DNA from: Salinibacterium hongtaonis
GTDB lineage: Bacteria; Actinomycetota; Actinomycetes; Actinomycetales; Microbacteriaceae
Assembly: GCF_003065485.1 (NCBI RefSeq)
Contig: NZ_CP026951.1
Span: forward strand, 1,674,001-1,738,000
Direction of reading: 5' to 3'
Length of the DNA stretch: 64,000 nt
Positions 1 through 64,000 of the stretch are shown here, piece after piece. Under the pieces are notes generated by a model, which saw only the letters and a program-made list of their open reading frames with translations, ran no database searches and was not told where the DNA came from. The translations under genes and the position numbers were made by a program. Each line of letters opens with the position of its first letter. Position 1 is the first letter of the stretch.

Positions 1-1
1 C

Positions 2-2689
2 GCACTGAGGGCCCGCCCCAGTTCGCACTTCGACCGAGTGTCGTCCATAGTGTTCGCGGGCGCTTCAGGAGCGGCCCTCGCGGTGGGAGCCGCTACCTCA
101 ACCATCTCGGATCGCAGTGACGAGTCCATCACATTCATCGCCCCGGCCCTCGCCTTCGGGGTGACAGTCGTGCTGCTCCTCATCCGCAATGCCGTCACCG
201 CGCAGCGGGCCCAGGCAAACGCGGCAGTCTTCGCGGCGGCCGGCGTGTCCGCCCTTGCCATACTCCCCGCAGCATTCATCGCAGTGGGCCACTGGGTCAC
301 ATTCCTGGGCGACGCAGTAGACCTTGACCCGGTCTCATCGGGCGCCGCCGCGCGTATGCCCTTCGCCCTCGTACTGTATTCGGTCGCTGCGCTCACCCTC
401 GCCGTCGCTACGACGGCACTCTGCCTGCGCCTGGTCGGCAGGTTCCGGTCGGCGTTGCCGTGGCTCCTACCCTCAGGCGTGGCGGTGCTGTTAGTCGCCC
501 TAACACTGCTCCCCTCGGTCTGGTTCGTGCTCACCGCCAGCACCGCCCTCGGCACGGTCGGTCTTGTCGTCCTCCGTCGGATGCCTCGTAGCTACTCCGC
601 GGCAGCACGAACAGCGGCGCTCGGCGGCTTTGCCACCACGTGGCTTGCCGGGTGGCTTGCCGACGACACCTGGCTCCCGGCGACGATCGTGACGGTGGCC
701 GCGCTCGTCGTCGCTCGAATCATCGTGTGCTCCGCTGCGTGGGCTCGCGCGCTTGTCACAGGCGGAGCTGTGTCCCTCAGCCTCATCGGCATCGCCTACG
801 GCGGATGGCTTCTCGCCCCTGCTGGTTCGGGCAACGCTGCACTCACGTCCGCCGCGGCGGTGGCCATTCTGGCCGGAGCGCTCAGCGCCGTAGCCGCGCT
901 GGACCTGGGCTGGATCACCACGCTAGAACGACGTCTCGTGTGGTGGGTCACCTTCGCTGCCCTCCTCGCGTCGGCCATAGTGTGGGCCATCTATCCGGCA
1001 GAGAATGCGCCCCCCTCCATCTCGCTGTTGGTCTTTGCCGGTGCATCTGTGACCGCTGCCGCCACAGCGCTCTGGAGCATCGCCTCTCCCCTGGTCGAAC
1101 GGTTCTGCGCAGCTTTGCTCATCGCACCCGCCTTCGCAGTGGCGCTGAACGCAGCGGCGCATCTGGCTGTTCCCGGCGGGCTGCCTGCTGGGCTGGACGC
1201 CGCCGTGGCTGCAGCGCTCATCGCTGCGCTTGCCCTGGTGTGGACTGCAGCACCCCGGCGTGGCGTGGATATCGGCGTCGCCCTAACAGCTCTGCTGGCG
1301 CTCACCGTGGCAATCGGGTCGCCCAACCAAACGGGCTGGATTGTGCTGCTTGTCTGCGCCGTGACCGCGGCGATCGCTGCCAGCTCACGCGATGGTCTCG
1401 TCAGCTCTCGGGCGCCTCGACGCCACCTCGGATGGCTTGCGCTGTTCTTAGCGATAGCCGCGCTCTGGTGGGCACTGACCGACGCCGGAATCAGCGCCAT
1501 TGAACCGTTCGTCCTGCCCCCGGCCGCTTCTCTCATCGCCATCGCCGTTCTCATCCGGATCCGTCGGAACGCTTCGCTCTCAGCGGCGCAGCTTCTTTTC
1601 TGGGGGCTCGTGCTCGCGATCGTGCCGATCGGGCTCGCCTCCTCCGGCACCGACACGAGCGACCTGGTGCGGGCGGCTGTCGTTGTGCTCGTCTCCGCGA
1701 TACTGCTGGTTGTCGGATCAGCCGTGCTGAGTCGCTCGCAAAACTCAGCCCCGACTACGGCCGACGCCGCCCTTGGGCATACTGAGTTCTCCCGGCTCGC
1801 GGCGGCAGCAGTTGCTAGTGCCGGGCTTGTAGGCACCGCTCTCGTCACCCTTCTCCGCGCCGGAGAAGCGATCTCCTCGCCAGCAGGGGTGCTGGAGATG
1901 TGGCTTGCACCATCGGTCTGTGCGCTCATCCTGTGTGCCGCATTCGTGAGCCGCCGGGAGCAGCTCACCGCGGGCAAAGTGACCATCAGCGGTCCAAAGC
2001 TCGGCCAGGCGCTCGTCGTCGCCGCGATCGCCACAGCCGCCCTTTACGAACTCGGTGCGGTGATTGCCACGCCCGAAGGCTCGCCTGTCGGCGCATCCCT
2101 CCGCGTCGTCGTGGTCGTCGCGGCGCTGAGCGCGATTCACGTCGCAGCATTCGCACGCCGCGTGCCGCTCGCCGCAGCGTTCGGCTCCCCTGCGGCCTGG
2201 ACCGCCATCGGGTTTGCCGGGGTCGCCGCTCTCGTCGGGCTCGCCTACGTTGAGGCGCCGGAGATGGTCACAGCACCGGTGGCCTTGGCCCTGATCGTCA
2301 CCGGAGCGCTACGCCTTTCTCGCAACCCCCGGAGCGGGAGCTGGCCAGCACTGGGCCCGGGCCTCGCACTACTACTGCTGCCCACACTCCTGCTCACGTT
2401 CACCGACCCCGTCGTCTGGAGGCTCGTCGCTCTCGGCATCGTCGGAGTCGCGACAATCGTCGCTGGCGTTGCGCTTCGGCTGCAAGCGCCGTTCATCATC
2501 GGAACCGTTGTGGTGCTGGTGCACGCCCTGAGAACGTTTGCGCCGCAGATCGTAGCGATCTACGAAGCCGCGGACTGGTATGTCTGGGCCGGAATCGGCG
2601 GAGTGCTGCTCGTGGCCATCGCCATCCGATACGAACACCGGATGCGGGACGTCAAGCGGGCCGTCGGCAGCATCGCCTCCCTCCGCTAG
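2..2689 (+). CDS. Large polytopic membrane protein, 5' truncated by window edge
   Basis: The reading frame is open from the first bases of the window, so the gene probably starts upstream; the first possible start inside the window is a GTG at 38, which would leave 883 residues. The visible product is almost entirely hydrophobic Ala/Val/Leu-rich segments, more than 20 potential membrane helices separated by short arginine-containing loops, ending in a short basic tail. This matches the look of the actinobacterial SCO7613 C-terminal-domain membrane proteins, which usually carry an N-terminal cytosolic part, missing here. No catalytic motif is visible and no function can be assigned. Family assignment is tentative; that it is a real membrane protein gene is clear. 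Confidence 0.8.
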   Translation, partial: ALRARPSSHFDRVSSIVFAGASGAALAVGAATSTISDRSDESITFIAPALAFGVTVVLLLIRNAVTAQRAQANAAVFAAAGVSALAILPAAFIAVGHWVTFLGDAVDLDPVSSGAAARMPFALVLYSVAALTLAVATTALCLRLVGRFRSALPWLLPSGVAVLLVALTLLPSVWFVLTASTALGTVGLVVLRRMPRSYSAAARTAALGGFATTWLAGWLADDTWLPATIVTVAALVVARIIVCSAAWARALVTGGAVSLSLIGIAYGGWLLAPAGSGNAALTSAAAVAILAGALSAVAALDLGWITTLERRLVWWVTFAALLASAIVWAIYPAENAPPSISLLVFAGASVTAAATALWSIASPLVERFCAALLIAPAFAVALNAAAHLAVPGGLPAGLDAAVAAALIAALALVWTAAPRRGVDIGVALTALLALTVAIGSPNQTGWIVLLVCAVTAAIAASSRDGLVSSRAPRRHLGWLALFLAIAALWWALTDAGISAIEPFVLPPAASLIAIAVLIRIRRNASLSAAQLLFWGLVLAIVPIGLASSGTDTSDLVRAAVVVLVSAILLVVGSAVLSRSQNSAPTTADAALGHTEFSRLAAAAVASAGLVGTALVTLLRAGEAISSPAGVLEMWLAPSVCALILCAAFVSRREQLTAGKVTISGPKLGQALVVAAIATAALYELGAVIATPEGSPVGASLRVVVVVAALSAIHVAAFARRVPLAAAFGSPAAWTAIGFAGVAALVGLAYVEAPEMVTAPVALALIVTGALRLSRNPRSGSWPALGPGLALLLLPTLLLTFTDPVVWRLVALGIVGVATIVAGVALRLQAPFIIGTVVVLVHALRTFAPQIVAIYEAADWYVWAGIGGVLLVAIAIRYEHRMRDVKRAVGSIASLR

Positions 2690-2704
2690 CAGCACGTAGC
2701 ACGT

Positions 2705-2739
2705 CGCAGTGCGCGTGGTCAGCGCAGTGCGCGTGGTCA
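2705..2739. repeat. Tandem 17-base direct repeat (18-base period)
   Basis: The unit CGCAGTGCGCGTGGTCA occurs at 2705-2721 and again, identical, at 2723-2739, separated by one G. It lies in the short convergent gap between the membrane protein and the amidohydrolase gene. It looks like a local duplication; no stem-loop terminator is obvious around it. Confidence 0.85.
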
Positions 2740-2756
2740 CGGCTCCAGGGACGTGA

Positions 2757-4262
2757 CTACACGTCTCGATGGGTGAAGCGCCCGGCCAGAATTGTCGCAG
2801 CAACAGGCATGCGTCTCAGATCGTCACCGGAGGCAGCCCAGGGGTCAGCATCGAGGACAACGAGGTCGGCAACCTCGCCTGCCCCAATGCGGGTGCGAGT
2901 GGATGCGAACAGCGCATCCCCCACCGAGATTGCTTGTTCGGGATGCCACGGCGCGCGGCCGTCGCGAGACCGCGCGACGGCCGCCGCGATGGTCACCCAC
3001 GGATCAAGCGGCGCGACAGGAGCATCGGAGCCCAGCGCGAGTTCAACCCCGGCATCCAGCAGAGTCCGCACCATGAACGATCGCTGCGTTCGGCCCTCCC
3101 AGAATCGGTCGGCAATATCCCGATCATCCATCGCATGCTCGGGTTGCACGCTCGCCACGATGCCCAACTGCGCAAACCGCGCGACATCCGACTCCCGCAA
3201 AAGCTGTGCATGCTCAATGCGGCCGGGGATGCCCAACTGCTCATACGCATCCAACACCAGAGCATTCGCATGGTCACCGATCGCGTGAACGGTCGGCTCG
3301 ATACCGGCGTTCACGGCACGCCGAATGAGTGGCATCACCTCGTGGGGCGGCAGGGTGAGCAGGCCGTGCGAATCGGGACCGGAGAGTCCCGGATATTCGT
3401 CGTAACAGAACGCTGTCCTCGTGCCGAGTGACCCATCGGTGACGACCTTGAGCCTGCCGACCGACGTCAGCTCGTCGAGCTGCTGGCCCGTGCGCAGCCC
3501 CAGCTCGATGGCGCGGTCGAGGTGCTGAGCGTAAATGCCGAATTCGATGCGAGTCGAATCGGATCCCGAGCGGCGGCGGCGCATCCAGTCGTCCAGGTTC
3601 CAGCGCATCTCCAAGTCGACGATGCCCACGATGCCCCTGGTTGCCGCTGATCGCAGCGCGCTATCGACCCAGCCATCGAGAACAGCGTCGGGCGCCGCCA
3701 ACAGCCGTTGCGAGACAGCGAAGGCGTCGTCCTCGCGCAGGACCCCGGTCGGATGATCCGCGAAACCATACATTTCAAGAGCGACAGAGTTGAGCCAGAC
3801 GCAGTGCAGATCATTGCTGAGCAGCACGACCGCCCGGCTCCCCGAGACCTCGTCGAGCGCCGTGCGATGCGGGGCATCCGGCCACAGGGCATCGTGAAAT
3901 GCGGTGCCAACAAAGGGCGATGACATGTCCGAGCGATCGACGCCACCGCGCATTGCCGGCTCTGCCGCGAGGGCCCACGACACCATCTCTGCCGCCTGCC
4001 GGGCGGACGACGCTGCCGCAAGGCTCAGGGTCGAACTGGCAAAGGCCCACTGGCTCATATGCACGTGGTTGTCCCACAGCCCCGGGATCACGACGCGACC
4101 TTCGAGATCGACGGTTTCGGCGGAGCCGTCGTGAAGGCCGGGAGCAATGCGCGCTATCCGTCCGGCCTCGATGAGGATATCCGTGTAACCGCTGACGTTA
4201 CTATCGGCGAGCCCAACATCCCGGGCCCCGCCGATGTTGGCATTCCGAAGCAGCACGCTCAC
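2757..4262 (-). CDS. YtcJ-like metal-dependent amidohydrolase
   Basis: About 501 residues, a normal length for the YtcJ/AepA-like branch of the amidohydrolase superfamily, which hydrolyses exocyclic or amide bonds in a TIM barrel with bound metal. Visible hallmarks are the N-terminal beta-sandwich strand, the HVH metal-binding pair near residues 66-68 (after GLWDN), the later HAIGDHAN histidines, and the GSDAPV aspartate near the C-terminus. The start chosen is GTG at 4262, which overlaps the TGA of the upstream FMN-binding gene in a 4-base GTGA junction; the longer open frame upstream is out-of-frame reading of that gene. The tight coupling suggests a two-gene operon. The true substrate cannot be predicted. 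Confidence 0.88.
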   Translation of the reverse strand: MSVLLRNANIGGARDVGLADSNVSGYTDILIEAGRIARIAPGLHDGSAETVDLEGRVVIPGLWDNHVHMSQWAFASSTLSLAAASSARQAAEMVSWALAAEPAMRGGVDRSDMSSPFVGTAFHDALWPDAPHRTALDEVSGSRAVVLLSNDLHCVWLNSVALEMYGFADHPTGVLREDDAFAVSQRLLAAPDAVLDGWVDSALRSAATRGIVGIVDLEMRWNLDDWMRRRRSGSDSTRIEFGIYAQHLDRAIELGLRTGQQLDELTSVGRLKVVTDGSLGTRTAFCYDEYPGLSGPDSHGLLTLPPHEVMPLIRRAVNAGIEPTVHAIGDHANALVLDAYEQLGIPGRIEHAQLLRESDVARFAQLGIVASVQPEHAMDDRDIADRFWEGRTQRSFMVRTLLDAGVELALGSDAPVAPLDPWVTIAAAVARSRDGRAPWHPEQAISVGDALFASTRTRIGAGEVADLVVLDADPWAASGDDLRRMPVAATILAGRFTHRDV

Positions 4263-4873
4263 CGTCCCTGCTCGCGCTTCATCTCTGCCGCCAAGGCTGG
4301 GTTGGGATAGTTGGCGCCCTCTGAGAGCTCGCCGATGACGGAATCCACGACGTCTGCCGGCTTGTTCTGGCTCAGTTTTGCCCTCGCCCCATAACGGCTG
4401 ACGACAAGTCGAAAGCCCACCGTGCCCGACACGATGCTCCGCCCATATTCCTCGTTGTTTTCGAGCAGGTGGGGGTGCGGCATGGAGTCTTCGAAGTGAT
4501 GAACAAGCTCCCCGAGCACGCGCCAGTTCTCTTCGTCGCTGAGAATCTCGGGCGTTCCATAGAGATGGGCAGTGACGTGGTTCCAGGTGGGCACCCCAGC
4601 CCCGGGACCGTACCAACCGGGCGACACATAGCCATGCGGCCCCTGGATTATCACGAGAATCTCGTGCTGCCCCAGTTCGAGAGCACGATCGTCGGGACGA
4701 CCGACGTGGCTGACGATGCTGATCTCATCCCGGTTCTCTTCGAGCACCACGGGGTAATGCGAGGCGACAAGGCCATTGGCGGTATTCGAGACGATGGTCG
4801 CCCAGGGGTTCTCTCGAATCAGCCTCTTGACCTCGTGCGGATCAGTGACGACGAAGTGCGGGGTATGCCTCAT
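4259..4873 (-). CDS. FMN-binding negative transcriptional regulator (PaiB-like)
   Basis: About 204 residues starting at ATG 4873 (MRHTPHFVV). PaiB-family proteins have a split-barrel FMN-binding fold; Bacillus PaiB affects protease and sporulation gene expression, but many family members are simply flavoproteins. The N-terminal NPWATIVSNTANG stretch, the central GPHGYVSPGWYG segment and VPTWNHVTAHLYG are typical of the family. The gene overlaps the downstream amidohydrolase by 4 bases, so the two are probably cotranscribed. There is no DNA-binding domain of classical type; the 'regulator' label comes from family naming only. Confidence 0.88.
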   Translation of the reverse strand: MRHTPHFVVTDPHEVKRLIRENPWATIVSNTANGLVASHYPVVLEENRDEISIVSHVGRPDDRALELGQHEILVIIQGPHGYVSPGWYGPGAGVPTWNHVTAHLYGTPEILSDEENWRVLGELVHHFEDSMPHPHLLENNEEYGRSIVSGTVGFRLVVSRYGARAKLSQNKPADVVDSVIGELSEGANYPNPALAAEMKREQGR

Positions 4874-4952
4874 CCGCTCATGATTGCAGAAGGCGGTGCC
4901 ACTTTTTAACCCGTGGTGTAGCCCGTGACGCTCAGCGCTGACAGCTGAAGCC

Positions 4953-5975
4953 TCAGCGTTGGCAGTTAGGGCACCAATAGAGTTTGCGGGCCGCGGCCAT
5001 AGCCATGGTGATGTGGGTTCCGCACACCCTGCAGGGCTGCCCTTCGCGGTGGTACACCCAGTGCCGGTCGTCTCTGCTGGCGAGCGCGGCGACATAGGCC
5101 TCGCCTTCCAGCCCATCCATCGTCATCATCTGACCCGTTTCGACACCGATCGAGAGCAGATGCGCCCAGTCACGCCACAGATTGCGCACGACCTCCTCTG
5201 GCACGAGCTTGCCTGGCGTATAGGGATCGAGCCGCGCCCTGAACAAAAGTTCTGCCCGGTAAACATTGCCTATGCCGCTCACGACGGACTGATCCATCAG
5301 GAGAAGACCGATGGGTGTCGCCTTCTTGCGCACAGCGGCGACGAAGCGCTCTTCCCCTTCTGCGGGGTCGCCGACGAGCGGGTCCGGTCCGAGTTTGCCG
5401 ATCGAGACGGCGACCTCGTCGGGGGTCTGCACTTCACACGCTGTCGGCCCCCGGAGGTCGGCCACGGCATCCGTCGTGAGGAGGCGAACGCGCACCTGCC
5501 CGATGGGCGGCGGGGGAAACTCCTCAATATCCTCGCCCTGTCGCTCGGACTCCGACATGCGAAGCCGCGTGCGGCGGGGGGCGCCGATGCTGTGGAGAGA
5601 TGCTTCGTTCTCACCGCGAGAGCCTGCTGCTCCCGGCACAACTAGGTCGTGCCCGGTGACAAGCTCGGCGACAGTGCCGCGCTGATTCGTCTGCCCCATG
5701 CGGCCTCCCGCAGAGGCGACCGTGGCATCCGCGGTGATGTCTCCCGCAAAATCCCAGGCGCCATAGAGCCCCAGGTGCACTCGCAACCACAGCCCGTGAT
5801 CGAACTCAAGGAACATCTGCTTGCCTACGGCAAGTGCGTCGACCATGGTGTGACCATCGAGCTTCTCGGCACCAGCAGAAAAGCGACCCTGGGGCGAAGA
5901 AACGGCCACGGGCCTGCCCACAAAGTGCAATGAGAACTGCCGCGCGATGCGGTGGACGGAATGACCCTCAGGCAT
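4953..5975 (-). CDS. nei: Fpg/Nei-family DNA glycosylase (endonuclease VIII type)
   Basis: 340 residues. The mature N-terminus begins PEGHSVHR, giving the catalytic Pro-Glu pair of the Fpg/Nei family used for base excision of oxidised pyrimidines or purines and AP-lyase cleavage; the conserved lysine lies in VGKQMF. The helix-two-turn-helix region includes QSVVSGIGNVYRAELLF, and the C-terminus has a zinc finger, CRVC followed by CPNC about 20 residues on. The PEGHS start resembles the actinobacterial Nei2 group. Between roughly residues 83 and 158 it has a low-complexity, Pro/Arg/Glu-rich insertion not needed for the core fold. It lies 2 bases downstream of rpiB and is probably cotranscribed with it. 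Confidence 0.92.
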   Translation of the reverse strand: MPEGHSVHRIARQFSLHFVGRPVAVSSPQGRFSAGAEKLDGHTMVDALAVGKQMFLEFDHGLWLRVHLGLYGAWDFAGDITADATVASAGGRMGQTNQRGTVAELVTGHDLVVPGAAGSRGENEASLHSIGAPRRTRLRMSESERQGEDIEEFPPPPIGQVRVRLLTTDAVADLRGPTACEVQTPDEVAVSIGKLGPDPLVGDPAEGEERFVAAVRKKATPIGLLLMDQSVVSGIGNVYRAELLFRARLDPYTPGKLVPEEVVRNLWRDWAHLLSIGVETGQMMTMDGLEGEAYVAALASRDDRHWVYHREGQPCRVCGTHITMAMAAARKLYWCPNCQR

Positions 5976-5977
5976 CG

Positions 5978-6463
5978 CTAGACGATCTCGTGCCCGGTGA
6001 TGGCCCCCGTGGTCTCGTACTCGGCCAACTGCGCAATGCGGCGGGCGTGGCGCTCGTTACCGGAAAAGGGTGTGACGATGAACGTGTCGATGAACGCAAC
6101 GGCCTCATCGACCGAGTGCTGGCGTGCGCCGACCGAGATCACGTTGGCGTCGTTGTGCTCGCGAGCGAGCTCAGCGGTAGCGATGCTCCACACGAGCGCT
6201 GCACGAATCCCCGTGACCTTGTTCGCGGCGATCTGCTCTCCGTTGCCCGAGCCGCCGAACACCACGCCGAGCGCCTCGACTCCCTCTGCCTGGTCGCGGG
6301 CTACACCACGAGCCGCGTTGATGCAGAACGACGGATAGTCATCCAGCGCGTCGTAGTGATCGGGACCGTGATCGACGACCTCGTGCCCCTGCGCGGCGAG
6401 GTGCTGCTGCAGGTGCCGGCTGAAGTCGAGTCCCGCGTGGTCGGTGGCGATGTGGATGCGCAT
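5978..6463 (-). CDS. rpiB: Ribose 5-phosphate isomerase B
   Basis: 161 residues. Interconverts ribulose 5-phosphate and ribose 5-phosphate in the pentose phosphate pathway. The phosphate and ring-opening residues are seen in DHAGLDFSRHL at the N-terminus. The active-site loop reads GGSGNGEQIAANK, the M. tuberculosis-type form in which a glutamate serves as base instead of the cysteine of E. coli RpiB. The C-terminal RHARRIAQLAEYE helix is also typical. It precedes the glycosylase gene by 2 bases and follows the DsbA-like gene by 21 bases, all on the minus strand. Confidence 0.95.
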   Translation of the reverse strand: MRIHIATDHAGLDFSRHLQQHLAAQGHEVVDHGPDHYDALDDYPSFCINAARGVARDQAEGVEALGVVFGGSGNGEQIAANKVTGIRAALVWSIATAELAREHNDANVISVGARQHSVDEAVAFIDTFIVTPFSGNERHARRIAQLAEYETTGAITGHEIV

Positions 6464-6484
6464 GCTGACAATTCTATGAGAGGC

Positions 6485-7102
6485 CTAGTCGAACTGCGGG
6501 TCGCGGGTGCGCGAACGCTTGAGCTCAAAGAATCCGTCGTAACTCGCCGCCGCCACGACTCCGTCCCAGAGGGAGAGAGCCTGCTCACCCTTGGGCGCAG
6601 GCGAGATCACTGGGCCAAAGAAGGCAACTCCGTTGACAGCGAGAACGGGGGTGCCGACGTCTTGGCCGACACGGGAGATGCCCTCTGCGTGACTAGCCCG
6701 CAGCTGGGCGTCGTATTCGTCACTGTCGGCGTAGCGCGCCAGAGCGGGGTCGAGACCAAGCTCGGCGAGCGCACCGGCGATCACCTCGTCGACATCCCTC
6801 TGACCACCCGGGTGAATGCGGGTGCCCAGTGCGTCGTACAGAGGCTTGACGATGTGCTTGCCCTCGATCTCGGCGAGCGAAGCGACGAGTCGGGTGTACC
6901 GCATAGCCCGCGGAAGGAACGCCTTGTAGAAGTCGCTCAGGTCTTCTTTGTCTTCGTTGAGGACGGCCAGGCTCATGATGTTCCATGAAATGTCGAGGTC
7001 GCGGTGCTTCGCCACCTCGTCGACCCATCGGCTCGTCATCCAGGCCCAGGGGCAGGATGGATCGAACCAAAACTCGACGCGGGCGCTGTTCGTATTCGTC
7101 AT
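6485..7102 (-). CDS. DsbA-fold oxidoreductase, Rv2466c-like
   Basis: About 205 residues from ATG 7102 (MTNTNSARVEFWFDP). The protein has a thioredoxin-fold N-terminus with a helical insertion, the layout of the DsbA-like family that includes the mycothiol-dependent nitroreductase Rv2466c. The active-site motif reads SCPWAW: the first cysteine is present, but the position of the second cysteine in a CPWC motif is alanine, so this copy looks monothiol. A cis-proline segment occurs near VGTPVLAVNG. The longer frame upstream of 7102 has no typical start region. It probably heads the rpiB-nei transcription unit. Substrate unknown. Confidence 0.85.
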   Translation of the reverse strand: MTNTNSARVEFWFDPSCPWAWMTSRWVDEVAKHRDLDISWNIMSLAVLNEDKEDLSDFYKAFLPRAMRYTRLVASLAEIEGKHIVKPLYDALGTRIHPGGQRDVDEVIAGALAELGLDPALARYADSDEYDAQLRASHAEGISRVGQDVGTPVLAVNGVAFFGPVISPAPKGEQALSLWDGVVAAASYDGFFELKRSRTRDPQFD

Positions 7103-7260
7103 ACCGCTAGTCAACCGCACACCCTCTAACTTTGCCGACCTGACCGCAAGATGAGAGTTCGTAGGGACTCTCGCTCCAGCGCCCCCCTGGCACTGGTCTT
7201 CGGCATAAGACGGGCGCACACTTGATTCAAAGCGCATCCGTCTCGACCTGGAGGTAGCTC

Positions 7261-7974
7261 ATGGGCGGCGTGACTAACGAGCAAATGCAGGGCATTCCGA
7301 ACTTCGTTCCCGTGTTGTCCCGAGGCAGGCATCGGCGACCTAAGCAGGGTGCGTGCTTCATGGAATTCGCCTCGTATATGGCGGGCGAACGATGGAGCGA
7401 TCATCCTGAGTGCACCCATCCCCTGCTGGCGTTCCTCGCCAGAGGAGTGAATGACTTCACGACGGATCGCGGCAGGCAAGAGCTTGCCACGCTTGTTCCT
7501 TCGGTCGTCGGTCTCAATGGTGACTCACCAGCGGTCGATATCGCCATCGCCCTGAGGGTTGCCGTGACGGCGCTCGGCTCTGTGAGCGAATCGCGGCAGC
7601 GCACTCTTGCTACGGGCGTGATCGCGTGTCAGCGAGCCCTGGATGCGAGCCAGAGTGACATCGTGTGGGCGCAGTCGCTCATAGCTCAGGCCGAACGTGA
7701 GGCTCCGCTGGCAATGCAGTGGGCGCGCGAGTTCTGCCAGAGAAACCAGCCCCGTGCACCGATCTCGTTTGCTCGGGCCGGCCGGGCGATCGTGAGCACC
7801 GCCGTTCTGGGTGCGGCCCAGGCCTGCATTGCCGACCAGGATGCGCTCTTGAAGGAGATGCTCGAGAGTGCAATCGCCGATTGCGAAGCCCTGCTCGGCA
7901 AGCCGGAGAGACACAGTGCCATGCCGGCACCGGCAAAGATCTGGAACGAGAAGAGGGTTTCCGCAGAGCTCTAG
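7261..7974 (+). CDS. Hypothetical protein
   Basis: 237 residues starting at ATG 7261, preceded by a good ribosome-binding site (GGAGG, 7 bases upstream). I do not recognise a family. The N-terminal third contains a Met-Glu-Phe-Ala/WSDHPECTHP segment that could bind metal or simply be structural; the remainder is predicted mainly helical with alanine-rich amphipathic stretches. No signal peptide or membrane segment is visible. It stands between the divergent DsbA-like gene and pepN, 56 bases ahead of pepN on the same strand. Confidence 0.75.
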   Translation: MGGVTNEQMQGIPNFVPVLSRGRHRRPKQGACFMEFASYMAGERWSDHPECTHPLLAFLARGVNDFTTDRGRQELATLVPSVVGLNGDSPAVDIAIALRVAVTALGSVSESRQRTLATGVIACQRALDASQSDIVWAQSLIAQAEREAPLAMQWAREFCQRNQPRAPISFARAGRAIVSTAVLGAAQACIADQDALLKEMLESAIADCEALLGKPERHSAMPAPAKIWNEKRVSAEL

Positions 7975-8030
7975 AGAGTCGACGGTTAGGCTTGCTGCGA
8001 AGCAATCGACCAGTGATTTGAGGAGCATCG

Positions 8031-10580
8031 ATGCCCGGAGACAATCTCACCCGCCTAGAAGCACAGGAGCGCAGTGCGCTTGTCTCTGTAGAAAGCTACG
8101 ACGTCACACTTGATGTGACCACGGGCGACGAGACCTTTCTCAGCACCACCGTCGTAACGTTCGCGGCTACCGCCGGTGCCTCGACGTTCATTGACGCGAT
8201 CACCCGCACGGTGCGCTCGATCACCCTCAACGGTGCCGAGATGGCGACATCGGCCGCGGATGGCTTGCGCATCCAGCTCGACTCCCTCGACTCGCACAAT
8301 GTGCTCACCGTCGTCGCCGAGATGGAATACACGAACACGGGCGAGGGGCTTCACCGCTTTGTTGACCCCGTCGACGGCGAGGTCTACCTGTACTCGCAGT
8401 TCGAGGTGCCCGACAGCCGACGCGTATTCGCGGTCTTCGAGCAGCCGGATCTGAAGGCCGAGTTCTCGTTCACGGTCATTGCGCCCTCGCGCTGGCAGGT
8501 TGTGAGCAACTCGCCCACGCCTGAGCCCGAGATCAGTGGTGAGGTGGGCACGTGGCGTTTCTCCCCCACCCCCCGAATCTCCTCGTACATCACGGCGATT
8601 GTGGCCGGGCCCTACGACGTGGTTCGCAGCGAGTTGACCAACCGCAGCGGTCGGGTGGTTCCCCTGGGTGTTTTCTGCCGCCGCTCGCTGAGCGAGTACC
8701 TCGACGCCGACTACATCTTCGACATCACTCGCAAGGGCTTCGAGTACTACGAGGAGAAGTTCGACTACGACTACCCGTTCGAGAAGTATGACCAGCTCTT
8801 TGTTCCCGAGTTCAACGCTGGGGCCATGGAGAATGCCGGATGCGTGACGTTCACTGAGACGTATGTGTTCCGCGGCAAGGTCACCGACGCCATCAAGGAG
8901 CGTCGCGTCGTCACGATCCTTCATGAGCTCGCCCATATGTGGTTCGGCGACCTCGTCACGATGAAGTGGTGGAACGACCTCTGGCTCAATGAGTCGTTCG
9001 CCGAATGGGCCTCCACTATCTCGACCGCAGAGGCCACCGAGTGGACCGAGGCATGGACGACCTTCCAGGCAATGGAGAAGAGCTGGGCGTACCGCCAGGA
9101 CCAGCTTCCGTCGACCCATCCCGTGGTTGCGACGATTAACGACCTCGAAGATGTGCAGGTCAACTTCGACGGCATCACCTACGCCAAGGGCGGCTCGGTT
9201 CTCAAGCAGCTCGTCGCGTGGGTTGGCCGCGATGCATTCTTCTCGGGTGTTGCCGCGTACTTCAAGAAGCATGCGTACGGCAACACCGAGCTGAGCGACC
9301 TGCTCACGGAGCTTGAGACGACGAGCGGCCGCGACCTGTCGAGCTGGTCGAAGCTGTGGCTGGAGACCGCCGGAGTCAACACTCTGCGCCCCGAAATCGA
9401 GACGAGCGGGGATGGCCGCATCACGTCGTTCACCGTCGTACAGACGGCAACGAAGGACTACCCGACCATTCGACCCCACCGCTTGGCGATCGGGTTCTAT
9501 GAACTCGCGAGCAACGCGGCCGATGCCAAGCTGACGCGCGTGCACAGGGTCGAGATCGATGTCGATGGTGAGCGCACCGAGGTTCCCGAGCTCGTTGGTC
9601 TGCAGCGCCCCGCGCTCGCATTGATCAACGACGACGACCTGGCCTACGCCAAGATCCGTCTCGACGAGCACTCCCTTGAGACGGCGATCGCACACCTCAG
9701 CAGCATCGGCGACCCGCTCGCCCGGGCCCTCGTTTGGGGCTCCGCGTGGGATTCCACGCGGGATGCCGAGACCAAAGCCAGTGACTACGTGCGCCTCGTT
9801 CTGGGCAACATCGCGACGGAGACCGAGAGCACGACCATCCGTACGACTCTGTCGCAGCTCCTCACGGTGGCTCGCAGCTATGTCGACCCCGCCACGCGCG
9901 CTCAGACGATCGAGACGGTCGGAACCGAGCTGTGGAACCTTGCCAAGGCCGCAGAATCGGGCTCGGATGCTCAGTTCCAGTTCGTGAAGTTCTTTGCTGC
10001 TATTCCCTCGACGGACGAGCACGCGGCGACTCTGTGCAGCCTGCTGTCGGGCGAGATCGCACTGGACGGGCTGGAGATCGACACCGACCTGGCATGGGAG
10101 CTACTCGAGGGCCTTGTGCTTCTCGGTGCTGCCGGCGAAGACGAGATCGCCGAGGCGCTTGCCAAGGACAACACGGCGACCGGTCAGCAGGCCGCGGCCC
10201 GCGCCAGGGCAACGATCCCCACGGCAGAGGCAAAGCTCGCGGCGTTCTCCTCGCTGCTCGACGACGACACCGTCTCGAACCTCATCGTTCGCCACACGGC
10301 GATGGGCCTGCAGCACGTCAACGACCCCGCGCTGCTTGAGCCGCTGGTGGGCCGTTACTTCGAGAGCCTCACGGATCTCTGGAACACGCGCAGCTACGGC
10401 ATTGCCTCCTCACTGATCGTTGGTCTCTACCCCGCTCCTTTGGCCTCACATGAGCTCGTGATCGCGACGAGGGCGTGGCTCGCCGCCAATCAGCAGATCC
10501 CAGCGCTGCGACGCCTGGTGATCGAGAACCTCGACGGTGTTGAGCGAGCTCTCCGCGTTCAGGAGCGCGACGCACAGTAA
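8031..10580 (+). CDS. pepN: Aminopeptidase N (M1 family)
   Basis: 849 residues, the usual size for actinobacterial PepN. This zinc metallopeptidase removes N-terminal amino acids from peptides in the cytoplasm. The exopeptidase recognition motif GAMEN is at about residues 264-268, the zinc site HELAH at 298-302, and the third zinc ligand is in the downstream NESFAEW motif. The C-terminal third is the helical ERAP1-like domain. The start ATG is preceded by GAGGAG. A strong stem-loop follows the gene. A long open frame antisense to this gene is a codon-bias artefact. Confidence 0.97.
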   Translation: MPGDNLTRLEAQERSALVSVESYDVTLDVTTGDETFLSTTVVTFAATAGASTFIDAITRTVRSITLNGAEMATSAADGLRIQLDSLDSHNVLTVVAEMEYTNTGEGLHRFVDPVDGEVYLYSQFEVPDSRRVFAVFEQPDLKAEFSFTVIAPSRWQVVSNSPTPEPEISGEVGTWRFSPTPRISSYITAIVAGPYDVVRSELTNRSGRVVPLGVFCRRSLSEYLDADYIFDITRKGFEYYEEKFDYDYPFEKYDQLFVPEFNAGAMENAGCVTFTETYVFRGKVTDAIKERRVVTILHELAHMWFGDLVTMKWWNDLWLNESFAEWASTISTAEATEWTEAWTTFQAMEKSWAYRQDQLPSTHPVVATINDLEDVQVNFDGITYAKGGSVLKQLVAWVGRDAFFSGVAAYFKKHAYGNTELSDLLTELETTSGRDLSSWSKLWLETAGVNTLRPEIETSGDGRITSFTVVQTATKDYPTIRPHRLAIGFYELASNAADAKLTRVHRVEIDVDGERTEVPELVGLQRPALALINDDDLAYAKIRLDEHSLETAIAHLSSIGDPLARALVWGSAWDSTRDAETKASDYVRLVLGNIATETESTTIRTTLSQLLTVARSYVDPATRAQTIETVGTELWNLAKAAESGSDAQFQFVKFFAAIPSTDEHAATLCSLLSGEIALDGLEIDTDLAWELLEGLVLLGAAGEDEIAEALAKDNTATGQQAAARARATIPTAEAKLAAFSSLLDDDTVSNLIVRHTAMGLQHVNDPALLEPLVGRYFESLTDLWNTRSYGIASSLIVGLYPAPLASHELVIATRAWLAANQQIPALRRLVIENLDGVERALRVQERDAQ

Positions 10581-10610
10581 GGCCACAAGCACTGAGCGAC
10601 GTTCGGGTGA

Positions 10611-10650
10611 CGGGTCAGGACCAGCGGCATTGCCTGCTGGCCCTGGCCCG
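10611..10650 (+). terminator. Rho-independent-like terminator after pepN
   Basis: Arms at 10611-10627 and about 10634-10650 form a roughly 17-bp stem with one mismatch and a few G-U pairs around a short loop, followed by TTTTCGTCGTT. It separates pepN from the MscS gene. Confidence 0.7.
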
Positions 10651-10703
10651 TTTTCGTCGTTCAGTCAGCCGTGTCTCTGACAGCTGCTCCTAGACTGGTG
10701 CGG

Positions 10704-11756
10704 ATGGAAGAGACACCTACACCTTTCGACTGGAACGCCTTCTGGGCCGGCGTCGGTTCTTTTATCGAGTTCTGGCAGGTGCCCCTCAAAGTGCTTCTGC
10801 TGACCGGAATTGCGGTCGCCGCGACCTGGGTTCTGCGCTTGGCCATTCGTCGCATCGTCAACCGCGTCGTGACGGGTGTCAAGAAGAAGGAGAACATCGA
10901 CGACACCCAGGCGCTCTTCTCGTCGCCGCTTGCGGCGGTGCGCGTGGTGCAGCGAACCAGAGCCCTCGGCACGGTCCTCAACAGCGCGGTGACCGTGACA
11001 ATTGTCATCATCACTCTGCTGTTGCTCGTAGATGTCGTGTTTCCCAACGCGACGGCTGCCTTTGGCCTTCTGAGTGCGGCGGTGGGTGCTGGCCTCGGTT
11101 TCGGTGCCCAAAACATCGTCAAGGATGTGCTCAACGGCATCTTCATGGTTGCCGAGGACCAGCTCGGCGTCGGCGATGTCGTTGACCTCGGCCCGGCAAC
11201 GGGAGTCGTTGAGGTCGTCGGCATTCGGGTGACTCAGGTGCGGGACGTGAACGGCACCCTCTGGTTCGTGCGCAACGGCGAGATTCTGCGCGTCGGCAAC
11301 ACGTCCCAGGGCTGGGCCCGGGCGATCATCGACCTCGCTGTTCCGTATGACGCCGATGTCGACCTCGTGCAACAGCGCATCCTGGGGACCGCAGTCGACA
11401 TGTACCAGAACTCGAAGTGGCGCAGCCGCATGCTTGATCGCCCCGAAATCTGGGGAATCGAGTCGATTTCGGCCGAAGCGGTTGTGGTTCGCCTTGTCGT
11501 CAAGACTCGCGCGGCGAGCAAAGACGATGTCGCCCGAGAGCTGCGCGCCAGACTCAAGCGCACCCTCGACGAGATGGGAGTGCGCCTCCCCGCCCTCAAC
11601 AGCGTTGTGCTGCAGGGGTTCGAGGGTGCCACGAGCGTGGGAGGCGCCCGTCCGCCCAAGACTCGCCCCATCAAGCTCGACGAGGTCAAGGAAGCCACCG
11701 CGGCAGCCCAAGCTCGCAAGACTCCACCCTCACGAACTAAGGGAACCGAGAAGTGA
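10704..11756 (+). CDS. Small-conductance mechanosensitive channel (MscS family)
   Basis: About 350 residues from ATG 10704; a GTG at 10671 in frame is an alternative start, and neither has a convincing ribosome-binding site. Three membrane segments occur in the first 130 residues, followed by the pore-lining helix rich in Gly and Ala (AAVGAGLGFGAQNIVKD) that defines MscS, then the beta domain (GVVEVVGIRVTQVRD) and a C-terminal alpha/beta domain with a charged tail. It opens under membrane tension to release solutes after osmotic downshock. Its stop overlaps the globin start by 4 bases, so the two are translationally coupled. Confidence 0.93.
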   Translation: MEETPTPFDWNAFWAGVGSFIEFWQVPLKVLLLTGIAVAATWVLRLAIRRIVNRVVTGVKKKENIDDTQALFSSPLAAVRVVQRTRALGTVLNSAVTVTIVIITLLLLVDVVFPNATAAFGLLSAAVGAGLGFGAQNIVKDVLNGIFMVAEDQLGVGDVVDLGPATGVVEVVGIRVTQVRDVNGTLWFVRNGEILRVGNTSQGWARAIIDLAVPYDADVDLVQQRILGTAVDMYQNSKWRSRMLDRPEIWGIESISAEAVVVRLVVKTRAASKDDVARELRARLKRTLDEMGVRLPALNSVVLQGFEGATSVGGARPPKTRPIKLDEVKEATAAAQARKTPPSRTKGTEK

Positions 11757-12208
11757 CAATGCCACCAGCAGCAGGCGACCCCGTGCGCAGCCCCATCACG
11801 CTCCGCACCACCGAATTCGGCGCGGCCGCAGCCCCCAGCTTTTATGACCGGGTAGGCGGACGAGCCACGTTTGAGAAGCTCGTTCGCGCCTTCTACGCCG
11901 GAGTTCGCGACGACGACGTTCTGTGGCCCATGTATCCAGAGCACGACCTCGAAGGCGCTATCCAACGCCTCACGGGTTTTCTTGAGCAGTACTGGGGTGG
12001 GCCAGGAACCTACAGCGAAGAACGCGGTCACCCGCGGCTGCGGATGCGGCACAACCCCTACAAGGTCAACCCCGATGCTCGGGACCGCTGGCTCAAGCAC
12101 ATGCGGGCGGCGCAAGACACCCTAAACCTGAGCGAACTCGACGATGCGACCCTGTGGGATTACTTCGAGCGCGCGGCGACGGCGATGCTCAACACCTTCG
12201 AGGAGTAG
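11753..12208 (+). CDS. Truncated hemoglobin, group II (GlbO-like)
   Basis: 151 residues from GTG 11753 (GTGA overlap with the channel stop); an ATG six bases later is equally possible. Group II features visible are FYDRVGG, a tyrosine at the B10 region (FYAGV), GGPGTYSEERGHPRLRMRH with the proximal histidine region, and the G8 tryptophan in RWLKHM. Such globins bind oxygen or peroxide with haem and support redox chemistry in actinobacteria. The N-terminal 20 residues are an extension beyond the globin core. Cotranscription with a mechanosensitive channel is seen here; a functional link is not established. Confidence 0.95.
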   Translation: MTMPPAAGDPVRSPITLRTTEFGAAAAPSFYDRVGGRATFEKLVRAFYAGVRDDDVLWPMYPEHDLEGAIQRLTGFLEQYWGGPGTYSEERGHPRLRMRHNPYKVNPDARDRWLKHMRAAQDTLNLSELDDATLWDYFERAATAMLNTFEE

Positions 12209-12217
12209 CGCCGGCCG

Positions 12218-13135
12218 CTACTGCGGTGCGTCGGGCTCACCCTGCGCCTCGGCCTCTGCAGCTCTCGAAGCCTCTGCCTCGGCGTAGGCCTCCGCGAGGC
12301 CTGTAGCCAGAGGGGTTGTCGGCCGACCGAGAATAGTGCTCAACGTGGGGTTCGCATCGGCGAGCGCACCGTCACGGGTGTTGGTATCGAGGGTGACCAC
12401 GAATGCCGCCGTGCCCATATCGAGGCCCGCCTTGCTAAGAATCTTGCGGTGCTCCTTGTACGAGACACGCTTATAGGTAACCTTCCTGCCGACGATCTCC
12501 GAGACGACCTCCGCGAGCTCGTCGTACCCCCACGCAGTGTCCCCGGCAAACTCGTAGGTTTGACCCTCGTGCCCTTCTGCGACGAGAACCCGCGCAGCAC
12601 CTTCTGCATAGTCGCGGCGACTCGCACTCGCGATGCGACCGTCGCCCAGGCTTGCAATGATGAGGCCCGTGTATTTGGCCTGTTCTGCAACCTGGACGTA
12701 GCTCTCGGTGTACCAGTTGTTTCGCAGCATGGCATAAGGGATGTCGGATGCTCGCACCATGGCCTCCGTCGCTTTGTGCTCGGGAGCAAGGGCGAGGGTT
12801 GAGGTGTCGGCATGCGGTGCGCTGGTATAGGCGATAAAGCCAACGCCGGCATGCTGGGCCGCGTCAATCACGTTCTTGTGCTGCTTTACGCGACGACCCA
12901 CCTCGCTGCCCGAGATCAAGAGCAGCCGGTCGACTCCGGTGAGAGCCTCATCGAGCGCTCCGCGATCCGAGTAGTCGGCTGAGCGGGCAACAACTCCCTT
13001 CGCCACAAAATCCGAAACCTTGGCTGTGTCGCGTCCGATGGCGACGATATCGCCGGGTGCTACCCCGAGGTCGAGAAGCGAGTCGAGGACGAGTCGACCG
13101 AGGTGGCCGGTTGCTCCGGCGACAGCGAAAACCAT
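12218..13135 (-). CDS. NmrA-family NAD(P)-dependent reductase (QorB-like)
   Basis: 305 residues. The Rossmann motif GATGHLG occupies residues 8-14, followed by the atypical short-chain dehydrogenase fold of the NmrA group; the LISGSEVGRR and YTSAPHADTS segments are characteristic of the QorB/azoreductase-like branch that reduces quinones. The C-terminal 25 residues are Glu/Ala-rich and likely disordered. It is convergent with the globin gene (9-base gap) and divergent from the next gene. Exact substrate unknown. Confidence 0.9.
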   Translation of the reverse strand: MVFAVAGATGHLGRLVLDSLLDLGVAPGDIVAIGRDTAKVSDFVAKGVVARSADYSDRGALDEALTGVDRLLLISGSEVGRRVKQHKNVIDAAQHAGVGFIAYTSAPHADTSTLALAPEHKATEAMVRASDIPYAMLRNNWYTESYVQVAEQAKYTGLIIASLGDGRIASASRRDYAEGAARVLVAEGHEGQTYEFAGDTAWGYDELAEVVSEIVGRKVTYKRVSYKEHRKILSKAGLDMGTAAFVVTLDTNTRDGALADANPTLSTILGRPTTPLATGLAEAYAEAEASRAAEAEAQGEPDAPQ

Positions 13136-13216
13136 ATTCGGATTGTCCTTTCGGCTAAGCGATCTTCTTCAAGGGTAGTGTCAGGAGAGGACAGCCTCTC
13201 AGCGAAGGAATCTCCT

Positions 13217-14137
13217 ATGAGCACCCCGCCGCTCTCCCCCGCAAGCTCCCCCGAGGCAGACGCACCGCAGCCGGCTACGCCCGACTCCGGGGCCTCCACC
13301 GTCACGGTCGGCGGTATCGCCGTTGCCGCCCTCGTTATGGGTATTCTCGCGTTTCTCGCGGGCTGGATTCCCATCGTTGGGGCACTGTTTGGCATCACGG
13401 GCCTCATTCTCGGCATCATTGCTCTCGTTCGTCGAAAGGGCCGGGGCATGGGAATCACCGCGGTGATCCTGTCGACCCTGGCGATAATCGCGAGCGTGAT
13501 CACGACGGTTCTGGCGATCACCCTCCTGCCGCTGATGCTCGTGAGTTTCGCCAACATCTCTGACGACGTGACCGACGGGATCGCGGATCAGGTGGTGCCC
13601 CCGCAAATTGTCGAGACTCCGTGTTACGGCTTCGACGCCCCCTCCGGCTACATCAACAGCCAGTCGGCGGCAGATCAAGAGGCCTGCTGGACAACCCTTG
13701 AGCTGCGGGGCGAGCTCAACGAGAACGGCGAGTTCATCAACACCGGCGAGGGCGACATCTTCGGTTCCATCTATGTCGAACCTGTCGACAGTGAGATTGT
13801 GGCATCGTGGGGAGTCGGCCTCGGTGGCGACAGCGACGACCTCGACGCCGCTGTCACATACCTTGCCGACGCCTACTTTTCGCAGCTCGGCACCGTCACA
13901 ACGCTCAACGAGCCCATGACCATTGATGGGGCAGCCGCTAACATCACGCGTCTCGACAATGGCGCGGGGCCCGACACCACCAACGTGGTGATCGCCACCT
14001 TCTCGCCCTCCACCTACGCGCTCGAGAGCGAATCAGAAACGAGCGAATCCAAGTTTTGGGTGATCACCGTAGCCACCATGGACGACGACGGCGACGACAT
14101 TCTCGAACGCATGATCGACACCTGGCAGTGGCGCTAA
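13217..14137 (+). CDS. DUF4190-like membrane protein with extracytoplasmic domain
   Basis: About 306 residues from ATG 13217, with AAGGA placed correctly upstream. A Pro/Ala/Ser-rich cytosolic stretch of about 30 residues is followed by two close membrane helices (GGIAVAALVMGILAFLAGW and the second ending before ISDDVTD) with the Gly-rich turn LFGITGLILG typical of DUF4190. The rest is an acidic domain outside the membrane containing cysteines (PCYGFD, EACW) that could form a disulfide. I see no catalytic motif. Function unknown; possibly envelope-associated. Confidence 0.85.
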   Translation: MSTPPLSPASSPEADAPQPATPDSGASTVTVGGIAVAALVMGILAFLAGWIPIVGALFGITGLILGIIALVRRKGRGMGITAVILSTLAIIASVITTVLAITLLPLMLVSFANISDDVTDGIADQVVPPQIVETPCYGFDAPSGYINSQSAADQEACWTTLELRGELNENGEFINTGEGDIFGSIYVEPVDSEIVASWGVGLGGDSDDLDAAVTYLADAYFSQLGTVTTLNEPMTIDGAAANITRLDNGAGPDTTNVVIATFSPSTYALESESETSESKFWVITVATMDDDGDDILERMIDTWQWR

Positions 14138-14178
14138 TATCCCTCCGCGTCACGCGTCACGCTGGGCGCGGCGAAGCG

Positions 14179-14994
14179 CTAAGCCGATGCGCGGCGCAGA
14201 AGCGCCTCTGCGTGGCGGATGACGGGTTCGTCGATCATCGTGCCATCCAAGGTGAAAGCGCCCTTGTTCGCGAGCGAGCCCTCCACAACACGGCGAGCCC
14301 AGTCGGCCTGGGCAGCATCCGGTCGGTAAGCGGAGCGGATGGTTTCGACCTGGGCCGGATGGATGCACGCTGTCGCCGAGAAACCGCTCTGGGCGGCATC
14401 CTCAGCCTCGGCCTGCAGTATGCCGAGGCTCGTGAAGTCCACGTTGATCGCGTCGATCGCCGCCTTGCCGTGAGCCCGGGCGGCGAGCAGGATGCTGGAC
14501 CGCGCGTGGTCGATGACGTTGCGATAGCGGCCGTCGTGCCCACGACTGCTGGTTCCACCCAGCGACACCGTGAGGTCTTCCGCCCCCCAGAACAGGCCGA
14601 CGACCTGGGGCAAAGCCGCAATGTAAGAGGCGTTTAACACTCCCTCGGCCGACTCTATGAGGGCGACTACGCGGTAGGCGGCCAGGTCAGCGAGCTCCTC
14701 GGGGCTCGTAACCTTGGGCACCATAGCCGTGCTGTATCCACTGCGGGCAAGCGTCTCGAGGTCGGCTTCGAACTCGGGGCTGCGCGTGCCGTTGAGTCTA
14801 AGAATTGTGCGCTCGGGGTCGAGCGACGAAGCGATGACCGCCTCGCGGGCCGCCGCCTTGTTTTCGGCACCGACGGCATCCTCTAAGTCGAGGATGACCG
14901 CATCGGCTCGATCGGCGGCTTTGGCGAAGCGCTCCGGCCGGTCTGCTGGGCAGAAAAGGATGGCGGGACCCATGGTGAACGTCATGTCATGCAC
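14179..14994 (-). CDS. CitE-like HpcH/HpaI family CoA-ester lyase
   Basis: 271 residues. The protein has the TIM-barrel CitE layout: ILFCPADRPER at the N-terminus, the metal-binding LDLEDAV motif near residue 35, and the loop LFWGAEDLTVSLGG. In M. tuberculosis the CitE-like Rv2498c, next to bkdABC and the accA1/accD1 genes, acts on (R)-3-hydroxy-3-methylglutaryl-CoA and related acyl-CoAs in leucine and itaconate breakdown; the same neighbourhood here makes that role likely, though it is inferred. It lies 66 bases downstream of the acyl-CoA dehydrogenase, same strand. Confidence 0.9.
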   Translation of the reverse strand: MHDMTFTMGPAILFCPADRPERFAKAADRADAVILDLEDAVGAENKAAAREAVIASSLDPERTILRLNGTRSPEFEADLETLARSGYSTAMVPKVTSPEELADLAAYRVVALIESAEGVLNASYIAALPQVVGLFWGAEDLTVSLGGTSSRGHDGRYRNVIDHARSSILLAARAHGKAAIDAINVDFTSLGILQAEAEDAAQSGFSATACIHPAQVETIRSAYRPDAAQADWARRVVEGSLANKGAFTLDGTMIDEPVIRHAEALLRRASA

Positions 14995-15060
14995 CCGTCC
15001 AGAGTATTGCGAACGGCGGGCGCCGACGACCCCGGAGTTCGATCCAAGGCGGGGAGCGAG

Positions 15061-16239
15061 CTATCCAAGGCCAAGAGAGCGGGCGATGATCATGAGTTGC
15101 ACCTCATTGGTGCCTTCGCCGATCTCAAGAATCTTGGAATCCCTGTAGTGCCGCCCCACAACGCTCTCGTTCATGAACCCGTATCCCCCAAAAATCTGAG
15201 TTGCATCCCTCGCATTGAGCATGGCCGCGTCGCTCGCCACCAGCTTGGCGATGGCCGCCTGCTCGGCGAAGGGCACACCGGCATCGCGTCTCCGCGCGGC
15301 ATCATGCCACGCCAGGCGCGAGGTATGCACCCGCGACCTCATCCGCGCGATCGTGAAGGCAATGAACTGATGCTCGGCAATGGGCACACCGAAGACAACC
15401 CGCTGCTTGGCGTAGGTCACCGATTCCTCGAGGCAGCCTTCTGCTGCCCCTGTCGCCAGGGCCGCAACCGCAATGCGACCCTCGTCGAGCGTGCTGAGAA
15501 AGTTCGTGAAGCCCTTGCCTCGCTGGCCCAAAAGGTTCGCGGCGGGAACCCGCACGTTGTCGAAGGTGAGCGGGTGGGTGTCGGATGCCCGCCAGCCGAC
15601 CTTGTCATAGGCGGGCTCGACCGTGAAACCCGGGGTTCCGGAGGGCACGATGATCGTGGAGATCTCGGCGCGGGGTTTGCCAGAGGCATCCGTCACTCTC
15701 GCGGTCACTGCCGAAACGGCGACGAAGCTCGTGATGTCGGTGCCAGAGTTGGTAATGAACTGCTTGGTGCCGTTTATGACCCACTCATCGCCGTCGAGCA
15801 CCGCGGTGGTGCGGGTTGCGCCGGCGTCGGAGCCCGCCTCGGGTTCGGTGAGGCCGAATCCCGCCAGGGCTCGCCCGGAGAGCAAGTCGGGCAACCAGCG
15901 AGCTTTTTGCTCAGCGGTGCCGAAACGAAACAGGGGCATCGCGCCGAGCCCGACCGCCGCCTCCAACGTGATAGCGAGCGACTGATCAACCCTGGCGATC
16001 GCCTCGACAGCCAGACAGAACGTCAGGTAGCTCCCGCCCTGGCCGCCCGCCTCCTCGGGGAAGGGGAGGCCAAAGAGCCCGAGTTCGCCCATCCTGGCGA
16101 CGACATCTAACGGCAAGGCGTGATCGCGGTCGGCCTGATACGAGATGGGGGCGATGACCTCGTCGGTGAAGGTGCGAACGAGGCCCGCGAGCTCATTCTC
16201 CTCGTCACTGAGCCCATATCCGGGGGCGGTGTCGTTCAT
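15061..16239 (-). CDS. Acyl-CoA dehydrogenase (FadE19/isovaleryl-CoA type)
   Basis: 392 residues, three-domain acyl-CoA dehydrogenase. Motifs seen are [14 protein letters not shown] and the FAD-contacting FITNSGTDI in the middle domain, the Arg-rich [13 protein letters not shown] helix, FGGYGFM, and the C-terminal GEGTNEVQ. Given its position between the carboxylase subunits and the CitE-like lyase, it most likely oxidises isovaleryl-CoA or 2-methylbutyryl-CoA to the enoyl-CoA. Its start overlaps the stop of the carboxylase alpha gene by 4 bases (16236-16239), so it belongs to the same operon. Confidence 0.95.
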
Positions 16240-18215
16240 GGCTGAACCTCTCTCAAGGGGGTCGGTTGGGCGGCGGATGAGCTGTCGGCGGCGATTGTGG
16301 CCACGCGATGGTCGGCCCGCACGAGGTCTCCCACGCGCACATCGATCGTGACGATGCCCTCGCTCGTAGCCAGCACGGTGTGCTCCATCTTCATTGCCTC
16401 GATCGTCACCAGCGCCTGCCGTGCGGTGACCCGGTCGCCCGAGGCGACGGAGACATCGACAACCGTGCCAGCGAGCGGGGCACGAACCTCGGGCGAGACG
16501 GCACCCTCCTGGCGTTCGAGAGCGGCGAGCTCACGCTCAAGTGACTCCTCACGAGACACTCGTCGCAGGGCTACGGATGCTCCGCCATGACCGATCCAGA
16601 CCGTGTCACCGTCGAGCGCGACATCCCTCGGCGGGAGCACCGATACGGGTTGCGGCACCGCGACAGAGCGCCACTCGTCGCCATCGTCGATAGTGACGAC
16701 CGCAGGCCGGTGCTCACCCAACCGCCATCCGTCGCGGCGTCGCCACGGCTCCGCACCATCGACGCGACCACAGAACAGCGATGCAGCGGTATCGAGCGCC
16801 ACAGCATCCGGCACTCCGAACTCGTGCCGAGGCAGAAACCGCGCGATGAGGTCGGTGTCGAGGCTGCCCGACCGCACATCGGGGTCGGCCAGAAGAACTC
16901 GAAGAAGCTCGACATTGTGGTGCACGCCCAGAACGAGCGTTTCGGCAAGAGCACGGTCGAGCCGGTAGAGCGCCTGGGCGCGGTCATCACCCCGTGCAAT
17001 GACCTTGGCCAGCAGAGGGTCATAATCTGCAGTGATGCTGCGCCCGAGAGCAAGCCCGCTGTCGACGCGGACACCCTCTCCCGCTGGCTCGTGCAACGCC
17101 ACGACAACCCCGGTCGACGGGAGAAAGCCCTGCCGAGGGTCTTCTGCATAGATGCGGGCCTCGACGGCAGACCCGCTGAGGGTCACATCCTCCTGTGAGA
17201 AGCCAAGCGGCTCGCCCGCGGCGATGCGCAGCTGCTGTTCGACAAGATCTACCCGCTCGCCCCTCACCCGCGCGACCTCCTCGGTAACGGGATGCTCCAC
17301 CTGCAGCCGCGCATTCATCTCCATAAAGAAGAACTCGTCCGGCGATTCGGCAGAAACGAGAAACTCAACGGTTCCAGCGCCCACGTACCCGCTACCTCTG
17401 GCAACCTCGCACGCCGCAGCGCCCATCCGTTCGCGAAGATGCGCGCCCTGCGGCGACTGCAGAAGCGGAGACGGAGCCTCCTCGATTACCTTCTGGTGGC
17501 GGCGTTGCAGAGAGCATTCGCGCTCCCCGAGGTGGACGACTCCCCCGCTCATGTCGGCCAGGATCTGCACCTCGATGTGGCGTGGTGACGTCACGAGGCG
17601 CTCCAACAGCAGAGCGTCGTCACCGAACGCGGCCTTAGCGATGCGGCGGGCTGCGGCCAGTGCGTCGGGCAGGTGCGCCGGATCCTCCACGACCTGCATG
17701 CCCTTGCCTCCACCACCGGCCGACGGCTTAACGAGCAGCGGAAACCCCACAGACCCTGCTGCTTCGATGAGCTCGGCGTCGCCGAGCGCTGGCCGGGACA
17801 CTCCCGGAATCACCGGGACGCCCCGCTCCTGCACATGGATCTTTGCTCTGATCTTGTCGCCCATCAGATCAAGCGCAAAAACAGGGGGGCCAACGAACAC
17901 CACGCCGGCGTCGGAGCACGCCTGCGCCAGCGGCGCGCTCTCCGACACGAAGCCGTACCCGGGGTGCACCGCCTGTGCCCCGGTCGTGCGCACCGCCGCC
18001 ATAATCGCATCGACGGAGAGGTAGCTGTCACGGGCGGGGGCCGGCCCGATTCGCACTGCCACATCGGCGAGCGTCGTATGCGGAGCATCCGCATCAGCAT
18101 CGCTGTACACGGCGATGGAACGGATGCCCAGCCGCCGAAGGGTGCGGATAATGCGCACCGCAATCTCGCCGCGGTTGGCCACAAGAACGCTCTCGAAAGG
18201 GGGCACGGCGGTCAC
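16236..18215 (-). CDS. accA1: Acyl-CoA carboxylase alpha subunit (biotin carboxylase + BCCP)
   Basis: 659 residues. The N-terminal two thirds is an ATP-grasp biotin carboxylase ([21 protein letters not shown] glycine-rich loop, [14 protein letters not shown]), and the C-terminal 75 residues are the biotinyl carrier domain with the biotinylated lysine at about position 609 in EAMKMEH. Together with the beta subunit it carboxylates 3-methylcrotonyl-CoA (leucine path) or a related acyl-CoA. The M. tuberculosis counterparts AccA1/AccD1 are a methylcrotonyl-CoA carboxylase. Its start overlaps the beta-subunit stop by 4 bases. The symbol is by analogy with that locus. Confidence 0.94.
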
Positions 18216-19819
18216 ATCCTAAACAGGCCGAAGGCCGGCTCTGGCAGGGGCGCCGACGCACACACCCGGAGGGCGAGCCCCAGCACCGTGCGGGTATCGG
18301 CAGGGTCGATGACCCCGTCGTCCCACAGACGGGCAGTGGAATAGTACGGGCTTCCCTGCTCTTCGTAGCGGTCAGCGATGGGCTGGCGAAAGTCTGCTTC
18401 GTCGGCCGCGGAGTAGCTTTCGCCTCGGGCAGCCATCTGCTCCCGCCGCACCGACCACAGCACTGACGATGCTTGCTGGCCGCCCATTACCGAAACCCTC
18501 GCCGCTGGCCACATCCACAAAAAGCGGGGCGAGTAGGCCCTTCCACACATGGAGTAGTTGCCAGCGCCGAATGAACCGCCGATCACGACTGTGAGTTTGG
18601 GCACCCGGGTCGTGGCCACCGCCGTGACCATTTTTGCTCCGTGCTTTGCTATGCCGCCCGCCTCAGCGTCCGTCCCCACCATGAAGCCCGAGATGTTCTG
18701 CAGAAAGACCAGGGGCGTGCCGCGCTGGTCGCACAGCTCGATGAAGTGAGCTCCCTTTTGAGCCGACTCGCTGAACAGCACGCCGTTGTTGGCAATGATG
18801 CCCACCGGATGCCCGTGGATGCGGGCGAACCCGGTGACGAGAGTCGTGCCGTACTCCGCCTTGAACTCATGAAACTCGCTGCCATCAACAAGCCTGGCGA
18901 TGACCTCGTGGACGTCGTATGACTCGAGAACGTCGGTGGGAACGACACCATAGAGCTCGTCTTGCGGCACCCGTGGCGGCTCTGATGCGCTCACCTGCCA
19001 GGCGGCCTCGGCGGGCGGCGGCAGGGTCTCGACGATATCGCGCACGATCTGCAGAGCATGATCATCGTTGTCTGCGAGGTGATCGACCACCCCAGAGCGC
19101 CGAGCGTGCACTTCGCCTCCACCGAGCTCCTCAGCGGTGACAACCTCGCCGATTGCCGCTTTGACGAGCGGCGGGCCGCCGAGAAAGATCGTTCCCTCGC
19201 CCCGCACGATCACGGTTTCGTCGCTCATCGCCGGTACATAGGCACCGCCTGCCGTGCAGGATCCCATGACGGAGGCGATCTGCGGCACGCGCTGCGCCGA
19301 CATGCGGGCCTGGTTGTAGAAGATGCGCCCGAAGTGGTCGCGATCGGCGAAAACCTCGTCCTGCATCGGCAGAAAGGCTCCCCCCGAATCGACCAGGTAG
19401 ATGCAGGGGAGCCGATTCTCCAGGGCAATCTCCTGTGCTCTTAGGTGCTTCTTGACCGTGAGAGGGAGGTAGGTTCCGCCCTTGACGGTTGCGTCATTAG
19501 CAATGACCAGGACGGGGCGGTCGTGAACGAGGCCGACGCCAGCGACGACCCCGGCTCCAGGAGCTTCGTCACCATAAAGCCCCGTCGCGGCGAGCGGTGC
19601 GATCTCAAGGAACGGACTGCCCTCATCGAGGAGGCGGTCAACGCGGTCGCGGGCCAGCAGCTTTCCCCTGCTCTGATGACGCAACCGGGATGCTTCTGAG
19701 CCACCCAGCGCCGCCTCGGCGAGTCTCGCGCGCAGTTCGGCGACGAGCGCCTTTTGTGCGGTGGCGTTCGCCTCGAACGCCGCCGAGGTCACGTCGACCC
19801 GACTTTCCAGTGTCTTCAT
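18212..19819 (-). CDS. accD1: Acyl-CoA carboxylase beta subunit (carboxyltransferase)
   Basis: 535 residues, the usual length for methylcrotonyl-CoA carboxylase beta. The two crotonase-fold halves are visible: the N-terminal half with [18 protein letters not shown] and [15 protein letters not shown], and the C-terminal half with [13 protein letters not shown] and [16 protein letters not shown]. It transfers CO2 from biotin to the acyl-CoA. It is the first gene of the minus-strand operon, with AGAAGG 7 bases ahead of its ATG, and faces the TetR gene across a 115-base region that contains a perfect inverted repeat. Confidence 0.94.
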
Positions 19820-19871
19820 TGACTACCTTCTGAGCTGCTGTGGATGAGAGCGGACCGCTCCTCAAGCCAAT

Positions 19872-19895
19872 TTCAGTTAGTCTCGACTAACTGAA
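19872..19895. promoter_or_regulatory. 24-bp perfect palindromic operator in the TetR/carboxylase gap
   Basis: Arms TTCAGTTAGTC and GACTAACTGAA are perfect 11-base inverted repeats separated by TC. The site is the only strong palindrome in the 115-base gap between the divergent carboxylase and TetR genes, so it is the natural binding site for the TetR product, allowing autoregulation and control of the catabolic operon. Binding itself is inferred. Confidence 0.75.
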
Positions 19896-19934
19896 CTACA
19901 GGCTAACTCTCTCGCCATCGAAGGGGAACCCCCC

Positions 19935-20546
19935 GTGACAGCCCAGACTCCAGACCCGCCAGCCGACGGATCGTCTCGCACCAGGGCAAAGGCCGACCGC
20001 AGAACAGCGCTTCTCGAAGCGGCGGCGCGTCTCTTTGCCGAGAACGGCTTCGCCCAGGTCTCACTCGAGGAGCTCGGCGCCGCGGTCGGCGTGAGCGGCC
20101 CCGCCGTCTACCGGCACTTCGCCAGCAAACAGGCCGTCCTCGCCGCGCTGCTCATCGGCGTTAGCGAATCCCTGCTCGCGGGCGGTCGTTCCGTGATCGC
20201 GCAGCAATCCCCGGCCGCGGTGACGCTTCGAGCACTCATCGACTTCCACGTCGACTTCGCCGTGAGAGACCCCGACGTCATTCGCGTTCACGATCGCGAC
20301 CTGCACAGCCTGTCAGACGACTCCCGCCACACGGTGAGAGAGCTTCAGCGGCGATACAGCGAGCTCTGGGTCGACGTTGCCGCTGAGCTGCGCACCGAGA
20401 CCCGTCAGGAGCTTCGGGTTCGGGTGCAGGCCATTTTCGGCCTCATCAACTCCACCCCGCATACCGCAAGCGGAATCGCTGGGGATTCGCTTCGAGCCCT
20501 CTTGAGCGACATGGCGCTGGCAGCCAGCCTTTCGGCCTCGCAATAG
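19935..20546 (+). CDS. TetR-family transcriptional regulator
   Basis: 203 residues from GTG 19935. The helix-turn-helix is at about residues 25-65 (LLEAAARLFAENGFAQVSLEELG, then SGPAVYRHFASK), followed by a helical ligand-binding domain. It is transcribed away from the carboxylase operon with a 24-bp palindrome between them, the usual arrangement for a local repressor responding to an acyl-CoA or related intermediate. The ligand is inferred from context only. Confidence 0.93.
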   Translation: MTAQTPDPPADGSSRTRAKADRRTALLEAAARLFAENGFAQVSLEELGAAVGVSGPAVYRHFASKQAVLAALLIGVSESLLAGGRSVIAQQSPAAVTLRALIDFHVDFAVRDPDVIRVHDRDLHSLSDDSRHTVRELQRRYSELWVDVAAELRTETRQELRVRVQAIFGLINSTPHTASGIAGDSLRALLSDMALAASLSASQ

Positions 20547-20553
20547 TCCCGAG

Positions 20554-21228
20554 CTAATCGGCCGATGTGCAGATGCAGACCTCGTTGCCCTCAATATCGG
20601 CGAGCACCCACCAGTCCGGCGCGAACTCATCCGTGATGAGAGCACCGCCAGCGGCAAGAGCTGCGGCCAGCCGCGCTTCGGCATTATGCGCAGGAACATA
20701 AACATCGACATGCATGCGATTGCGCTCTGTGCGGGCAGCATCCATGCTCTGAAACCAGACCTTGGGACCGTCGCCGCGCGGGTCTACCAGGCTCGAAGAA
20801 TCGCCGCCGTCAACGTCGACGTAGTCGAGCACCGCCTTCCAAAAGGGACGAAGGTTCCCGGGCTCTGTCGTGTCGATTGCGATCTCGTAGACGCTAGGAA
20901 TATGGTCTGCCGGTTCGCCGCCGACGTGCACGGCGAGGGAATGAATATCCCGTGCCAGCTGCACGTCGCGCGAGGTAACGCCTCCGGAATCATGAGACGT
21001 GAGCACGAACTCTGCCCGGCCCCAACCCAGCTTCATATCGGGATGGTGGTTTAGCGACTCAGCAATCTCACCCGCACGCGTCACAATCGCCGCCGCCGTC
21101 ACAAAATCGGGGGTCGTGTAGTTTGCCCTGAGCGCACCGGCGAGATGTTCGAACGCCGTACCGGCGAGATCCTCTGCGGTCATCTCGGGAGTGAGGAGCT
21201 TATGGGGGTCGACGCTGACTTCGCTCAT
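20554..21228 (-). CDS. Fusion: pterin carbinolamine dehydratase-like domain + VOC/glyoxalase domain
   Basis: 224 residues. The N-terminal ~100 residues look like 4a-hydroxytetrahydrobiopterin dehydratase: the ESLNHHPDMKLGWGRAEF stretch has the paired histidines and Pro-Asp of the PCD active site, and TSRDVQLARDIH continues the fold. The C-terminal ~120 residues form a glyoxalase/bleomycin-resistance (VOC) module with NRMHVDVYV and a final EGNEVCICTS strand. The dehydratase recycles pterin cofactor after aromatic hydroxylation, but no hydroxylase is nearby. It stands alone on the minus strand between the TetR and bkd genes. Confidence 0.85.
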   Translation of the reverse strand: MSEVSVDPHKLLTPEMTAEDLAGTAFEHLAGALRANYTTPDFVTAAAIVTRAGEIAESLNHHPDMKLGWGRAEFVLTSHDSGGVTSRDVQLARDIHSLAVHVGGEPADHIPSVYEIAIDTTEPGNLRPFWKAVLDYVDVDGGDSSSLVDPRGDGPKVWFQSMDAARTERNRMHVDVYVPAHNAEARLAAALAAGGALITDEFAPDWWVLADIEGNEVCICTSAD

Positions 21229-21319
21229 GCGCCCACCTTCCCGCCGAGTTCCGTGGGCGTCAAGTGCCTGGAGGTGAGCATCTGGCCTGAGTTCACGAGC
21301 CTCTGTGGTGCTCGCTGCC

Positions 21320-22573
21320 TCATACGAGAGCGAGAACGCCCGCCGGGTCCCTCAGAATCGACCCCACCGTCGTAAGGAACTCAGAGCCCTGCCGACCATC
21401 GATTAACCGGTGATCGAACGCGAGCGTGAGCGTGACCACGCTGCGCAACTCGATTTCTCCGTCGTGCTCCCACGGCACCCGGCGAATGGCACCCAACGCA
21501 AGAATTGCCGCCTCCCCCGGCGGCAAAATGGGAGTGCCAGCATCCACGCCAAAAACTCCGACATTGGTCACCGTGAAGGTGCCATCCACGAGCTGGTGGG
21601 GCGTAGTCGCCGACTCCCGCGCCGATGCGGTGAGCGCGGTCATTGCATCGGCCAGTGCGGGCAACGAGAGCTCGTCGGCACCGCGGATGTTCGGCACCAG
21701 CAATCCTCGATCCGTTGCGACGGCGATCCCGAGGTTCACATGAGCGAACTGGACCACCTCCTGAGCGGACTCATCCCACCGACTGTTGATCTCCGGCGTG
21801 TGCTTGATCGCCACAAGGCACGCCTTCGCAACAAGAGTGAGAATTCCCATGCTGTGCTCGCGAAGACGCGGCGATTGCCTCAGCCGATCGAGCAGCTCAA
21901 GGCTCTGTGTCACATCGACCGTGAGGGTGAGGCTCGCATGAGGTGCCGTGAACGCACTCTGCACCATGGCCTCCGCCATCCGCCGACGGACCCCCGTGAT
22001 GGGGCTGCGCACCTCCGACTGCTGCTCAAATGCATCTGTAGCGCCCGAGTACGCAGAATCGGCGGCATCCCGGGCCGCCACGGGCGCCGCCTGATGAGAG
22101 GCCAGCCACTCCGTTCTGCGGTGGCGTCGCCGGGGAAGCTCCCCCGTCTCACCCTTGGGCCCGTAACCCACGAGGACGGCGGTGCGGTTCGCCGCTGGGG
22201 CAACACCCTCGCTCACGCTTTCGCTCACGCCCTCGCTCACGCTCTCGGCAGCAACCGGCTCGGGGTCGACCACTGCCGCGGTAACGGCATCAGCGGCCTC
22301 GAGATCTGCTGCGGGCGGAGAGTCATCCCCGTCATCCGTCTCGATCGACACGATCACCGAGCCGACGCGCACGGAGTCGCCGGGGTCTGCGAGAAGGGAG
22401 CGCACCACGCCCGCGAAAGGCGAGGGAAGCTGCACGAGAGCCTTGGCGGTCTCAACCTCCGCAAGAATCTGGTTCAGCTCGACCGTGTCCCCGACCTGCA
22501 CCTCCCACGACACAAGCTCTGATTCGGTAAGGCCCTCGCCGAGGTCGGGGAGGGCAAAGTCGCGAAGGCTCAT
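21320..22573 (-). CDS. bkdC: Branched-chain 2-oxoacid dehydrogenase E2 (acyltransferase)
   Basis: About 417 residues from ATG 22573, which overlaps the E1-beta stop as ATGA; an ATG nine bases upstream is an alternative. The N-terminal lipoyl domain has the lipoylated lysine at about residue 44 (EVETAKALVQ), followed by a long Ala/Val/Glu-rich linker and the VLVGYGPKGE signature of actinobacterial E2s. The catalytic domain contains the His of FDHRLIDGR near residue 388. Between the Arg-rich linker and the catalytic domain I cannot find a peripheral subunit-binding domain, which normally docks E1 or E3; about 45 residues are simply absent. The reading frame is intact throughout. Confidence 0.92.
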   Translation of the reverse strand: MSLRDFALPDLGEGLTESELVSWEVQVGDTVELNQILAEVETAKALVQLPSPFAGVVRSLLADPGDSVRVGSVIVSIETDDGDDSPPAADLEAADAVTAAVVDPEPVAAESVSEGVSESVSEGVAPAANRTAVLVGYGPKGETGELPRRRHRRTEWLASHQAAPVAARDAADSAYSGATDAFEQQSEVRSPITGVRRRMAEAMVQSAFTAPHASLTLTVDVTQSLELLDRLRQSPRLREHSMGILTLVAKACLVAIKHTPEINSRWDESAQEVVQFAHVNLGIAVATDRGLLVPNIRGADELSLPALADAMTALTASARESATTPHQLVDGTFTVTNVGVFGVDAGTPILPPGEAAILALGAIRRVPWEHDGEIELRSVVTLTLAFDHRLIDGRQGSEFLTTVGSILRDPAGVLALV

Positions 22574-23601
22574 AGTGTCCATCCGGTCAAAGAGTTTGCA
22601 CGGCCGAGCACGCGGTCAACTGCGTCGAGAACACGGTCGAGATCGGGGAGAAAGTGCTCCTCTAGCCGTGAGGGCGGATAGGGGATGTCGTGGCCGGTGA
22701 CACGCGCTGGTGCAGCCAAAAGGTGGGTGAAGCAGCGTTCGGTGATGCTCGTTGCAAGTTCGGCACCGAGACCGCCGAACTGTTGTGCCTCATGGGTAAT
22801 AACGAGGCGACCAGTCTTGCGCACCGAGGCCTCAACGGTATCGAAGTCCACAGGAGACAGCGAGCGAAGATCAATAACCTCAAGCGAAATGCCCTCATCG
22901 GCTGCCGCGAGCGCCGCGTCAAGCGCCGTCGCCACGAGCGGGCCGTAGGTCACAATCGTGGCGTCGGTTCCCTCAACGACAACGCGGGCGGCCTCAAGCG
23001 GCGGTGCAGCATCGAGCGAAGCGTCAACCTCGCCCGTAACCCAGTACCTCCGCTTCGGCTCGAAGAACAGCACGGGGTCGTCGCAGGCGATGGCCTGCCG
23101 AATCATCCAATACGCATCCTGGGGGTGAGAGCACGCCACGACCCTCAGGCCGGCGGTGTGCGCAAAGTATGCCTCGGGCGACTCGGAATGGTGCTCGACC
23201 GCACCGATGCCCCCGCCGAACGGCACCCTGATGGTGATCGGCATGCGAACGGCGCCGCGCGTGCGGTAATGCAGTTTTGCCACCTGCGCCACGATCTGGT
23301 CGAACGCCGGATAGATGAAACCGTCGAACTGAATCTCGACCACCGGCCGGTAGCCGCGATAGGCGAGGCCCACGGCCGTGCCCAGGATGCCCGCCTCTGC
23401 AAGAGGCGTATCGATTACCCGGTCGGCCCCCCACTTCTTTTGCAGACCGTCTGTCACGCGAAAGACGCCGCCGAGACGCCCGATGTCTTCGCCCATCAGC
23501 AACACTCTGTCGTCGGCGGCCAGGGCGCCATCGAGTCCAAGCCCGATCGCCGCGCCCAGCGTCTTCTGCGCCACCGTCTTCTGTGCCATCTCGCCGCTCA
23601 T
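22570..23601 (-). CDS. bkdB: Branched-chain 2-oxoacid dehydrogenase E1 beta
   Basis: 343 residues. Transketolase-type pyrimidine-binding domain with LMGEDIGRLGGVFRVT near the N-terminus and EAGILGTAVGLAYRG, followed by the C-terminal domain with LEVIDLRSLSPVD and VITHEAQQFGG. It pairs with E1 alpha to decarboxylate branched 2-oxo acids with thiamine diphosphate. Start and stop overlap the neighbouring E1-alpha and E2 genes by 4 bases each, so the three are one transcription and translation unit. Confidence 0.95.
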   Translation of the reverse strand: MSGEMAQKTVAQKTLGAAIGLGLDGALAADDRVLLMGEDIGRLGGVFRVTDGLQKKWGADRVIDTPLAEAGILGTAVGLAYRGYRPVVEIQFDGFIYPAFDQIVAQVAKLHYRTRGAVRMPITIRVPFGGGIGAVEHHSESPEAYFAHTAGLRVVACSHPQDAYWMIRQAIACDDPVLFFEPKRRYWVTGEVDASLDAAPPLEAARVVVEGTDATIVTYGPLVATALDAALAAADEGISLEVIDLRSLSPVDFDTVEASVRKTGRLVITHEAQQFGGLGAELATSITERCFTHLLAAPARVTGHDIPYPPSRLEEHFLPDLDRVLDAVDRVLGRANSLTGWTL

Positions 23602-24770
23602 CGCTCCTCCCCCAGCATGTCGAGGTACGCGGCGTACTGGCTGCGTTGGCGCAGCACGCGCGATGTCGGCTCAGTAAACACGTGATCGAAAAGTTCGAGG
23701 GGGCGAGGGTCTGGCAGCTCAAGGCAGGCGCGCCTGAGATCGGCGGCGACGGCATCCGCAGTGCGTGATGCCACCTCATGCACGCTGTGCAGGCCATTTA
23801 GCTCGAGATTGCGCTCCACTCGTGCGATCGGGTCGAGCTGAAGCCACTCATCGTGCTCGGCGGGGTCGGCATAGCGAGACGGATCATCGGATGTGGTGTG
23901 CGGCCCCATCCGATAGGTCACCGCCTCGATATAGCTGGGCCCGTCACCTCGCCGTGCTCGATCAAGCGCCCACCGGGTCGCCGCCATCATGGCAAGCACG
24001 TCGTTGCCATCGACTCGAATGCTCGGAATGCCGAACCCTGGGGCGCGGTCGGCGAGAGGCCTGCGCGCAACGAGACTCACGGGCTCCGAAATCGCCCAGT
24101 GATTGTTCTGGCAGAGAAAGATGACGGGGGCACGGAATGCGGCGGCAAACACCATCGCCTCCGAGACATCCCCCTGGCTTGTTGCCCCGTCGCCGAAGTA
24201 GGCGACGGCAACCGAATCTGCACCGTCTTTTGCACAGCCCATCGCGTAACCGGTTGCGTGGAGCGTTTGGGCACCGATGATGACGGCGGGCGGCGCCATC
24301 CCGAACTCGTAAGGATCCCAGCCGGATGCTGCCGTGCCCCGCCACATCGGCATCATCTCCTCGACACCAACGCCGCGGCAGTAGGCGACGGCGTTCTCGC
24401 GGTAGCTCGTGAAGACGAAATCGTCTGATCTCAGCGCCCTAGCTGACCCGATCTGCGCTGCCTCCTGCCCTCGAAGCGGAGGCCACAGCCCCACCTGCCC
24501 CTGCCGCTGCAGCGCGATTCCCTCGCTGTCGATACGGCGAACGACGACCATGTCTTCATAGAGTTCGGCGAGTCTCTCCGCCGTTATGTCACTCACCCAC
24601 GGGTCGAAATCGTCGTTGGGGATGCGGCGACCGTCTGGGCCGAGCAAACGCAGAGGTGTCTCTGCCGGGCTCTGCACTGGGTCGAGAAACTCGGTTGCTG
24701 CCTCGGTCGCGTTCGGCTCACGGTTTTCAGGACCCTGAACTCGTCCCGTGCTGACAATCGCTGACGTCAC
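23598..24770 (-). CDS. bkdA: Branched-chain 2-oxoacid dehydrogenase E1 alpha
   Basis: About 390 residues from GTG 24770, chosen because a GAGGAGG ribosome-binding site sits 5 bases upstream; the frame stays open further upstream but into the divergent promoter region. The thiamine diphosphate motif is GDGATSQGDVSEAM with QNNHWAISEP following. The phosphorylation-loop region reads TYRMGPHTTSDDPSRY, typical of branched-chain rather than pyruvate E1 enzymes. It heads the bkdABC unit that converts the 2-oxo acids of leucine, isoleucine and valine to acyl-CoAs, feeding the carboxylase operon nearby. Confidence 0.95.
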   Translation of the reverse strand: MTSAIVSTGRVQGPENREPNATEAATEFLDPVQSPAETPLRLLGPDGRRIPNDDFDPWVSDITAERLAELYEDMVVVRRIDSEGIALQRQGQVGLWPPLRGQEAAQIGSARALRSDDFVFTSYRENAVAYCRGVGVEEMMPMWRGTAASGWDPYEFGMAPPAVIIGAQTLHATGYAMGCAKDGADSVAVAYFGDGATSQGDVSEAMVFAAAFRAPVIFLCQNNHWAISEPVSLVARRPLADRAPGFGIPSIRVDGNDVLAMMAATRWALDRARRGDGPSYIEAVTYRMGPHTTSDDPSRYADPAEHDEWLQLDPIARVERNLELNGLHSVHEVASRTADAVAADLRRACLELPDPRPLELFDHVFTEPTSRVLRQRSQYAAYLDMLGEER

Positions 24771-25002
24771 AGCTGCCTCCTCGACCGGTGCCGACCGCAG
24801 CAGGTGAGCCAGGGTTAGGCACGATCCATCCAGCCCGGGCTTGTGGCTCAGGCTGATCGGGCTTCGTTGCCCGACGTAGGTGACGCTACGCACGGCGGGC
24901 TGGAAAATCAACCACTGCCGCGGCGCGTGGGAGCGCATCCCTTTCGGTCACCCCGTCGAGCCGATAGCCTCTGCCCAGACCCGACCGGCAGAGGAGCCCA
25001 CG

Positions 25003-26667
25003 ATGTCAGCAGCAACTCCCGCACAGAGCGATGCCATCGTGATCGGGGCTGGCCTTGCTGGGCTGGTCGCAGCGGCAGAACTCATCGACGCCGGCAAGAG
25101 AGTGACGATTCTCGATCAGGAGCCAGAAGCCAGCCTCGGCGGGCAAGCGTGGTGGTCATTCGGCGGCCTCTTTCTTATTGACTCGCCTGAGCAGCGTCGC
25201 ATGGGAGTGCACGACAGCATCGACCTCGCCCGCGACGACTGGTACGGCAGCGCAGGCTTCGACCGAGACGATGAGGATGCCTGGGGGCGCAGATGGGCGG
25301 AGGCCTACCTCGATTTTGCCGCGGGAGAAAAACGTTCCTGGCTTCACGCAATGGGGGTTCGCTGGTTCCCCGTCGTTGGCTGGGCGGAGCGCGGCGGGTA
25401 TACAGCGACGGGGCACGGAAACTCGGTTCCGCGGTTCCACATCACGTGGGGCACCGGGCCAGGACTCCTTGCTCCCTTCCTCGCCAGGGTGCGAGCCGGA
25501 GTCGAATCGGGGCACGTCACCCTGCTCTTTAGGCACCGTGTCGACGAGCTCGTCGTCGAGGACGGTGCCGTGGTCGGAGCACGGGGATCTGTGCTCGCGC
25601 CCGACAACGCCGCACGCGGTGCCGCCAGCAACCGCGACGTGACCGCAGATTTTGAGGTGCGGGCAGCATCCGTCATCGTGTCGTCCGGTGGAATCGGCGG
25701 CAACCATGATCTGGTTCGAGAGCAGTGGCCGGCGAGGATGGGCACGCCGCCCGTATCGATGCTGTCGGGCGTGCCAGCACACGTTGATGGACGGATGCTC
25801 GGCATCGCAGCGCAGGCGGGCGGGCGTCTCGTCAACGGCGATCGCATGTGGCACTACGTCGAGGGCATCGAGAACTACGCGCCCGTATGGGCCAAGCACG
25901 GAATCCGCATTCTGCCCGGCCCATCGAGCATCTGGCTCGACGCGACAGGTAAGCGTTTGCCCGTGCCGTTGTTCCCCGGCTTCGACACCCTCGGAACTCT
26001 CGAACATCTGCGCACGACGGGCCACGACCACAGCTGGTTCGTGCTCACGCAGAAGATTATCGAGAAGGAATTTGCCCTGTCGGGGAGTGAGCAGAATCCC
26101 GATCTGACCGGCAAGGACATTCCTCTGCTGCTGCAGCGGGTGCGCGCGGGAGCGCCTGGGCCCGTCGAGGCATTCAAGGATCGGGGTGCCGACTTTATTG
26201 TCGCCGACACCCTTGACGACCTGCTCGATCGAATGCAGCAGCTCACCCCCGACGTGCCCATCGATGCCGCACGGGTGCGGTGGGAGATTGCTGCTCGCGA
26301 CCGCCAGCTCGACAACGAGTTCAGCAAGGATTCGCAGGTCAACGCACTACGACAGGCTAGGAACTATCGCGGGGACAAGCTCATCAGGGTTGCCTCGCCC
26401 CACAAAATTCTCGACCCCTCGGCCGGGCCCCTCATCGCCGTGAAGCTCCACATCCTCACGCGCAAGTCGCTGGGCGGGCTGCAAACCGATCTGGATGCCC
26501 GCGTGCTCGGCAGCGATGGGGCCCCGATCCCTGGGCTCTACGCTGCGGGCGAGGCGGCCGGTTTCGGCGGAGGCGGAGTCCACGGGTACCGCTCGCTCGA
26601 AGGGACCTTTCTTGGCGGCTGCCTCTTCAGCGGTCGAACGGCGGGCCGCGCCGCCGCAGCGCAGTAG
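25003..26667 (+). CDS. FAD-binding dehydrogenase (fumarate reductase/KstD-like flavoprotein)
   Basis: About 554 residues from ATG 25003, with GAGGAG 6 bases before it. The N-terminal dinucleotide-binding motif GAGLAGLVAAAEL and the EPEASLGGQAWWSFGG segment identify the succinate dehydrogenase/fumarate reductase flavoprotein fold; the C-terminal FAD motif is GLYAAGEAAGFGGGGVHGYR. It has the length and layout of proteins annotated as FAD-binding dehydrogenases related to 3-ketosteroid dehydrogenases. No steroid genes are nearby, so the substrate is unknown. It is divergent from bkdA. Confidence 0.9.
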   Translation: MSAATPAQSDAIVIGAGLAGLVAAAELIDAGKRVTILDQEPEASLGGQAWWSFGGLFLIDSPEQRRMGVHDSIDLARDDWYGSAGFDRDDEDAWGRRWAEAYLDFAAGEKRSWLHAMGVRWFPVVGWAERGGYTATGHGNSVPRFHITWGTGPGLLAPFLARVRAGVESGHVTLLFRHRVDELVVEDGAVVGARGSVLAPDNAARGAASNRDVTADFEVRAASVIVSSGGIGGNHDLVREQWPARMGTPPVSMLSGVPAHVDGRMLGIAAQAGGRLVNGDRMWHYVEGIENYAPVWAKHGIRILPGPSSIWLDATGKRLPVPLFPGFDTLGTLEHLRTTGHDHSWFVLTQKIIEKEFALSGSEQNPDLTGKDIPLLLQRVRAGAPGPVEAFKDRGADFIVADTLDDLLDRMQQLTPDVPIDAARVRWEIAARDRQLDNEFSKDSQVNALRQARNYRGDKLIRVASPHKILDPSAGPLIAVKLHILTRKSLGGLQTDLDARVLGSDGAPIPGLYAAGEAAGFGGGGVHGYRSLEGTFLGGCLFSGRTAGRAAAAQ

Positions 26668-26680
26668 CCGTCCGACCCAC

Positions 26681-26734
26681 CGCTCACGGAGCGCACGAAG
26701 GGCCCGACGACTCCGCCGGGCCATTCTGTGAGCG
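26681..26734. terminator. Bidirectional stem-loop between convergent genes
   Basis: Two nested inverted repeats: outer CGCTCAC (26681-26687) with GTGAGCG (26728-26734), inner GGCCCG (26701-26706) with CGGGCC (26717-26722). It sits in the gap between the convergent flavin dehydrogenase and HPS genes, so it may end transcription from both sides. No clear T-run. Confidence 0.5.
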
Positions 26735-26737
26735 CGC

Positions 26738-27361
26738 TTAGACGATTGCGGCCCGGAGAGCAGCTGCGGCCGCTCCGACATCGGGAGCACCATAGATGGC
26801 GCCGCCCGCTACGGCGACCTGTGCGCCGGACTGCTGAACCGAAGCGATTGTCGAGACGTTGATGCCACCGGCCACCGAGAACGGCACACCAGAGCTTTCG
26901 CCGTCCCGCAGCAGCGTGGAGAACGTGAAGCCCTCTTCTGCCTGCTCGTCGAGACCGGCGTGCATCTCGACGAACTCCACACCAAGGGCGACGACCTCCT
27001 TGGCACGGGCGGGCTTGTCGGCAACGCCGATGAGGTCAACGACGACACCCTTGCCATGCTTCTTGGCCGCTGTGACGGCACCGACGATGGTGCTGTCGCC
27101 CGCCGCACCGAGCACGGTCACGAGGTCGGCACCGGCGGCGAATGCGATGTCGGCTTCGAGCTCGCCAGCATCCATGGTTTTGAGGTCGGCGAACACGATC
27201 TTGTCGGGGTGCGCTGCCTTGATGGCCGTGATGGCCGAGAGGCCTGCGCTCTTGATGAGCGGGGTTCCCAGCTCAAGGATGTCAACGTAGGGCGCCGCGG
27301 CTGCGGCGAGTTCGAGGGCTGCCTCGGTGGTGAGGGTGTCCATGGCGAACTGCAGTTTCAT
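26738..27361 (-). CDS. hxlA: 3-Hexulose-6-phosphate synthase
   Basis: About 207 residues from ATG 27361 (MKLQFAMDTLTTEAALELA), the standard length. It condenses formaldehyde with ribulose 5-phosphate, the first step of the ribulose monophosphate pathway. The TIM-barrel signature is clear: LELGTPLIKSAGL, the catalytic FADLKTMD aspartate and lysine, DLIGVADKPARA, VEMHAGLDEQ, and the phosphate-binding SVAGGIN and VAVAGGAIYGA loops. The upstream open frame extending past 27361 is spurious. It follows hxlB by 64 bases on the same strand. Without a methanol dehydrogenase in view, formaldehyde detoxification is as likely as methylotrophic growth. Confidence 0.94.
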   Translation of the reverse strand: MKLQFAMDTLTTEAALELAAAAAPYVDILELGTPLIKSAGLSAITAIKAAHPDKIVFADLKTMDAGELEADIAFAAGADLVTVLGAAGDSTIVGAVTAAKKHGKGVVVDLIGVADKPARAKEVVALGVEFVEMHAGLDEQAEEGFTFSTLLRDGESSGVPFSVAGGINVSTIASVQQSGAQVAVAGGAIYGAPDVGAAAAALRAAIV

Positions 27362-27425
27362 GTGGTTCTTTCTGTTCGGTTGTTGCTGGGCTTGTCGTTC
27401 TGGCTTGCGGCGGAGTGGAGGAGGC

Positions 27426-28004
27426 CTATTCGATGTTGGCGTGGCGTGGCCACAGCTCGTCGGCGCTGGCACCGGAGCGCATCCACAGGGCATGAAATAG
27501 GGCGTCCCCGAACACGACGACGGTCTGCTCGAACAGGCTCCCCGCATATTGAGCGGATGCTTCTCCCGACCTGTCGAGCTTTCCCGCTGCAGGCACGGTG
27601 ATCGTCGCCGACGCGAGAGAGGCGAGAGGGGAATCGGGATCTGTCGTGATTGCGGCGACTACCGCCCCGGCAGCAACTGCCGTCTGGGCCGCGCGAACAA
27701 TGCCGCCCGTCGTTCCCGAACCGCTTGCCGTGAGCAGAAGGTCTTGCCTACCGATCGCCGGGGTCGTGACCTCACCGACGACGTGGACCTCAAGGCCGAG
27801 GTGCATGAGGCGCATCGCGGTCATGCGAAGCGCAAGACCGGAGCGCCCAGCGCCCAGAACGAAGACACGGGGGGCCTCGGCGACCAGCTCGACAAAGCCA
27901 GCGAGGGCAATCGGGTCGGCGTGAACGAGGTGATCGACAACGGAATCGAGTTCGCGAGCGATGCGGGTGAGGGAGTATCCGACACCGGTTTGCATGACAT
28001 CCAT
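27426..28004 (-). CDS. hxlB: 6-Phospho-3-hexuloisomerase
   Basis: About 192 residues from ATG 28004 (MDVMQTGVGY); ATGs at 27995 and 28043 are alternatives and none has a strong ribosome-binding site. The SIS-fold sugar isomerase motifs are present: VLGAGRSGLALRMTAMRLMHLG and the GEVTTPAIGRQDLLLTASGSG phosphate-binding loop, ending with FEQTVVVFGDALFHALWMR. It isomerises hexulose 6-phosphate to fructose 6-phosphate, completing formaldehyde fixation started by HxlA. It is the promoter-proximal gene, divergent from a LuxR-type regulator. Confidence 0.93.
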   Translation of the reverse strand: MDVMQTGVGYSLTRIARELDSVVDHLVHADPIALAGFVELVAEAPRVFVLGAGRSGLALRMTAMRLMHLGLEVHVVGEVTTPAIGRQDLLLTASGSGTTGGIVRAAQTAVAAGAVVAAITTDPDSPLASLASATITVPAAGKLDRSGEASAQYAGSLFEQTVVVFGDALFHALWMRSGASADELWPRHANIE

Positions 28005-28061
28005 TGCTCTATCGTTGGGGCTCCGCTGCGTTGAGCCCCCCACCCATGAGTCCAGTTTTTG

Positions 28062-28095
28062 CTACCCGAATGGGTAGTGCTCTCTATCCGGGTAG
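28062..28095. promoter_or_regulatory. Paired CTACCC/GGGTAG palindromes in the hxlB-regulator gap
   Basis: A perfect palindrome CTACCC-GAAT-GGGTAG at 28062-28077 is followed by a second, imperfect copy CTATCC-GGGTAG at 28084-28095, ending 9 bases before the regulator ATG. The gap between the divergent genes is only 100 bases. The position suggests the LuxR-type protein binds here to control hxlBA and itself; binding is inferred. Confidence 0.65.
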
Positions 28096-28104
28096 GTTCA
28101 AGGT

Positions 28105-28935
28105 ATGAGCGCCGACGCCGAAGTCCCCACCCCCGCATCCCGCCGCCTTGTGCTCGACCACGCCCGAGTGGTTGCAGAGCAGGCAGATCGGCACGCCGTC
28201 ACACTCGAATCCATGCTCGCGATCCTGCGCTCAATACGCCTGGACGACACGGCCGCCCGCACCATGGCGATCGACCTTGCCACGACGGCACTCGTGGGGC
28301 TTCGCATGGCCACCGACCAGCAGCGAACAAGCCTGCTCGAACCTGTCGTCGGGGCGTTCGCTCGGCTGCGGAACGACCTGCGACCACTCGTGCGATTCGG
28401 CGACCTCGAGGTGCAATTCGTTGAGCCGCCGACGACGGGGCGCGCCCTTCCGGGAGCTGTGGCCCATGCTGCTCGAGCGATCGTGCGCAGCGCCGTCTTG
28501 GCCTTCGTCGATAAGGGCGAAACCACGAAAGTGCGGATTCAATGGGACTGCGACGGCCTCAATCTGCTGATCGGCATCCGCGACGACGGCCAGGGCGATC
28601 TCACGGCAAAGGACGATTCGCTCAGGCCCATCGCCGAGCGGGTCAGCGCCCTGGACGGCACCCTCTCGGTTTCGGCGACTCCTGGCTGGGGCTCGTCGCT
28701 CGACATCCGGTTGCCCCTCGACCCGCCAGCGGAGCCGGAACCGCTCGTCGACGCCGTCGAGTTCTCCGCCCGCGAACGCGAGGTTCTCAAGCTCGTTGTA
28801 GCGGGCGCCCGAAACAACGCAATTGCAGAACAACTGGGCATCAGCGGCAACACGGTCAAGTTTCACGTCTCGAATCTGTTGCGCAAAACAGGGGCAACCA
28901 GTCGAGCCGAACTCGCGGCGCTCGCGCGCAGCTAG
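28105..28935 (+). CDS. LuxR-type regulator with histidine-kinase-like ATPase domain
   Basis: 276 residues. After a helical N-terminal region, a GHKL-type ATPase module spans about residues 105-205: a degenerate N-box helix (AVAHAARAIVRSAVLAF), the G1-like IRDDGQGD, and the G2-like GWGSSLDIRLPL. A LuxR/NarL helix-turn-helix follows at about 215-270 (FSAREREVLKLVVAGARNNAIAEQLGISG...). No receiver domain and no clear phospho-accepting histidine box are visible, so this looks like a one-component fusion of kinase ATPase and output domains. It is divergent from the hexulose phosphate genes, with palindromes between them. Its stop overlaps the convergent next gene by 4 bases. Confidence 0.88.
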   Translation: MSADAEVPTPASRRLVLDHARVVAEQADRHAVTLESMLAILRSIRLDDTAARTMAIDLATTALVGLRMATDQQRTSLLEPVVGAFARLRNDLRPLVRFGDLEVQFVEPPTTGRALPGAVAHAARAIVRSAVLAFVDKGETTKVRIQWDCDGLNLLIGIRDDGQGDLTAKDDSLRPIAERVSALDGTLSVSATPGWGSSLDIRLPLDPPAEPEPLVDAVEFSAREREVLKLVVAGARNNAIAEQLGISGNTVKFHVSNLLRKTGATSRAELAALARS

Positions 28936-29606
28936 CGCTGCAGAGTCCAGCCTCTGCGGCGAACCAGGGTGTGGCCGCGCGGGGTGCTCAGGCGCGTCCA
29001 CGGACCGGTTTCGAAGACAGCAACGGGCCCTGCGTCGATGAATCCCAGGCTGTATGCGGCAAATGCGGCGCCAGCCGGAACATATTCGAGCCCGGGAATG
29101 CCACGACTCCAGACTTCGGAGCGAACTCTGTTGACGATCTGCTCTCCCGTACCGGACGGGATCGTTTCGGCGACCTCGGCGATGCCGGCTCTCGCGGTCG
29201 ACTCCAGAAGCGCTCCGTCGGTGTGGGGCAAAGCGCGCCAGCCGCCCTTCGGAGGCGAGATGGCCGCCCACGTCGCGGTGTTCACTTGCATCGGCAGCCC
29301 AACTGTGACGGGGGCATCCCGATCCCGATCCTGGCCCTGCAAACGGACAATGCGCTCCGCCAGCGAACGGATGGGCACAACGGCGTCGAAGGAGCCTCCG
29401 TCGCTGAGGGCGAAGGTTCGAAGCCCGAGCACGGTCGGGCTCTCGTCGAGTAGCCCGTGCGGAAAGATCACGCCGACGTAGACCGCGAGCACCCCGGATC
29501 CGGCGATTAGGCGCACGGAACCGTTCTCCACCCGGCCCGCGCGGGTCAAAAAGACCTGCAGGTCATCGAGGGAGAGGGAATCGGTAAGGGTGAAGTTCTG
29601 GCTCAT
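28932..29606 (-). CDS. Conserved-looking hypothetical protein
   Basis: About 224 residues from ATG 29606 (MSQNFTLTDSLSLDDL). No family recognised. The protein is a mixed alpha/beta, soluble sequence with several aromatic-rich strands (VLAVYVGVIFPHGLL, GFIDAGPVAVFETGPW) and no signal peptide or membrane helix. Regular codon use and clean ends support a real gene. It overlaps the end of the LuxR-type gene by 4 bases, tail to tail, and is divergent from tesB. Confidence 0.75.
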   Translation of the reverse strand: MSQNFTLTDSLSLDDLQVFLTRAGRVENGSVRLIAGSGVLAVYVGVIFPHGLLDESPTVLGLRTFALSDGGSFDAVVPIRSLAERIVRLQGQDRDRDAPVTVGLPMQVNTATWAAISPPKGGWRALPHTDGALLESTARAGIAEVAETIPSGTGEQIVNRVRSEVWSRGIPGLEYVPAGAAFAAYSLGFIDAGPVAVFETGPWTRLSTPRGHTLVRRRGWTLQR

Positions 29607-29684
29607 CTGCAATCTAAACTACCTAGTATCGGCGGGCCTTTTCTCCACTTTGACTCGCTCCACGTATTGCGCCGGGGAGGCTCC

Positions 29685-30569
29685 ATGTCAGTTGCACCGC
29701 TCGAAGGCCTTTTGGCCACCCTCGATCTCACCGATACCGGCGCCAGAACGAGCAACGACATCTTCACCGGCAAGAGTCAGTGGCAACCCGGCGGGCGCGT
29801 ATTCGGTGGGCAAGTAATCGCCCAGTCGCTCGTCGCCGCCATGAACACGGTGGAGGAGGATCGGGTACTGCACTCGATGCACGGGTACTTTTTGCGGCCC
29901 GGCGACGCGTCAAAGCCCATCACTTTCTCGGTCGCGCGCATTCACGACGGGCGTTCGTTCTCCGCCCGCGGGGTCCAGGCCTATCAAAACGGCGAGCCCA
30001 TCCTCTCGCTCATCAGCTCGTTTCAGACCCAGGTGACGGGCCTCGAGCACCAGATGGACATGCCAAGTGACATTCCAGACCCGGAGTCGCTCCCCCACGT
30101 TCGCGAGGTGCTCGCCGGAATCGAACACCCCATCGCTAGGAACTGGGCAGAGAACCGACCATTCGATCTGCGGTTTGCTCCCTCCCCCATCTTCTTATCC
30201 GTCGAGGGCGAGCGCACGGAACACCAGGCCGTGTGGCTCAAAGCGGTGGGCACAATGCCCGACGACCCCAATCTGCACCGTGCAGCCCTCGCCTATGCCA
30301 GCGATTTTTCGCTGCTTGAGCCGATCCTTCGTCGACACGGAGTTGCCTGGATCACCCCCGGTCTCAAGGTCGCAAGCCTCGACCACGCCATGTGGTTCCA
30401 CCGTTTTGCTCGTGTCGACGAATGGCTTCTCTACGTGCAGCAATCCCCCAACGCCATCGGCGGGCGAGGCCTCTCTTCCGGTCGTGTTTACACCCGCGAT
30501 GGCATGCTGGTCGCCACGGTGGCTCAAGAGGGAATGGTTCGGGTACCGAACCCCGCCGAGTTCGACTAA
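29685..30569 (+). CDS. tesB: Acyl-CoA thioesterase II
   Basis: About 294 residues from ATG 29685, with GGGGAGG 4 bases ahead. TesB is a double hot-dog thioesterase that cleaves a broad range of acyl-CoAs. Typical segments are GRVFGGQVIAQSLVAA near the N-terminus, HSMHGYFLRPGD, the RSFSARGVQAYQNG repeat of the first hot-dog fold, and LDHAMWFHR with SPNAIGGRGLSSGRVYTRDG in the second, containing the catalytic Asp, Thr/Ser and Gln region. No operon partner is evident. Confidence 0.95.
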   Translation: MSVAPLEGLLATLDLTDTGARTSNDIFTGKSQWQPGGRVFGGQVIAQSLVAAMNTVEEDRVLHSMHGYFLRPGDASKPITFSVARIHDGRSFSARGVQAYQNGEPILSLISSFQTQVTGLEHQMDMPSDIPDPESLPHVREVLAGIEHPIARNWAENRPFDLRFAPSPIFLSVEGERTEHQAVWLKAVGTMPDDPNLHRAALAYASDFSLLEPILRRHGVAWITPGLKVASLDHAMWFHRFARVDEWLLYVQQSPNAIGGRGLSSGRVYTRDGMLVATVAQEGMVRVPNPAEFD

Positions 30570-31019
30570 CCACCATTCGATGCCCCGTCGATGTGGCCTC
30601 GATGGGTCCGAACCGTCGCGATATAACGTAATGGCAACGATCGGCACCCCGCCGTATCGCTCGCAGATCGCCGCAAACCCGGCTTCTGAGCGCCCAATGT
30701 CCCACATTAGGCGATACTTGCTCAACTCGGCGAACTCCCAGTCTGTGGCTATGGTGTTTAACGGTTCGCTTTGCTCTGACCCTTCAGCAGCATCGGACTG
30801 ACCCAACATCTAGGCCGCGGACGTGGCCGGTTGCATCCCCGGATGAGACCGAGCGCGAGCGTATGGTCATCTGGTGGCGGGCCCGCCCCGCGGCGAGGCT
30901 CCCTCGCTGCATCTTGTTATTACAGCCCCGATGCAGGGTTGCACCAGAGACCCGGACCGTAACCCGAAGCACGAGCCTGTCGCCGCCACGCGGTGACCTG
31001 TGGTCGTCGCCAGGACAAC
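30570..31019. other. 450-base gap upstream of the glycine betaine operon
   Basis: No convincing gene. On the minus strand a frame from ATG 30809 reads about 80 plausible residues (including WDIGRSEAGFAAICERYGG) but has no stop until it runs antisense deep into tesB, so it is either chance or a gene remnant. An inverted repeat CTGCATC/GATGCAG lies at 30907-30936. The promoter for the transporter operon must be in the right half, but I cannot identify clear -10 and -35 boxes. Confidence 0.5.
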
Positions 31020-32306
31020 GTGACCGAAAGTATTGCAGTCAAGGCCGAGCACCTTTATAAGGTGTTCGGAAAGAAATCCAGCGAGGCCGTTTCACAGCTA
31101 AAAAACGGTGCATCTCGTGCAGACGTGAGCTCGTTTGGAACAGCAGCGGTAATCGATGCCTCATTCGAGGTGAAGCAGGGTGAGATTTTTGTTGTCATGG
31201 GCCTCAGCGGCTCCGGCAAGTCGACCCTCATTCGCATGCTCAACGGGCTACTCGATGTGACTTCGGGGTCAGTGACCATCAACGGTCTGCCCACGACAGG
31301 AATTTCAGCCAAAGCGTTGCGCATCGTCCGCCGCAGCAGCGTGTCGATGGTCTTCCAGCACTTCGCCCTACTCCCCCACCGAACCGTCCTTGACAACGTG
31401 GCCTATGGCCTCGAAATTCAGGGCGTGCGCAAGGCCAAGCGTCTCGAACTCGCTCGCAAGACCATCCACCTGGTTGGTCTCGGTGGGTGGGAAGATTCGC
31501 TGCCCTCAGAGCTTTCGGGCGGCATGAAACAGCGCGTCGGCATTGCCAGGGCTCTCACCGCCGACACCGATGTGCTGCTCATGGATGAGGCGTTCAGCGC
31601 CCTCGACCCGCTCATCCGACGCGAGATGCAGGAACAGCTCGTTGAGCTGCAGGCTGTGCTCGGAAAAACCATCATCTTCATCACCCACGACCTCAACGAG
31701 GCCATGTTTCTCGGCGATCGCATCGCGGTAATGCGCGACGGCCGCATTGTGCAGATCGGCACCCCGGAGGACATCCTCACCGACCCGGCAAACGACTACG
31801 TCGCCCAGTTTGTGCAGGACGTCGATCGCTCTCGGGTGCTGACCGCCAGCAGCGTGATGGAACCCGCCCGTGCCATCGCAGCTATTTCGGCGGGCCCCCG
31901 CGCTGCCCTGCGCACCATGCGAGATATGCAAACTTCTGCCCTGCTGGTGGTGGGCAAATCTCGCAAGCTCGAAGGTGCGGTCCGTGACCACGAGGTGCTC
32001 GCCCAGGTGCGGCGCCGTGACCCCGACCTGCTGGGGGTGATCGATAGGTCAGTGACCACCGTTTCTCCGGATGCTCTGCTCACCGACATTGTCGAGGCAT
32101 CGCTCGAAAGCCCTCTCCCGATCGCCGTCGTCGATGCCGACGGGCGCCTTATGGGAGTCGTCCCCCGCGTCACGCTCCTGGCTGCCCTGGGAAACGTCAC
32201 CCCCACCACAACAGGCGAACTGCCGATCGTTGAGCCGCCACCCACAGTGCCGACCAGCGTCATCAGCGACACCCTTCGTGCCACGGCAGCAAAGGTCGGT
32301 GCATGA
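31020..32306 (+). CDS. proV: Glycine betaine/proline ABC transporter ATP-binding protein with CBS domains
   Basis: About 428 residues from GTG 31020, preceded by AGGA. The ATPase core has Walker A GLSGSGKST at residues 61-69, the Q-loop in MVFQHFALLPHR, signature LSGGMKQR, Walker B VLLMDEAFSALD and the switch histidine in FITHDLNEA. The C-terminal 150 residues form a tandem CBS pair (VMEPARAIAAIS..., VSPDALLTDIVEAS...), the ionic-strength sensor of OpuA/ProV-type importers. An insert of about 20 residues before VIDASFEVKQG is typical of the family. It begins the proVWX-like operon for osmoprotectant uptake. Confidence 0.94.
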   Translation: MTESIAVKAEHLYKVFGKKSSEAVSQLKNGASRADVSSFGTAAVIDASFEVKQGEIFVVMGLSGSGKSTLIRMLNGLLDVTSGSVTINGLPTTGISAKALRIVRRSSVSMVFQHFALLPHRTVLDNVAYGLEIQGVRKAKRLELARKTIHLVGLGGWEDSLPSELSGGMKQRVGIARALTADTDVLLMDEAFSALDPLIRREMQEQLVELQAVLGKTIIFITHDLNEAMFLGDRIAVMRDGRIVQIGTPEDILTDPANDYVAQFVQDVDRSRVLTASSVMEPARAIAAISAGPRAALRTMRDMQTSALLVVGKSRKLEGAVRDHEVLAQVRRRDPDLLGVIDRSVTTVSPDALLTDIVEASLESPLPIAVVDADGRLMGVVPRVTLLAALGNVTPTTTGELPIVEPPPTVPTSVISDTLRATAAKVGA

Positions 32307-33229
32307 TGGGCGACCTGAGAATTCCCCTCGGCGACTGGATGGAATCCGCCGTCAGCTTCACTACCGAAAACCTCTCTGGTTTCTTCGGGGTGCTGCGCGC
32401 AATCTTTCTCGCTCTCTACAACGGAGTCGACCTTGTGTTGTCGTCGCCGCCGTTCTGGGTGATCATCGTGCTCGCTGCTCTGGTGGGTCTCATGGCTCGG
32501 GGGTGGATCTTCGCGGTCGGAACCTCGCTCGCGCTGCTCGTCATCGTCGGTGTCGATCAGTGGGACAACGCCATGGATTCGCTCGCACTGGTCTTAGTGG
32601 CATCCGTCATAGCGATCATCATCAGCGTGCCGCTCGGCATTGGGGCTGCCAAGTCGTCGGTTTTCTCATCGATTCTGCGCCCTGTGCTCGACTTTATGCA
32701 GACGACCCCGGCCTTCGTTTACCTGATCCCCGCGCTGCTGCTGTTTCGCGTCGGCGTTGTTCCGGGAATTGTGGCGACGATCATCTTTGCCATGGCGCCC
32801 GGAGTCCGCCTGACGGAGCTGGGCATCCGAGGCGTCGACCGAGAGGTCGTTGAGGCGGGTCAAGCCTTCGGCGCGTCTCCTGCCCGGATCCTGCGCCAGA
32901 TCGAGCTGCCGCTCGCACTGCCCACGATCATGGCCGGCCTGAACCAGGTGATCATGCTGTCGCTTTCGATGGTCGTGATTGCCGGGATGGTCGGCGCCGG
33001 CGGGCTGGGCGGCCAGATTGTTGCGAGCCTCAACCGCATCGACGTCGGGCTCGGCGTTGAGGCGGGCGTCTCTGTTGTCATTATCGCGATCATCCTCGAT
33101 CGGCTCACTGCCGCATTCGGCACGGGCCGAGGGCTGTTCTCCCGCCTGATCGGCCGCTGGGGCTCACGCCAGACCCGCGACCGCACGAGCATCGCACCGA
33201 ATCCCCCTCCCCAGGCGCTGCGCGCCTAA
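32303..33229 (+). CDS. proW: Glycine betaine/proline ABC transporter permease
   Basis: 308 residues, starting at ATG 32303 with a 4-base overlap with the ATPase stop. About seven membrane helices; the cytoplasmic EAA loop is seen in EAGQAFGASPARILRQIELPLALPTIMAGLNQ. The MQTTPAFVYLIPALLLF helix is diagnostic of the ProW/OpuAB group. The C-terminal 35 residues are a basic, proline-rich cytosolic tail. It forms the membrane channel of the osmoprotectant importer. Confidence 0.95.
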   Translation: MMGDLRIPLGDWMESAVSFTTENLSGFFGVLRAIFLALYNGVDLVLSSPPFWVIIVLAALVGLMARGWIFAVGTSLALLVIVGVDQWDNAMDSLALVLVASVIAIIISVPLGIGAAKSSVFSSILRPVLDFMQTTPAFVYLIPALLLFRVGVVPGIVATIIFAMAPGVRLTELGIRGVDREVVEAGQAFGASPARILRQIELPLALPTIMAGLNQVIMLSLSMVVIAGMVGAGGLGGQIVASLNRIDVGLGVEAGVSVVIIAIILDRLTAAFGTGRGLFSRLIGRWGSRQTRDRTSIAPNPPPQALRA

Positions 33230-33328
33230 CCGCGATTCGGGCGATGCCCGAATCCGCCCCCGTGCCCATACGGCGTATTTCGTCAACCCCGGCCGCGCAT
33301 TAGCGCGCGCCCCAGAAAGGAAGACAGC

Positions 33329-34222
33329 ATGAAAAATCACCTGAGGAACCCCCTCACCAAGGCCGCCGCTACCGTGGTGGTCGCGGGCCTCGCGCTCACC
33401 GGGTGCACCGCCGACACCGGATCTGCCGACGATGGCAAGCAACTCACAATCGCCGTGTTCAACGGCTGGGATGAAGGCATCGCCGTATCGGAGCTGTGGA
33501 AGGCAGTCCTCGAGAACGAGGGTTACGACGTGACTCTCGAATACGCCGACGCAGCCCCCGTGTTCAACGGGCTCGCCAGCGCCGACTACGACCTCACGCT
33601 AGATGTATGGCTGCCCGGCACCCACGCCGAGTACGTCAAGGAGTATGGCGACGACATCGTCGAACTCGGTGCCTGGAATGACGACGCCACGCTTACGGTT
33701 GCCGTCAACGAGGATGCCCCCATCGATTCGCTCGCCGAGCTAGCGGCGAACGCCGATCTCTTCGACAACCGCATCGTGGGAATCGAGCCGGGCGCAGGTC
33801 TCACGGGTGCGATGGAAGACTCGGTCATTCCGGGGTACGGCCTCGACAAGCTCAACTTCATCACCTCGTCGACGCCCGCCATGCTCACGGAACTGACCGC
33901 GGCGCTCGACAACAACGAGAACATTGCCGTTACCCTGTGGCGCCCGCACTGGGCCTACGACGCCTTCCCCATCAAGGATCTCGAAGACCCCGACGGAATG
34001 CTCGGAGGCACCGAGAGTCTCTACAGCTACTCGCGTACCGGATTCGAATCCGACTTCGCCGAGGTCGCTACCTGGATCTCGGCATTCACGATGGATTCCG
34101 AGCTGCTGTTCTCGCTCGAGAACGCCATGTTCAATGAATACGACGGCAGCGACTATGGCCCCGTCGTGGCCGAGTGGATGGCCGCCAACCAGGACTACGT
34201 CGATACATTGACGGCGTCCTAA
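33329..34222 (+). CDS. proX: Glycine betaine-binding lipoprotein (ProX/OpuAC type)
   Basis: 297 residues. A lipoprotein signal peptide ends in the lipobox LTGC with the lipidated cysteine at residue 26. The mature part is an OpuAC-type substrate-binding domain: FNGWDEGIAVSELWKAVLENEG, DVWLPGTHAEYVKEYG, and aromatic residues such as the tryptophans in LWRPHWAYDAFPIK likely to cage the quaternary amine. AGAAAGGAAG lies just upstream of the ATG. Third gene of the importer operon, followed directly by a strong terminator. Confidence 0.95.
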   Translation: MKNHLRNPLTKAAATVVVAGLALTGCTADTGSADDGKQLTIAVFNGWDEGIAVSELWKAVLENEGYDVTLEYADAAPVFNGLASADYDLTLDVWLPGTHAEYVKEYGDDIVELGAWNDDATLTVAVNEDAPIDSLAELAANADLFDNRIVGIEPGAGLTGAMEDSVIPGYGLDKLNFITSSTPAMLTELTAALDNNENIAVTLWRPHWAYDAFPIKDLEDPDGMLGGTESLYSYSRTGFESDFAEVATWISAFTMDSELLFSLENAMFNEYDGSDYGPVVAEWMAANQDYVDTLTAS

Positions 34223-34253
34223 CGGGCTAGCGGCACCTAACGGGCTAGCAAAA

Positions 34254-34291
34254 AGAAGGGCGGCGACCACACCAGTGGTCGCCGCCCTTCT
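34254..34291. terminator. Perfect 17-bp stem-loop between convergent proX and otnI
   Basis: Arms at 34254-34270 and 34275-34291 are perfectly complementary (AGAAGGGCGGCGACCAC and its complement) with an ACCA loop. It has an A-run on its left and lies between convergent genes, so it probably terminates both transcripts. Confidence 0.88.
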
Positions 34292-34305
34292 CTGTAGTTT
34301 CGGTT

Positions 34306-35097
34306 CTAGCGCATCCATCCAAACGGATCGCCGTCGGGGCCAGCCCACGAGTACTCCAGAGTGAAGCGGCCCGTGTAGCCGTTGGCGCGAAGTCGCTCCA
34401 GGTGCTCGATGACGGGCCTGCTGCCCGTGCCGGGTCCACCCCGGCCCGGCTCGTCGGCGACCTGAACGTGGCCGATCACTCGCCAGTTCTCGTCGAAGAA
34501 TGTTGGAACGTCGTCGCCGACGTTGTACATGTGAAAGAGGTCGACCTGCATGCGGATGTTGTCGGCCCCGTTGACCGCAACGGCGCGCTCGATTGCCCCG
34601 AGCACGTCGGCAGCGGTCCGCAGGCCGTAGCCGGGAATGTGGGAGAGCTGCTCGATCGTGACCGTGCCTCCGATCGCACCCAGCTCCTGTGCCGCGTAGG
34701 CCGTATTGGCGGCGGCCAGGGCATCCTGCTCTGCGCGATCCACATCGGGCAGAATCGTTCCGTTGAGCACGTTGAACATGCGGCACCCGGTCGCCAGCCC
34801 AATGCGCTTGGCGACGGCGACCGTATCCCCCATCTCTTGCTCGAATCCCGGCCAGCACGCGATGCCACGGTTGCCTTCGGCCATCCCACCCTCATAGAGG
34901 TTCAAGCCGATGAGGGCGAGACCGGAGGCCTCTACCGTGCGAAGGAATCCGCTGACCTGATCGTCGGTCGGGTTCGCAGTCTCGAAAGGCCACCACAGCT
35001 CGACCTCGGTAAATCCGTGGGATGCGGCGAGAGCTAGCTGCTCATCGAGGGGAAGATCTCCCACGATGATCGACGTGTTGATCGACGTGAATTGCAT
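34306..35097 (-). CDS. otnI: 2-Oxo-tetronate isomerase / hydroxypyruvate isomerase-like
   Basis: 263 residues, TIM-barrel of the hydroxypyruvate isomerase/xylose isomerase-like family. Metal ligands are likely the glutamate of TVTIEQLS, the aspartate of MQVDLFHMY, the histidine of IGHVQVAD and the glutamate of FTLEYSW. Next to the kinase OtnK and the aldolase OtnC, the best assignment is OtnI, which isomerises 2-oxo-tetronate to 3-oxo-tetronate in D-threonate, L-threonate or D-erythronate breakdown. It is the last gene of the minus-strand operon, 7 bases after otnC. Confidence 0.88.
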   Translation of the reverse strand: MQFTSINTSIIVGDLPLDEQLALAASHGFTEVELWWPFETANPTDDQVSGFLRTVEASGLALIGLNLYEGGMAEGNRGIACWPGFEQEMGDTVAVAKRIGLATGCRMFNVLNGTILPDVDRAEQDALAAANTAYAAQELGAIGGTVTIEQLSHIPGYGLRTAADVLGAIERAVAVNGADNIRMQVDLFHMYNVGDDVPTFFDENWRVIGHVQVADEPGRGGPGTGSRPVIEHLERLRANGYTGRFTLEYSWAGPDGDPFGWMR

Positions 35098-35104
35098 GGG
35101 GTCC

Positions 35105-35737
35105 TCAGGGGTAGCGGCGGCGAAGTTCCGCCACCTGGTCAGCCGAAAGAAGCTTGGCCGCGCGGTCGCCGATCACGAAGTGAAGCCTGGCGGTCTCTTC
35201 GATCTCCTCCGCGGCAGAAGCGGCGGCGTCGAGCGAGCGACCTGAAACCAGCGAGCCGTGATTCGAAAGCATCATCGAACGGTGCGCCTGCGCAACAGTG
35301 CCGATCGCGGCGGCGAGCCCCTCATCCCCCGGGGGAAAGTAGGGAACGACGGGCAGGTCGCCCACCCGCATGATGAAGTACGGGGTGTATGCGGGCAGCG
35401 CGTTCTCGGGGTCGAGCCCATCAAGGCACGACAGCGCGCTCGCATAGGGCGAGTGCAAGTGAACGACAGCACGATCTTCGGGCCGGGCCCGGTAGACCGC
35501 GGCGTGAAACAGCGACTCTTTCGTCGGCTTGGGGCCTTCGAGGTGGCGGCCGTCGAGATCGACGATGCTCAGGGCATCCGGATCAAGAGCGCCCAGCCGT
35601 GCGCCGGTCGGCGAGACGATGATCGTGTCCCCGTGGCGAACGCTGATGTTTCCGGATGTCCCCGGCGAGTATCCGGCAGCGTCCAGCCGTGCTGCCGTCT
35701 CGACGAGGGCTGCGCGGAGCTCGGCTGATTCGCTCAT
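35105..35737 (-). CDS. otnC: 3-Oxo-tetronate 4-phosphate decarboxylase (class II aldolase family)
   Basis: 210 residues. Class II aldolase/adducin fold: SPGTSGNISVRHGD at the N-terminus, the zinc-binding histidines of VVHLHSPYASALSC, and SNHGSLVSG towards the C-terminus. In the OtnK pathway OtnC decarboxylates 3-oxo-tetronate 4-phosphate to dihydroxyacetone phosphate. Its start overlaps the otnK stop by 4 bases. L-fuculose-phosphate aldolase is a possible mislabel; the gene neighbourhood argues against it. Confidence 0.9.
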   Translation of the reverse strand: MSESAELRAALVETAARLDAAGYSPGTSGNISVRHGDTIIVSPTGARLGALDPDALSIVDLDGRHLEGPKPTKESLFHAAVYRARPEDRAVVHLHSPYASALSCLDGLDPENALPAYTPYFIMRVGDLPVVPYFPPGDEGLAAAIGTVAQAHRSMMLSNHGSLVSGRSLDAAASAAEEIEETARLHFVIGDRAAKLLSADQVAELRRRYP

Positions 35738-36987
35738 CGCCCCTCCAACGCCTTCGTAAAGATATCGGGTGCCCCGAAATTGCCGGACTTGAGCAGGAGG
35801 CCAATCTGGGGCTCATCGACGGAGATGGTCCAGGGAACCCCGGGGTCAACCTCTTCGCCAATCTGGATCGCGCTCGTGCCAAGACCAACGACCACGGCAC
35901 CGGAGGTCTCGCCGCCGGCGACAATGAGGCGGCGAACACCACTCTCGACCAAGCCACGGGCGATGGATGCGAAGGCATCCTCGATCAGACCGGCCGAGCG
36001 CGAAACACCCAGCTCTGCCTGCACTGCGGCGACCTGAGCGGGGTCGGCCGATGAGTAGATGAGGGGAACGGAGTCGAGGTTGTCGCGGGCGAAGGCGAGG
36101 GCCTCCCCTACGACGTCGTCTCCGGCCGCGAGACGCAGCGGGTCGATGAGAAAGCTCGGGTGGTCTTGGCTGTACAGGGCGACCTGGCCCTGGGTTGCCG
36201 TTGAGCAGCTGCCCGAGAGGACGGCAGCGGCGCCGACGGGCAGCGCGGGGGCTGGGGCAGAAGATTGCCCGGTGGCGGCAGCCCTGGCGGCGGCAAGTCC
36301 AACGGCCATTCCTGCGGCACCCGTGACGAGCTTGGCGTCGACGATCGCGGCACCGATCGCAATGAGATCCTCATCAGCGACGGTGTCGACGACGGCGAAC
36401 GAAATGCCATCGGCTTCAAGCGCTGTGAGACGTTGCCGAACAGCGTCAGCGCCGGAACGCACAGTAGAGAGCGATACGAGACCGGTGGTCAACGAGCTCT
36501 GGGCGGAGAAAAGCCGGCCGAGGTCGGAATCGGTCATCGGGTTGAGGGGATGGTTGCGCATCGGCGACTCATCCAGAGGCTTTTCACCCACGAAGAGGCG
36601 GCCCTGATAGACCGTGCGGCCGTTCTCGGGCACAGCGGGGGCGATCACGGCGATTCCTGATCCAATTTCGCGGTGGAGCGCCTCCGCAACGGGGCCGATG
36701 TTGCCCGCTGCCGTCGAGTCAAAGGTGGAGCAGTATTTGAAGAAGAGCTGTTCAACGCCCTGGGCTAGCAGCCAGCGCGCCGCCTCGAGCGACTGCTCGA
36801 CAGCATCCGCCGCATCGATGCTGCGCGACTTGAGCGCGACGACGAGGCAATCGGCCTCGGGAACAACCATGTCGTCCGTTGGCACCCCGAAGAACTGCAC
36901 AGCGCTCGTGCCCGATCGCACGAGCATTCCTGCGAGGTCGGTCGCTCCGGTGTAGTCGTCAGCAATTACGCCCAGCCACGGTGCCAT
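35734..36987 (-). CDS. otnK: 3-Oxo-tetronate kinase (DUF1537 family)
   Basis: 417 residues, a normal length for the four-carbon acid sugar kinase family once called DUF1537. The N-terminal IADDYTGATDLAGML is the sugar-binding signature, KYCSTFDSTAAGNIG follows, and the C-terminal nucleotide-binding part has LIVAGGETSGAVV. The enzyme phosphorylates 3-oxo-tetronate at C4. It is coupled to otnC by a 4-base overlap and separated from the upstream TRAP receptor gene by a perfect GC-rich hairpin. Confidence 0.95.
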   Translation of the reverse strand: MAPWLGVIADDYTGATDLAGMLVRSGTSAVQFFGVPTDDMVVPEADCLVVALKSRSIDAADAVEQSLEAARWLLAQGVEQLFFKYCSTFDSTAAGNIGPVAEALHREIGSGIAVIAPAVPENGRTVYQGRLFVGEKPLDESPMRNHPLNPMTDSDLGRLFSAQSSLTTGLVSLSTVRSGADAVRQRLTALEADGISFAVVDTVADEDLIAIGAAIVDAKLVTGAAGMAVGLAAARAAATGQSSAPAPALPVGAAAVLSGSCSTATQGQVALYSQDHPSFLIDPLRLAAGDDVVGEALAFARDNLDSVPLIYSSADPAQVAAVQAELGVSRSAGLIEDAFASIARGLVESGVRRLIVAGGETSGAVVVGLGTSAIQIGEEVDPGVPWTISVDEPQIGLLLKSGNFGAPDIFTKALEGR

Positions 36988-37031
36988 GGTGTTCTCTTCA
37001 CAATCTTGGTTTTCCTACGGGGTATGGGGAT

Positions 37032-37065
37032 GCCCGGCCGAGTCGCGGGGGCGACTCGGCCGGGC
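37032..37065. terminator. Perfect 15-bp GC-rich hairpin between dctP and otnK
   Basis: Arms GCCCGGCCGAGTCGC (37032-37046) and its exact complement (37051-37065) enclose a GGGG loop. There is no T-run on the minus strand, so it may act as a partial terminator or as an RNA end-protecting structure after the highly needed receptor gene. Confidence 0.65.
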
Positions 37066-37092
37066 TAGTGCGCGTGAGCGCGATCGGGGGTG

Positions 37093-38130
37093 CTACTCGC
37101 GAAGTGCGAGGATGCGCTCTGCCCACTCCTTGACGGTCGGGTTGGCCTCGTCGACCATGCCCGCAACCGGTTTGCGCCACTCGGCGAGATCGATCTCGAA
37201 GAACTCGACACCGGCCTCTTCGAGGAACGTCTTGTTGGCCTCAGCCTCAGAGATCGAGGTGGCGCGGTAATCAGCAGATACCTCGTCAACTGCGGTGAGG
37301 AAGACTTCCTGAACCTCGGCGGGCCATGCGTCGAACGCGTCGCCCCAGAGCTGGAAGTGGAAGTTGCCGAACAGGTGGTTCGTCTCGGTCACGAACGGCG
37401 CAACCTCATAGAAGCTGCTGAAGCGAACGACGTCGATTGGGTTTTCCTGGCCCTCGATTGCGCCCTGCTCCATTGCGCTGAAGACCTCGTTGAGTGCCAT
37501 CGGGGTCGGAGTCGCGCCGAGTGCGTTCCAGGTAGAGATGTAGGTCTGCTGGTTAGGCACGCGGAGCTTCAGGCCCTTGAGGTCAGAAACGCTCTCGATG
37601 GCGCGAACGCTGTTGAGCTGACGCCCACCGCGGTACATGTCACCAACAAGCTTGAAGCCGGAGTCCTCACGCACTGCGTCGAGGATCTCGTCGGCCATCT
37701 CGCCATCCCACACCTCGAAGAAGTGGTCAGCGTCCTCGTAGAGGAACGGGAGCCCTTCAATCGCGGCAAGGTCGGTGTAACGCTCGAGCGAACCGAGGCT
37801 CTCGATAACAATGTCGACAGACCCGATCTCCAGGCCCTCCTGCATTTCTTCCCAGCTGCCCATCTGAGCCGAGGGGTAAACCTCAAGCGTGATGGCGCCG
37901 TCAGATGCCTTGTCGAGCTTCTCAGCGAGCTGCTCGGCAGCACGGTGCTGCAGGCTGTCGACCGCGTATGCGTGGCCGAGGGTTAGGGTCATCGGCTCAA
38001 TTCCGCCGTCGGCGGATGCCTCTCCACCTGTGCTGGAGCTGCAGCCCGTGAGGGCCAGGGCTCCGATGACGACCGAGCCGAGCAGCGCGGATGCGCGGCG
38101 GCCGTTACGCCGAGTCATGGATGACTTCAT
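37093..38130 (-). CDS. dctP: TRAP transporter solute-binding lipoprotein (DctP type)
   Basis: About 345 residues from ATG 38130, with AAAGG 8 bases upstream; longer upstream reading is not a gene. The signal peptide carries a twin-arginine-like basic start (TRRNGRR) and a lipobox LTGC with the cysteine at residue 30. The mature protein has the DctP fold: TLGHAYAVDSLQHRAAEQLAEKL, and the conserved carboxylate-binding arginine region in LKGLKLRVPNQQTY. As receptor it would hand an organic acid, here probably a tetronate sugar acid, to the DctQM permease encoded divergently. Confidence 0.94.
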   Translation of the reverse strand: MKSSMTRRNGRRASALLGSVVIGALALTGCSSSTGGEASADGGIEPMTLTLGHAYAVDSLQHRAAEQLAEKLDKASDGAITLEVYPSAQMGSWEEMQEGLEIGSVDIVIESLGSLERYTDLAAIEGLPFLYEDADHFFEVWDGEMADEILDAVREDSGFKLVGDMYRGGRQLNSVRAIESVSDLKGLKLRVPNQQTYISTWNALGATPTPMALNEVFSAMEQGAIEGQENPIDVVRFSSFYEVAPFVTETNHLFGNFHFQLWGDAFDAWPAEVQEVFLTAVDEVSADYRATSISEAEANKTFLEEAGVEFFEIDLAEWRKPVAGMVDEANPTVKEWAERILALRE

Positions 38131-38267
38131 TGTGTACCTTTCGTGTTTCCCCGGGGGTGCAAACCGGAAGATGGGGCGGAATCCGGTGTGGGTTGTGAAT
38201 GTGATTGCGTAGCTATGGGGCGTTTTGGGCAAGGCTGCGCCCGGGACGCTCTCGTGGTGGGTATGTT

Positions 38268-39050
38268 CTAGCTGGCGACGGGCGGGCGATCCCTCGTAGT
38301 CGACATGCTCGGGTTGTTGCCCAGCGTGCGGCGCAAACGCTGCTCGGCGCACTTCATGTGCCTGCGCATTGCGCTCTGGGCGGCACGCGAATCGCCGGCG
38401 ACGATCGCCTTCAGAATCGCCTTGTGCTCGGCATTGGAACTCTCTGTTTCTCCCGCGGCCTCGATCGATCGCGTCATCCACAAACGAATCAGCGATGTGA
38501 TGCCCGCGAGCGTGTCTCGCAGCGCCATGTTTCCTGCCGCTTCTGCGATCGCGGCGTGAAAGTCCACGTCGAAATCGATAAAGCCCGGCCGGTTCGCTTC
38601 TTCGTCCATGGCGTCAACCAGACTCTGCAGCTTCGCCACATCGTCGTCGCTGCGACGTCGAGCGGCGAAACCGGCTACGACGATCTCCAGTTGCTGACGG
38701 GCCTCAACGAGATCCATGACACGGCGCTCACCCAAGAAGAGGCCCCACTCGATGACCCGCGGCAACAGGTCTGACCCGCCGGCGCGCAAGTAGGTGCCAT
38801 CGCCCTGCCGAATGTCTACGACACCCAGCAGACCCAGCGACTGGATAGCATCCCGCACCGCCCCGCGACTGACCCCGAGGGAGTCGGCAAGCTGACGTTC
38901 GGAGGGCAGCTTGCTGCCCGCCTGCACTGAGCCAGAGAAGAAGTATTCCGTGAGGGCCTTGATGATCTGAGCCGACAGTGATTCCCGATGGATCGCCAGA
39001 GGCGCGAGGCCACTAGCGGCGGCGCCGTTACCGTTGTCGGAATTCATCAT
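38268..39050 (-). CDS. GntR-family regulator, FadR subfamily
   Basis: 260 residues. The winged helix is at about residues 25-85 (SKLPSERQLADSLGVSRGAVRDAIQSL), and the C-terminal all-helical FCD domain holds the metal/ligand-binding Asp and His residues (DFDVDFHAAIAEAAGN, EHKAILKAI). It is encoded inside the tetronate locus, 31 bases after the dehydrogenase gene. Two TGGTNNACCA palindromes in the divergent promoter region fit the binding pattern of this subfamily, making it the likely local repressor with an acid-sugar or pathway intermediate as inducer. Confidence 0.94.
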   Translation of the reverse strand: MMNSDNGNGAAASGLAPLAIHRESLSAQIIKALTEYFFSGSVQAGSKLPSERQLADSLGVSRGAVRDAIQSLGLLGVVDIRQGDGTYLRAGGSDLLPRVIEWGLFLGERRVMDLVEARQQLEIVVAGFAARRRSDDDVAKLQSLVDAMDEEANRPGFIDFDVDFHAAIAEAAGNMALRDTLAGITSLIRLWMTRSIEAAGETESSNAEHKAILKAIVAGDSRAAQSAMRRHMKCAEQRLRRTLGNNPSMSTTRDRPPVAS

Positions 39051-39081
39051 CGTCTCCTGGAATCACATCGTTGTGCTGCGG

Positions 39082-40035
39082 TTAGCTATCCGCTGCCAGT
39101 TCCCGGCGCAGTGCACCGAGGGCAACATAGGCCTTGTCTCGGCCGGCGATGAGGCGGGCAGCCTCGTCTTCGCTCAAGCCAAGGTATCCGCCGCCGGTCT
39201 TGATGCCGAAGTCGCCGCTCTCGACACGCTCACGAAGGGAGTCCGGCACGGTGTAGCGCTCGCCCAGCTCGGCCTCAAGCGACTTGTACGAGCTCGCGTA
39301 GACATCGAGACCAGCCATGTCGCCGACCTGGAACGGTCCGTAGAGGGCGAGACGGAAACCAAAGGATGCCTTCACGACGGTGTCGATCTGCTCGGGCGAA
39401 ACTGCACCCTCCTCGACCATCTTCACGGCCTCCTTGTAGAGGGCAAACTGAAGGCGGTTGCACACGAAGCCGGGGGTGTCTGGCACGACCGCAGGCTCTT
39501 TGCCCGCAGCCGTGAGGAGCTCCAGGATGCCGGGGATCAGCGAACGGTCGCTCTTTTCACCGGGGATGACCTCGACGCCGGGCAGCAACTGGGCAGGGTT
39601 GAAGAAGTGGATGCCGAAGAAGCGCTCGGGGGTCGAGAGCACCTCCGCCATGGCAGCAATCGGAATCGCGGATGTGTTCGAGGCGATGATGGCGTCGGGC
39701 CTGGCGTGCTTTTCGATCTCGAGCAACACGGGCTTCTTGACTTCGAGGTCCTCGAAGACGACCTCGAAGATCAGGTCGGCGGATGCGACGGAGGCGGCGA
39801 TGTCGCCGGACCACGAAATGCGTGCCGCGATTGCCTCGGCATCGCCCTTGTCGAAGTAGCCCTTTTCTTCGAAGTCTGCTGCCTGCTCTACGACGCGGCG
39901 GTGACCTGCCTCGGCGGCGGCGGGGTCGCGGTCGAGGAGAACAACCGTTGCTCCTCCGCGAGCCAACGTTTGGCCGATGCCGCCGCCCATGTATCCGGCG
40001 CCGACGATCGCGACACGAGTGGTGTCGATGTTCAT
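39082..40035 (-). CDS. 3-Hydroxyacyl-CoA dehydrogenase-family oxidoreductase
   Basis: About 317 residues from ATG 40035, preceded by GAGGAGA. The Rossmann motif is VAIVGAGYMGGGIGQTLARGG; SNTSAIPIAAMAE and the catalytic-histidine segment FGIHFFNPAQLLPGVEVIPG are those of the 3-hydroxybutyryl-CoA dehydrogenase/L-gulonate 3-dehydrogenase family. Its position as first gene of the tetronate operon suggests it supplies the oxidation of the hydroxy acid before isomerisation by OtnI, a step usually done by a beta-hydroxyacid dehydrogenase of a different family. That role is inferred. Confidence 0.9.
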   Translation of the reverse strand: MNIDTTRVAIVGAGYMGGGIGQTLARGGATVVLLDRDPAAAEAGHRRVVEQAADFEEKGYFDKGDAEAIAARISWSGDIAASVASADLIFEVVFEDLEVKKPVLLEIEKHARPDAIIASNTSAIPIAAMAEVLSTPERFFGIHFFNPAQLLPGVEVIPGEKSDRSLIPGILELLTAAGKEPAVVPDTPGFVCNRLQFALYKEAVKMVEEGAVSPEQIDTVVKASFGFRLALYGPFQVGDMAGLDVYASSYKSLEAELGERYTVPDSLRERVESGDFGIKTGGGYLGLSEDEAARLIAGRDKAYVALGALRRELAADS

Positions 40036-40139
40036 GTTTCTCCTCATCAAGTGGGCACCGCGAGCTGTAGCCCGCAGCTACGCCGACATTCGCGGGGTGC
40101 CCTGTTAACTCCCCCGCCCGCGTCGGGCCGCATCCCTGC

Positions 40140-40168
40140 AGTATTGCAATTACATATCCAGACGTCAA
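40140..40168 (-). promoter_or_regulatory. Predicted promoter of the minus-strand tetronate operon
   Basis: Reading the minus strand, TTGACG (40168-40163) and AATACT (40145-40140) are separated by exactly 17 bases, a good sigma-70-like pair. A palindromic operator lies directly upstream of the -35 box. Prediction from sequence only. Confidence 0.55.
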
Positions 40169-40169
40169 C

Positions 40170-40179
40170 TGGTCAACCA
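40170..40179. promoter_or_regulatory. GntR/FadR-type operator 1 (TGGTCAACCA)
   Basis: Palindrome TGGT-CA-ACCA, with flanks giving ACTGGTCAACCAATT at 40168-40182. It matches the TNGTNNNACNA-like pattern of FadR-subfamily regulators loosely and is repeated 76 bases further right. Confidence 0.65.
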
Positions 40180-40245
40180 ATTCTCGGCAGATTTGGCGGA
40201 AGTGTTGGCATCAGTTAGGGTCAAGCGCGCATTTGAAACCTTGAC

Positions 40246-40255
40246 TGGTTGACCA
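40246..40255. promoter_or_regulatory. GntR/FadR-type operator 2 (TGGTTGACCA)
   Basis: Palindrome TGGT-TG-ACCA, with flanks ACTGGTTGACCAATT at 40244-40258, nearly identical to operator 1. A TTGACT at 40241-40246 could be the -35 box for dctQM, so a bound repressor would cover this promoter. Confidence 0.65.
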
Positions 40256-40334
40256 ATTGTGTTGAATGAGCGGATACCCCCGCCGTCTAGCGATGGCCCG
40301 GCTTCCATGGAAACACGACATCAAAGGAGATCCC

Positions 40335-41018
40335 ATGAAGGACGAGAGCTGGATTCCCGGCCATAAAGAACTGGGGGGCGGCATACTCGGCGTCGTCGAC
40401 CGATTCGTCTGCTGGCTAGTGGCCGGCGGCCTCTTCTCCATGGTCGCGATCCTCATGATCCAGGTCGTTGCACGCTACGTTTTCAACGCGTCGACCGTCT
40501 GGTCCGAGGAACTCGCTGTAAGCCTCTTTGTGTGGGTGTCGATGCTCGCCATCCCCCTCGGCCTTCGCCGCGGAGAGCACCTCACGCTCGATATCCTCTC
40601 GAAGCGCCTGTCGCCGCGCGTCAACAAGATCGTCGCGATCGGCATTGCCGCGATCACGATCATCACCTTCGCGATCATCGGCTACTACGCCGCGAAGCTC
40701 GCACCCGCCGCAGACCGTCAGCTCCTCGCCGGCATCGCCGGTGGCCTCGGCATTCAGGCCAAGGTGTCGTGGATCTACCTCGCTGTGCCTGTCGGTGCAG
40801 CGCTCTCCATCATTTTCACGATCGAGCGTCTCGTGCTCATGCTCGCCGGCAAGGTCACCGTCATGAACGCCGACGCCGACACGACCTTCATCGAGCAGCT
40901 TGACGAGGAACTCGAATCGGCTCCTGCTGATTCGCCGATTCCCGGATCGCCCTCAGCTGGACTCCCGAGCCCGACGGCTCACAACACCGACCCCGCCGCG
41001 AACGACAAGGACCGCTGA
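40335..41018 (+). CDS. dctQ: TRAP transporter small permease (DctQ)
   Basis: About 227 residues from ATG 40335 with AAAGGAG 5 bases upstream. Four membrane helices; the family motif around WSEELAVSLFVWVSMLAIPLG and the RRGEHLTLDIL loop are clear. The C-terminal 45 residues are an acidic, proline-rich cytosolic tail, longer than in many DctQ proteins. It pairs with DctM two bases downstream. Confidence 0.94.
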   Translation: MKDESWIPGHKELGGGILGVVDRFVCWLVAGGLFSMVAILMIQVVARYVFNASTVWSEELAVSLFVWVSMLAIPLGLRRGEHLTLDILSKRLSPRVNKIVAIGIAAITIITFAIIGYYAAKLAPAADRQLLAGIAGGLGIQAKVSWIYLAVPVGAALSIIFTIERLVLMLAGKVTVMNADADTTFIEQLDEELESAPADSPIPGSPSAGLPSPTAHNTDPAANDKDR

Positions 41019-41020
41019 TC

Positions 41021-42280
41021 ATGGGTTACGCACTTCTCATCGTCTTCGCCGCGCTACTCATCATTGGCGCCCCCATCGGTGTCTCGCTCGGCCTTGCGTC
41101 GATCGTGGGCCTCGAGTTCTTCTCCAACGCCCCGCTTGAGGTCGCCTCGCAGCGCATGATCTCTGGTCTGCGCAACTTCTCGCTCATGGCGATCCCGCTG
41201 TACGTTCTCGCGGGAACCCTCATGAACGCCAGCGGCATCACGCAGCGACTCATCGACTTTGCCTATTCGATCGTCGGAGGTGTGCGCGGCGGTCTCGCTC
41301 ACACCACCATCGTGACGACGGCCATCTTCGGTGGCATCTCGGGTTCCCAGGTCGCCGACACCTCAAGCGTCGGCCGCCTGATGATCCCCCAGATGATCGC
41401 GCGTGGCTATAAGGCGCCATATGCCGTCTCGGTCATGGCCACGGCTGGTGCGATGTTCGTCACGATCCCGCCAAGCATTAACCTCATCGTCTACGGCGTG
41501 CTTGCCCAGGCGTCGATCGCCGACCTGTTCTTCTACGGTCTGCTCATTGGTCTTGCGTTCATCGTTGTGCTGCTTCTCGCCGCCTACATTGCGGCCGTCG
41601 TGAGCAAGCAGCCCAAGGAAAAGCGTGCCTCGTTCAAGGTGATTGGTCGCGCCTTCGTGCGCGCCATCTGGTCGCTGCTCATCCCCGTCGTCATCATCGG
41701 TGGAATCCGAATCGGCGTCTTCACGGCGACCGAGGGTGGAGCCGTCGCCGTGTTCCTCGCGATCGTCGTCGGATTCTTCATCCACAAGGAGCTCACGCCC
41801 AAGAAGTTCGTGCGCGCCCTGGTCGAATCCGGCATCCTCGTCGGTGTCATCATGCTCGTTATCGCGTGTGCTCAGATGTATTCCTGGGCCCTGGTCACCG
41901 GCCAGATTCCGCAGGCAATCACGTCGTTCCTCATGAACATCACCGACAACCCGCTGATGATTCTGCTGCTGATCAACATCCTGATCCTCATCATCGGAAC
42001 CGTTATGGAGGGCAACGCGGCACTCATCGTGTTCGTGCCGATCCTGCTCCCCGTCGCCACCGCCGTGGGTATCGACCCCGTGCACCTGGGTCTGATCATG
42101 GTCGTCAACCTCGGAATCGGCCTGCTGACACCCCCCGTAGGAATGTGTTTGCTTGTGTCGTGCAAGATCGGAAAGATCACGATGGCGCAGGCGATACCGG
42201 CCATGCTGCCGTGGTTTGGAATCGCTCTCGCGTTCCTCTTCGGAGTCACCTACCTGCCGATACTGTTCGGCTGGTTCTAG
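41021..42280 (+). CDS. dctM: TRAP transporter large permease (DctM)
   Basis: 419 residues, about 12 membrane helices. DctM family motifs are IPLYVLAGTLMNASGITQRLIDFA near residue 60, the GGISGSQVADTSSVGRLMIPQM loop, FVTIPPSINLIVYG, and the C-terminal LTPPVGMCLLVSCKI. It carries out sodium-coupled substrate transport with DctP and DctQ. A perfect terminator hairpin follows immediately. Confidence 0.96.
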   Translation: MGYALLIVFAALLIIGAPIGVSLGLASIVGLEFFSNAPLEVASQRMISGLRNFSLMAIPLYVLAGTLMNASGITQRLIDFAYSIVGGVRGGLAHTTIVTTAIFGGISGSQVADTSSVGRLMIPQMIARGYKAPYAVSVMATAGAMFVTIPPSINLIVYGVLAQASIADLFFYGLLIGLAFIVVLLLAAYIAAVVSKQPKEKRASFKVIGRAFVRAIWSLLIPVVIIGGIRIGVFTATEGGAVAVFLAIVVGFFIHKELTPKKFVRALVESGILVGVIMLVIACAQMYSWALVTGQIPQAITSFLMNITDNPLMILLLINILILIIGTVMEGNAALIVFVPILLPVATAVGIDPVHLGLIMVVNLGIGLLTPPVGMCLLVSCKIGKITMAQAIPAMLPWFGIALAFLFGVTYLPILFGWF

Positions 42281-42292
42281 CTCAGAAATACA

Positions 42293-42332
42293 CAATGGGC
42301 GCCGATCTTCTTGAGAAGATCGGCGCCCATTG
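42293..42332. terminator. Perfect 18-bp stem-loop after dctM
   Basis: CAATGGGCGCCGATCTTC (42293-42310) is exactly complementary to 42315-42332, with a TTGA loop. It lies between dctM and the convergent thioesterase gene and can terminate transcripts from both. Confidence 0.88.
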
Positions 42333-42375
42333 TCGTTAAGCCTGCAGCGCCAGTGCGCTGGAGAGTGGCCGCTTT

Positions 42376-42834
42376 TTACGGTCGTGACACGAACGCGACT
42401 GGTTCACCCAGGTACGGGCTCCAGGCATCCTTCTCATGCTGCGTCATGCGGCGGGGGCGGTAGTCCTCGCTCTCGACAAACACCATCGTGCTCGACGCCC
42501 GCGCGCACACGACGGTGGGGTCGGCCGCGAAGACTTCATAACCGATTGTCGCCCGAGCACCACTGAGACCTGAGAACCACATCTGCACGTCGAGAGGTGC
42601 TCTCTGGTACGCGATGGGTCGCAGGTACTCGATGCGGTGCCCCGAAATGAGACTGAGCGATGTGCCCGCCGAATCAAATACTGCGCTCGGCATGCGCTCC
42701 TCCGCCGGATCATCCGGGGCCCAAAAGGCTCGCACGCGAGCTTCTTCGAGCACCCGAAAGATCTCGACGTTATTGACGTGGTTATAGGCGTCGAGGTCGC
42801 CCCAGCGCAGATGAACGGGAACGTGAATGCGCAA
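42376..42834 (-). CDS. Acyl-CoA thioesterase (4HBT hot-dog family)
   Basis: 152 residues, single hot-dog fold. The catalytic HLRWGDLDAYNHVNNVEIFRVLEEARV stretch carries the conserved Asp and the HVNN motif of 4-hydroxybenzoyl-CoA-thioesterase-like enzymes. It is 7 bases downstream of ettA on the same strand, an association often seen in actinobacteria, and probably cotranscribed. Confidence 0.92.
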   Translation of the reverse strand: MRIHVPVHLRWGDLDAYNHVNNVEIFRVLEEARVRAFWAPDDPAEERMPSAVFDSAGTSLSLISGHRIEYLRPIAYQRAPLDVQMWFSGLSGARATIGYEVFAADPTVVCARASSTMVFVESEDYRPRRMTQHEKDAWSPYLGEPVAFVSRP

Positions 42835-42841
42835 AGGGCTC

Positions 42842-44524
42842 CTAGTCGCGCGTCAGCTTGCGGTACGTGGCACGGCTGGGCTTGGCAGCATCCGGGCCGA
42901 GGCGCTCGATTTTGTTCTCCTCGTACGACTCGAAGTTGCCCTCGAACCAGTGCCAGTACGACGGGTTGGCCTCAGTGCCTTCGAAGGCGAGGATGTGCGT
43001 TGCGATGCGGTCGAGGAACCACCGGTCGTGGGTGATGACCACGGCACAACCGGGGAACTCGAGCAGCGCATTCTCAAGGCTCGACAGGGTTTCGATGTCG
43101 AGGTCGTTAGTGGGCTCATCGAGAAGCAGCAGGTTGCCGCCCTGCTTGAGCGTGAGCGCGAGGTTCAAGCGGTTGCGCTCACCACCCGACAGCACGCCGG
43201 CCTTCTTCTGCTGGTCTGGCCCCTTGAAACCAAACTGCGAGACATAGGCGCGCGAAGGGATCTCCGTCTTGCCGACCTGGATGAAGTCGTGGCCGCCCGA
43301 AACAACTTCCCAGAGGGTCTTGTTCGGGTCGATGCCGCCACGCGACTGGTCGACGTAGGAGATCTGCACCGTCTCGCCGATCTTGAGCTCGCCAGCGTCG
43401 AGAGGCTCAAGCCCGACGATCGTCTTGAACAGCGTGGTCTTTCCCACACCGTTCGGGCCGATGATGCCGACGATGCCGTTGCGGGGAAGGGTGAAGGAGA
43501 GGCCGTCGATGAGAATGCGATCGCCGAAGCCCTTCTTGAGGTTCTTGGCCTCGATGACCTGCGATCCGAGACGCGGCCCCACGGGGATCACGATCTCTTC
43601 GAAGTCCAACTTGCGGGTCTTCTCAGCCTCCGCAGCCATCTCCTCGTATCGGGCAAGACGCGCCTTTGACTTGGTCTGGCGGCCCTTCGCGTTGCTCCGA
43701 ACCCAATCGAGCTCCTCGGCCAAACGCTTGGCCATCTTCTGGTCTTTTTTGCCCTGGATGTTCAGCCGCTCGGCCTTCTTCTCCAGGTACGTGGAGTAGT
43801 TGCCCTCGTACGGGTAGAGGCGCCCACGGTCGACCTCGGCAATCCACTCGGCCACGTGGTCGAGGAAGTACCGGTCGTGAGTGACGGCAATGACGGCACC
43901 GTGGTACTGAGCGAGGTGCTGCTCAAGCCACAGCACGCTCTCGGCGTCGAGGTGGTTAGTCGGCTCATCGAGAAGCAGAAGGTCGGGCTTCTGCAAGAGG
44001 AGCTTGCACAGCGCGACGCGGCGCTTTTCACCACCGGAGAGGTGCGCGATCTGGGAGTCGGACGGCGGGCAACGGAGTGCATCCATCGCTTGCTCGAGCT
44101 GGGAGTCGAGGTCCCACGCGTCGGCCGCATCGATGGCCTCCTGAAGGGTGCCCATTTCGGCGAGAAGCTTGTCGAAGTCCGCGTCGGGCTCCGCCATCTC
44201 AGCGGAGATCTCGTTGAAACGGTCGACCTTGGTCTTGATCTCGCCGAGGCCCTCCTGCACGTTCTCGAGCACTGTCTTCGTCTCGTCGAGGACGGGCTCC
44301 TGCATCAGGATGCCGACGGAGAATCCGGGCGTGAGCTTGGCTTCGCCGTTGCTCGGGGTGTCGAGGCCCGCCATGATCTTGAGGATCGTGGACTTTCCGG
44401 CGCCGTTCGGGCCGAGCATTCCGATCTTCGCCCCTGGCAGGAATGCCATGGTGACGTCATCGAGAATCAGCTTGTCGCCGACCGCCTTGCGGGCGCGGAC
44501 CATCGAGTAAATGTATTCGGCCAC
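42842..44524 (-). CDS. ettA: Energy-dependent translational throttle protein EttA (ABC-F)
   Basis: 560 residues, no membrane segment. Two ABC domains: the first with GPNGAGKST, signature LSGGEKRRVALCKLL and DEPTNHLDAESV, the second with GPNGVGKTT, LSGGERNRLNLA and DEPTNDLDIETL. The P-site tRNA interaction linker is the Lys/Arg-rich helix between them (KKAERLNIQGKKDQKMAKRL), and the arm insertion lies in the first domain. EttA binds the ribosomal E site and gates entry into elongation according to ATP/ADP ratio. Confidence 0.97.
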   Translation of the reverse strand: MAEYIYSMVRARKAVGDKLILDDVTMAFLPGAKIGMLGPNGAGKSTILKIMAGLDTPSNGEAKLTPGFSVGILMQEPVLDETKTVLENVQEGLGEIKTKVDRFNEISAEMAEPDADFDKLLAEMGTLQEAIDAADAWDLDSQLEQAMDALRCPPSDSQIAHLSGGEKRRVALCKLLLQKPDLLLLDEPTNHLDAESVLWLEQHLAQYHGAVIAVTHDRYFLDHVAEWIAEVDRGRLYPYEGNYSTYLEKKAERLNIQGKKDQKMAKRLAEELDWVRSNAKGRQTKSKARLARYEEMAAEAEKTRKLDFEEIVIPVGPRLGSQVIEAKNLKKGFGDRILIDGLSFTLPRNGIVGIIGPNGVGKTTLFKTIVGLEPLDAGELKIGETVQISYVDQSRGGIDPNKTLWEVVSGGHDFIQVGKTEIPSRAYVSQFGFKGPDQQKKAGVLSGGERNRLNLALTLKQGGNLLLLDEPTNDLDIETLSSLENALLEFPGCAVVITHDRWFLDRIATHILAFEGTEANPSYWHWFEGNFESYEENKIERLGPDAAKPSRATYRKLTRD

Positions 44525-44641
44525 TCTTTTTCCTAAACTTTTCGTATGCCCGGCAAGCCCTGGCTTATCGCGAAGGATGACACATCGCTCGCATCATCGA
44601 GGATACCGGCAACTCTGGGGGCTCGCCGGGAGCCGAGACCT

Positions 44642-45118
44642 TTACCAGTCGATCGGGCGGGTTGCGCCGACCAAACAGGTGCCCGTAGCGAGAACGGGCA
44701 TGAGCGAACTGGAGTATTCGCCGCCCCATTGGCCGATGAGGCACCCGTCGGGAAGGCGAACGGCCACCGTGATGGCATCCGTGGCATTCCCCAGGGGGGT
44801 CGTGTCCGGGGTGATCTCGAGCTGGTCCTTAGTCCACCCGGCTTGAACAAGAACAGCGACCACCGAAACTCCGTCCGTGGCGCCACCCTCTACAAAGTGC
44901 TTGCCTAAGACGTAGTCGAAGTAGTCGCGGTTCTCCCCTGCGCCGCCTCCAGGAAGAAACTCTGGTTTCTTCGCTGGGATTTCGGTGCTCTCTGACGGGA
45001 CGCCGGGAGTCGAGGATGACGCGGGCTTTTCGACGGGTGCCGTGCACCCGACCAGAGTCAGAGCGAGCGCCGTCGCTATCGTGGCGACTGCCACCGCCGA
45101 GCGCTCGCTCGGTGTCAT
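44642..45118 (-). CDS. Hypothetical lipoprotein
   Basis: About 158 residues from ATG 45118. The signal peptide ends in the lipobox LVGC with cysteine 25, followed by a Pro/Ser-rich linker and a domain of about 100 residues containing NRDYFDYVLGKHF and two cysteines (DGCLIGQW, TGTCLVG) that could form a disulfide. I recall similar small lipoproteins in Microbacteriaceae but no assigned function. Located between ettA and ssb, same strand, not obviously cotranscribed. Confidence 0.82.
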   Translation of the reverse strand: MTPSERSAVAVATIATALALTLVGCTAPVEKPASSSTPGVPSESTEIPAKKPEFLPGGGAGENRDYFDYVLGKHFVEGGATDGVSVVAVLVQAGWTKDQLEITPDTTPLGNATDAITVAVRLPDGCLIGQWGGEYSSSLMPVLATGTCLVGATRPIDW

Positions 45119-45265
45119 TCGCACCAGTCGTGACCGCACGTGGCTCCCTACGCCGCACGGGACTAAACCTGCCCGTGATCGAGACGATTCTAGAAGGCTC
45201 AACCGCTCGGGGGCTCCGCTGGAAGCCGGGCGCACCCGCCCCGCGTCTCGAAACGGGCCAGAGGC

Positions 45266-45808
45266 TCAGAACGGCAGCGCGTCGGCATCCGCCCGATCAC
45301 TCGACTCCTGCCCCGGCGTGGCCCACCCAGAGGCGGTGCCGTTGGGCTCTGGAGCAAGCTCACTCGCCTCGGCGTCGGAGGATGACCCGACTGCGGCGTC
45401 ACCGGCGACCAGCGCTGCGTTCGCTTCGACGTCTGCGGGCACCGAAACCACAACCGAGTTGCGACTGAACTGCGCGACTCCCCACGTGAGGTCATGCCCG
45501 AGAGAATCGGCCTCAATCTCTACCGTGAGACCTTTGCGATCTTCGCTGCTCCACTCACGCAAGCGAATGCGCCCAGCAACGAGCACCCGTTGCCCTGTTG
45601 CCAGAGACTGCGCAGCGTTTGATGCGAGCCTGCGGAACGCCGTCACGGTGTACCAGTTGGTGTCGCCATCAACCCAGGTCTGTTTTGCGCGGTCGTACCG
45701 CCGCTGGGTTGAAGCGAGCCGAAAACTCGTTATGGATAGTCCCTCGGCCGTTGTCACGACTTTGGGGTGGGTGGCCACAAGGCCGCTGAGTGAAATTGTG
45801 TCTGTCAT
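45266..45808 (-). CDS. ssb: Single-stranded DNA-binding protein (paralogue type)
   Basis: 180 residues. The OB fold spans about residues 1-110 (SLSGLVATHPKVV, WYTVTAFRRLASNAAQSLATGQRVLVAGR), followed by an acidic, Ala/Ser-rich disordered tail ending in ADALPF, which resembles the conserved DDDIPF tip that recruits repair proteins. Away from the ribosomal rpsF-ssb-rpsR operon and with a divergent N-terminus, it is probably the secondary SSB of actinobacteria rather than the essential one. Confidence 0.9.
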   Translation of the reverse strand: MTDTISLSGLVATHPKVVTTAEGLSITSFRLASTQRRYDRAKQTWVDGDTNWYTVTAFRRLASNAAQSLATGQRVLVAGRIRLREWSSEDRKGLTVEIEADSLGHDLTWGVAQFSRNSVVVSVPADVEANAALVAGDAAVGSSSDAEASELAPEPNGTASGWATPGQESSDRADADALPF

Positions 45809-45918
45809 GCGGCCCAGTCTCGACTCCCCTGGGCTGGCGTCTAGCGGCGGCTAACGCAGGCGGGGATGCGACGTGATGCGCAGGGCTGGGGAGGAGGTGC
45901 AGTCACGCAGCCGAAACT

Positions 45919-46131
45919 TTAGTGCTCCCGAAACTCTGGCCAGGGAGACCCAGGAAGGAGGGCCGCGTGGAGAGCGCTCTTGGCGATATCGAGGGTCGGA
46001 TAGATGCCCCTGTAGTCGGGATCGCTGAGGAGGCGAAACGTGTAGCCGCCCTCGGCGGAATGAACAGAGCCAACGGCTCCTGCCGGGCCGAATGCGACCC
46101 AGGTTTTGCCGGTCGGTGTGACATCGCTCAC
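45919..46131 (-). CDS. Small conserved-type hypothetical protein
   Basis: 70 residues, MSDVTPTGKTWVAFG start and WPEFREH end. The compact beta-rich sequence (VGSVHSAEGGYTFRLL, YRGIYPTLDIAKSALHAAL) looks like a complete small domain, and I recall similar short proteins in Micrococcales. Function unknown. Codon use is normal and the start ATG follows an A/G-rich stretch. Confidence 0.75.
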   Translation of the reverse strand: MSDVTPTGKTWVAFGPAGAVGSVHSAEGGYTFRLLSDPDYRGIYPTLDIAKSALHAALLPGSPWPEFREH

Positions 46132-46240
46132 GATTGCCCCTTTTTTCTCGCGGTGCCTCGACCCTACGACTCCCTCCCAGGTGTGGCCAGGATCTCAGCG
46201 CACTCCCAGCGAGAACGGGGGAAAACTACCCGTACGCCAC

Positions 46241-46269
46241 GAGGCTACGAGGCTACGAGGCTACGAGGC
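46241..46269. repeat. 8-base tandem repeat at the msrA stop codon
   Basis: GAGGCTAC is repeated three times plus five bases. On the minus strand each unit reads with a TAG, and the first of these is the msrA stop codon (46263-46261). Such an array could change copy number without changing the protein. Confidence 0.85.
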
Positions 46270-46788
46270 GAGCACGTACTCCGAGAAGCTCTTGCGCACC
46301 TTATTAACCTTGGGCAGGGCCACGGCCATGCAGTACCCCTGACCGGGGTTCTTGGCGAAGAAGTCCTGGTGGTATTCCTCGGCGACAAAGTACTCCCCGA
46401 GCGGAACGATCTCGGTGACCACCCCGCCACCCCAGATTTCGGATGCTCGCTCGCGCGCCTCCTCAAAGAGCTCCCGCTGGGCGTCGTTCTGATAGAACAT
46501 CGCGGAGCGGTATTGGGTGCCCACGTCGTTGCCCTGTCTGTTGAGCTGCCGGGGGTCGTGCAGCGTAAAGAACACGTCCAGGATCACCTGCGCGGGAATC
46601 ACGGCGGGGTCAAACGTTACGGCGACCGCTTCAGCGTGCCCTGTCGCCCCCGTGCATACCGCCTCATAGCTGGGGTTGGGCACGCTGCCTCCCGTATAGC
46701 CAGATACGACGGAACTCACACCCTTGAGCGTTCTGTACACGGCATCCAGGCACCAAAAGCACCCTCCTGCGACGACGAAAGTCTCCAT
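46261..46788 (-). CDS. msrA: Peptide methionine (S)-S-oxide reductase MsrA
   Basis: 175 residues. The catalytic motif GGCFWC has the nucleophilic cysteine at position 10; VSGYTGG and HAEAVAVTFDP follow, with the substrate-binding GTQYRSAMFY and a resolving cysteine in GQGYCMAV near the C-terminus. It repairs oxidised methionine in proteins using thioredoxin. The stop codon lies within an 8-base tandem repeat array. Confidence 0.96.
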   Translation of the reverse strand: METFVVAGGCFWCLDAVYRTLKGVSSVVSGYTGGSVPNPSYEAVCTGATGHAEAVAVTFDPAVIPAQVILDVFFTLHDPRQLNRQGNDVGTQYRSAMFYQNDAQRELFEEARERASEIWGGGVVTEIVPLGEYFVAEEYHQDFFAKNPGQGYCMAVALPKVNKVRKSFSEYVLAS

Positions 46789-46902
46789 GGGGTCACCCTA
46801 CATTTCACGTTAGACACGGGCTCACTTTGGTAGCGGCCTCACGGGAGGAGAACCCCGGCGGCCCTACTGTTATTCCGTGATTGATGTGGACGACTAACCG
46901 CG

Positions 46903-47862
46903 ATGGGCTACCTCTACGCTCTGCTCGCCGCCGTGCTGTTTGGCATCAATGGCAGTGTGACCCGGGTCGTGATCGAAGCAGGGCTCACCCCCGCCCAGCT
47001 CACCCTGGTTCGAGTCGCCACGACCGCGGTGATCGCCGCAGCATTTTTGCTCATGCGCGACCGTGCCGCCTTTAAGATTTCGCTCCGTCAGGTGCTCATT
47101 CTGGCCCTCCTCGGTGTGACCGGAGTCGCCCTCCTCCAGTTCACGTATGCGACAGCGATCAGTCTGCTGCCCGTGGGAATCACCCTCCTCATTGAATACA
47201 CCGCAGTGCTCATGGTGGCGGTGATCGCGTGGGCCTTCTTTAAAGAGAAAGTGCGAGCGCGACTCTGGATCGCCATCGCGCTCGTGCTCGCCGGCCTCAC
47301 CGTCGTCGCCAGGGTGTGGGATAGCGAGCTCAACGCTGTGGGGGTGGCTTTCGCCTTCGCGGCAGCGCTGTCGTTGACGATCTACTTCTTGGGAGGCGAG
47401 CGCGAAGTCGCCAAGTCCTCCCCCATGGCGGTCGCCTTCTGGACGATGACGTTTGCCACACTTTTCTGGCTCGTGTTCAGTGAGTGGTGGACAATCGACC
47501 CCGGGCTTTTCACAACCCCGGTCTCTCTGCAGGGCAACCTTGACTCCGTGATGGTGCCGGTGTGGGTTCCGCTGCTGTGGAACATGCTTCTCGGGTCTTT
47601 CGCTCCCTTTTTCTTCTCCCTGCTCGCGCTGAGGTACCTGAGCGCGACGGCAGCGGGCATCGTTGCGACGGCGGAGGTCATCCTCGCTTTCTTCTTTGCG
47701 TGGGTGTGGCTCGGTGAAGGCCTCGACACGGTGCAGACCATAGGTGCTGGGCTCGTGCTGCTGGGCGTTGTTATCGCACAAACCGCGCGGCAGAACAAAG
47801 TGGTCGACGCCGACCTGGCCATCCCCGATGCCGCCCCGCCTTCCGCGACACGCAGCCGGTAG
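46903..47862 (+). CDS. EamA/DMT-family transporter
   Basis: 319 residues, ten membrane helices in two EamA repeats (first starting LYALLAAVLFGINGSVTR, second around VAFAFAAALSLTIYF). Typical drug/metabolite transporter superfamily exporter, substrate not predictable. The short tail after residue 300 is hydrophilic. Single gene, 37 bases before the next one. Confidence 0.93.
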   Translation: MGYLYALLAAVLFGINGSVTRVVIEAGLTPAQLTLVRVATTAVIAAAFLLMRDRAAFKISLRQVLILALLGVTGVALLQFTYATAISLLPVGITLLIEYTAVLMVAVIAWAFFKEKVRARLWIAIALVLAGLTVVARVWDSELNAVGVAFAFAAALSLTIYFLGGEREVAKSSPMAVAFWTMTFATLFWLVFSEWWTIDPGLFTTPVSLQGNLDSVMVPVWVPLLWNMLLGSFAPFFFSLLALRYLSATAAGIVATAEVILAFFFAWVWLGEGLDTVQTIGAGLVLLGVVIAQTARQNKVVDADLAIPDAAPPSATRSR

Positions 47863-47899
47863 ACCGGTACGTTCGCCCCGCGGCCGTTAGGCTCTGCCC

Positions 47900-48829
47900 A
47901 TGCAATGGTGGAATGACACGATCGACTGGATCACTTCAACCGATGGGCGCGAGGTCATTACGACCGCCGTTCTCCCCTTCGTAGCGATCATCGTGGCCGG
48001 ACTCATCGCCGCCCTCATCGGCAGGTCGACCTCCCGCCGCACGATCGCCCTGATCGACCGGGAGCACCGCACGACCGCGGTGACCGCAATCATCAGCGCA
48101 GCGCGCCGAGCAGCCAAGTGGAACACGCTGTCGTTGCCGGAGCAGCAGCACGCCGAGCACCTCTTTCATGAGGCCGACACGAGCATCCGTCTGCTGCCCC
48201 TTGCTGGCAGTGCGATGGCAGCAGACTGGGCCGCCCATGAGATCGACGAAATGAAGAAGAACTCGGTCTCCTTCAGCTTTCAGGCCGACCAGTCACTCAT
48301 TGATTTTCGTGACCGCCTTGTCGAATGGCAGGGACGCCCGAGCCGTGCCAAGAAGCTGTTCAAGAGCGACCTCGAAACCTGGGCATACGAGTCGAGCCTT
48401 GCAGACAAGGACCTCGTAGCAAAGCAGCAGGAGTGGGCCAAGAACCAGGTCGAAGACGCGCTGCCCGCAACGTTCGCGACGCCGGTTGCGCCTGCGACAG
48501 CACCCGCCGCAACGCTGACTGCCCCCGCAACCACACCGACCACCGCGCCGGCCGACGAACCGGCCAGCGCACCCTCGCCGTGGCCTTCACGCGACTCGGC
48601 CGCCTGGCCCGCTTCATCAACTGCAGAAGCGACCACTGCCGACGTGCCCGAACCATCACAGAACACGAGTGCTGCGGAAACGGCGCCGGAGATTCCCAAG
48701 TTTGTGGTCCCCTCAGTGCGCCCGTTGTCGGTCGACGAGGGAAACACTCCGACCTCAGATGATGCGACCGCAGCCCCGGTATCGGCCGGAACCGTTCGTC
48801 AGCGCATCAGCCCCGACACCACCTACTAG
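47900..48829 (+). CDS. Hypothetical membrane-anchored protein with disordered tail
   Basis: 309 residues. One membrane helix near the N-terminus (VLPFVAIIVAGLIAALIG), a helical domain to about residue 190 (QHAEHLFHEADTSIRLLPLAGS, SLIDFRDRLVEWQG), then about 115 residues of Pro/Ala/Thr repeats. Similar one-helix proteins are widespread in Micrococcales, but I cannot name a function. Its stop overlaps the convergent flavoprotein gene by 4 bases. Confidence 0.82.
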   Translation: MQWWNDTIDWITSTDGREVITTAVLPFVAIIVAGLIAALIGRSTSRRTIALIDREHRTTAVTAIISAARRAAKWNTLSLPEQQHAEHLFHEADTSIRLLPLAGSAMAADWAAHEIDEMKKNSVSFSFQADQSLIDFRDRLVEWQGRPSRAKKLFKSDLETWAYESSLADKDLVAKQQEWAKNQVEDALPATFATPVAPATAPAATLTAPATTPTTAPADEPASAPSPWPSRDSAAWPASSTAEATTADVPEPSQNTSAAETAPEIPKFVVPSVRPLSVDEGNTPTSDDATAAPVSAGTVRQRISPDTTY

Positions 48830-50259
48830 ACCGACTGCGCGGAATCTCTGCCGTATCCCTCCAGCAGACGAAGCCACACCTCGCTCATAGTGGGAAACGC
48901 GGGAACAGCGTGCCACAACCTACTGAGCGGTATCTCACCGACGATCGCGGTCGTGGCGGCGTGCAAGAGCTCGGCAACATCGGCACCGACGAATGTGGCG
49001 CCGACGATCACTGATCGCTCTCGATCGACGACCATCCGTGCCGCACCCTCGTAGTGGTCTTCGCGCAGGCTAGCGCCAGACACAGCCCCAAGGTCGTAGT
49101 CGATCACCTCAACGGTGAGACCGGCCGCGCGGGCCGTGTGAGCGGTGAGCCCGACGGATGCGACCTCGGGCTCCGTGAACGTGACCTGCGGTACCGCAAC
49201 GTGGTCGGCCGTTGCCACATGTCTGCCCCACGGCTGATCGTCAATGGCAGTACCCGCCGCCCGTGCGGCGATCACATCCCCTGCCGCCCGGGCTTGGTAC
49301 TTGCCCTGGTGGGTAAGCAGAGCTCTGTGGGTAACATCGCCGACGGCGTAGAGCCAATGATTGCCCTGCACCCGCATCGTGTCGTCGGTGGCGATCCACT
49401 CGCCGGGGGTCAACCCCACCGTCTCCAAGCCGATATCCGATGTCCGAGGCTCACGCCCCGTTGCCACCAGCAGTTCTTCTGCTTCGATGGTGCGACCATC
49501 CACGAGCGTCACCGTCACCGTGTCGCCCTCGCGATTCACCGAGTGCGTCTCGGCATTCTCGTGAATGACCACTCCCATCGCGCGGAGCGAATCGGCCACT
49601 CGATCCCCCGCGAACGGTTCCATAGTGGTCAGGATCCCACCCCGGGCAAGCATCGTTACTTCGGTGCCGAAGCCCGCATACGCCGTTGCCATCTCGGCCG
49701 CGACCACACCGCCGCCGATAATGACCAGGCTCGTCGGAGCCGTAGGCGCGCTCGTCGCCTCGCGACTGGTCCACGGCTGTGCGTCTGCCAGGCCCGCTAT
49801 GCGGGGCATCGCGGCACGGGACCCTGTGGCAACAACCACTGCGTGCCTAGCGCGGAGCTTGCGCGCGCCCCCATCACCGAGGGCGACGGTGACCTCACGC
49901 TCCCCGCTCAACCTTCCCGCCCCCCTGATGAGGTCGATTCCTGCGCTTTCTAGCCACTCGACCTGCCCCGCATCCGCCCACTCGGCCGCAAAGAAATCTC
50001 TGCGCTCAAAGACGGCGTCGACGTCGAGAGGGCCAGTGACGGCATCCGCCGCACCCTTCACCCTCTGGGCAGCGCGCATCGCCTGCGCCGGCCTCAGAAG
50101 AGCTTTCGAGGGCACGCACGCCCAGTACGAGCATTCGCCACCCACAAGCTCCGGTTCCACGATGACGGCAGTTAGGCCGCCCTGCACCGCCCTATCGGCA
50201 GCGTTCTCGCCGGCAACGCCAGCACCAAGAACAATCACGTCGTACTCCGCGGTGGTCAT
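48826..50259 (-). CDS. Pyridine nucleotide-disulfide oxidoreductase
   Basis: 477 residues. FAD motif GAGVAGENAADRA, then the redox-active GGECSYWACVPSK with cysteines 43 and 48 (CX4C), the NAD(P)-binding IIGGGVVAAEMATAYAGFG, and a C-terminal dimerisation domain with the His-Glu pair in HAVPAFPTMSE. This is the lipoamide dehydrogenase/mercuric reductase superfamily. The aromatic SYW between the cysteines differs from true lipoamide dehydrogenase (NVG) and is characteristic of an actinobacterial subgroup with unknown substrate. It is the last chromosomal gene before the inverted-repeat element. Confidence 0.92.
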   Translation of the reverse strand: MTTAEYDVIVLGAGVAGENAADRAVQGGLTAVIVEPELVGGECSYWACVPSKALLRPAQAMRAAQRVKGAADAVTGPLDVDAVFERRDFFAAEWADAGQVEWLESAGIDLIRGAGRLSGEREVTVALGDGGARKLRARHAVVVATGSRAAMPRIAGLADAQPWTSREATSAPTAPTSLVIIGGGVVAAEMATAYAGFGTEVTMLARGGILTTMEPFAGDRVADSLRAMGVVIHENAETHSVNREGDTVTVTLVDGRTIEAEELLVATGREPRTSDIGLETVGLTPGEWIATDDTMRVQGNHWLYAVGDVTHRALLTHQGKYQARAAGDVIAARAAGTAIDDQPWGRHVATADHVAVPQVTFTEPEVASVGLTAHTARAAGLTVEVIDYDLGAVSGASLREDHYEGAARMVVDRERSVIVGATFVGADVAELLHAATTAIVGEIPLSRLWHAVPAFPTMSEVWLRLLEGYGRDSAQSV

Positions 50260-50279
50260 CTGCGCTCCTCACCCTGTGG

Positions 50280-50816
50280 GGCGCTGGACGGAGCCCCTAC
50301 GCAGTGCTTACCACCGCGCGCGGAGAGCGGGTTCAGGGAAAGGGGTGGCCAGCAGGAGCGAGCGGGCACCGGCGTCGTGTCGTGAATGGAGTGCTGTCAC
50401 TTGCCGAGCTAGTCCGGAAAAGTTGACAACGGCGGAATGCCGAATATGCGGGCGACTCGATAGGAACTCCAGCCAGGGGTTTGACACTCTATTCCGGAAA
50501 CCTCCGCTCGCCACCGCCCGCGGATGCTCTAAGCCAACTGAATCAAGTCATCGACGACGACTCCGCCTTGCTACCCGCAGCCCTCAGATGCAGCCACCTG
50601 TGTCACATCCCATGGCATACGAGACACGCAGGTTTCGAGACACATCGACGCAGGCTCGACCCGATGTTCGAGGGGGCGTCCTTGCCGAAACCAGACATTG
50701 GCTAGTCAATCTGCGACTCCAGGCGCCACACCGCATGCCAGATTTCCGCGTAGGGAGCACCGCGACACGATCGAATCTTCCTGCGCGTCGTTCCCTGCGG
50801 CCGCTACGGTGAGGTC
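50280..50816. other. Gene-poor left margin of the inverted-repeat element
   Basis: No gene is supportable here. It holds the left terminal inverted repeat (from 50394) and a patch of recombination-site-like motifs, GAGACACGCAGGTTTCGAGA around 50621-50640. Short open frames in this stretch have no protein-like character. Confidence 0.55.
50394..50421 (+). repeat. Left terminal inverted repeat of a 4.87 kb element
   Basis: Begins CTGTCACTTG and continues with GCTAGTCCGGAAAA. It matches the reverse complement of 55239-55266 at 24 of 28 positions. The four bases before it, AGTG (50390-50393), recur immediately after the right copy at 55267-55270. Confidence 0.8.
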
Positions 50817-51392
50817 ATGGAGTCCCGCTCAGTTTTTACGCTCGGTGGAATAATCCTTGCTCTCTCGCTGACCGGTTGCGCCGGGACTGCAAGCGACGCC
50901 GGAGTCGCTGCGCGGAGTGATCCAGTTCAGACGAGCGCGCCAGCAATTCCGGAAACCAGGGATGCCGCTGCTGCCGAGCAAGCCCAGGCCTGGCTCGACG
51001 CCGCTAACCTTCCGCCGGGAGCCGTCCGCTCCGATGCAAGCGTCGCCCAGTTCACCTCCTACACGGGGTGGCCGTGCGGCCCGGTCGAGGAACTGGAAGC
51101 GTTCTGGTTTATTCCAGAAGCGAGTATCCATGACACGGCCAGTTGGCTGATGGACCATCCGACCGCGGACCTCATAACGACAGCCATTGGGCCGGTGTCC
51201 GACGACGCGGCGATCGATTCGGCGATCGTCGGCTACATCCCCGCTCCTGGCTCTCAGGAAGGGATTGTCTACACGATCACGAAGATGGATGACGGCGTGG
51301 CGGTGAGGGCCGAGGTCGCCGCTCAAGCCGAGTCCGCCACTTGTCCGCCGATCCCTGACGGCGGGGTGTACGGAGCGCCGGGTCACGGGTAG
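50817..51392 (+). CDS. Hypothetical lipoprotein (element cargo)
   Basis: 191 residues from ATG 50817. The signal peptide ends in the lipobox LTGC with cysteine at residue 21. The mature domain is acidic, with two cysteines (GWPCGPVEE and SATCPPIPDGG) probably disulfide-linked, and a pattern of Trp/Phe near the middle (EAFWFIPEASIHD). No known family. It is the first gene inside the inverted-repeat-bounded segment. Confidence 0.78.
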   Translation: MESRSVFTLGGIILALSLTGCAGTASDAGVAARSDPVQTSAPAIPETRDAAAAEQAQAWLDAANLPPGAVRSDASVAQFTSYTGWPCGPVEELEAFWFIPEASIHDTASWLMDHPTADLITTAIGPVSDDAAIDSAIVGYIPAPGSQEGIVYTITKMDDGVAVRAEVAAQAESATCPPIPDGGVYGAPGHG

Positions 51393-51437
51393 CTTCGCCA
51401 CTTTATCAACCTGTACCGCCCTCGGAGCGAGTTCGTC

Positions 51438-52673
51438 TCATGTCGCGCACGCTGAGGTGACGGCGAGGCTGAGACCCTCGCTGGAACCGCGGATACTGGC
51501 GGAGTGGACACGATCGGTCCTTGGTTCGGCGACGCGCCAGATGTCGGTGCCCATGGCTCGGTCGTAGGGCTGCAGACCTGTTTCAGACCAGTGTGCGGTG
51601 ACTCGTGCGAAGGCCGACTCGAGACCGTCGGAGAGGGAGGACAGCGGCAGGAGCGTGAAAGCGCGGATCTGCATACCTACCCCGTCAGCACAGCTCTCTT
51701 CGCGAGAGTCGACGTCAGCGGTACCTGCTGCGGCCAGAACGGTCTCCTCAAGAAAGCTGATCGCTCCGGACCTCTCCGCGGTGAGATTCGGGGCACTGGA
51801 GGGCTCCGGATTGCGCTGAGGTTCGTCATTCGGTGGAGAAGAGCCCAGGGGAAGGCCGAGCCAACCGGACACCCGCTCCTCGGAGTCCGCGCTCGTGACG
51901 GTGAAAGCTACTCGACGAGCCTGCCCGCGATCAGCGGCATCGTCTGGTGTCCTGGCGAGGGCCTCGGCCATCCGTCCGACATCATCGCTCATAACGTTCA
52001 GCGAGGCCCTTTCTGTGGGCGCGCCCGCAGCAAAGTAAAGGTGGGACACCGCCGGGTCGTCGCTGAGGGATTCAAACAGTGCGATCAGTGCGGCGCCCGG
52101 CTCGAGATCGGTGACGCTGATCGTGACGTCGGCTCGCGTCACGCTGAGCCGGTCGGTCCCGGCCGCGGGGCGCGCCAACGCGATACCTTCGCTCAACGAT
52201 GCCTGGCGCTCAAGGTCTATGTTTCGCCGGAGGGGAGTCAGAGAAACATAGGCGACCTGTGGCGAGCGTCGGAGAGTGTCGGCGAACTCAACCTCAGCAG
52301 CATCCAGAGCGTCCACCACAGTCGCGGCCACCCCCTCCCCAGCAGGGAGCTCCAACGTCGTTGTGAGCTCCGCTCCCCTCACTCCGGGGACGGCTGCCTC
52401 CCTCAGAGCGCCTGCGAGCTCGAGGTCCGTGCCGACGGCCGTAACGAGCACTCGGGCCAGCCAGTCACGTGGCTGGTCTTTGGGATCGACCTGGCCGAGC
52501 GAAGCTTCAACCGTCGAAACGCCTGGCAGATCTCGGAACCGATTCTCGAGCTCGGTGAGCGACTCACGAGCCCCCTGGGGTGGCGTCGCCGGGGGAAAGC
52601 ACGCGCTCAAGCACAGCGCTGCGGCCACGATCGCGAACACCCTGGTCCACCGCTTCGCCCCTCTTGGTTTCAC
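51438..52673 (-). CDS. Hypothetical lipoprotein (element cargo)
   Basis: About 411 residues from GTG 52673; longer reading upstream lacks a sensible start. A basic n-region and hydrophobic core end in the lipobox LSAC with cysteine 25. The mature protein looks like repeated alpha/beta units of about 70-80 residues (ENRFRDLPGVSTVEASLG, then AELTTTLELPAGEGVAATVVDAL, and VSHLYFAAGAPTERASLNV), as in proteins built of several ferredoxin-like domains. No catalytic motif and no family recognised. Confidence 0.75.
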   Translation of the reverse strand: MKPRGAKRWTRVFAIVAAALCLSACFPPATPPQGARESLTELENRFRDLPGVSTVEASLGQVDPKDQPRDWLARVLVTAVGTDLELAGALREAAVPGVRGAELTTTLELPAGEGVAATVVDALDAAEVEFADTLRRSPQVAYVSLTPLRRNIDLERQASLSEGIALARPAAGTDRLSVTRADVTISVTDLEPGAALIALFESLSDDPAVSHLYFAAGAPTERASLNVMSDDVGRMAEALARTPDDAADRGQARRVAFTVTSADSEERVSGWLGLPLGSSPPNDEPQRNPEPSSAPNLTAERSGAISFLEETVLAAAGTADVDSREESCADGVGMQIRAFTLLPLSSLSDGLESAFARVTAHWSETGLQPYDRAMGTDIWRVAEPRTDRVHSASIRGSSEGLSLAVTSACAT

Positions 52674-52865
52674 GTCGCCAGCGTAGAGCCTTCGCTTGGG
52701 GACAATCAGCAGTGGAACCAGGGCGTTCAATAAATGCCAATGGATAAATGCACTAAAGGACCCTAAACGATCGTGCGGAGCGCCCGTCATCGTCGAACCT
52801 GCCGATCGAGCCAGCATCGAGTCTCCTTCTGAGGGCCCCGGCTCATGTGCGTTCTGTGGCTGGCC

Positions 52866-53669
52866 CTACAGTGGCGGGCTCGTATAGAGCCTCGTACTGC
52901 AACCCGCTTCTCCTGGCTCGATCCACATCGGGTCGAACCCAACCCTCTCGATCGCCCCATCGGCGCCACGGACAGCGACGATGCATTCGCGCTCGGATGG
53001 CACCCCGACAGCGGCGACGAGCACCTCTCCAACGGAGTCCGACTCGACGGTGATGAAATCTTGCGGAAATGCCACGCGCAGGTCGGCAGCCAAAGACCCC
53101 GACGTGGCGTACGTCAGCACGCGGGAGATGGTCGCCTGGGCGTCAGCCGGTAATGCGGGAGGCGGATCCGGGACCGGCAGGGCGGGAGCAGCGTCGTTGG
53201 TGCAGACAATTTCATCGAACTTGAGGGTGTCGTAGAAGCGGCTGCCAACGACGTGGTAGCGATAGCACCGCGTCGCCGAGCCGGGCCCATACGACGCCTC
53301 AAAAATGCGTGTCGCCGAGTGCGCGGGGACGTCAATAGTGATCCGAACGTCGATCTCGGCGCCGTCGCCGGACCCGGATGTGCCCGACCACGCGAGGGCC
53401 TCGACCCGTATCCCTCTCGAAGGGTCGTTGCTAGCTGCGATGTGTTCTACGACAAACCAGTCCGCCTCACGGGAGAAGATCACGGGCGGCGTCATGGCGG
53501 TGCCCATCTCCTCGGCGAGTTGCTGCGCCTGCTCCGCAGCTATTGAATCGCCGCGTGGCGGAGCGGATGCGCAAGCGGTGCTCGATGCCGCAGCCGCGGC
53601 CACGAGAACGATCCAAGCCGCACCGCGCGCCCAGGGCAGACGCAGCATTCTTCGCTCGCCGCTTCGCAT
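52866..53669 (-). CDS. Hypothetical lipoprotein (element cargo)
   Basis: About 267 residues from ATG 53669; ATG 53648 and GTG 53675 are alternative starts. The signal region ends at STAC, cysteine about 33. The mature protein contains cysteines in SATRCYRYHVVG, DEIVCTND, ERECIVAV and EAGCSTRL, probably two disulfides, and a beta-rich middle (VEALAWSGTSG, IDVRITIDVPAHS). It follows the previous gene's strand and, like it, has no recognised family. Confidence 0.75.
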   Translation of the reverse strand: MRSGERRMLRLPWARGAAWIVLVAAAAASSTACASAPPRGDSIAAEQAQQLAEEMGTAMTPPVIFSREADWFVVEHIAASNDPSRGIRVEALAWSGTSGSGDGAEIDVRITIDVPAHSATRIFEASYGPGSATRCYRYHVVGSRFYDTLKFDEIVCTNDAAPALPVPDPPPALPADAQATISRVLTYATSGSLAADLRVAFPQDFITVESDSVGEVLVAAVGVPSERECIVAVRGADGAIERVGFDPMWIEPGEAGCSTRLYTSPPL

Positions 53670-53859
53670 GCGCACAGCGTAGCGGCGAACCCCTGCTGAA
53701 GTGCGCCCGCATTCGCCTCAAAACCCTTGAGTTCTGAGACAGCTGGGTTACGAGAACAACCATGGCCCTTTAGGCACAGGGCACCATGCGCCGAAAGTCC
53801 GGTGGTCTGCCGGCGCACTCTAGGTTGCGTGATCACCTAGGTGGCCTTACCATCTAGCC

Positions 53860-54213
53860 ATGAATGACGATAGCGAGTGGCCGACGGACTGGCTTCGGGC
53901 CGTGTTGTCACCGGCCGTACTCAGGGTGCTGGCCGACGGTCCGACCTACGGCTACGCAATCTCAGCACGCCTGGAAGCAGCAGGCTTCGGGAAGGTGAAA
54001 GGCGGCACTTTATACCCACTTCTTGGGCGGCTCGAAGTCGCCGACCTCGTTCGTACCGAGTGGCGTGCGGGCGAAGCCGGACCTGGACGCAAGTACTACG
54101 AGCTCACTCCCGGCGGTAAAGCGAGCCTTGCCGAGCAAGCCGAGCGCTGGACCCGCTTCGTCACCGTCACTGAATTGCACTTACAGACCACAACGGAGGA
54201 ACAGCATGACTGA
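53860..54213 (+). CDS. PadR-family transcriptional regulator
   Basis: 117 residues. The PadR winged helix is clear: LSPAVLRVLADGPTYGYAISARLEAAGFG, then KGGTLYPLLGRLE and GPGRKYYELTPGGKASL. PadR proteins of this size repress a neighbouring membrane protein or exporter gene. Its stop overlaps the start of the downstream membrane protein by 8 bases, so they are co-translated. The element's cargo thus carries its own regulator. Confidence 0.93.
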   Translation: MNDDSEWPTDWLRAVLSPAVLRVLADGPTYGYAISARLEAAGFGKVKGGTLYPLLGRLEVADLVRTEWRAGEAGPGRKYYELTPGGKASLAEQAERWTRFVTVTELHLQTTTEEQHD

Positions 54214-54943
54214 CCGCAGCCTTGAAGCGGAGTTTGCCCCGGACATCGATGCACAGTGGGCGGGGGACTTTATCCTCGAGGCGCGCCTTCTCGACGTGCC
54301 GGGTGACCGGATCGGTGATTCCCTTAACGACGTGAATACGCACTGCCGCGACGCGCGCGAAGCAGCGGATATAGCGTTTGGTGACCCCACGGAGTACGCG
54401 CGGGTTATAGCTGCGCAGAGCACCCCCTCGACCACCCGGTGGCTCCCTCTCCTAGGGCCAACTAGCTTGCAGATCATCGGCGTCGTTCTCGGACTTCACG
54501 GCGTCGGCGGTTGGGTCACGGGGAACGCTCATCCGCTTACCTGGAGCACAGGAGCCATGCTCATCGCACTCATCGGAGGCGTTTCGTTGCTCTCCGTTGC
54601 GCTCTCGCGTTCCCTGCGAGCGATCGTACGTCGCCCGTTCATCGGTGCACTCTTGGTTGGAGTTGCCGGCGCCCTCCTGTTCGCAGGGCCATATCTACTG
54701 CTTCTCATAGAGACGCCCCCGCTGCCGCTGCCTACGGGTCTCGTCTTCGCACTCGGCATCACCATTCTGGTGATCGGAATCGGCCTTGCCGTAGCGACCG
54801 CAAGAACAGGGAACGTCGATGACCCGATCAGTGCACCGGGAATAGCCCCACGGTCGCGACGAGAAAAGTACCTAGTTGCCGGAGCCCCACTGGCCTGGCT
54901 AGTCGTGGGGGCGACGCTCATCATCCTCTTCGCCCCACGCTAG
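54206..54943 (+). CDS. Membrane protein with HAAS-like N-terminal domain
   Basis: About 245 residues from ATG 54206, preceded by GGAGGA. The first 65 residues resemble the HAAS (DUF1700) helical signalling domain usually encoded next to PadR regulators, including SLNDVNTHCRDAREAADIAFGDPTEYA. About five membrane helices follow. The pair is a common PadR/HAAS module in which the membrane protein is thought to sense the envelope; the signal is unknown. Confidence 0.82.
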   Translation: MTDRSLEAEFAPDIDAQWAGDFILEARLLDVPGDRIGDSLNDVNTHCRDAREAADIAFGDPTEYARVIAAQSTPSTTRWLPLLGPTSLQIIGVVLGLHGVGGWVTGNAHPLTWSTGAMLIALIGGVSLLSVALSRSLRAIVRRPFIGALLVGVAGALLFAGPYLLLLIETPPLPLPTGLVFALGITILVIGIGLAVATARTGNVDDPISAPGIAPRSRREKYLVAGAPLAWLVVGATLIILFAPR

Positions 54944-55218
54944 AGCACCGACAACCTACGGGACAGTGTCCTGTATGCCGATGAGGACGCGCCATGTTTC
55001 GAAACCCTTGGGATGCGAGACGTCTCGGCGCAGGTCCGCGCTCGTGGGAGCCCGATCCTCTCCTCGCTGGCGCGACGATTCTCGTAACTATGGCGCATAA
55101 CCGGTGGAAGCCTTTTCGGTACGCAACCTCAGTTACGAGACACTCGGGCAAGGAGACACGCCGCCCCGACTAGCCCCCGAATTCGGGTCAGCCGGCTCGC
55201 GCAAGCACGTGATCCCGA
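54944..55218. other. Gene-free right margin of the element with palindromes
   Basis: No gene. Contains GGACAGTGTCC (54961 region), the palindromes GTTTCGAAAC (54996-55005) and GAGACGTCTC (55017-55026), and a further ACGAGACACTC (about 55134). The motifs resemble those in the left margin and look like degenerate site-specific recombination sites. Confidence 0.5.
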
Positions 55219-55266
55219 TTTTCCAAACTAGGTGGCAATTTTCCGAACTAGCGTGACAAGTGACAG
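55219..55266 (-). repeat. Right terminal inverted repeat with internal tandem units
   Basis: Read on the minus strand from 55266: CTGTCACTTG, then CTAGTTCGGAAAATTGCCAC and CTAGTTTGGAAAATCGGGAT, two near-identical 20-base units. The outer 28 bases mirror the left repeat at 50394. Multiple short repeats inside an end are a known feature of IS21-family elements. Confidence 0.75.
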
Positions 55267-55268
55267 AG

Positions 55269-55341
55269 TGCCCCCGGCAGGATTCGAACCTGCGACCAAG
55301 AGATTAGAAGGCTCCTGCTCTATCCCCTGAGCTACGGAGGC
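55269..55341 (-). tRNA. tRNA-Arg (anticodon TCT)
   Basis: Full cloverleaf on the minus strand: acceptor GCCTCCG with CGGGGGC, D-stem GCTC/GAGC, anticodon loop CTTCTAA, T-arm GCAGG-TTCGAAT-CCTGC, discriminator A. No encoded CCA. The anticodon stem has one mismatch next to the loop. Its 3' end lies two bases from the right inverted repeat. Confidence 0.96.
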
Positions 55342-55404
55342 GACCCCCCAAGAATACCGCAGTAGCCGGGGATGGTTTCCGCTCTCCGCTCCGCGGTGCG
55401 CTCC

Positions 55405-55674
55405 CTACTCCCGGTCTTCTGGGTCCTCGAGCGCTTCGCTGTCGCGCGGGTCGTATACATAGGTCACGAAATAGGTGCCGCCCACTTCTCGCCAGTTTGT
55501 TGCGTCATAGTTGATCATGCTCTCCGCGCCCGACTCGGACGCGAGAACGGTGAGCGAGTCATCCCATGTTCCATCGGTGCTGATGCGCCGCTCCGATTGC
55601 CCGTCGCTCGGGCCACCGGCGTAAACAACGATGTACTCATCACCCTTAGCCAGGGCAGGCCGTGAATCAGTCAT
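55405..55674 (-). CDS. Small hypothetical protein
   Basis: 89 residues, soluble, beta-rich: GDEYIVVYAGGPSDGQSERRISTDG and GTYFVTYVYDPRDSE. The acidic C-terminus and clean ATG start in a gap between tRNA-Arg and orn support a real gene. No family recognised. Confidence 0.72.
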   Translation of the reverse strand: MTDSRPALAKGDEYIVVYAGGPSDGQSERRISTDGTWDDSLTVLASESGAESMINYDATNWREVGGTYFVTYVYDPRDSEALEDPEDRE

Positions 55675-55731
55675 GCTCTCTTAGTACCACCGCGCGCCGC
55701 TGCTGTCAGGGGCCAACGATAGGATCGAACA

Positions 55732-56352
55732 ATGGCTAGCACCGCAGACCGACTCGTCTGGATCGATTGTGAAATGACGGGGCTCGACCTCGAAAACGAT
55801 GAACTGGTTGAAGTTGCGGTGGTGATCACCGACTACGACCTCCAGATCATCGATCCTGGATTCGCGATTGTGATCAAGCCCGATCAGTCGGCGCTCGACA
55901 ATATGAACGACTTCGTGCGAACAATGCACGAGAAGTCAGGGCTGCTCGAAGAGATTCCGAACGGAGTCTCTCTGGCCGACGCAGAGTTCGCGGTGAACGA
56001 GTACATCCTGAAGCACGTACCCACTGCGGGCAAGGCGCCCCTGGCTGGCAACACCATCGGCACGGACCGTGCGTTCATCGCCAAGTACATGCCCCGGGTC
56101 GACAGCCACCTCCACTACCGCAACGTCGACGTCTCCTCCATCAAGGAGCTCGCACGCCGCTGGTTCCCCCGCGTCTACATCAACGCGCCAGAAAAGAACG
56201 GCGGGCATCGCGCTCTGGCCGACATCCTTGAGTCGATCCGTGAACTCGAGTACTACCGCCGATCCGTGTTCGTTTCTGACCCCGGGCCCACGACCGAAGA
56301 GCTGCAGCTCGTGTCGGCCTCCGTGGTGGAGAATTTCGCCTCCAGGTTGTAA
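55732..56352 (+). CDS. orn: Oligoribonuclease
   Basis: 206 residues. DEDDh 3'-5' exonuclease that degrades 2-5-mer RNAs and pGpG. The exo motifs are WIDCEMTGLDL (Asp12, Glu14), the internal GNTIGTDRAFIAKYMP, and GGHRALADILESI with the catalytic His and Asp. Universal, usually essential in Gram-negative bacteria and conserved in actinobacteria. It precedes tRNA-His. Confidence 0.97.
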   Translation: MASTADRLVWIDCEMTGLDLENDELVEVAVVITDYDLQIIDPGFAIVIKPDQSALDNMNDFVRTMHEKSGLLEEIPNGVSLADAEFAVNEYILKHVPTAGKAPLAGNTIGTDRAFIAKYMPRVDSHLHYRNVDVSSIKELARRWFPRVYINAPEKNGGHRALADILESIRELEYYRRSVFVSDPGPTTEELQLVSASVVENFASRL

Positions 56353-56405
56353 TACAATCGTCTAGTTGCCTTTTTCGCCCGGAGAAATCCGCGGAGAAAG
56401 CACAT

Positions 56406-56482
56406 GGTGGGCGTAGCTCAGTTGGTAGAGCGCTGGCTTGTGGTGCCGGATGTCGCGGGTTCGAGTCCCGTCGTTCACCCCA
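56406..56482 (+). tRNA. tRNA-His (anticodon GTG)
   Basis: Cloverleaf with the extra G at position -1 (56406) opposite discriminator C, acceptor GTGGGCG/CGTTCAC, anticodon loop TTGTGGT, T-arm GCGGG-TTCGAGT-CCCGT and an encoded CCA (56480-56482). The G-1:C73 pair is the identity mark for histidine. Confidence 0.97.
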
Positions 56483-56500
56483 TCGAGGTAAAACTCAGAG

Positions 56501-56528
56501 AAACGGCTCGGCTTCGGCCGGGCCGTTT
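56501..56528 (+). terminator. UUCG-loop terminator after tRNA-His
   Basis: AAACGGCTCGGC and GCCGGGCCGTTT pair over 12 bp (one G-U) around a TTCG tetraloop, followed by CTTGTTGT. Classic intrinsic terminator for the tRNA transcript. Confidence 0.9.
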
Positions 56529-56620
56529 CTTGTTGTGCACGGCCGGCCGGAGCGAGCCGACCAGCGCGAGCGTGCACGAGGCAGCGCGCAGAGCGGCGCG
56601 GCGTGTGTCAGGCTGGAAGC

Positions 56621-56905
56621 ATGCCCCGCATTGCCGAACGTTCGCAGCCGACCCTGTCGGTTGCATCCGACACACCCTGGGTCGCAATCGTCTGGAACGA
56701 CCCGGTCAACCTCATGTCGTATGTCTCGTACGTATTCCGCAGTTACTTTGGCTACACCGCGGTCGAGGCCGAACGGCTGATGCTCGCGGTGCACCTCGAG
56801 GGCAAGGCCGTTGTGGCGTCGGGCACCCGCGAAGAGATGGAGCGCCATGTCGAAGCCATGCACGACTACGGCCTCTGGGCCACGCTCGCGAAGTCGGGAG
56901 AGTAA
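56621..56905 (+). CDS. clpS: ATP-dependent Clp protease adaptor ClpS
   Basis: 94 residues from ATG 56621, preceded by TGGAAG. The N-end-rule adaptor fold is clear: [20 protein letters not shown] with the substrate-contacting Asn-Asp, the hydrophobic pocket region, and [32 protein letters not shown]. It delivers N-degron proteins to ClpC1/ClpP. It forms a unit with the next two genes (3-base gap, then an 8-base overlap). Confidence 0.96.
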
Positions 56906-56908
56906 CCG

Positions 56909-57382
56909 GTGAGGCGATTTGAACGCGAAGCCGACGGGAGCTTCGTCGCGCTGGCAGATGACGCAGAAATCGGCGTGCTGACAACGCTGGCGCGGCAAAT
57001 TGCTGAGCTGCTGACCGAGCGTTCCCCCAGCGACCCCGCCGTGCTGCGCCTGCTTCCGGATGCTTACGCCGACGACGCCGAGGCAGCATCCGAATTCCGC
57101 CGCTTCACCGAGGCAGACCTCGCTGCCCGCAAGGCCAGCAACGCCCAGACGGTCGTCGAGACCCTGGAGTCGACCGGCGATGATGGGCGCATTCGGGTCG
57201 AGGCATCTCAGGCAATCGCCTGGCTTAAGACGCTCACCGACATCCGTCTTGTGCTCGCCGTTCGCCTCGACATCGACTCTGAGGACGACGACGACGGACG
57301 CGAGACCGACCCCATGATGCGGGACGTCTATGACTGGCTGGGCTTCGTGCAGAACTCGCTCGTCGAGGCTCTCGATGCTTGA
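56909..57382 (+). CDS. DUF2017-family protein
   Basis: 157 residues from GTG 56909. All-helical acidic protein with AEIGVLTTLARQIAELL, RLLPDAYADDAEAASEFRRFTE and MMRDVYDWLGFVQNSLVEAL, the pattern of the actinobacterial DUF2017 family that nearly always follows clpS. The pairing suggests a role in ClpS-dependent proteolysis, but none is proven. Confidence 0.92.
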   Translation: MRRFEREADGSFVALADDAEIGVLTTLARQIAELLTERSPSDPAVLRLLPDAYADDAEAASEFRRFTEADLAARKASNAQTVVETLESTGDDGRIRVEASQAIAWLKTLTDIRLVLAVRLDIDSEDDDDGRETDPMMRDVYDWLGFVQNSLVEALDA

Positions 57383-57725
57383 CATGGGCGAAGACGAGTT
57401 CGAGAAGCTTGTTGTTGACGAACTCGATCAGCTGCCCGATGACATGGTCGATGGGCTCGACAATGTGATCTTTGTCACGGAGGCCCGGCCGCCCAACGGC
57501 ACGCTCGACACGCTCGGCGTCTATGAGGGGGTCGCCCTGACGGAACGGGGGACCTATGGCTATGGCGAGCTGCCGGACCGCATCGTGCTCTTTCGGGAAC
57601 CGCTGCTGGCGATCTGCGACGACATCGGGCAGCTCCGGGACGAGATCCATGTGACCCTGGTTCACGAAATCGCGCACTTCTATGGAATCGACGACGCTCA
57701 ACTTCACGAACTCGGCTGGGGCTGA
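57375..57725 (+). CDS. Small zincin-like metallopeptidase-family protein
   Basis: 116 residues from ATG 57375, overlapping the DUF2017 stop by 8 bases. Motif HEIAHFYGIDD (HEXXH at residues 97-101 plus the downstream Asp) marks the minimal zincin family (DUF1025-like). Preceding EFEKLVVDELDQLPDDMVDGL is typical. Peptidase activity is plausible but such short proteins have not been widely shown to cleave substrates. Confidence 0.92.
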   Translation: MLDMGEDEFEKLVVDELDQLPDDMVDGLDNVIFVTEARPPNGTLDTLGVYEGVALTERGTYGYGELPDRIVLFREPLLAICDDIGQLRDEIHVTLVHEIAHFYGIDDAQLHELGWG

Positions 57726-57753
57726 TCGCGAGCCTCGCCAGTCGTGGGCCTGG

Positions 57754-59007
57754 CTAGTCGTGGGGCTCTGGCCGCGGCGCCTGGGGACCGCTGCGTGGCC
57801 GGCCCGTAAGCAGCGCTGCTGGCCGGATGCTGTCCCGCCCGAATCGGCGCGTCACCCCGTCGACCGTGCGCTCTGCATCCCGCCAGCTCTCGTCCGCATC
57901 CCACAGCGACGGTTGTGCGCCACCCGCCGGCGCGAGGTTCTCGGCCCGCACTCCGATGAGGCGCACGGGCGGATGCTGCCCCACCGCCTCGTAGGCGGCC
58001 CTGGCCTCGGCATAGATCGTGCGAGCGAGGTCCGTGGGCGCCGCCAGCCGTCTGGCGCGGGTAATGGTGGTGAAGTCTCCGTATCGAAGCTTGAGGGAGA
58101 TGGTGCCCGCCTCGCTCCCGGCCGCGCGCAGCCGAGCGGCAACCTTCGTTGACATTCGGAGAAGCTCTCGATTGAGCACGTCGTCGTCGTCGATATCTGT
58201 CTCGAAGGTCATCTCATGGCCGATGCTCTTCTCAACCCGGCCCGGGCTCACGGAGCGCGGGTCGATTCCATTGGAGAGCTCATACAGTTTGGTGCCGAGC
58301 GCATCGCCGAGGGTGCGCCTCAGCACCGCGAGCGGCGTATGCGCGATATCGCCGATGGTGTGCAGCGCCTGCCGAAGCAGGGTCGCCTCGGTGGCGGCTC
58401 CCACCCCCCAGAGCGCAGACACGGGCAAGGGGTGCAAAAACTCAAGGGTATGTGCGGCCGGGATGACGAGCAGCCCGTCGGGCTTGGCCCGTCCCGAGGC
58501 GAGCTTGGCCACGAACTTGGTTGAGGCCGCCCCCACAGAGCAGGCCAGCCCCGTCTCGTCGCGAACCCGCTGCCGAATCAGCTGTCCGACCTCGGCCGGG
58601 GTGCCCCGCACCCGACGGGCCCCCGCGACGTCGAGAAACGCCTCGTCGATGCCCAGCCGCTCCACCAACGGCGTCATATCGTCGAAGATCGCCATGACCT
58701 GGGATGAGAAGTGCTGATACTTCTCGAAGTGGGGTTCGAGCACGACCGCACGAGGGCAGAGCCGCATGGCCTGGCTGAGAGGCATCGCCGAGCGCACTCC
58801 GAACCGGCGAGCCGGATAGTTGGCGGCAGTCACCACCGAGCGAGCGGATTTGCCCGCGACCACGACGGGCTGGTCGACGAGATCGGGCCGGTCGAGTAGT
58901 TCGACCGAGGCGAAGAACGCATCGAGGTCGACATGCAAAATCGGGGAGGTGGTGCTGTCGACGGAGGCAGCACTGACCTGCCGCGCCGAACCGTCTTGCT
59001 TACTCAC
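57754..59007 (-). CDS. dinB: DNA polymerase IV (Y family)
   Basis: 417 residues. Catalytic ILHVDLDAFFASVE near residue 29 and LGIDEAFLDVAG for the metal-binding acids, the fingers-palm segment RFGVRSAMPLSQAMRLCP, then the little finger domain ending in a Pro/Arg/Ser-rich tail without a clear beta-clamp motif. Performs error-prone lesion bypass. It is convergent with the metallopeptidase gene. Confidence 0.95.
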   Translation of the reverse strand: MSKQDGSARQVSAASVDSTTSPILHVDLDAFFASVELLDRPDLVDQPVVVAGKSARSVVTAANYPARRFGVRSAMPLSQAMRLCPRAVVLEPHFEKYQHFSSQVMAIFDDMTPLVERLGIDEAFLDVAGARRVRGTPAEVGQLIRQRVRDETGLACSVGAASTKFVAKLASGRAKPDGLLVIPAAHTLEFLHPLPVSALWGVGAATEATLLRQALHTIGDIAHTPLAVLRRTLGDALGTKLYELSNGIDPRSVSPGRVEKSIGHEMTFETDIDDDDVLNRELLRMSTKVAARLRAAGSEAGTISLKLRYGDFTTITRARRLAAPTDLARTIYAEARAAYEAVGQHPPVRLIGVRAENLAPAGGAQPSLWDADESWRDAERTVDGVTRRFGRDSIRPAALLTGRPRSGPQAPRPEPHD

Positions 59008-59082
59008 TGATTCAGGCTAGACCAGCCCGCCGACATCCGGATCCATGCCGGATGCGGCAGGGCCTACCACCCACTACGGCGT

Positions 59083-59994
59083 CTAGCCGATGCGGGCAGC
59101 GATCCACGCATAGGGGTCAACGGAATCGCCGCCGCCGGGGTGGATCTCGAAGTGAAGGTGCGGGCCCTGAGCGTTGCCGGTTGCCCCCACCAGACCAATC
59201 ACCTGGCCGACGCCCACGCTGTCGCCAACGCTGAGCGTCATCGATCCCGCCTGGAAGTGGCCGTAGACGCTTGTTACGAGCTGGCCGCCGATGGTGTGGC
59301 TAATGGTCACCGATACGCCCATGGCGCCGGAGGATGAGGGGCTAGCGCTGCTGACGGTGCCCGAGGCCATAGCGCTCACCGGCGTGCCTGCGCCGGGGAA
59401 GATATCCATGCCGTGGTGAAAGTTTGAGTAACACGCTGCGCAGTCGCGGGGTCCGTAGCCGCTCGCGACAGCGCTGCCGAGGGGCAGGGGATACTGCAGG
59501 CCAGCGACCATAGCGACCGCGGGCGCCTTGGCGACGGGGGCAGCAGGCTTTGGCGCGCTGACAGCCGTGTAGGTGTCGCGCACCACGGGAACGATCGGCG
59601 TTGCCGCCACCGCAGCGATCGAGAGCGACTGCGCTGGTGGCTCGACCGCCGCCACCGCGGGTTGGACGGGTTGAGCTGCCGCAGGAAGCGCGACTCCCGC
59701 GATCGCAGCTATCAGCAGCGCTCCGGTCGTTGCCGCGAGACGAGTGCGCAGAGTCTTGACGGCGTGTACGCCGTGGAGGCGCCTTTGAAGAGCAGGAGCG
59801 AGCCGCGGCGGCGTGATTCCGCGGTGACGTGCTGCGGCCTTTTCTTCCGCTGGCGGCGCGGACGGCGCAGCGGGCACAGTGGGATTGAGGGGCACGGGTA
59901 AGCAGTCCTTAAGATTGTCGAAACCGGGCCTTCGGGTGCCGCGGCGATCGAACAAGCCAACCCGACGAACCTCCGTGAAACCTGAGTAGCTCAC
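59083..59994 (-). CDS. M23-family peptidase (LytM-like), secreted
   Basis: 303 residues from GTG 59994; a GTG at 59895 with AAGGA upstream is a serious alternative that would remove 33 residues with no protein-like features. A basic region, then a membrane/signal helix (TTGALLIAAIAGVALPAAAQ), a Pro/Ala/Val linker, and the LytM domain with NFHHGMDIF, the zinc ligands in HHxxxD, and GPHLHFEIH at the C-terminus. It cuts peptide crosslinks in peptidoglycan. A single gene, divergent from the YceI gene. Confidence 0.9.
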   Translation of the reverse strand: MSYSGFTEVRRVGLFDRRGTRRPGFDNLKDCLPVPLNPTVPAAPSAPPAEEKAAARHRGITPPRLAPALQRRLHGVHAVKTLRTRLAATTGALLIAAIAGVALPAAAQPVQPAVAAVEPPAQSLSIAAVAATPIVPVVRDTYTAVSAPKPAAPVAKAPAVAMVAGLQYPLPLGSAVASGYGPRDCAACYSNFHHGMDIFPGAGTPVSAMASGTVSSASPSSSGAMGVSVTISHTIGGQLVTSVYGHFQAGSMTLSVGDSVGVGQVIGLVGATGNAQGPHLHFEIHPGGGDSVDPYAWIAARIG

Positions 59995-60077
59995 AGACTT
60001 CCGTCGAAATAGGTTGTCGCAACAAATTTTTGGGCCAATCGGGAATGCTGGCGCAGTCGATGCAGTTGCATGAATTC

Positions 60078-60635
60078 ATGACTACATCAACATCTCTGCA
60101 CCCCCAGTACATCGTCGGCACGTGGGCAATCGACCCCACCCACTCGACCATCGCCTTCAGCGTCAAGCACCTGATGATCAGCAAGGTCCGTGGCACGTTC
60201 GACACATTCTCTGGCACGATCACCACCGCCGAGAACCCGGCAGAGAGCACCATTGAGGCCTCGATCGACGTCGCGTCGGTCAACACCAACCAGGCCGACC
60301 GCGACAACCACCTGCGCACGGGTGACTTTTTCAAGACCGACGAGTTCCCCACCGCTGAGTTCCGCTCCACGAGCATCACGTTCGATGGCGACGACTTCAC
60401 GGCAATCGGCGACCTGACCCTTCGCGGCGTCACCAAGCCCATCACCCTCACGGGCGAGTTCGGCGGAATCACGACCGACGCATACGGCCAGACCAAGGCG
60501 GCGGCCAGCGCCACCACCAAGATCAACCGCCACGACTTCGGTGTCTCCTGGAACGCCGCGCTTGAGGCCGGCGGAGTGACCCTCGGAGACGACATCACTC
60601 TCACGCTTGACCTGCAGGTTGCACTCGCGAAGTAA
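60078..60635 (+). CDS. YceI-family lipid-binding-like protein
   Basis: About 185 residues from ATG 60078, with ATG 60060 as an alternative start; neither has a good ribosome-binding site. The lipocalin-like YceI barrel is evident: GTWAIDPTHSTIAFSVKHLMISKVRGTF, TGDFFKTDEFPTAEFRST, and GVTKPITLTGEF. No signal peptide, so it is cytosolic here. YceI proteins bind isoprenoid-like lipids; in actinobacteria the role is unclear. Confidence 0.93.
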   Translation: MTTSTSLHPQYIVGTWAIDPTHSTIAFSVKHLMISKVRGTFDTFSGTITTAENPAESTIEASIDVASVNTNQADRDNHLRTGDFFKTDEFPTAEFRSTSITFDGDDFTAIGDLTLRGVTKPITLTGEFGGITTDAYGQTKAAASATTKINRHDFGVSWNAALEAGGVTLGDDITLTLDLQVALAK

Positions 60636-60657
60636 CAGCACCCCCGCACGAACACTT

Positions 60658-60683
60658 CGGGCCTCCGCTATCGCGGGGGCCCG
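60658..60683. terminator. Stem-loop terminator after the YceI gene
   Basis: CGGGCCTCCGC (60658-60668) pairs with GCGGGGGCCCG (60673-60683) over 11 bp around a TATC loop, followed by TTGTTCGTTG. It ends the YceI transcript and faces the convergent cation-efflux gene. Confidence 0.82.
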
Positions 60684-60747
60684 TTGTTCGTTGCGCGGCT
60701 AGCGTTCCGCTGCACACAGAGGCAGAGAGGAAGGGCACTTTCGAGAG

Positions 60748-61680
60748 CTATGGATGCTGCTGCGGCTCCTGATTGGCATGTGCCTGCGGTTCAAGCTGAA
60801 ACGTCGAGTGCTCCACGTCGAAGTGGTCGGCAAGGCACTCGTTGAGAGCGCCGAGCAACGCTGAGGCTTGCTCCCCCGACGAGAAGACAGAGTCTTCGAC
60901 CACCACGTGAGCAGAAAAGACGTTCTGCCCGGGCGTGACGGACCACACGTGCACATCATGCACGTCAACAACGCCGGGCTTGGAGAGCACATGCTCGCGA
61001 ATGAGAGCAACGTCTGTGCCCCGAGGCACGCCTTGACTCAAAACGGCAACAACGTCGCGCAGAAGCGAGAAGACACGAGGCAGGATTAGCGCGGCAATTA
61101 CGAGCGAGGCGATTGCATCGGCGAGTTCGAAGCCCGTCGCAAGGATGACGATCGCCGAGATGACGACGACGGCAGACCCCACCAGGTCGCCGAAGACCTC
61201 AAGGTAGGCGGCCCGCATGTTGATGGTCGACCGTGCTCCCCCGCGCAGCACGAGCAGCGCGGCAGCGTTCGCGAGCGCACCAATCGCGGCCACGATCAGC
61301 ATGGGAACGCCCTGCACTTCCGACGGGTGCGGCTCAACGAACCGCGATACCGCCTCGACGAGAACGTAGACGACCACAGCGGTGAGGATAACGGCGTTGA
61401 GGAACGCGGCGAAGACCTCGACGCGGCGGTGACCAAATGTACGGCGGGCATTCGGTGGACGGGCGGCGATGACCGTGGCGATGAGGGCGATGACCAGTCC
61501 GGTCAGGTCTGAGAACATATGGCCGGCATCTGCCAGCAGCGAGAGCGACCCTGAGAGCCATGCTCCGATCGCTTCGACGACAAGAAAGACCGCAACGATG
61601 ACGATGGCAATGACCAACCGTCGGCGATCGGTTATTCCGGCGCCGTGACTGTGGTCGTGATTGTGGTGCGTCATCGTCAT
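60748..61680 (-). CDS. Cation diffusion facilitator (zinc/metal efflux)
   Basis: About 310 residues from ATG 61680. The His-rich start (HHNHDHSHG) is a metal-gathering tail; six membrane helices follow with LSLLADAGHMFSDLTGL (HxxxD) in helix II and LEVFGDLVGSAVV (with the GD motif) in helix V; the C-terminal cytosolic domain has VHDVHVWSVTPG. Exports zinc or similar ions in exchange for protons. It starts 4 bases after the Ku gene ends, same strand. Confidence 0.94.
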   Translation of the reverse strand: MTMTHHNHDHSHGAGITDRRRLVIAIVIVAVFLVVEAIGAWLSGSLSLLADAGHMFSDLTGLVIALIATVIAARPPNARRTFGHRRVEVFAAFLNAVILTAVVVYVLVEAVSRFVEPHPSEVQGVPMLIVAAIGALANAAALLVLRGGARSTINMRAAYLEVFGDLVGSAVVVISAIVILATGFELADAIASLVIAALILPRVFSLLRDVVAVLSQGVPRGTDVALIREHVLSKPGVVDVHDVHVWSVTPGQNVFSAHVVVEDSVFSSGEQASALLGALNECLADHFDVEHSTFQLEPQAHANQEPQQHP

Positions 61681-61684
61681 CACT

Positions 61685-62629
61685 CTAGGACGATCGAGCC
61701 ACCTTCTTTTCCTTCTTCGGCGCAGACCCCTTTGCGGACCCCTTTGCGGACCCCTTTGCGCTGCCCTTGGCGCTGCCCTTTCCGCCGTTCTTGGCACTGT
61801 TCTTGGGGCCAGCTTTGGAGCCGCTCTTTGCTCCACCTGCCCCGCCGGATCTGCTGCGTTCAACGCTTCGGCGGAGCGCCTCCATGAGGTCGATGACCTC
61901 CCCGCCTTCTCCCTCGCCCCGCTTGCCGAAGGTGGCCTCCGAATCGAACGCGTCACCCTCCTTGAGCTTGGCGTCGATCAGCTCGCGGAGCTGGGCCTGA
62001 TACTCGTCAGTGAACTTGGACGGGTCAAAATCGGACTCGAATGACTCCACCAACGCAGCCGACATTTCGAGCTCCTTGGGCGAGATTCGAACAGGCTTAT
62101 CCAGGGATGGGAACGTCGCCGTGCGAACTTCGTCGTCCCACAGCAGCGACTGGAGGATGAGCACATCGCCGCGCACTCGCAGAGCCCCGAGCCTGCTCTT
62201 TTGCCGAAGCGCGAACTGCACGATCGCGGTGCGCTCAGTTTGCTCCAGGGTGCGGCGAAGCAGGGCATACGCCTTGGTTGACGACGAATCCGGCTCAAGA
62301 AAATAGGTGCGCTCAAACATGATCGGGTCAATCTGTTCGGTCGGCACAAACTCGACGACGTCAATCTCCCTGCTTTTCTCCACGGGAAGCGCGGCAAAGT
62401 CCTCGTCGTTCAGCACGACCGTCTGCTCGCCGTCGTCGAACGCCTTATCGATATCGGCATAGTCCACGACCTCGCCACAGATCTCGCACCGGCGCTGATA
62501 CCGAATCCGCCCGCCATCGGCCGCGTGCACCTGGTGCAACGGGATGTCGTGGTCTTCGGTTGCCGCATATACCTTGACGGGCACGTTAACGAGCCCGAAG
62601 GCGATCGCACCCTTCCAAATGGCTCTCAT
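61685..62629 (-). CDS. ku: Ku protein (non-homologous end joining)
   Basis: About 314 residues from ATG 62629 (MRAIWKGAIAFGLVNVPVK), the standard bacterial Ku start. The Ku core beta-barrel continues with ADGGRIRYQRRCEICGEVV and LEPDSSSTKAYALLRRTLEQ. The C-terminus carries a Lys-rich extension with several GSAK units, as in Ku proteins that use a basic tail to thread or recruit DNA. It binds double-strand breaks and recruits LigD, encoded nearby on the other strand. Confidence 0.97.
   Translation of the reverse strand: MRAIWKGAIAFGLVNVPVKVYAATEDHDIPLHQVHAADGGRIRYQRRCEICGEVVDYADIDKAFDDGEQTVVLNDEDFAALPVEKSREIDVVEFVPTEQIDPIMFERTYFLEPDSSSTKAYALLRRTLEQTERTAIVQFALRQKSRLGALRVRGDVLILQSLLWDDEVRTATFPSLDKPVRISPKELEMSAALVESFESDFDPSKFTDEYQAQLRELIDAKLKEGDAFDSEATFGKRGEGEGGEVIDLMEALRRSVERSRSGGAGGAKSGSKAGPKNSAKNGGKGSAKGSAKGSAKGSAKGSAPKKEKKVARSS
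61726..61785. repeat. 12-base repeats encoding the GSAK tail of Ku
   Basis: About five consecutive units of 12 bases, variants of CCCTTTGCGGAC and CCCTTGGCGCTG, encode GSAK in the basic tail of Ku. Unit number could vary between strains. Confidence 0.8.
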
Positions 62630-62738
62630 GCGGCCCATTCTCGACCGTTTGCCGTGCATCCGTAGCCTTTCGCAGGCAACGCCAAGCTGACCCCGTGCCG
62701 TGCTTCTTTCTGCTGCGATGGCCCGATAGCCTCGGGTC

Positions 62739-63386
62739 ATGACCGACCGCCGCGACCCTGCCCCGCCTGACGCCGCAGCGAATCGCAGCTTCCTCGTCAC
62801 CGACAAGCCGCACACCCCGGCTGGCACGCTCGCCATCGCTCTTTGTGGTGGCGCGCTGCTGGGCGCGGTCGCGTGGGCGCTCGCTGCAGCGCTGCCCTTC
62901 CCCTGGCACACTCTCGCCACGACGAGTGCCCTGTGGGGTCTCGTCGCGGCAGGCTTCGTGATTCTTCAACGCGCCTCTGGCACGCTCGCCGTCGTGACGG
63001 GGGCGCTCGCTCTTCTTGGCATGACCGGCACGTATGCGCTGCTAACCCAGGCGCCGCTGCGGTCGGCGGTGATCTATCTGGTCGTCGGCGCGATGGCCGG
63101 TGCCCTCTTTGGGCTCGCGGCATCGGTGCTTTCGTCGACACGGTGGCAAGATCAGACGTTTGCTGCGGGGGTGTTGGGCGGCATCGTGGGCGGCGAGGGC
63201 CTCTATGGCATTGCCGTCATTGATTCTGCGGGCCCCCAGTGGTGGACCGAACTCGCTCTTGGCCTGATCATCGCGGCCCTTATCGGTCGCGGGCGGCGGC
63301 GGATGCTGTCGGTCGCGACCGCGGCAATGGTGGCAGCCCTGCTCCTCAGCGCCTATAGCGCCTACGACTCACTAATGGTGGGTTAG
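62739..63386 (+). CDS. Hypothetical polytopic membrane protein
   Basis: 215 residues, a short N-terminal cytosolic stretch then six membrane helices, Gly/Ala-rich (GTLAIALCGGALLGAVAWAL, SAVIYLVVGAMAGALFGLAASVL). Looks like the DUF6518-type family of actinobacteria, though I am unsure. Function unknown. It lies between the divergent Ku gene and ligD on the plus strand. Confidence 0.82.
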   Translation: MTDRRDPAPPDAAANRSFLVTDKPHTPAGTLAIALCGGALLGAVAWALAAALPFPWHTLATTSALWGLVAAGFVILQRASGTLAVVTGALALLGMTGTYALLTQAPLRSAVIYLVVGAMAGALFGLAASVLSSTRWQDQTFAAGVLGGIVGGEGLYGIAVIDSAGPQWWTELALGLIIAALIGRGRRRMLSVATAAMVAALLLSAYSAYDSLMVG

Positions 63387-63465
63387 CGCAGCTGCGAGCC
63401 CGCCGAGGCTTGGAATACGGAGAGAAAACGCGACCGTAGAGCGCGGCCGGAGGCACGATGGCCTC

Positions 63466-64000
63466 ATGGCGACCCGAACCCACGACGATGAGCAGACCGT
63501 AAGCATCGACGGCAGAAAGCTCAGGATCACCCGGCTCGACAAGGTGCTCTACCCCGAGACCGGCACCACGAAGGCCGATGTGCTCGACTACTTTGTGCGC
63601 ATCGCCGACACGATGATTCCGCACACCGCCGACCGCCCGGCCACGCGAAAGAGGTGGGTTCACGGCGTTGGCACGACCGACCAGCCGGGGCAGGTGTTTT
63701 TTCAGAAGAACCTCGACGCGTCGGCCCCCCACTGGATTGCGTCGCGGGAGATCCAACACCGCGACCACACCAACACGTACCCTCTGGTCAACGACAGAGC
63801 CACGCTGGCCTGGTTTGCACAAATGGCCGCCCTCGAGATCCATGTGCCGCAGTGGAGGTTCGGCCGCACGGGAGCGCACAGAAACCCTGACCGCTTTGTG
63901 CTGGACCTCGACCCCGGCGAAGGGGCGGGTCTGCAGGAGTGCGCCGAAGTCGCCAGGATTGCGCGCAGCATCCTGGTCGATATGGGGCTGGACCCGATGC
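63466..64000 (+). CDS. ligD: LigD polymerase/primase domain, partial (3' truncated by window)
   Basis: The frame from ATG 63466 is open to the window end, giving 178 visible residues. They are the LigD polymerase domain: VLYPETGTTKADVLDYF, TRKRWVHGVG, FFQKNLDASAPHWI, and the catalytic FVLDLDPGEG with the metal-binding aspartates. LigD fills and seals ends held by Ku; a ligase domain, if fused, would lie beyond 64000. An out-of-frame ATG at 63458 is discarded. Confidence 0.92.
   Translation, partial: MATRTHDDEQTVSIDGRKLRITRLDKVLYPETGTTKADVLDYFVRIADTMIPHTADRPATRKRWVHGVGTTDQPGQVFFQKNLDASAPHWIASREIQHRDHTNTYPLVNDRATLAWFAQMAALEIHVPQWRFGRTGAHRNPDRFVLDLDPGEGAGLQECAEVARIARSILVDMGLDPM

What the first reader, a model, noticed from the sequence alone, without database searches (positions are those of the whole stretch)
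50394..55266. 4.87 kb element with terminal inverted repeats inserted at the 3' end of tRNA-Arg, carrying no transposase
Seen directly: CTGTCACTTG...GCTAGTNCGGAAAA at 50394-50421 is mirrored at 55266-55239 with 24 of 28 bases identical; both tips face outward; AGTG flanks both sides (50390-50393 and 55267-55270), and the right copy of AGTG includes the last bases of the tRNA-Arg gene. The right end also has two 20-base tandem units. Multi-repeat ends and 4-bp duplications are known for IS21-family elements. Inside are three lipoproteins, PadR and a HAAS-like membrane protein, but no IstA/IstB. Either a non-autonomous element moved by a transposase elsewhere, or two IS ends have captured the cargo.
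Basis: partly seen in the sequence, partly recalled or inferred. Interest (0 to 1): 0.75.

Follow-up and report, generated by a model that had tools for sequence, protein, structure and literature searches.

The report
Transposase-less Tn7-like elements stacked at tRNA-Arg
A stretch of five passenger genes appears to have been pasted precisely beside a tRNA gene by a cut-and-paste transposon machinery that it does not itself encode, and it belongs to a family of such cargo-only elements that pile up at the same tRNA genes in related bacteria.

Summary
The element is real. Its inverted ends match at 24 of 28 bases and it sits flush with the 3' end of tRNA-Arg(TCT). The duplication is best read as 5 bp (AGTGC), not 4, with one extra G at 55266.

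The ends define a family. They match in 3 of 5 genomes of the host genus, 29 of 57 Cryobacterium-group genomes at up to 3 mismatches and 0 of 362 sampled genomes from other families of the order. At 31 sites in 30 genomes an end faces tRNA-Arg 2-5 nt from its 3' end. Elements of 0.5-20 kb stack in tandem, mostly with 5-bp duplications. One empty site matches the joined flanks with a single duplication copy.

The IS21 reading is not supported. Autonomous TnsA-B-C elements in the same family have similar but diverged ends, the same duplication length and, in three of four cases, the same flush insertion, at tRNA-Gly. The window element is best read as a non-autonomous Tn7-like cargo element moved in trans and homed to tRNA-Arg. 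No helper with matching ends was found; that step is inferred.

The parts
50390..50394 (.). left copy of the 5-bp target-site duplication, AGTGC
   Evidence: same pentamer between stacked elements in the relative L034
50395..50420 (-). left (L) end, outermost repeat; tip TGTCACTTG
   Evidence: 35.7 bits in a matrix that includes this sequence
50395..50642 (.). left arm, 95.6% identical to the second stacked element of G004, whose interior genes differ
50817..51392 (+). cargo: lipoprotein 1 (lipobox LTGC, by eye); 82% identical homologue beside an R end in L094
   Evidence: no Pfam hit
51438..52817 (-). cargo: putative lipoprotein 2 (lipobox LSAC, by eye; true start probably inside the ORF)
   Evidence: no Pfam hit
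52866..53675 (-). cargo: putative lipoprotein 3 (STAC, by eye)
   Evidence: no Pfam hit
53860..54213 (+). cargo: PadR-type regulator (PF03551)
54206..54943 (+). cargo: HAAS-like membrane protein (21.3 bits, below the Pfam cut-off of 27)
55000..55265 (.). right arm, 94.7% identical to the second stacked element of G004
55219..55238 (+). right (R) end, inner repeat TTTTCCAAACTAGGTGGCAA
55239..55265 (+). right (R) end, outermost repeat; tip CAAGTGACA
   Evidence: 39.9 bits in a matrix that includes this sequence
55266..55266 (.). single extra G between the R tip and the duplication, absent from G003 and G004
55267..55271 (.). right copy of the 5-bp target-site duplication, AGTGC, overlapping the tRNA 3' end
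55268..55341 (-). tRNA-Arg(TCT), the target gene, left intact

Best explanation
The element is a non-autonomous, cargo-only derivative of actinobacterial Tn7-like transposons. Its ends carry what look like binding sites for a TnsB-type transposase (two at R, one plus a partial at L). A TnsA-B-C machinery supplied in trans cut it out and pasted it, R end towards the tRNA, a few nt past the 3' end of tRNA-Arg, leaving a 5-bp duplication and an intact tRNA. New copies enter between the tRNA and older copies, so elements stack. Shown: anatomy, family, duplication, empty site (for a relative's element), stacking, R end towards the tRNA, absence of Tns genes from the loci with these ends, and similar ends with the same geometry on TnsABC elements at tRNA-Gly. 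Inferred: that a TnsB of this clade recognises these ends, that a selector specific for tRNA-Arg exists, and that movement is in trans.
For: Geometry: an end faces tRNA-Arg 2-5 nt from its 3' end at 31 sites in 30 genomes (41 of 78 end rows, of which 10 repeat a site; loci were mostly chosen because they held an end), with TCT or CCG anticodons; 29 of the 31 show the second inner R repeat, four of them imperfectly (by eye). Duplications: of 17 elements with both ends read, 9 have identical 5-bp flanks, 4 are identical with a 1-bp offset (the window among them), 2 match at 4 of 5, and 2 with degraded L ends do not match. Empty site: the L069 flanks joined with one GGTGT match L269 (G432) across the junction with only scattered substitutions. 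Stacking: L034, L226, L228, L229, L243 and L068. Cargo only: TnsA, TnsB and TnsC models hit none of 87 loci that include all loci with these ends fetched as stretches. TnsABC cousins: TnsA (NF033179, 1.3e-48), TnsB (profile matches Tn7 TnsB 7pik, E 1.3e-12), TnsC (TniB, 3e-18). Three of four whose two ends were read lie 2-4 nt from a tRNA-Gly 3' end with duplications ATTGG, GTGGA and CACGG and two R repeats. A matrix built from the present family only scores two of their eight ends at 15.7-16.0 bits, with no hit at >=15 in 1.03 Mb of reversed control. Recent mobility: arms about 95% identical to G004 while four host genes measured are 75-83%.
Against: No autonomous element with these ends was found by pattern plus TnsB searches of 398 family genomes or 57 Cryobacterium-group genomes, nor in the 15 stretches from an exact-pattern scan of one genome for each of 84,980 species. 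Only 4 of 29 Cryobacterium-group genomes with an end match have a strong TnsB match, and 0 of 5 host-genus genomes do. Six of the eight TnsABC ends score under 15 bits in the family matrix, against 20-43 for most family ends, so TnsB sharing is not proven. One of the four TnsABC elements (G371) is not at a recognised tRNA. Some family-like ends have no tRNA-Arg beside them (L074, L077, L078, L085, L094). The fourth protein of the operon matches Pfam TniQ in only 1 of 9 members, at E = 0.23. Stacking is unexpected if Tn7-type target immunity operates.
Confidence: 0.8

Rival explanations
1. The ends belong to an IS21-family element (IstA/IstB) and the cargo lies between two captured IS21 ends or in an IS21-derived non-autonomous unit.
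For: IS21 ends are also built of multiple repeats (passages of PMC10122671). One element, L231, contains istA and istB over the curated cut-offs.
Against: The own genome has no IstA above cut-off. A search with that IstA/IstB pair in 87 loci hit only itself (a single-sequence search can miss distant IstA). The pair starts 0.6 kb and 1.6 kb inside the outer ends of its element, and sequence near L231:4164 looks like a separate IS end without the CCGAACTAG motif (by eye). TnsABC elements carry similar ends. IS21 genes and their ends were not surveyed across the carrier genomes.
Confidence: 0.06
2. A decayed autonomous Tn7-like transposon: the window copy jumped with its own tns genes and later lost them.
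For: Ends and site are Tn7-like. Some copies have degraded L ends (L034 first element, L244).
Against: No tns gene or remnant at the thresholds used in any of 17 two-ended elements, including elements of 0.53 kb and 20.4 kb. Arms shared with G004 at about 95% enclose different cargo. Loss inside a single copy cannot be excluded.
Confidence: 0.12
3. A tRNA-integrating genomic island of the tyrosine-recombinase type.
For: tRNA 3' ends are the classic target (recalled), and 44-45-bp tRNA-Arg 3' fragments that look like att duplicates occur in related genomes.
Against: The window element has a 5-bp duplication and inverted tips, and no integrase among its five cargo ORFs. The empty site of the L069 element shows insertion beside an intact tRNA, with a 5-bp duplication.
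Confidence: 0.02

Closest known systems
Actinobacteria-dominated clade 2 of Tn7-like transposons (Benler et al. 2021, PMC8649781; passages read)
   Same: Arrays of TnsB-type sites at the ends; the paper notes insertion downstream of tRNAs for Tn7-like transposons; 5-bp duplication as in Tn7 (recalled)
   Different: The elements here carry no tnsA, tnsB, tnsC or selector found. That survey required tnsB, so it would not call them. Placement of the present TnsB genes in clade 2 was not tested
TnsABC + DUF4379-repeat elements at tRNA-Gly found here (L127+L179, L172, L171+L182)
   Same: Similar L/R ends, two R repeats, duplication length, R end 2-4 nt from the tRNA 3' end
   Different: They carry their own transposition genes, measure 20.6 and 11.6 kb (two measured), lie at tRNA-Gly, and have diverged end sequences
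tRNA-homing CASTs, e.g. CyCAST type I-D (PMC10293859, passages read)
   Same: TnsD-type homing to a tRNA gene
   Different: CyCAST inserts 30-33 nt downstream of the tRNA; here insertion is 2-5 nt from it. CRISPR genes were not searched for specifically; none appeared among the ORFs scanned
IS21 family (PMC10122671, passages read)
   Same: Repeats at both ends
   Different: No IstA/IstB in the window element; end motif and tRNA homing are shared with TnsABC elements instead

Membership tests
Tn7-like transposon | tnsA/tnsB/tnsC inside the element | tested here: not met
   none in the window element or the other two-ended elements
Tn7-like transposon | TniQ/TnsD-type target selector inside the element | tested here: not met
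   PF06527 0 of 18 genomes, a model that also misses the selector-position protein of the local TnsABC sets; the one hit, L040, is not a locus with these ends
Tn7-like transposon | asymmetric ends with several transposase sites and TGT/ACA tips | tested here: met
   similar ends on TnsABC elements
Tn7-like transposon | 5-bp target-site duplication (recalled as a Tn7 feature) | tested here: met
   9 of 17 exact, 4 more exact with a 1-bp offset, 2 at 4 of 5, 2 without a match
Tn7-like transposon | orientation-specific insertion at one conserved gene end | tested here: met
   31 sites in 30 genomes, R-type end (two repeats) visible in 29; off-tRNA ends also exist
Tn7-like transposon | mobilised by a TnsABC machinery | not testable with these tools
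   needs a transposition assay
IS21 family | istA and istB | tested here: not met
   one pair in another element only
IS21 family | ends homologous to a resident IS21 element | tested here: inconclusive
   IS21 ends of carriers were not surveyed; the L231 IS21 appears to have different ends (by eye)
tyrosine-recombinase tRNA island | integrase gene and long direct att repeat | tested here: not met
   window element; relative's element

The most novel reading that the evidence does not exclude
Microbacteriaceae maintain a satellite class of Tn7-like elements: cargo-only units that home to tRNA-Arg through helpers usually absent from the genome, escape target immunity, and accrete head to tail into gene arrays whose contents are swapped between shared arms. 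That would be an integron-like gene-collecting site built on a transposon att site. The target may need only the last ~45 bp of the tRNA gene, since ends also lie beside isolated 45-bp tRNA-Arg 3' fragments (G399, G429, G432, G441), unless islands later separated tRNA and element.
Probability: 0.4. Interest if true: 0.75.

Novelty: new variant of a known kind. Interest (0 to 1): 0.62.

Why it matters
Catalogues of Tn7-like elements that start from the transposase gene miss cargo-only units. Here about half of the sampled genomes of one genus match the ends (29 of 57), with loads from 0.5 to 20 kb, so part of the island content at tRNA genes in this family may be moved by a Tn7-type paste reaction rather than by integrases. 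Natural stacks a few bp apart make target immunity in actinobacterial Tn7-like systems directly testable. The TnsABC + DUF4379 operons found here are candidates for insertion systems that act flush with a tRNA gene.

Tried and rejected
Looked for an IS21 partner in the own genome: one sub-threshold hit, 19 bits. Looked for TniQ (PF06527) in 18 genomes: none; the model also fails on this clade's selector-position protein. Searched for dispersed copies of the end in the own genome: only three sites, all in the element's two ends, have 0-1 mismatch; at up to 2 mismatches there are 27 hits against 38 for the reversed control. Scanned viral contigs: none with the exact window R end, one with the degenerate pattern, taken as chance because no second repeat lies beside it. 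Set aside two other classes of Mu-transpos_C gene: short IS481-like ORFs (two named) and Tn5053-like TniA genes in 7 Cryobacterium-group genomes, 6 of 7 with a TniB-like neighbour, without matching ends at >=12 bits within the stretches fetched. L140 (TnsABC with a tRNA-Arg(ACG) in the stretch) was rejected as the missing helper: its repeat array lies 3 kb from the tRNA and differs. L082 and L092 single hits are probably chance. Plasmids with TnsB: 550 records, all under 60% identity, none followed up. For G402, G404, G418, G443 and several other TnsB sets both ends were not established. L128 and L129 ends were not found. Of 81 cargo ORFs listed for 16 other elements (the 20.4-kb one in two stretches), only 27 were scanned with Pfam or NCBIfam and 2 more with PADLOC only.

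Literature: seven searches listed nothing on transposase-less Tn7-like stacks, and none for Cryobacterium with Tn7. They cover open-licence PubMed Central only; apart from four papers read in passages I saw listings.
Full report
What is there. The window element runs from 50395 to 55265 (4,871 bp). Its outer arms match at 24 of 28 bases and it is flanked by the 5-bp direct repeat AGTGC (50390-50394 and 55267-55271). The right copy overlaps the 3' end of an intact tRNA-Arg(TCT) gene (55268-55341). A stray G at 55266 separates the right tip from the repeat; in G003 and G004 the junction reads CAAGTGACA|AGTGC|CCCC. The right end has two ~20-bp units and the left one full unit plus a partial. The cargo is three putative lipoproteins, a PadR regulator and a HAAS-like membrane protein. 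No transposase was found in these five ORFs.

It is a family. Of the four other genomes of the host genus, two carry the same ends at the same tRNA. G003 has one of 8.1 kb with type I restriction genes (HsdM and HsdR by PADLOC) and an IS3 gene. With up to three mismatches the end was found in 16 of 398 genomes of the family; several of these have a single 3-mismatch hit and may be chance. Its Cryobacterium-group form was found in 29 of 57 genomes with no hit for the reversed control; here too some are single 3-mismatch hits. At two mismatches it was found in 2 of 396 genomes of the order, both in the host family, and so in 0 of 362 genomes of other families. An exact-pattern scan of one genome per 84,980 species gave 15 stretches: 11 titled Cryobacterium, one Salinibacterium, one uncultured Microbacteriaceae, one Aeromicrobium and one Reyranella. 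The first of the single metagenome hits (L082) and the Reyranella one (L092) are probably chance. Group names rest on record titles and matching contig lengths.

Geometry. In the loci scanned, 41 of 78 end rows face a tRNA-Arg; after removing 10 rows that repeat a site, that is 31 sites in 30 genomes. Most of these loci were fetched because they held an end, so this is not a frequency. The tip lies 2-5 nt from the tRNA 3' end in each. In 29 of 31 the inner repeat of the R end is visible by eye, imperfectly in four; it is missing in L237 and L241. The anticodon is TCT in the host genus and CCG in the Cryobacterium group; G237 has both. The other rows are L ends, junction ends, repeats of the same site, ends beside tRNA fragments, and ends without a tRNA (L074, L077, L078; also L085 and L094). 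In the less selected set of 30 loci fetched by the tRNA side, 13 of 30 have an end at the tRNA at >=15 bits.

Duplications. Both ends could be read for 17 elements of 0.53-20.4 kb. Flanking pentamers are identical in 9; identical with a one-base offset in 4 (window, L070, L225/L226 first element, L227); 4 of 5 in two (L230, L231); and not matching in two with degraded left ends (L034 first element, L244). L070 and L243 carry a similar 1.77-kb element in two species, so the 17 are not all independent.

Proof of insertion. A query of tRNA-Arg(CCG) plus its 5' side matched 56 of 57 Cryobacterium-group genomes; 30 loci were returned. Joining the flanks of the L069 element (G240) with one copy of GGTGT reproduces the tRNA junction of L269 (G432) with only scattered substitutions. 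L230 against L247 and L264, and L231 against L269, agree less closely; their duplication copies differ at one base and their R ends lie beside a 45-bp tRNA fragment. For the window element itself no such empty relative was found. The tRNA is not altered. This fits transposition with a 5-bp duplication rather than integrase-type exchange.

Stacking and cargo. New copies lie between the tRNA and older copies, usually with one pentamer at each junction: L229 reads AGAGT-element-AGAGT-element-AGAGT-tRNA, and L243, L226, L228 and L034 are similar, while L068 has 7 nt between ends. Cargo varies: HNH protein, HsdM and HsdR, pretoxin-HINT protein, pectate-lyase-like protein, NAD-binding protein, ATPases, a class I (W/Y) tRNA synthetase, MFS transporter, LysR regulator, sigma factor (29 of 81 listed ORFs scanned in any library). 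The window element and the second G004 element share both arms at about 95% identity, although four host genes measured around them are 75-83% identical; none of the window cargo proteins has a tblastn match in that element. So the ends moved recently between species and cargo has been exchanged between the arms.

Whose ends? A family search for Mu-transpos_C genes (40 of 398 genomes) led to operons of TnsA, TnsB, TnsC and a fourth protein with treble-clef (DUF4379) repeats. TnsA matches the actinobacterial TnsA model, a TnsB profile matches Tn7 TnsB in the PDB, and TnsC matches TniB. It has the duplication ATTGG and lies 3 nt from tRNA-Gly(TCC). G417 (GTGGA, 2 nt) and G409 (CACGG, 4 nt) show the same at tRNA-Gly(CCC). 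G371 has TCTCG and no recognised tRNA. A matrix built only from the present family scores two of these eight ends at 15.7-16.0 bits; the other six fall below 15, and reversed control had no hit at >=15 in 1.03 Mb. The shared core is AACTAG plus the ..TGACA tip, so the relation is clear in layout and partial in sequence.

What is missing. In 87 loci, including the fetched stretches with family ends, no TnsA, TnsB or TnsC model hit was found; one weak selector hit (L040) is not at such a locus. Strong TnsB matches occur in 6 of 57 Cryobacterium-group genomes, four of them among the 29 with an end match; one of these, G404, rests on a 3-mismatch end. In the host genus it is 0 of 5. I found no autonomous element with these ends. 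Movement in trans by a transient helper, for example on a plasmid, is inference. L094, labelled Aeromicrobium, shows an R end next to a homologue of window lipoprotein 1 and beside what looks like an excisionase gene rather than a tRNA (the gene call is by eye), which would fit a vehicle.

IS21. Multi-repeat ends are also an IS21 trait (PMC10122671, passages). The own genome lacks IstA above the model cut-off. One element (L231) contains istA and istB over cut-off; searching with that pair hit nothing else in 87 loci. L035 and L228 contain IS3 genes, so insertion sequences are cargo in some copies. No transposase common to the elements was found. IS21 was not surveyed in all carriers.

Known context. 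Benler et al. (PMC8649781, passages) describe an Actinobacteria-dominated clade of Tn7-like transposons with no experimentally characterised member, required tnsB to call an element, and mention insertion downstream of tRNAs. A review (PMC11406308, passages) describes tRNA att sites and target immunity. CyCAST homes 30-33 nt downstream of a tRNA (PMC10293859, passages), whereas here insertion is 2-5 nt from it. My searches listed no report of transposase-less stacks of this kind; only open-licence papers were searched.

Verdict. By strict membership the element is not a Tn7-like transposon, since it lacks the core genes. It works like one in ends, duplication, orientation and homing, and is best called a non-autonomous Tn7-like element. 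Confidence 0.8 for that reading, lower for the helper.

Noticed in passing
L036:11909-12071; L038:7925-7967: G001 and G002, which lack the ends, carry repeats of the 3' ~44 bp of tRNA-Arg(TCT) with a short hairpin-like spacer, like att duplicates.
   Followed up: partly
G399:C84:240298-240342, G441:C1:2381876-2381920, G429:C19:216409-216453, G432:C15:79103-79147: Family ends also lie 3-5 nt from isolated 45-bp tRNA-Arg 3' fragments. Either the fragment alone is a sufficient target, or an integrase island later split tRNA and element.
   Followed up: partly
window 50599-50621 and 55000-55022: Imperfect inverted motif (CGAAACCCTTGGGATGCGAGACG-like) lies at the two points where the arms shared with G004 end and the cargo differs; a third copy is at 53719.
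   Followed up: partly
window 48826-50259: The disulfide reductase gene left of the element lies elsewhere in G002 (68% identical) and was not matched in the fetched tRNA-Arg stretches of G001-G004, so the left flank is itself variable.
   Followed up: partly
L127, L137, L171, L172: TnsA-TnsB-TnsC operons followed by a ~660-aa protein with treble-clef DUF4379 repeats in the target-selector position; three of these four elements lie at tRNA-Gly 3' ends.
   Followed up: partly
L094:1998-2740: R end beside an excisionase-like gene (by eye), with a close homologue of window lipoprotein 1 next to it: an off-tRNA copy.
   Followed up: partly
L275-L281: Tn5053-like TniA genes in 7 Cryobacterium-group genomes (TniB-like neighbour in 6; TniQ-position protein and resolvase read in L276), without ends of the present family in the stretches fetched.
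   Followed up: partly
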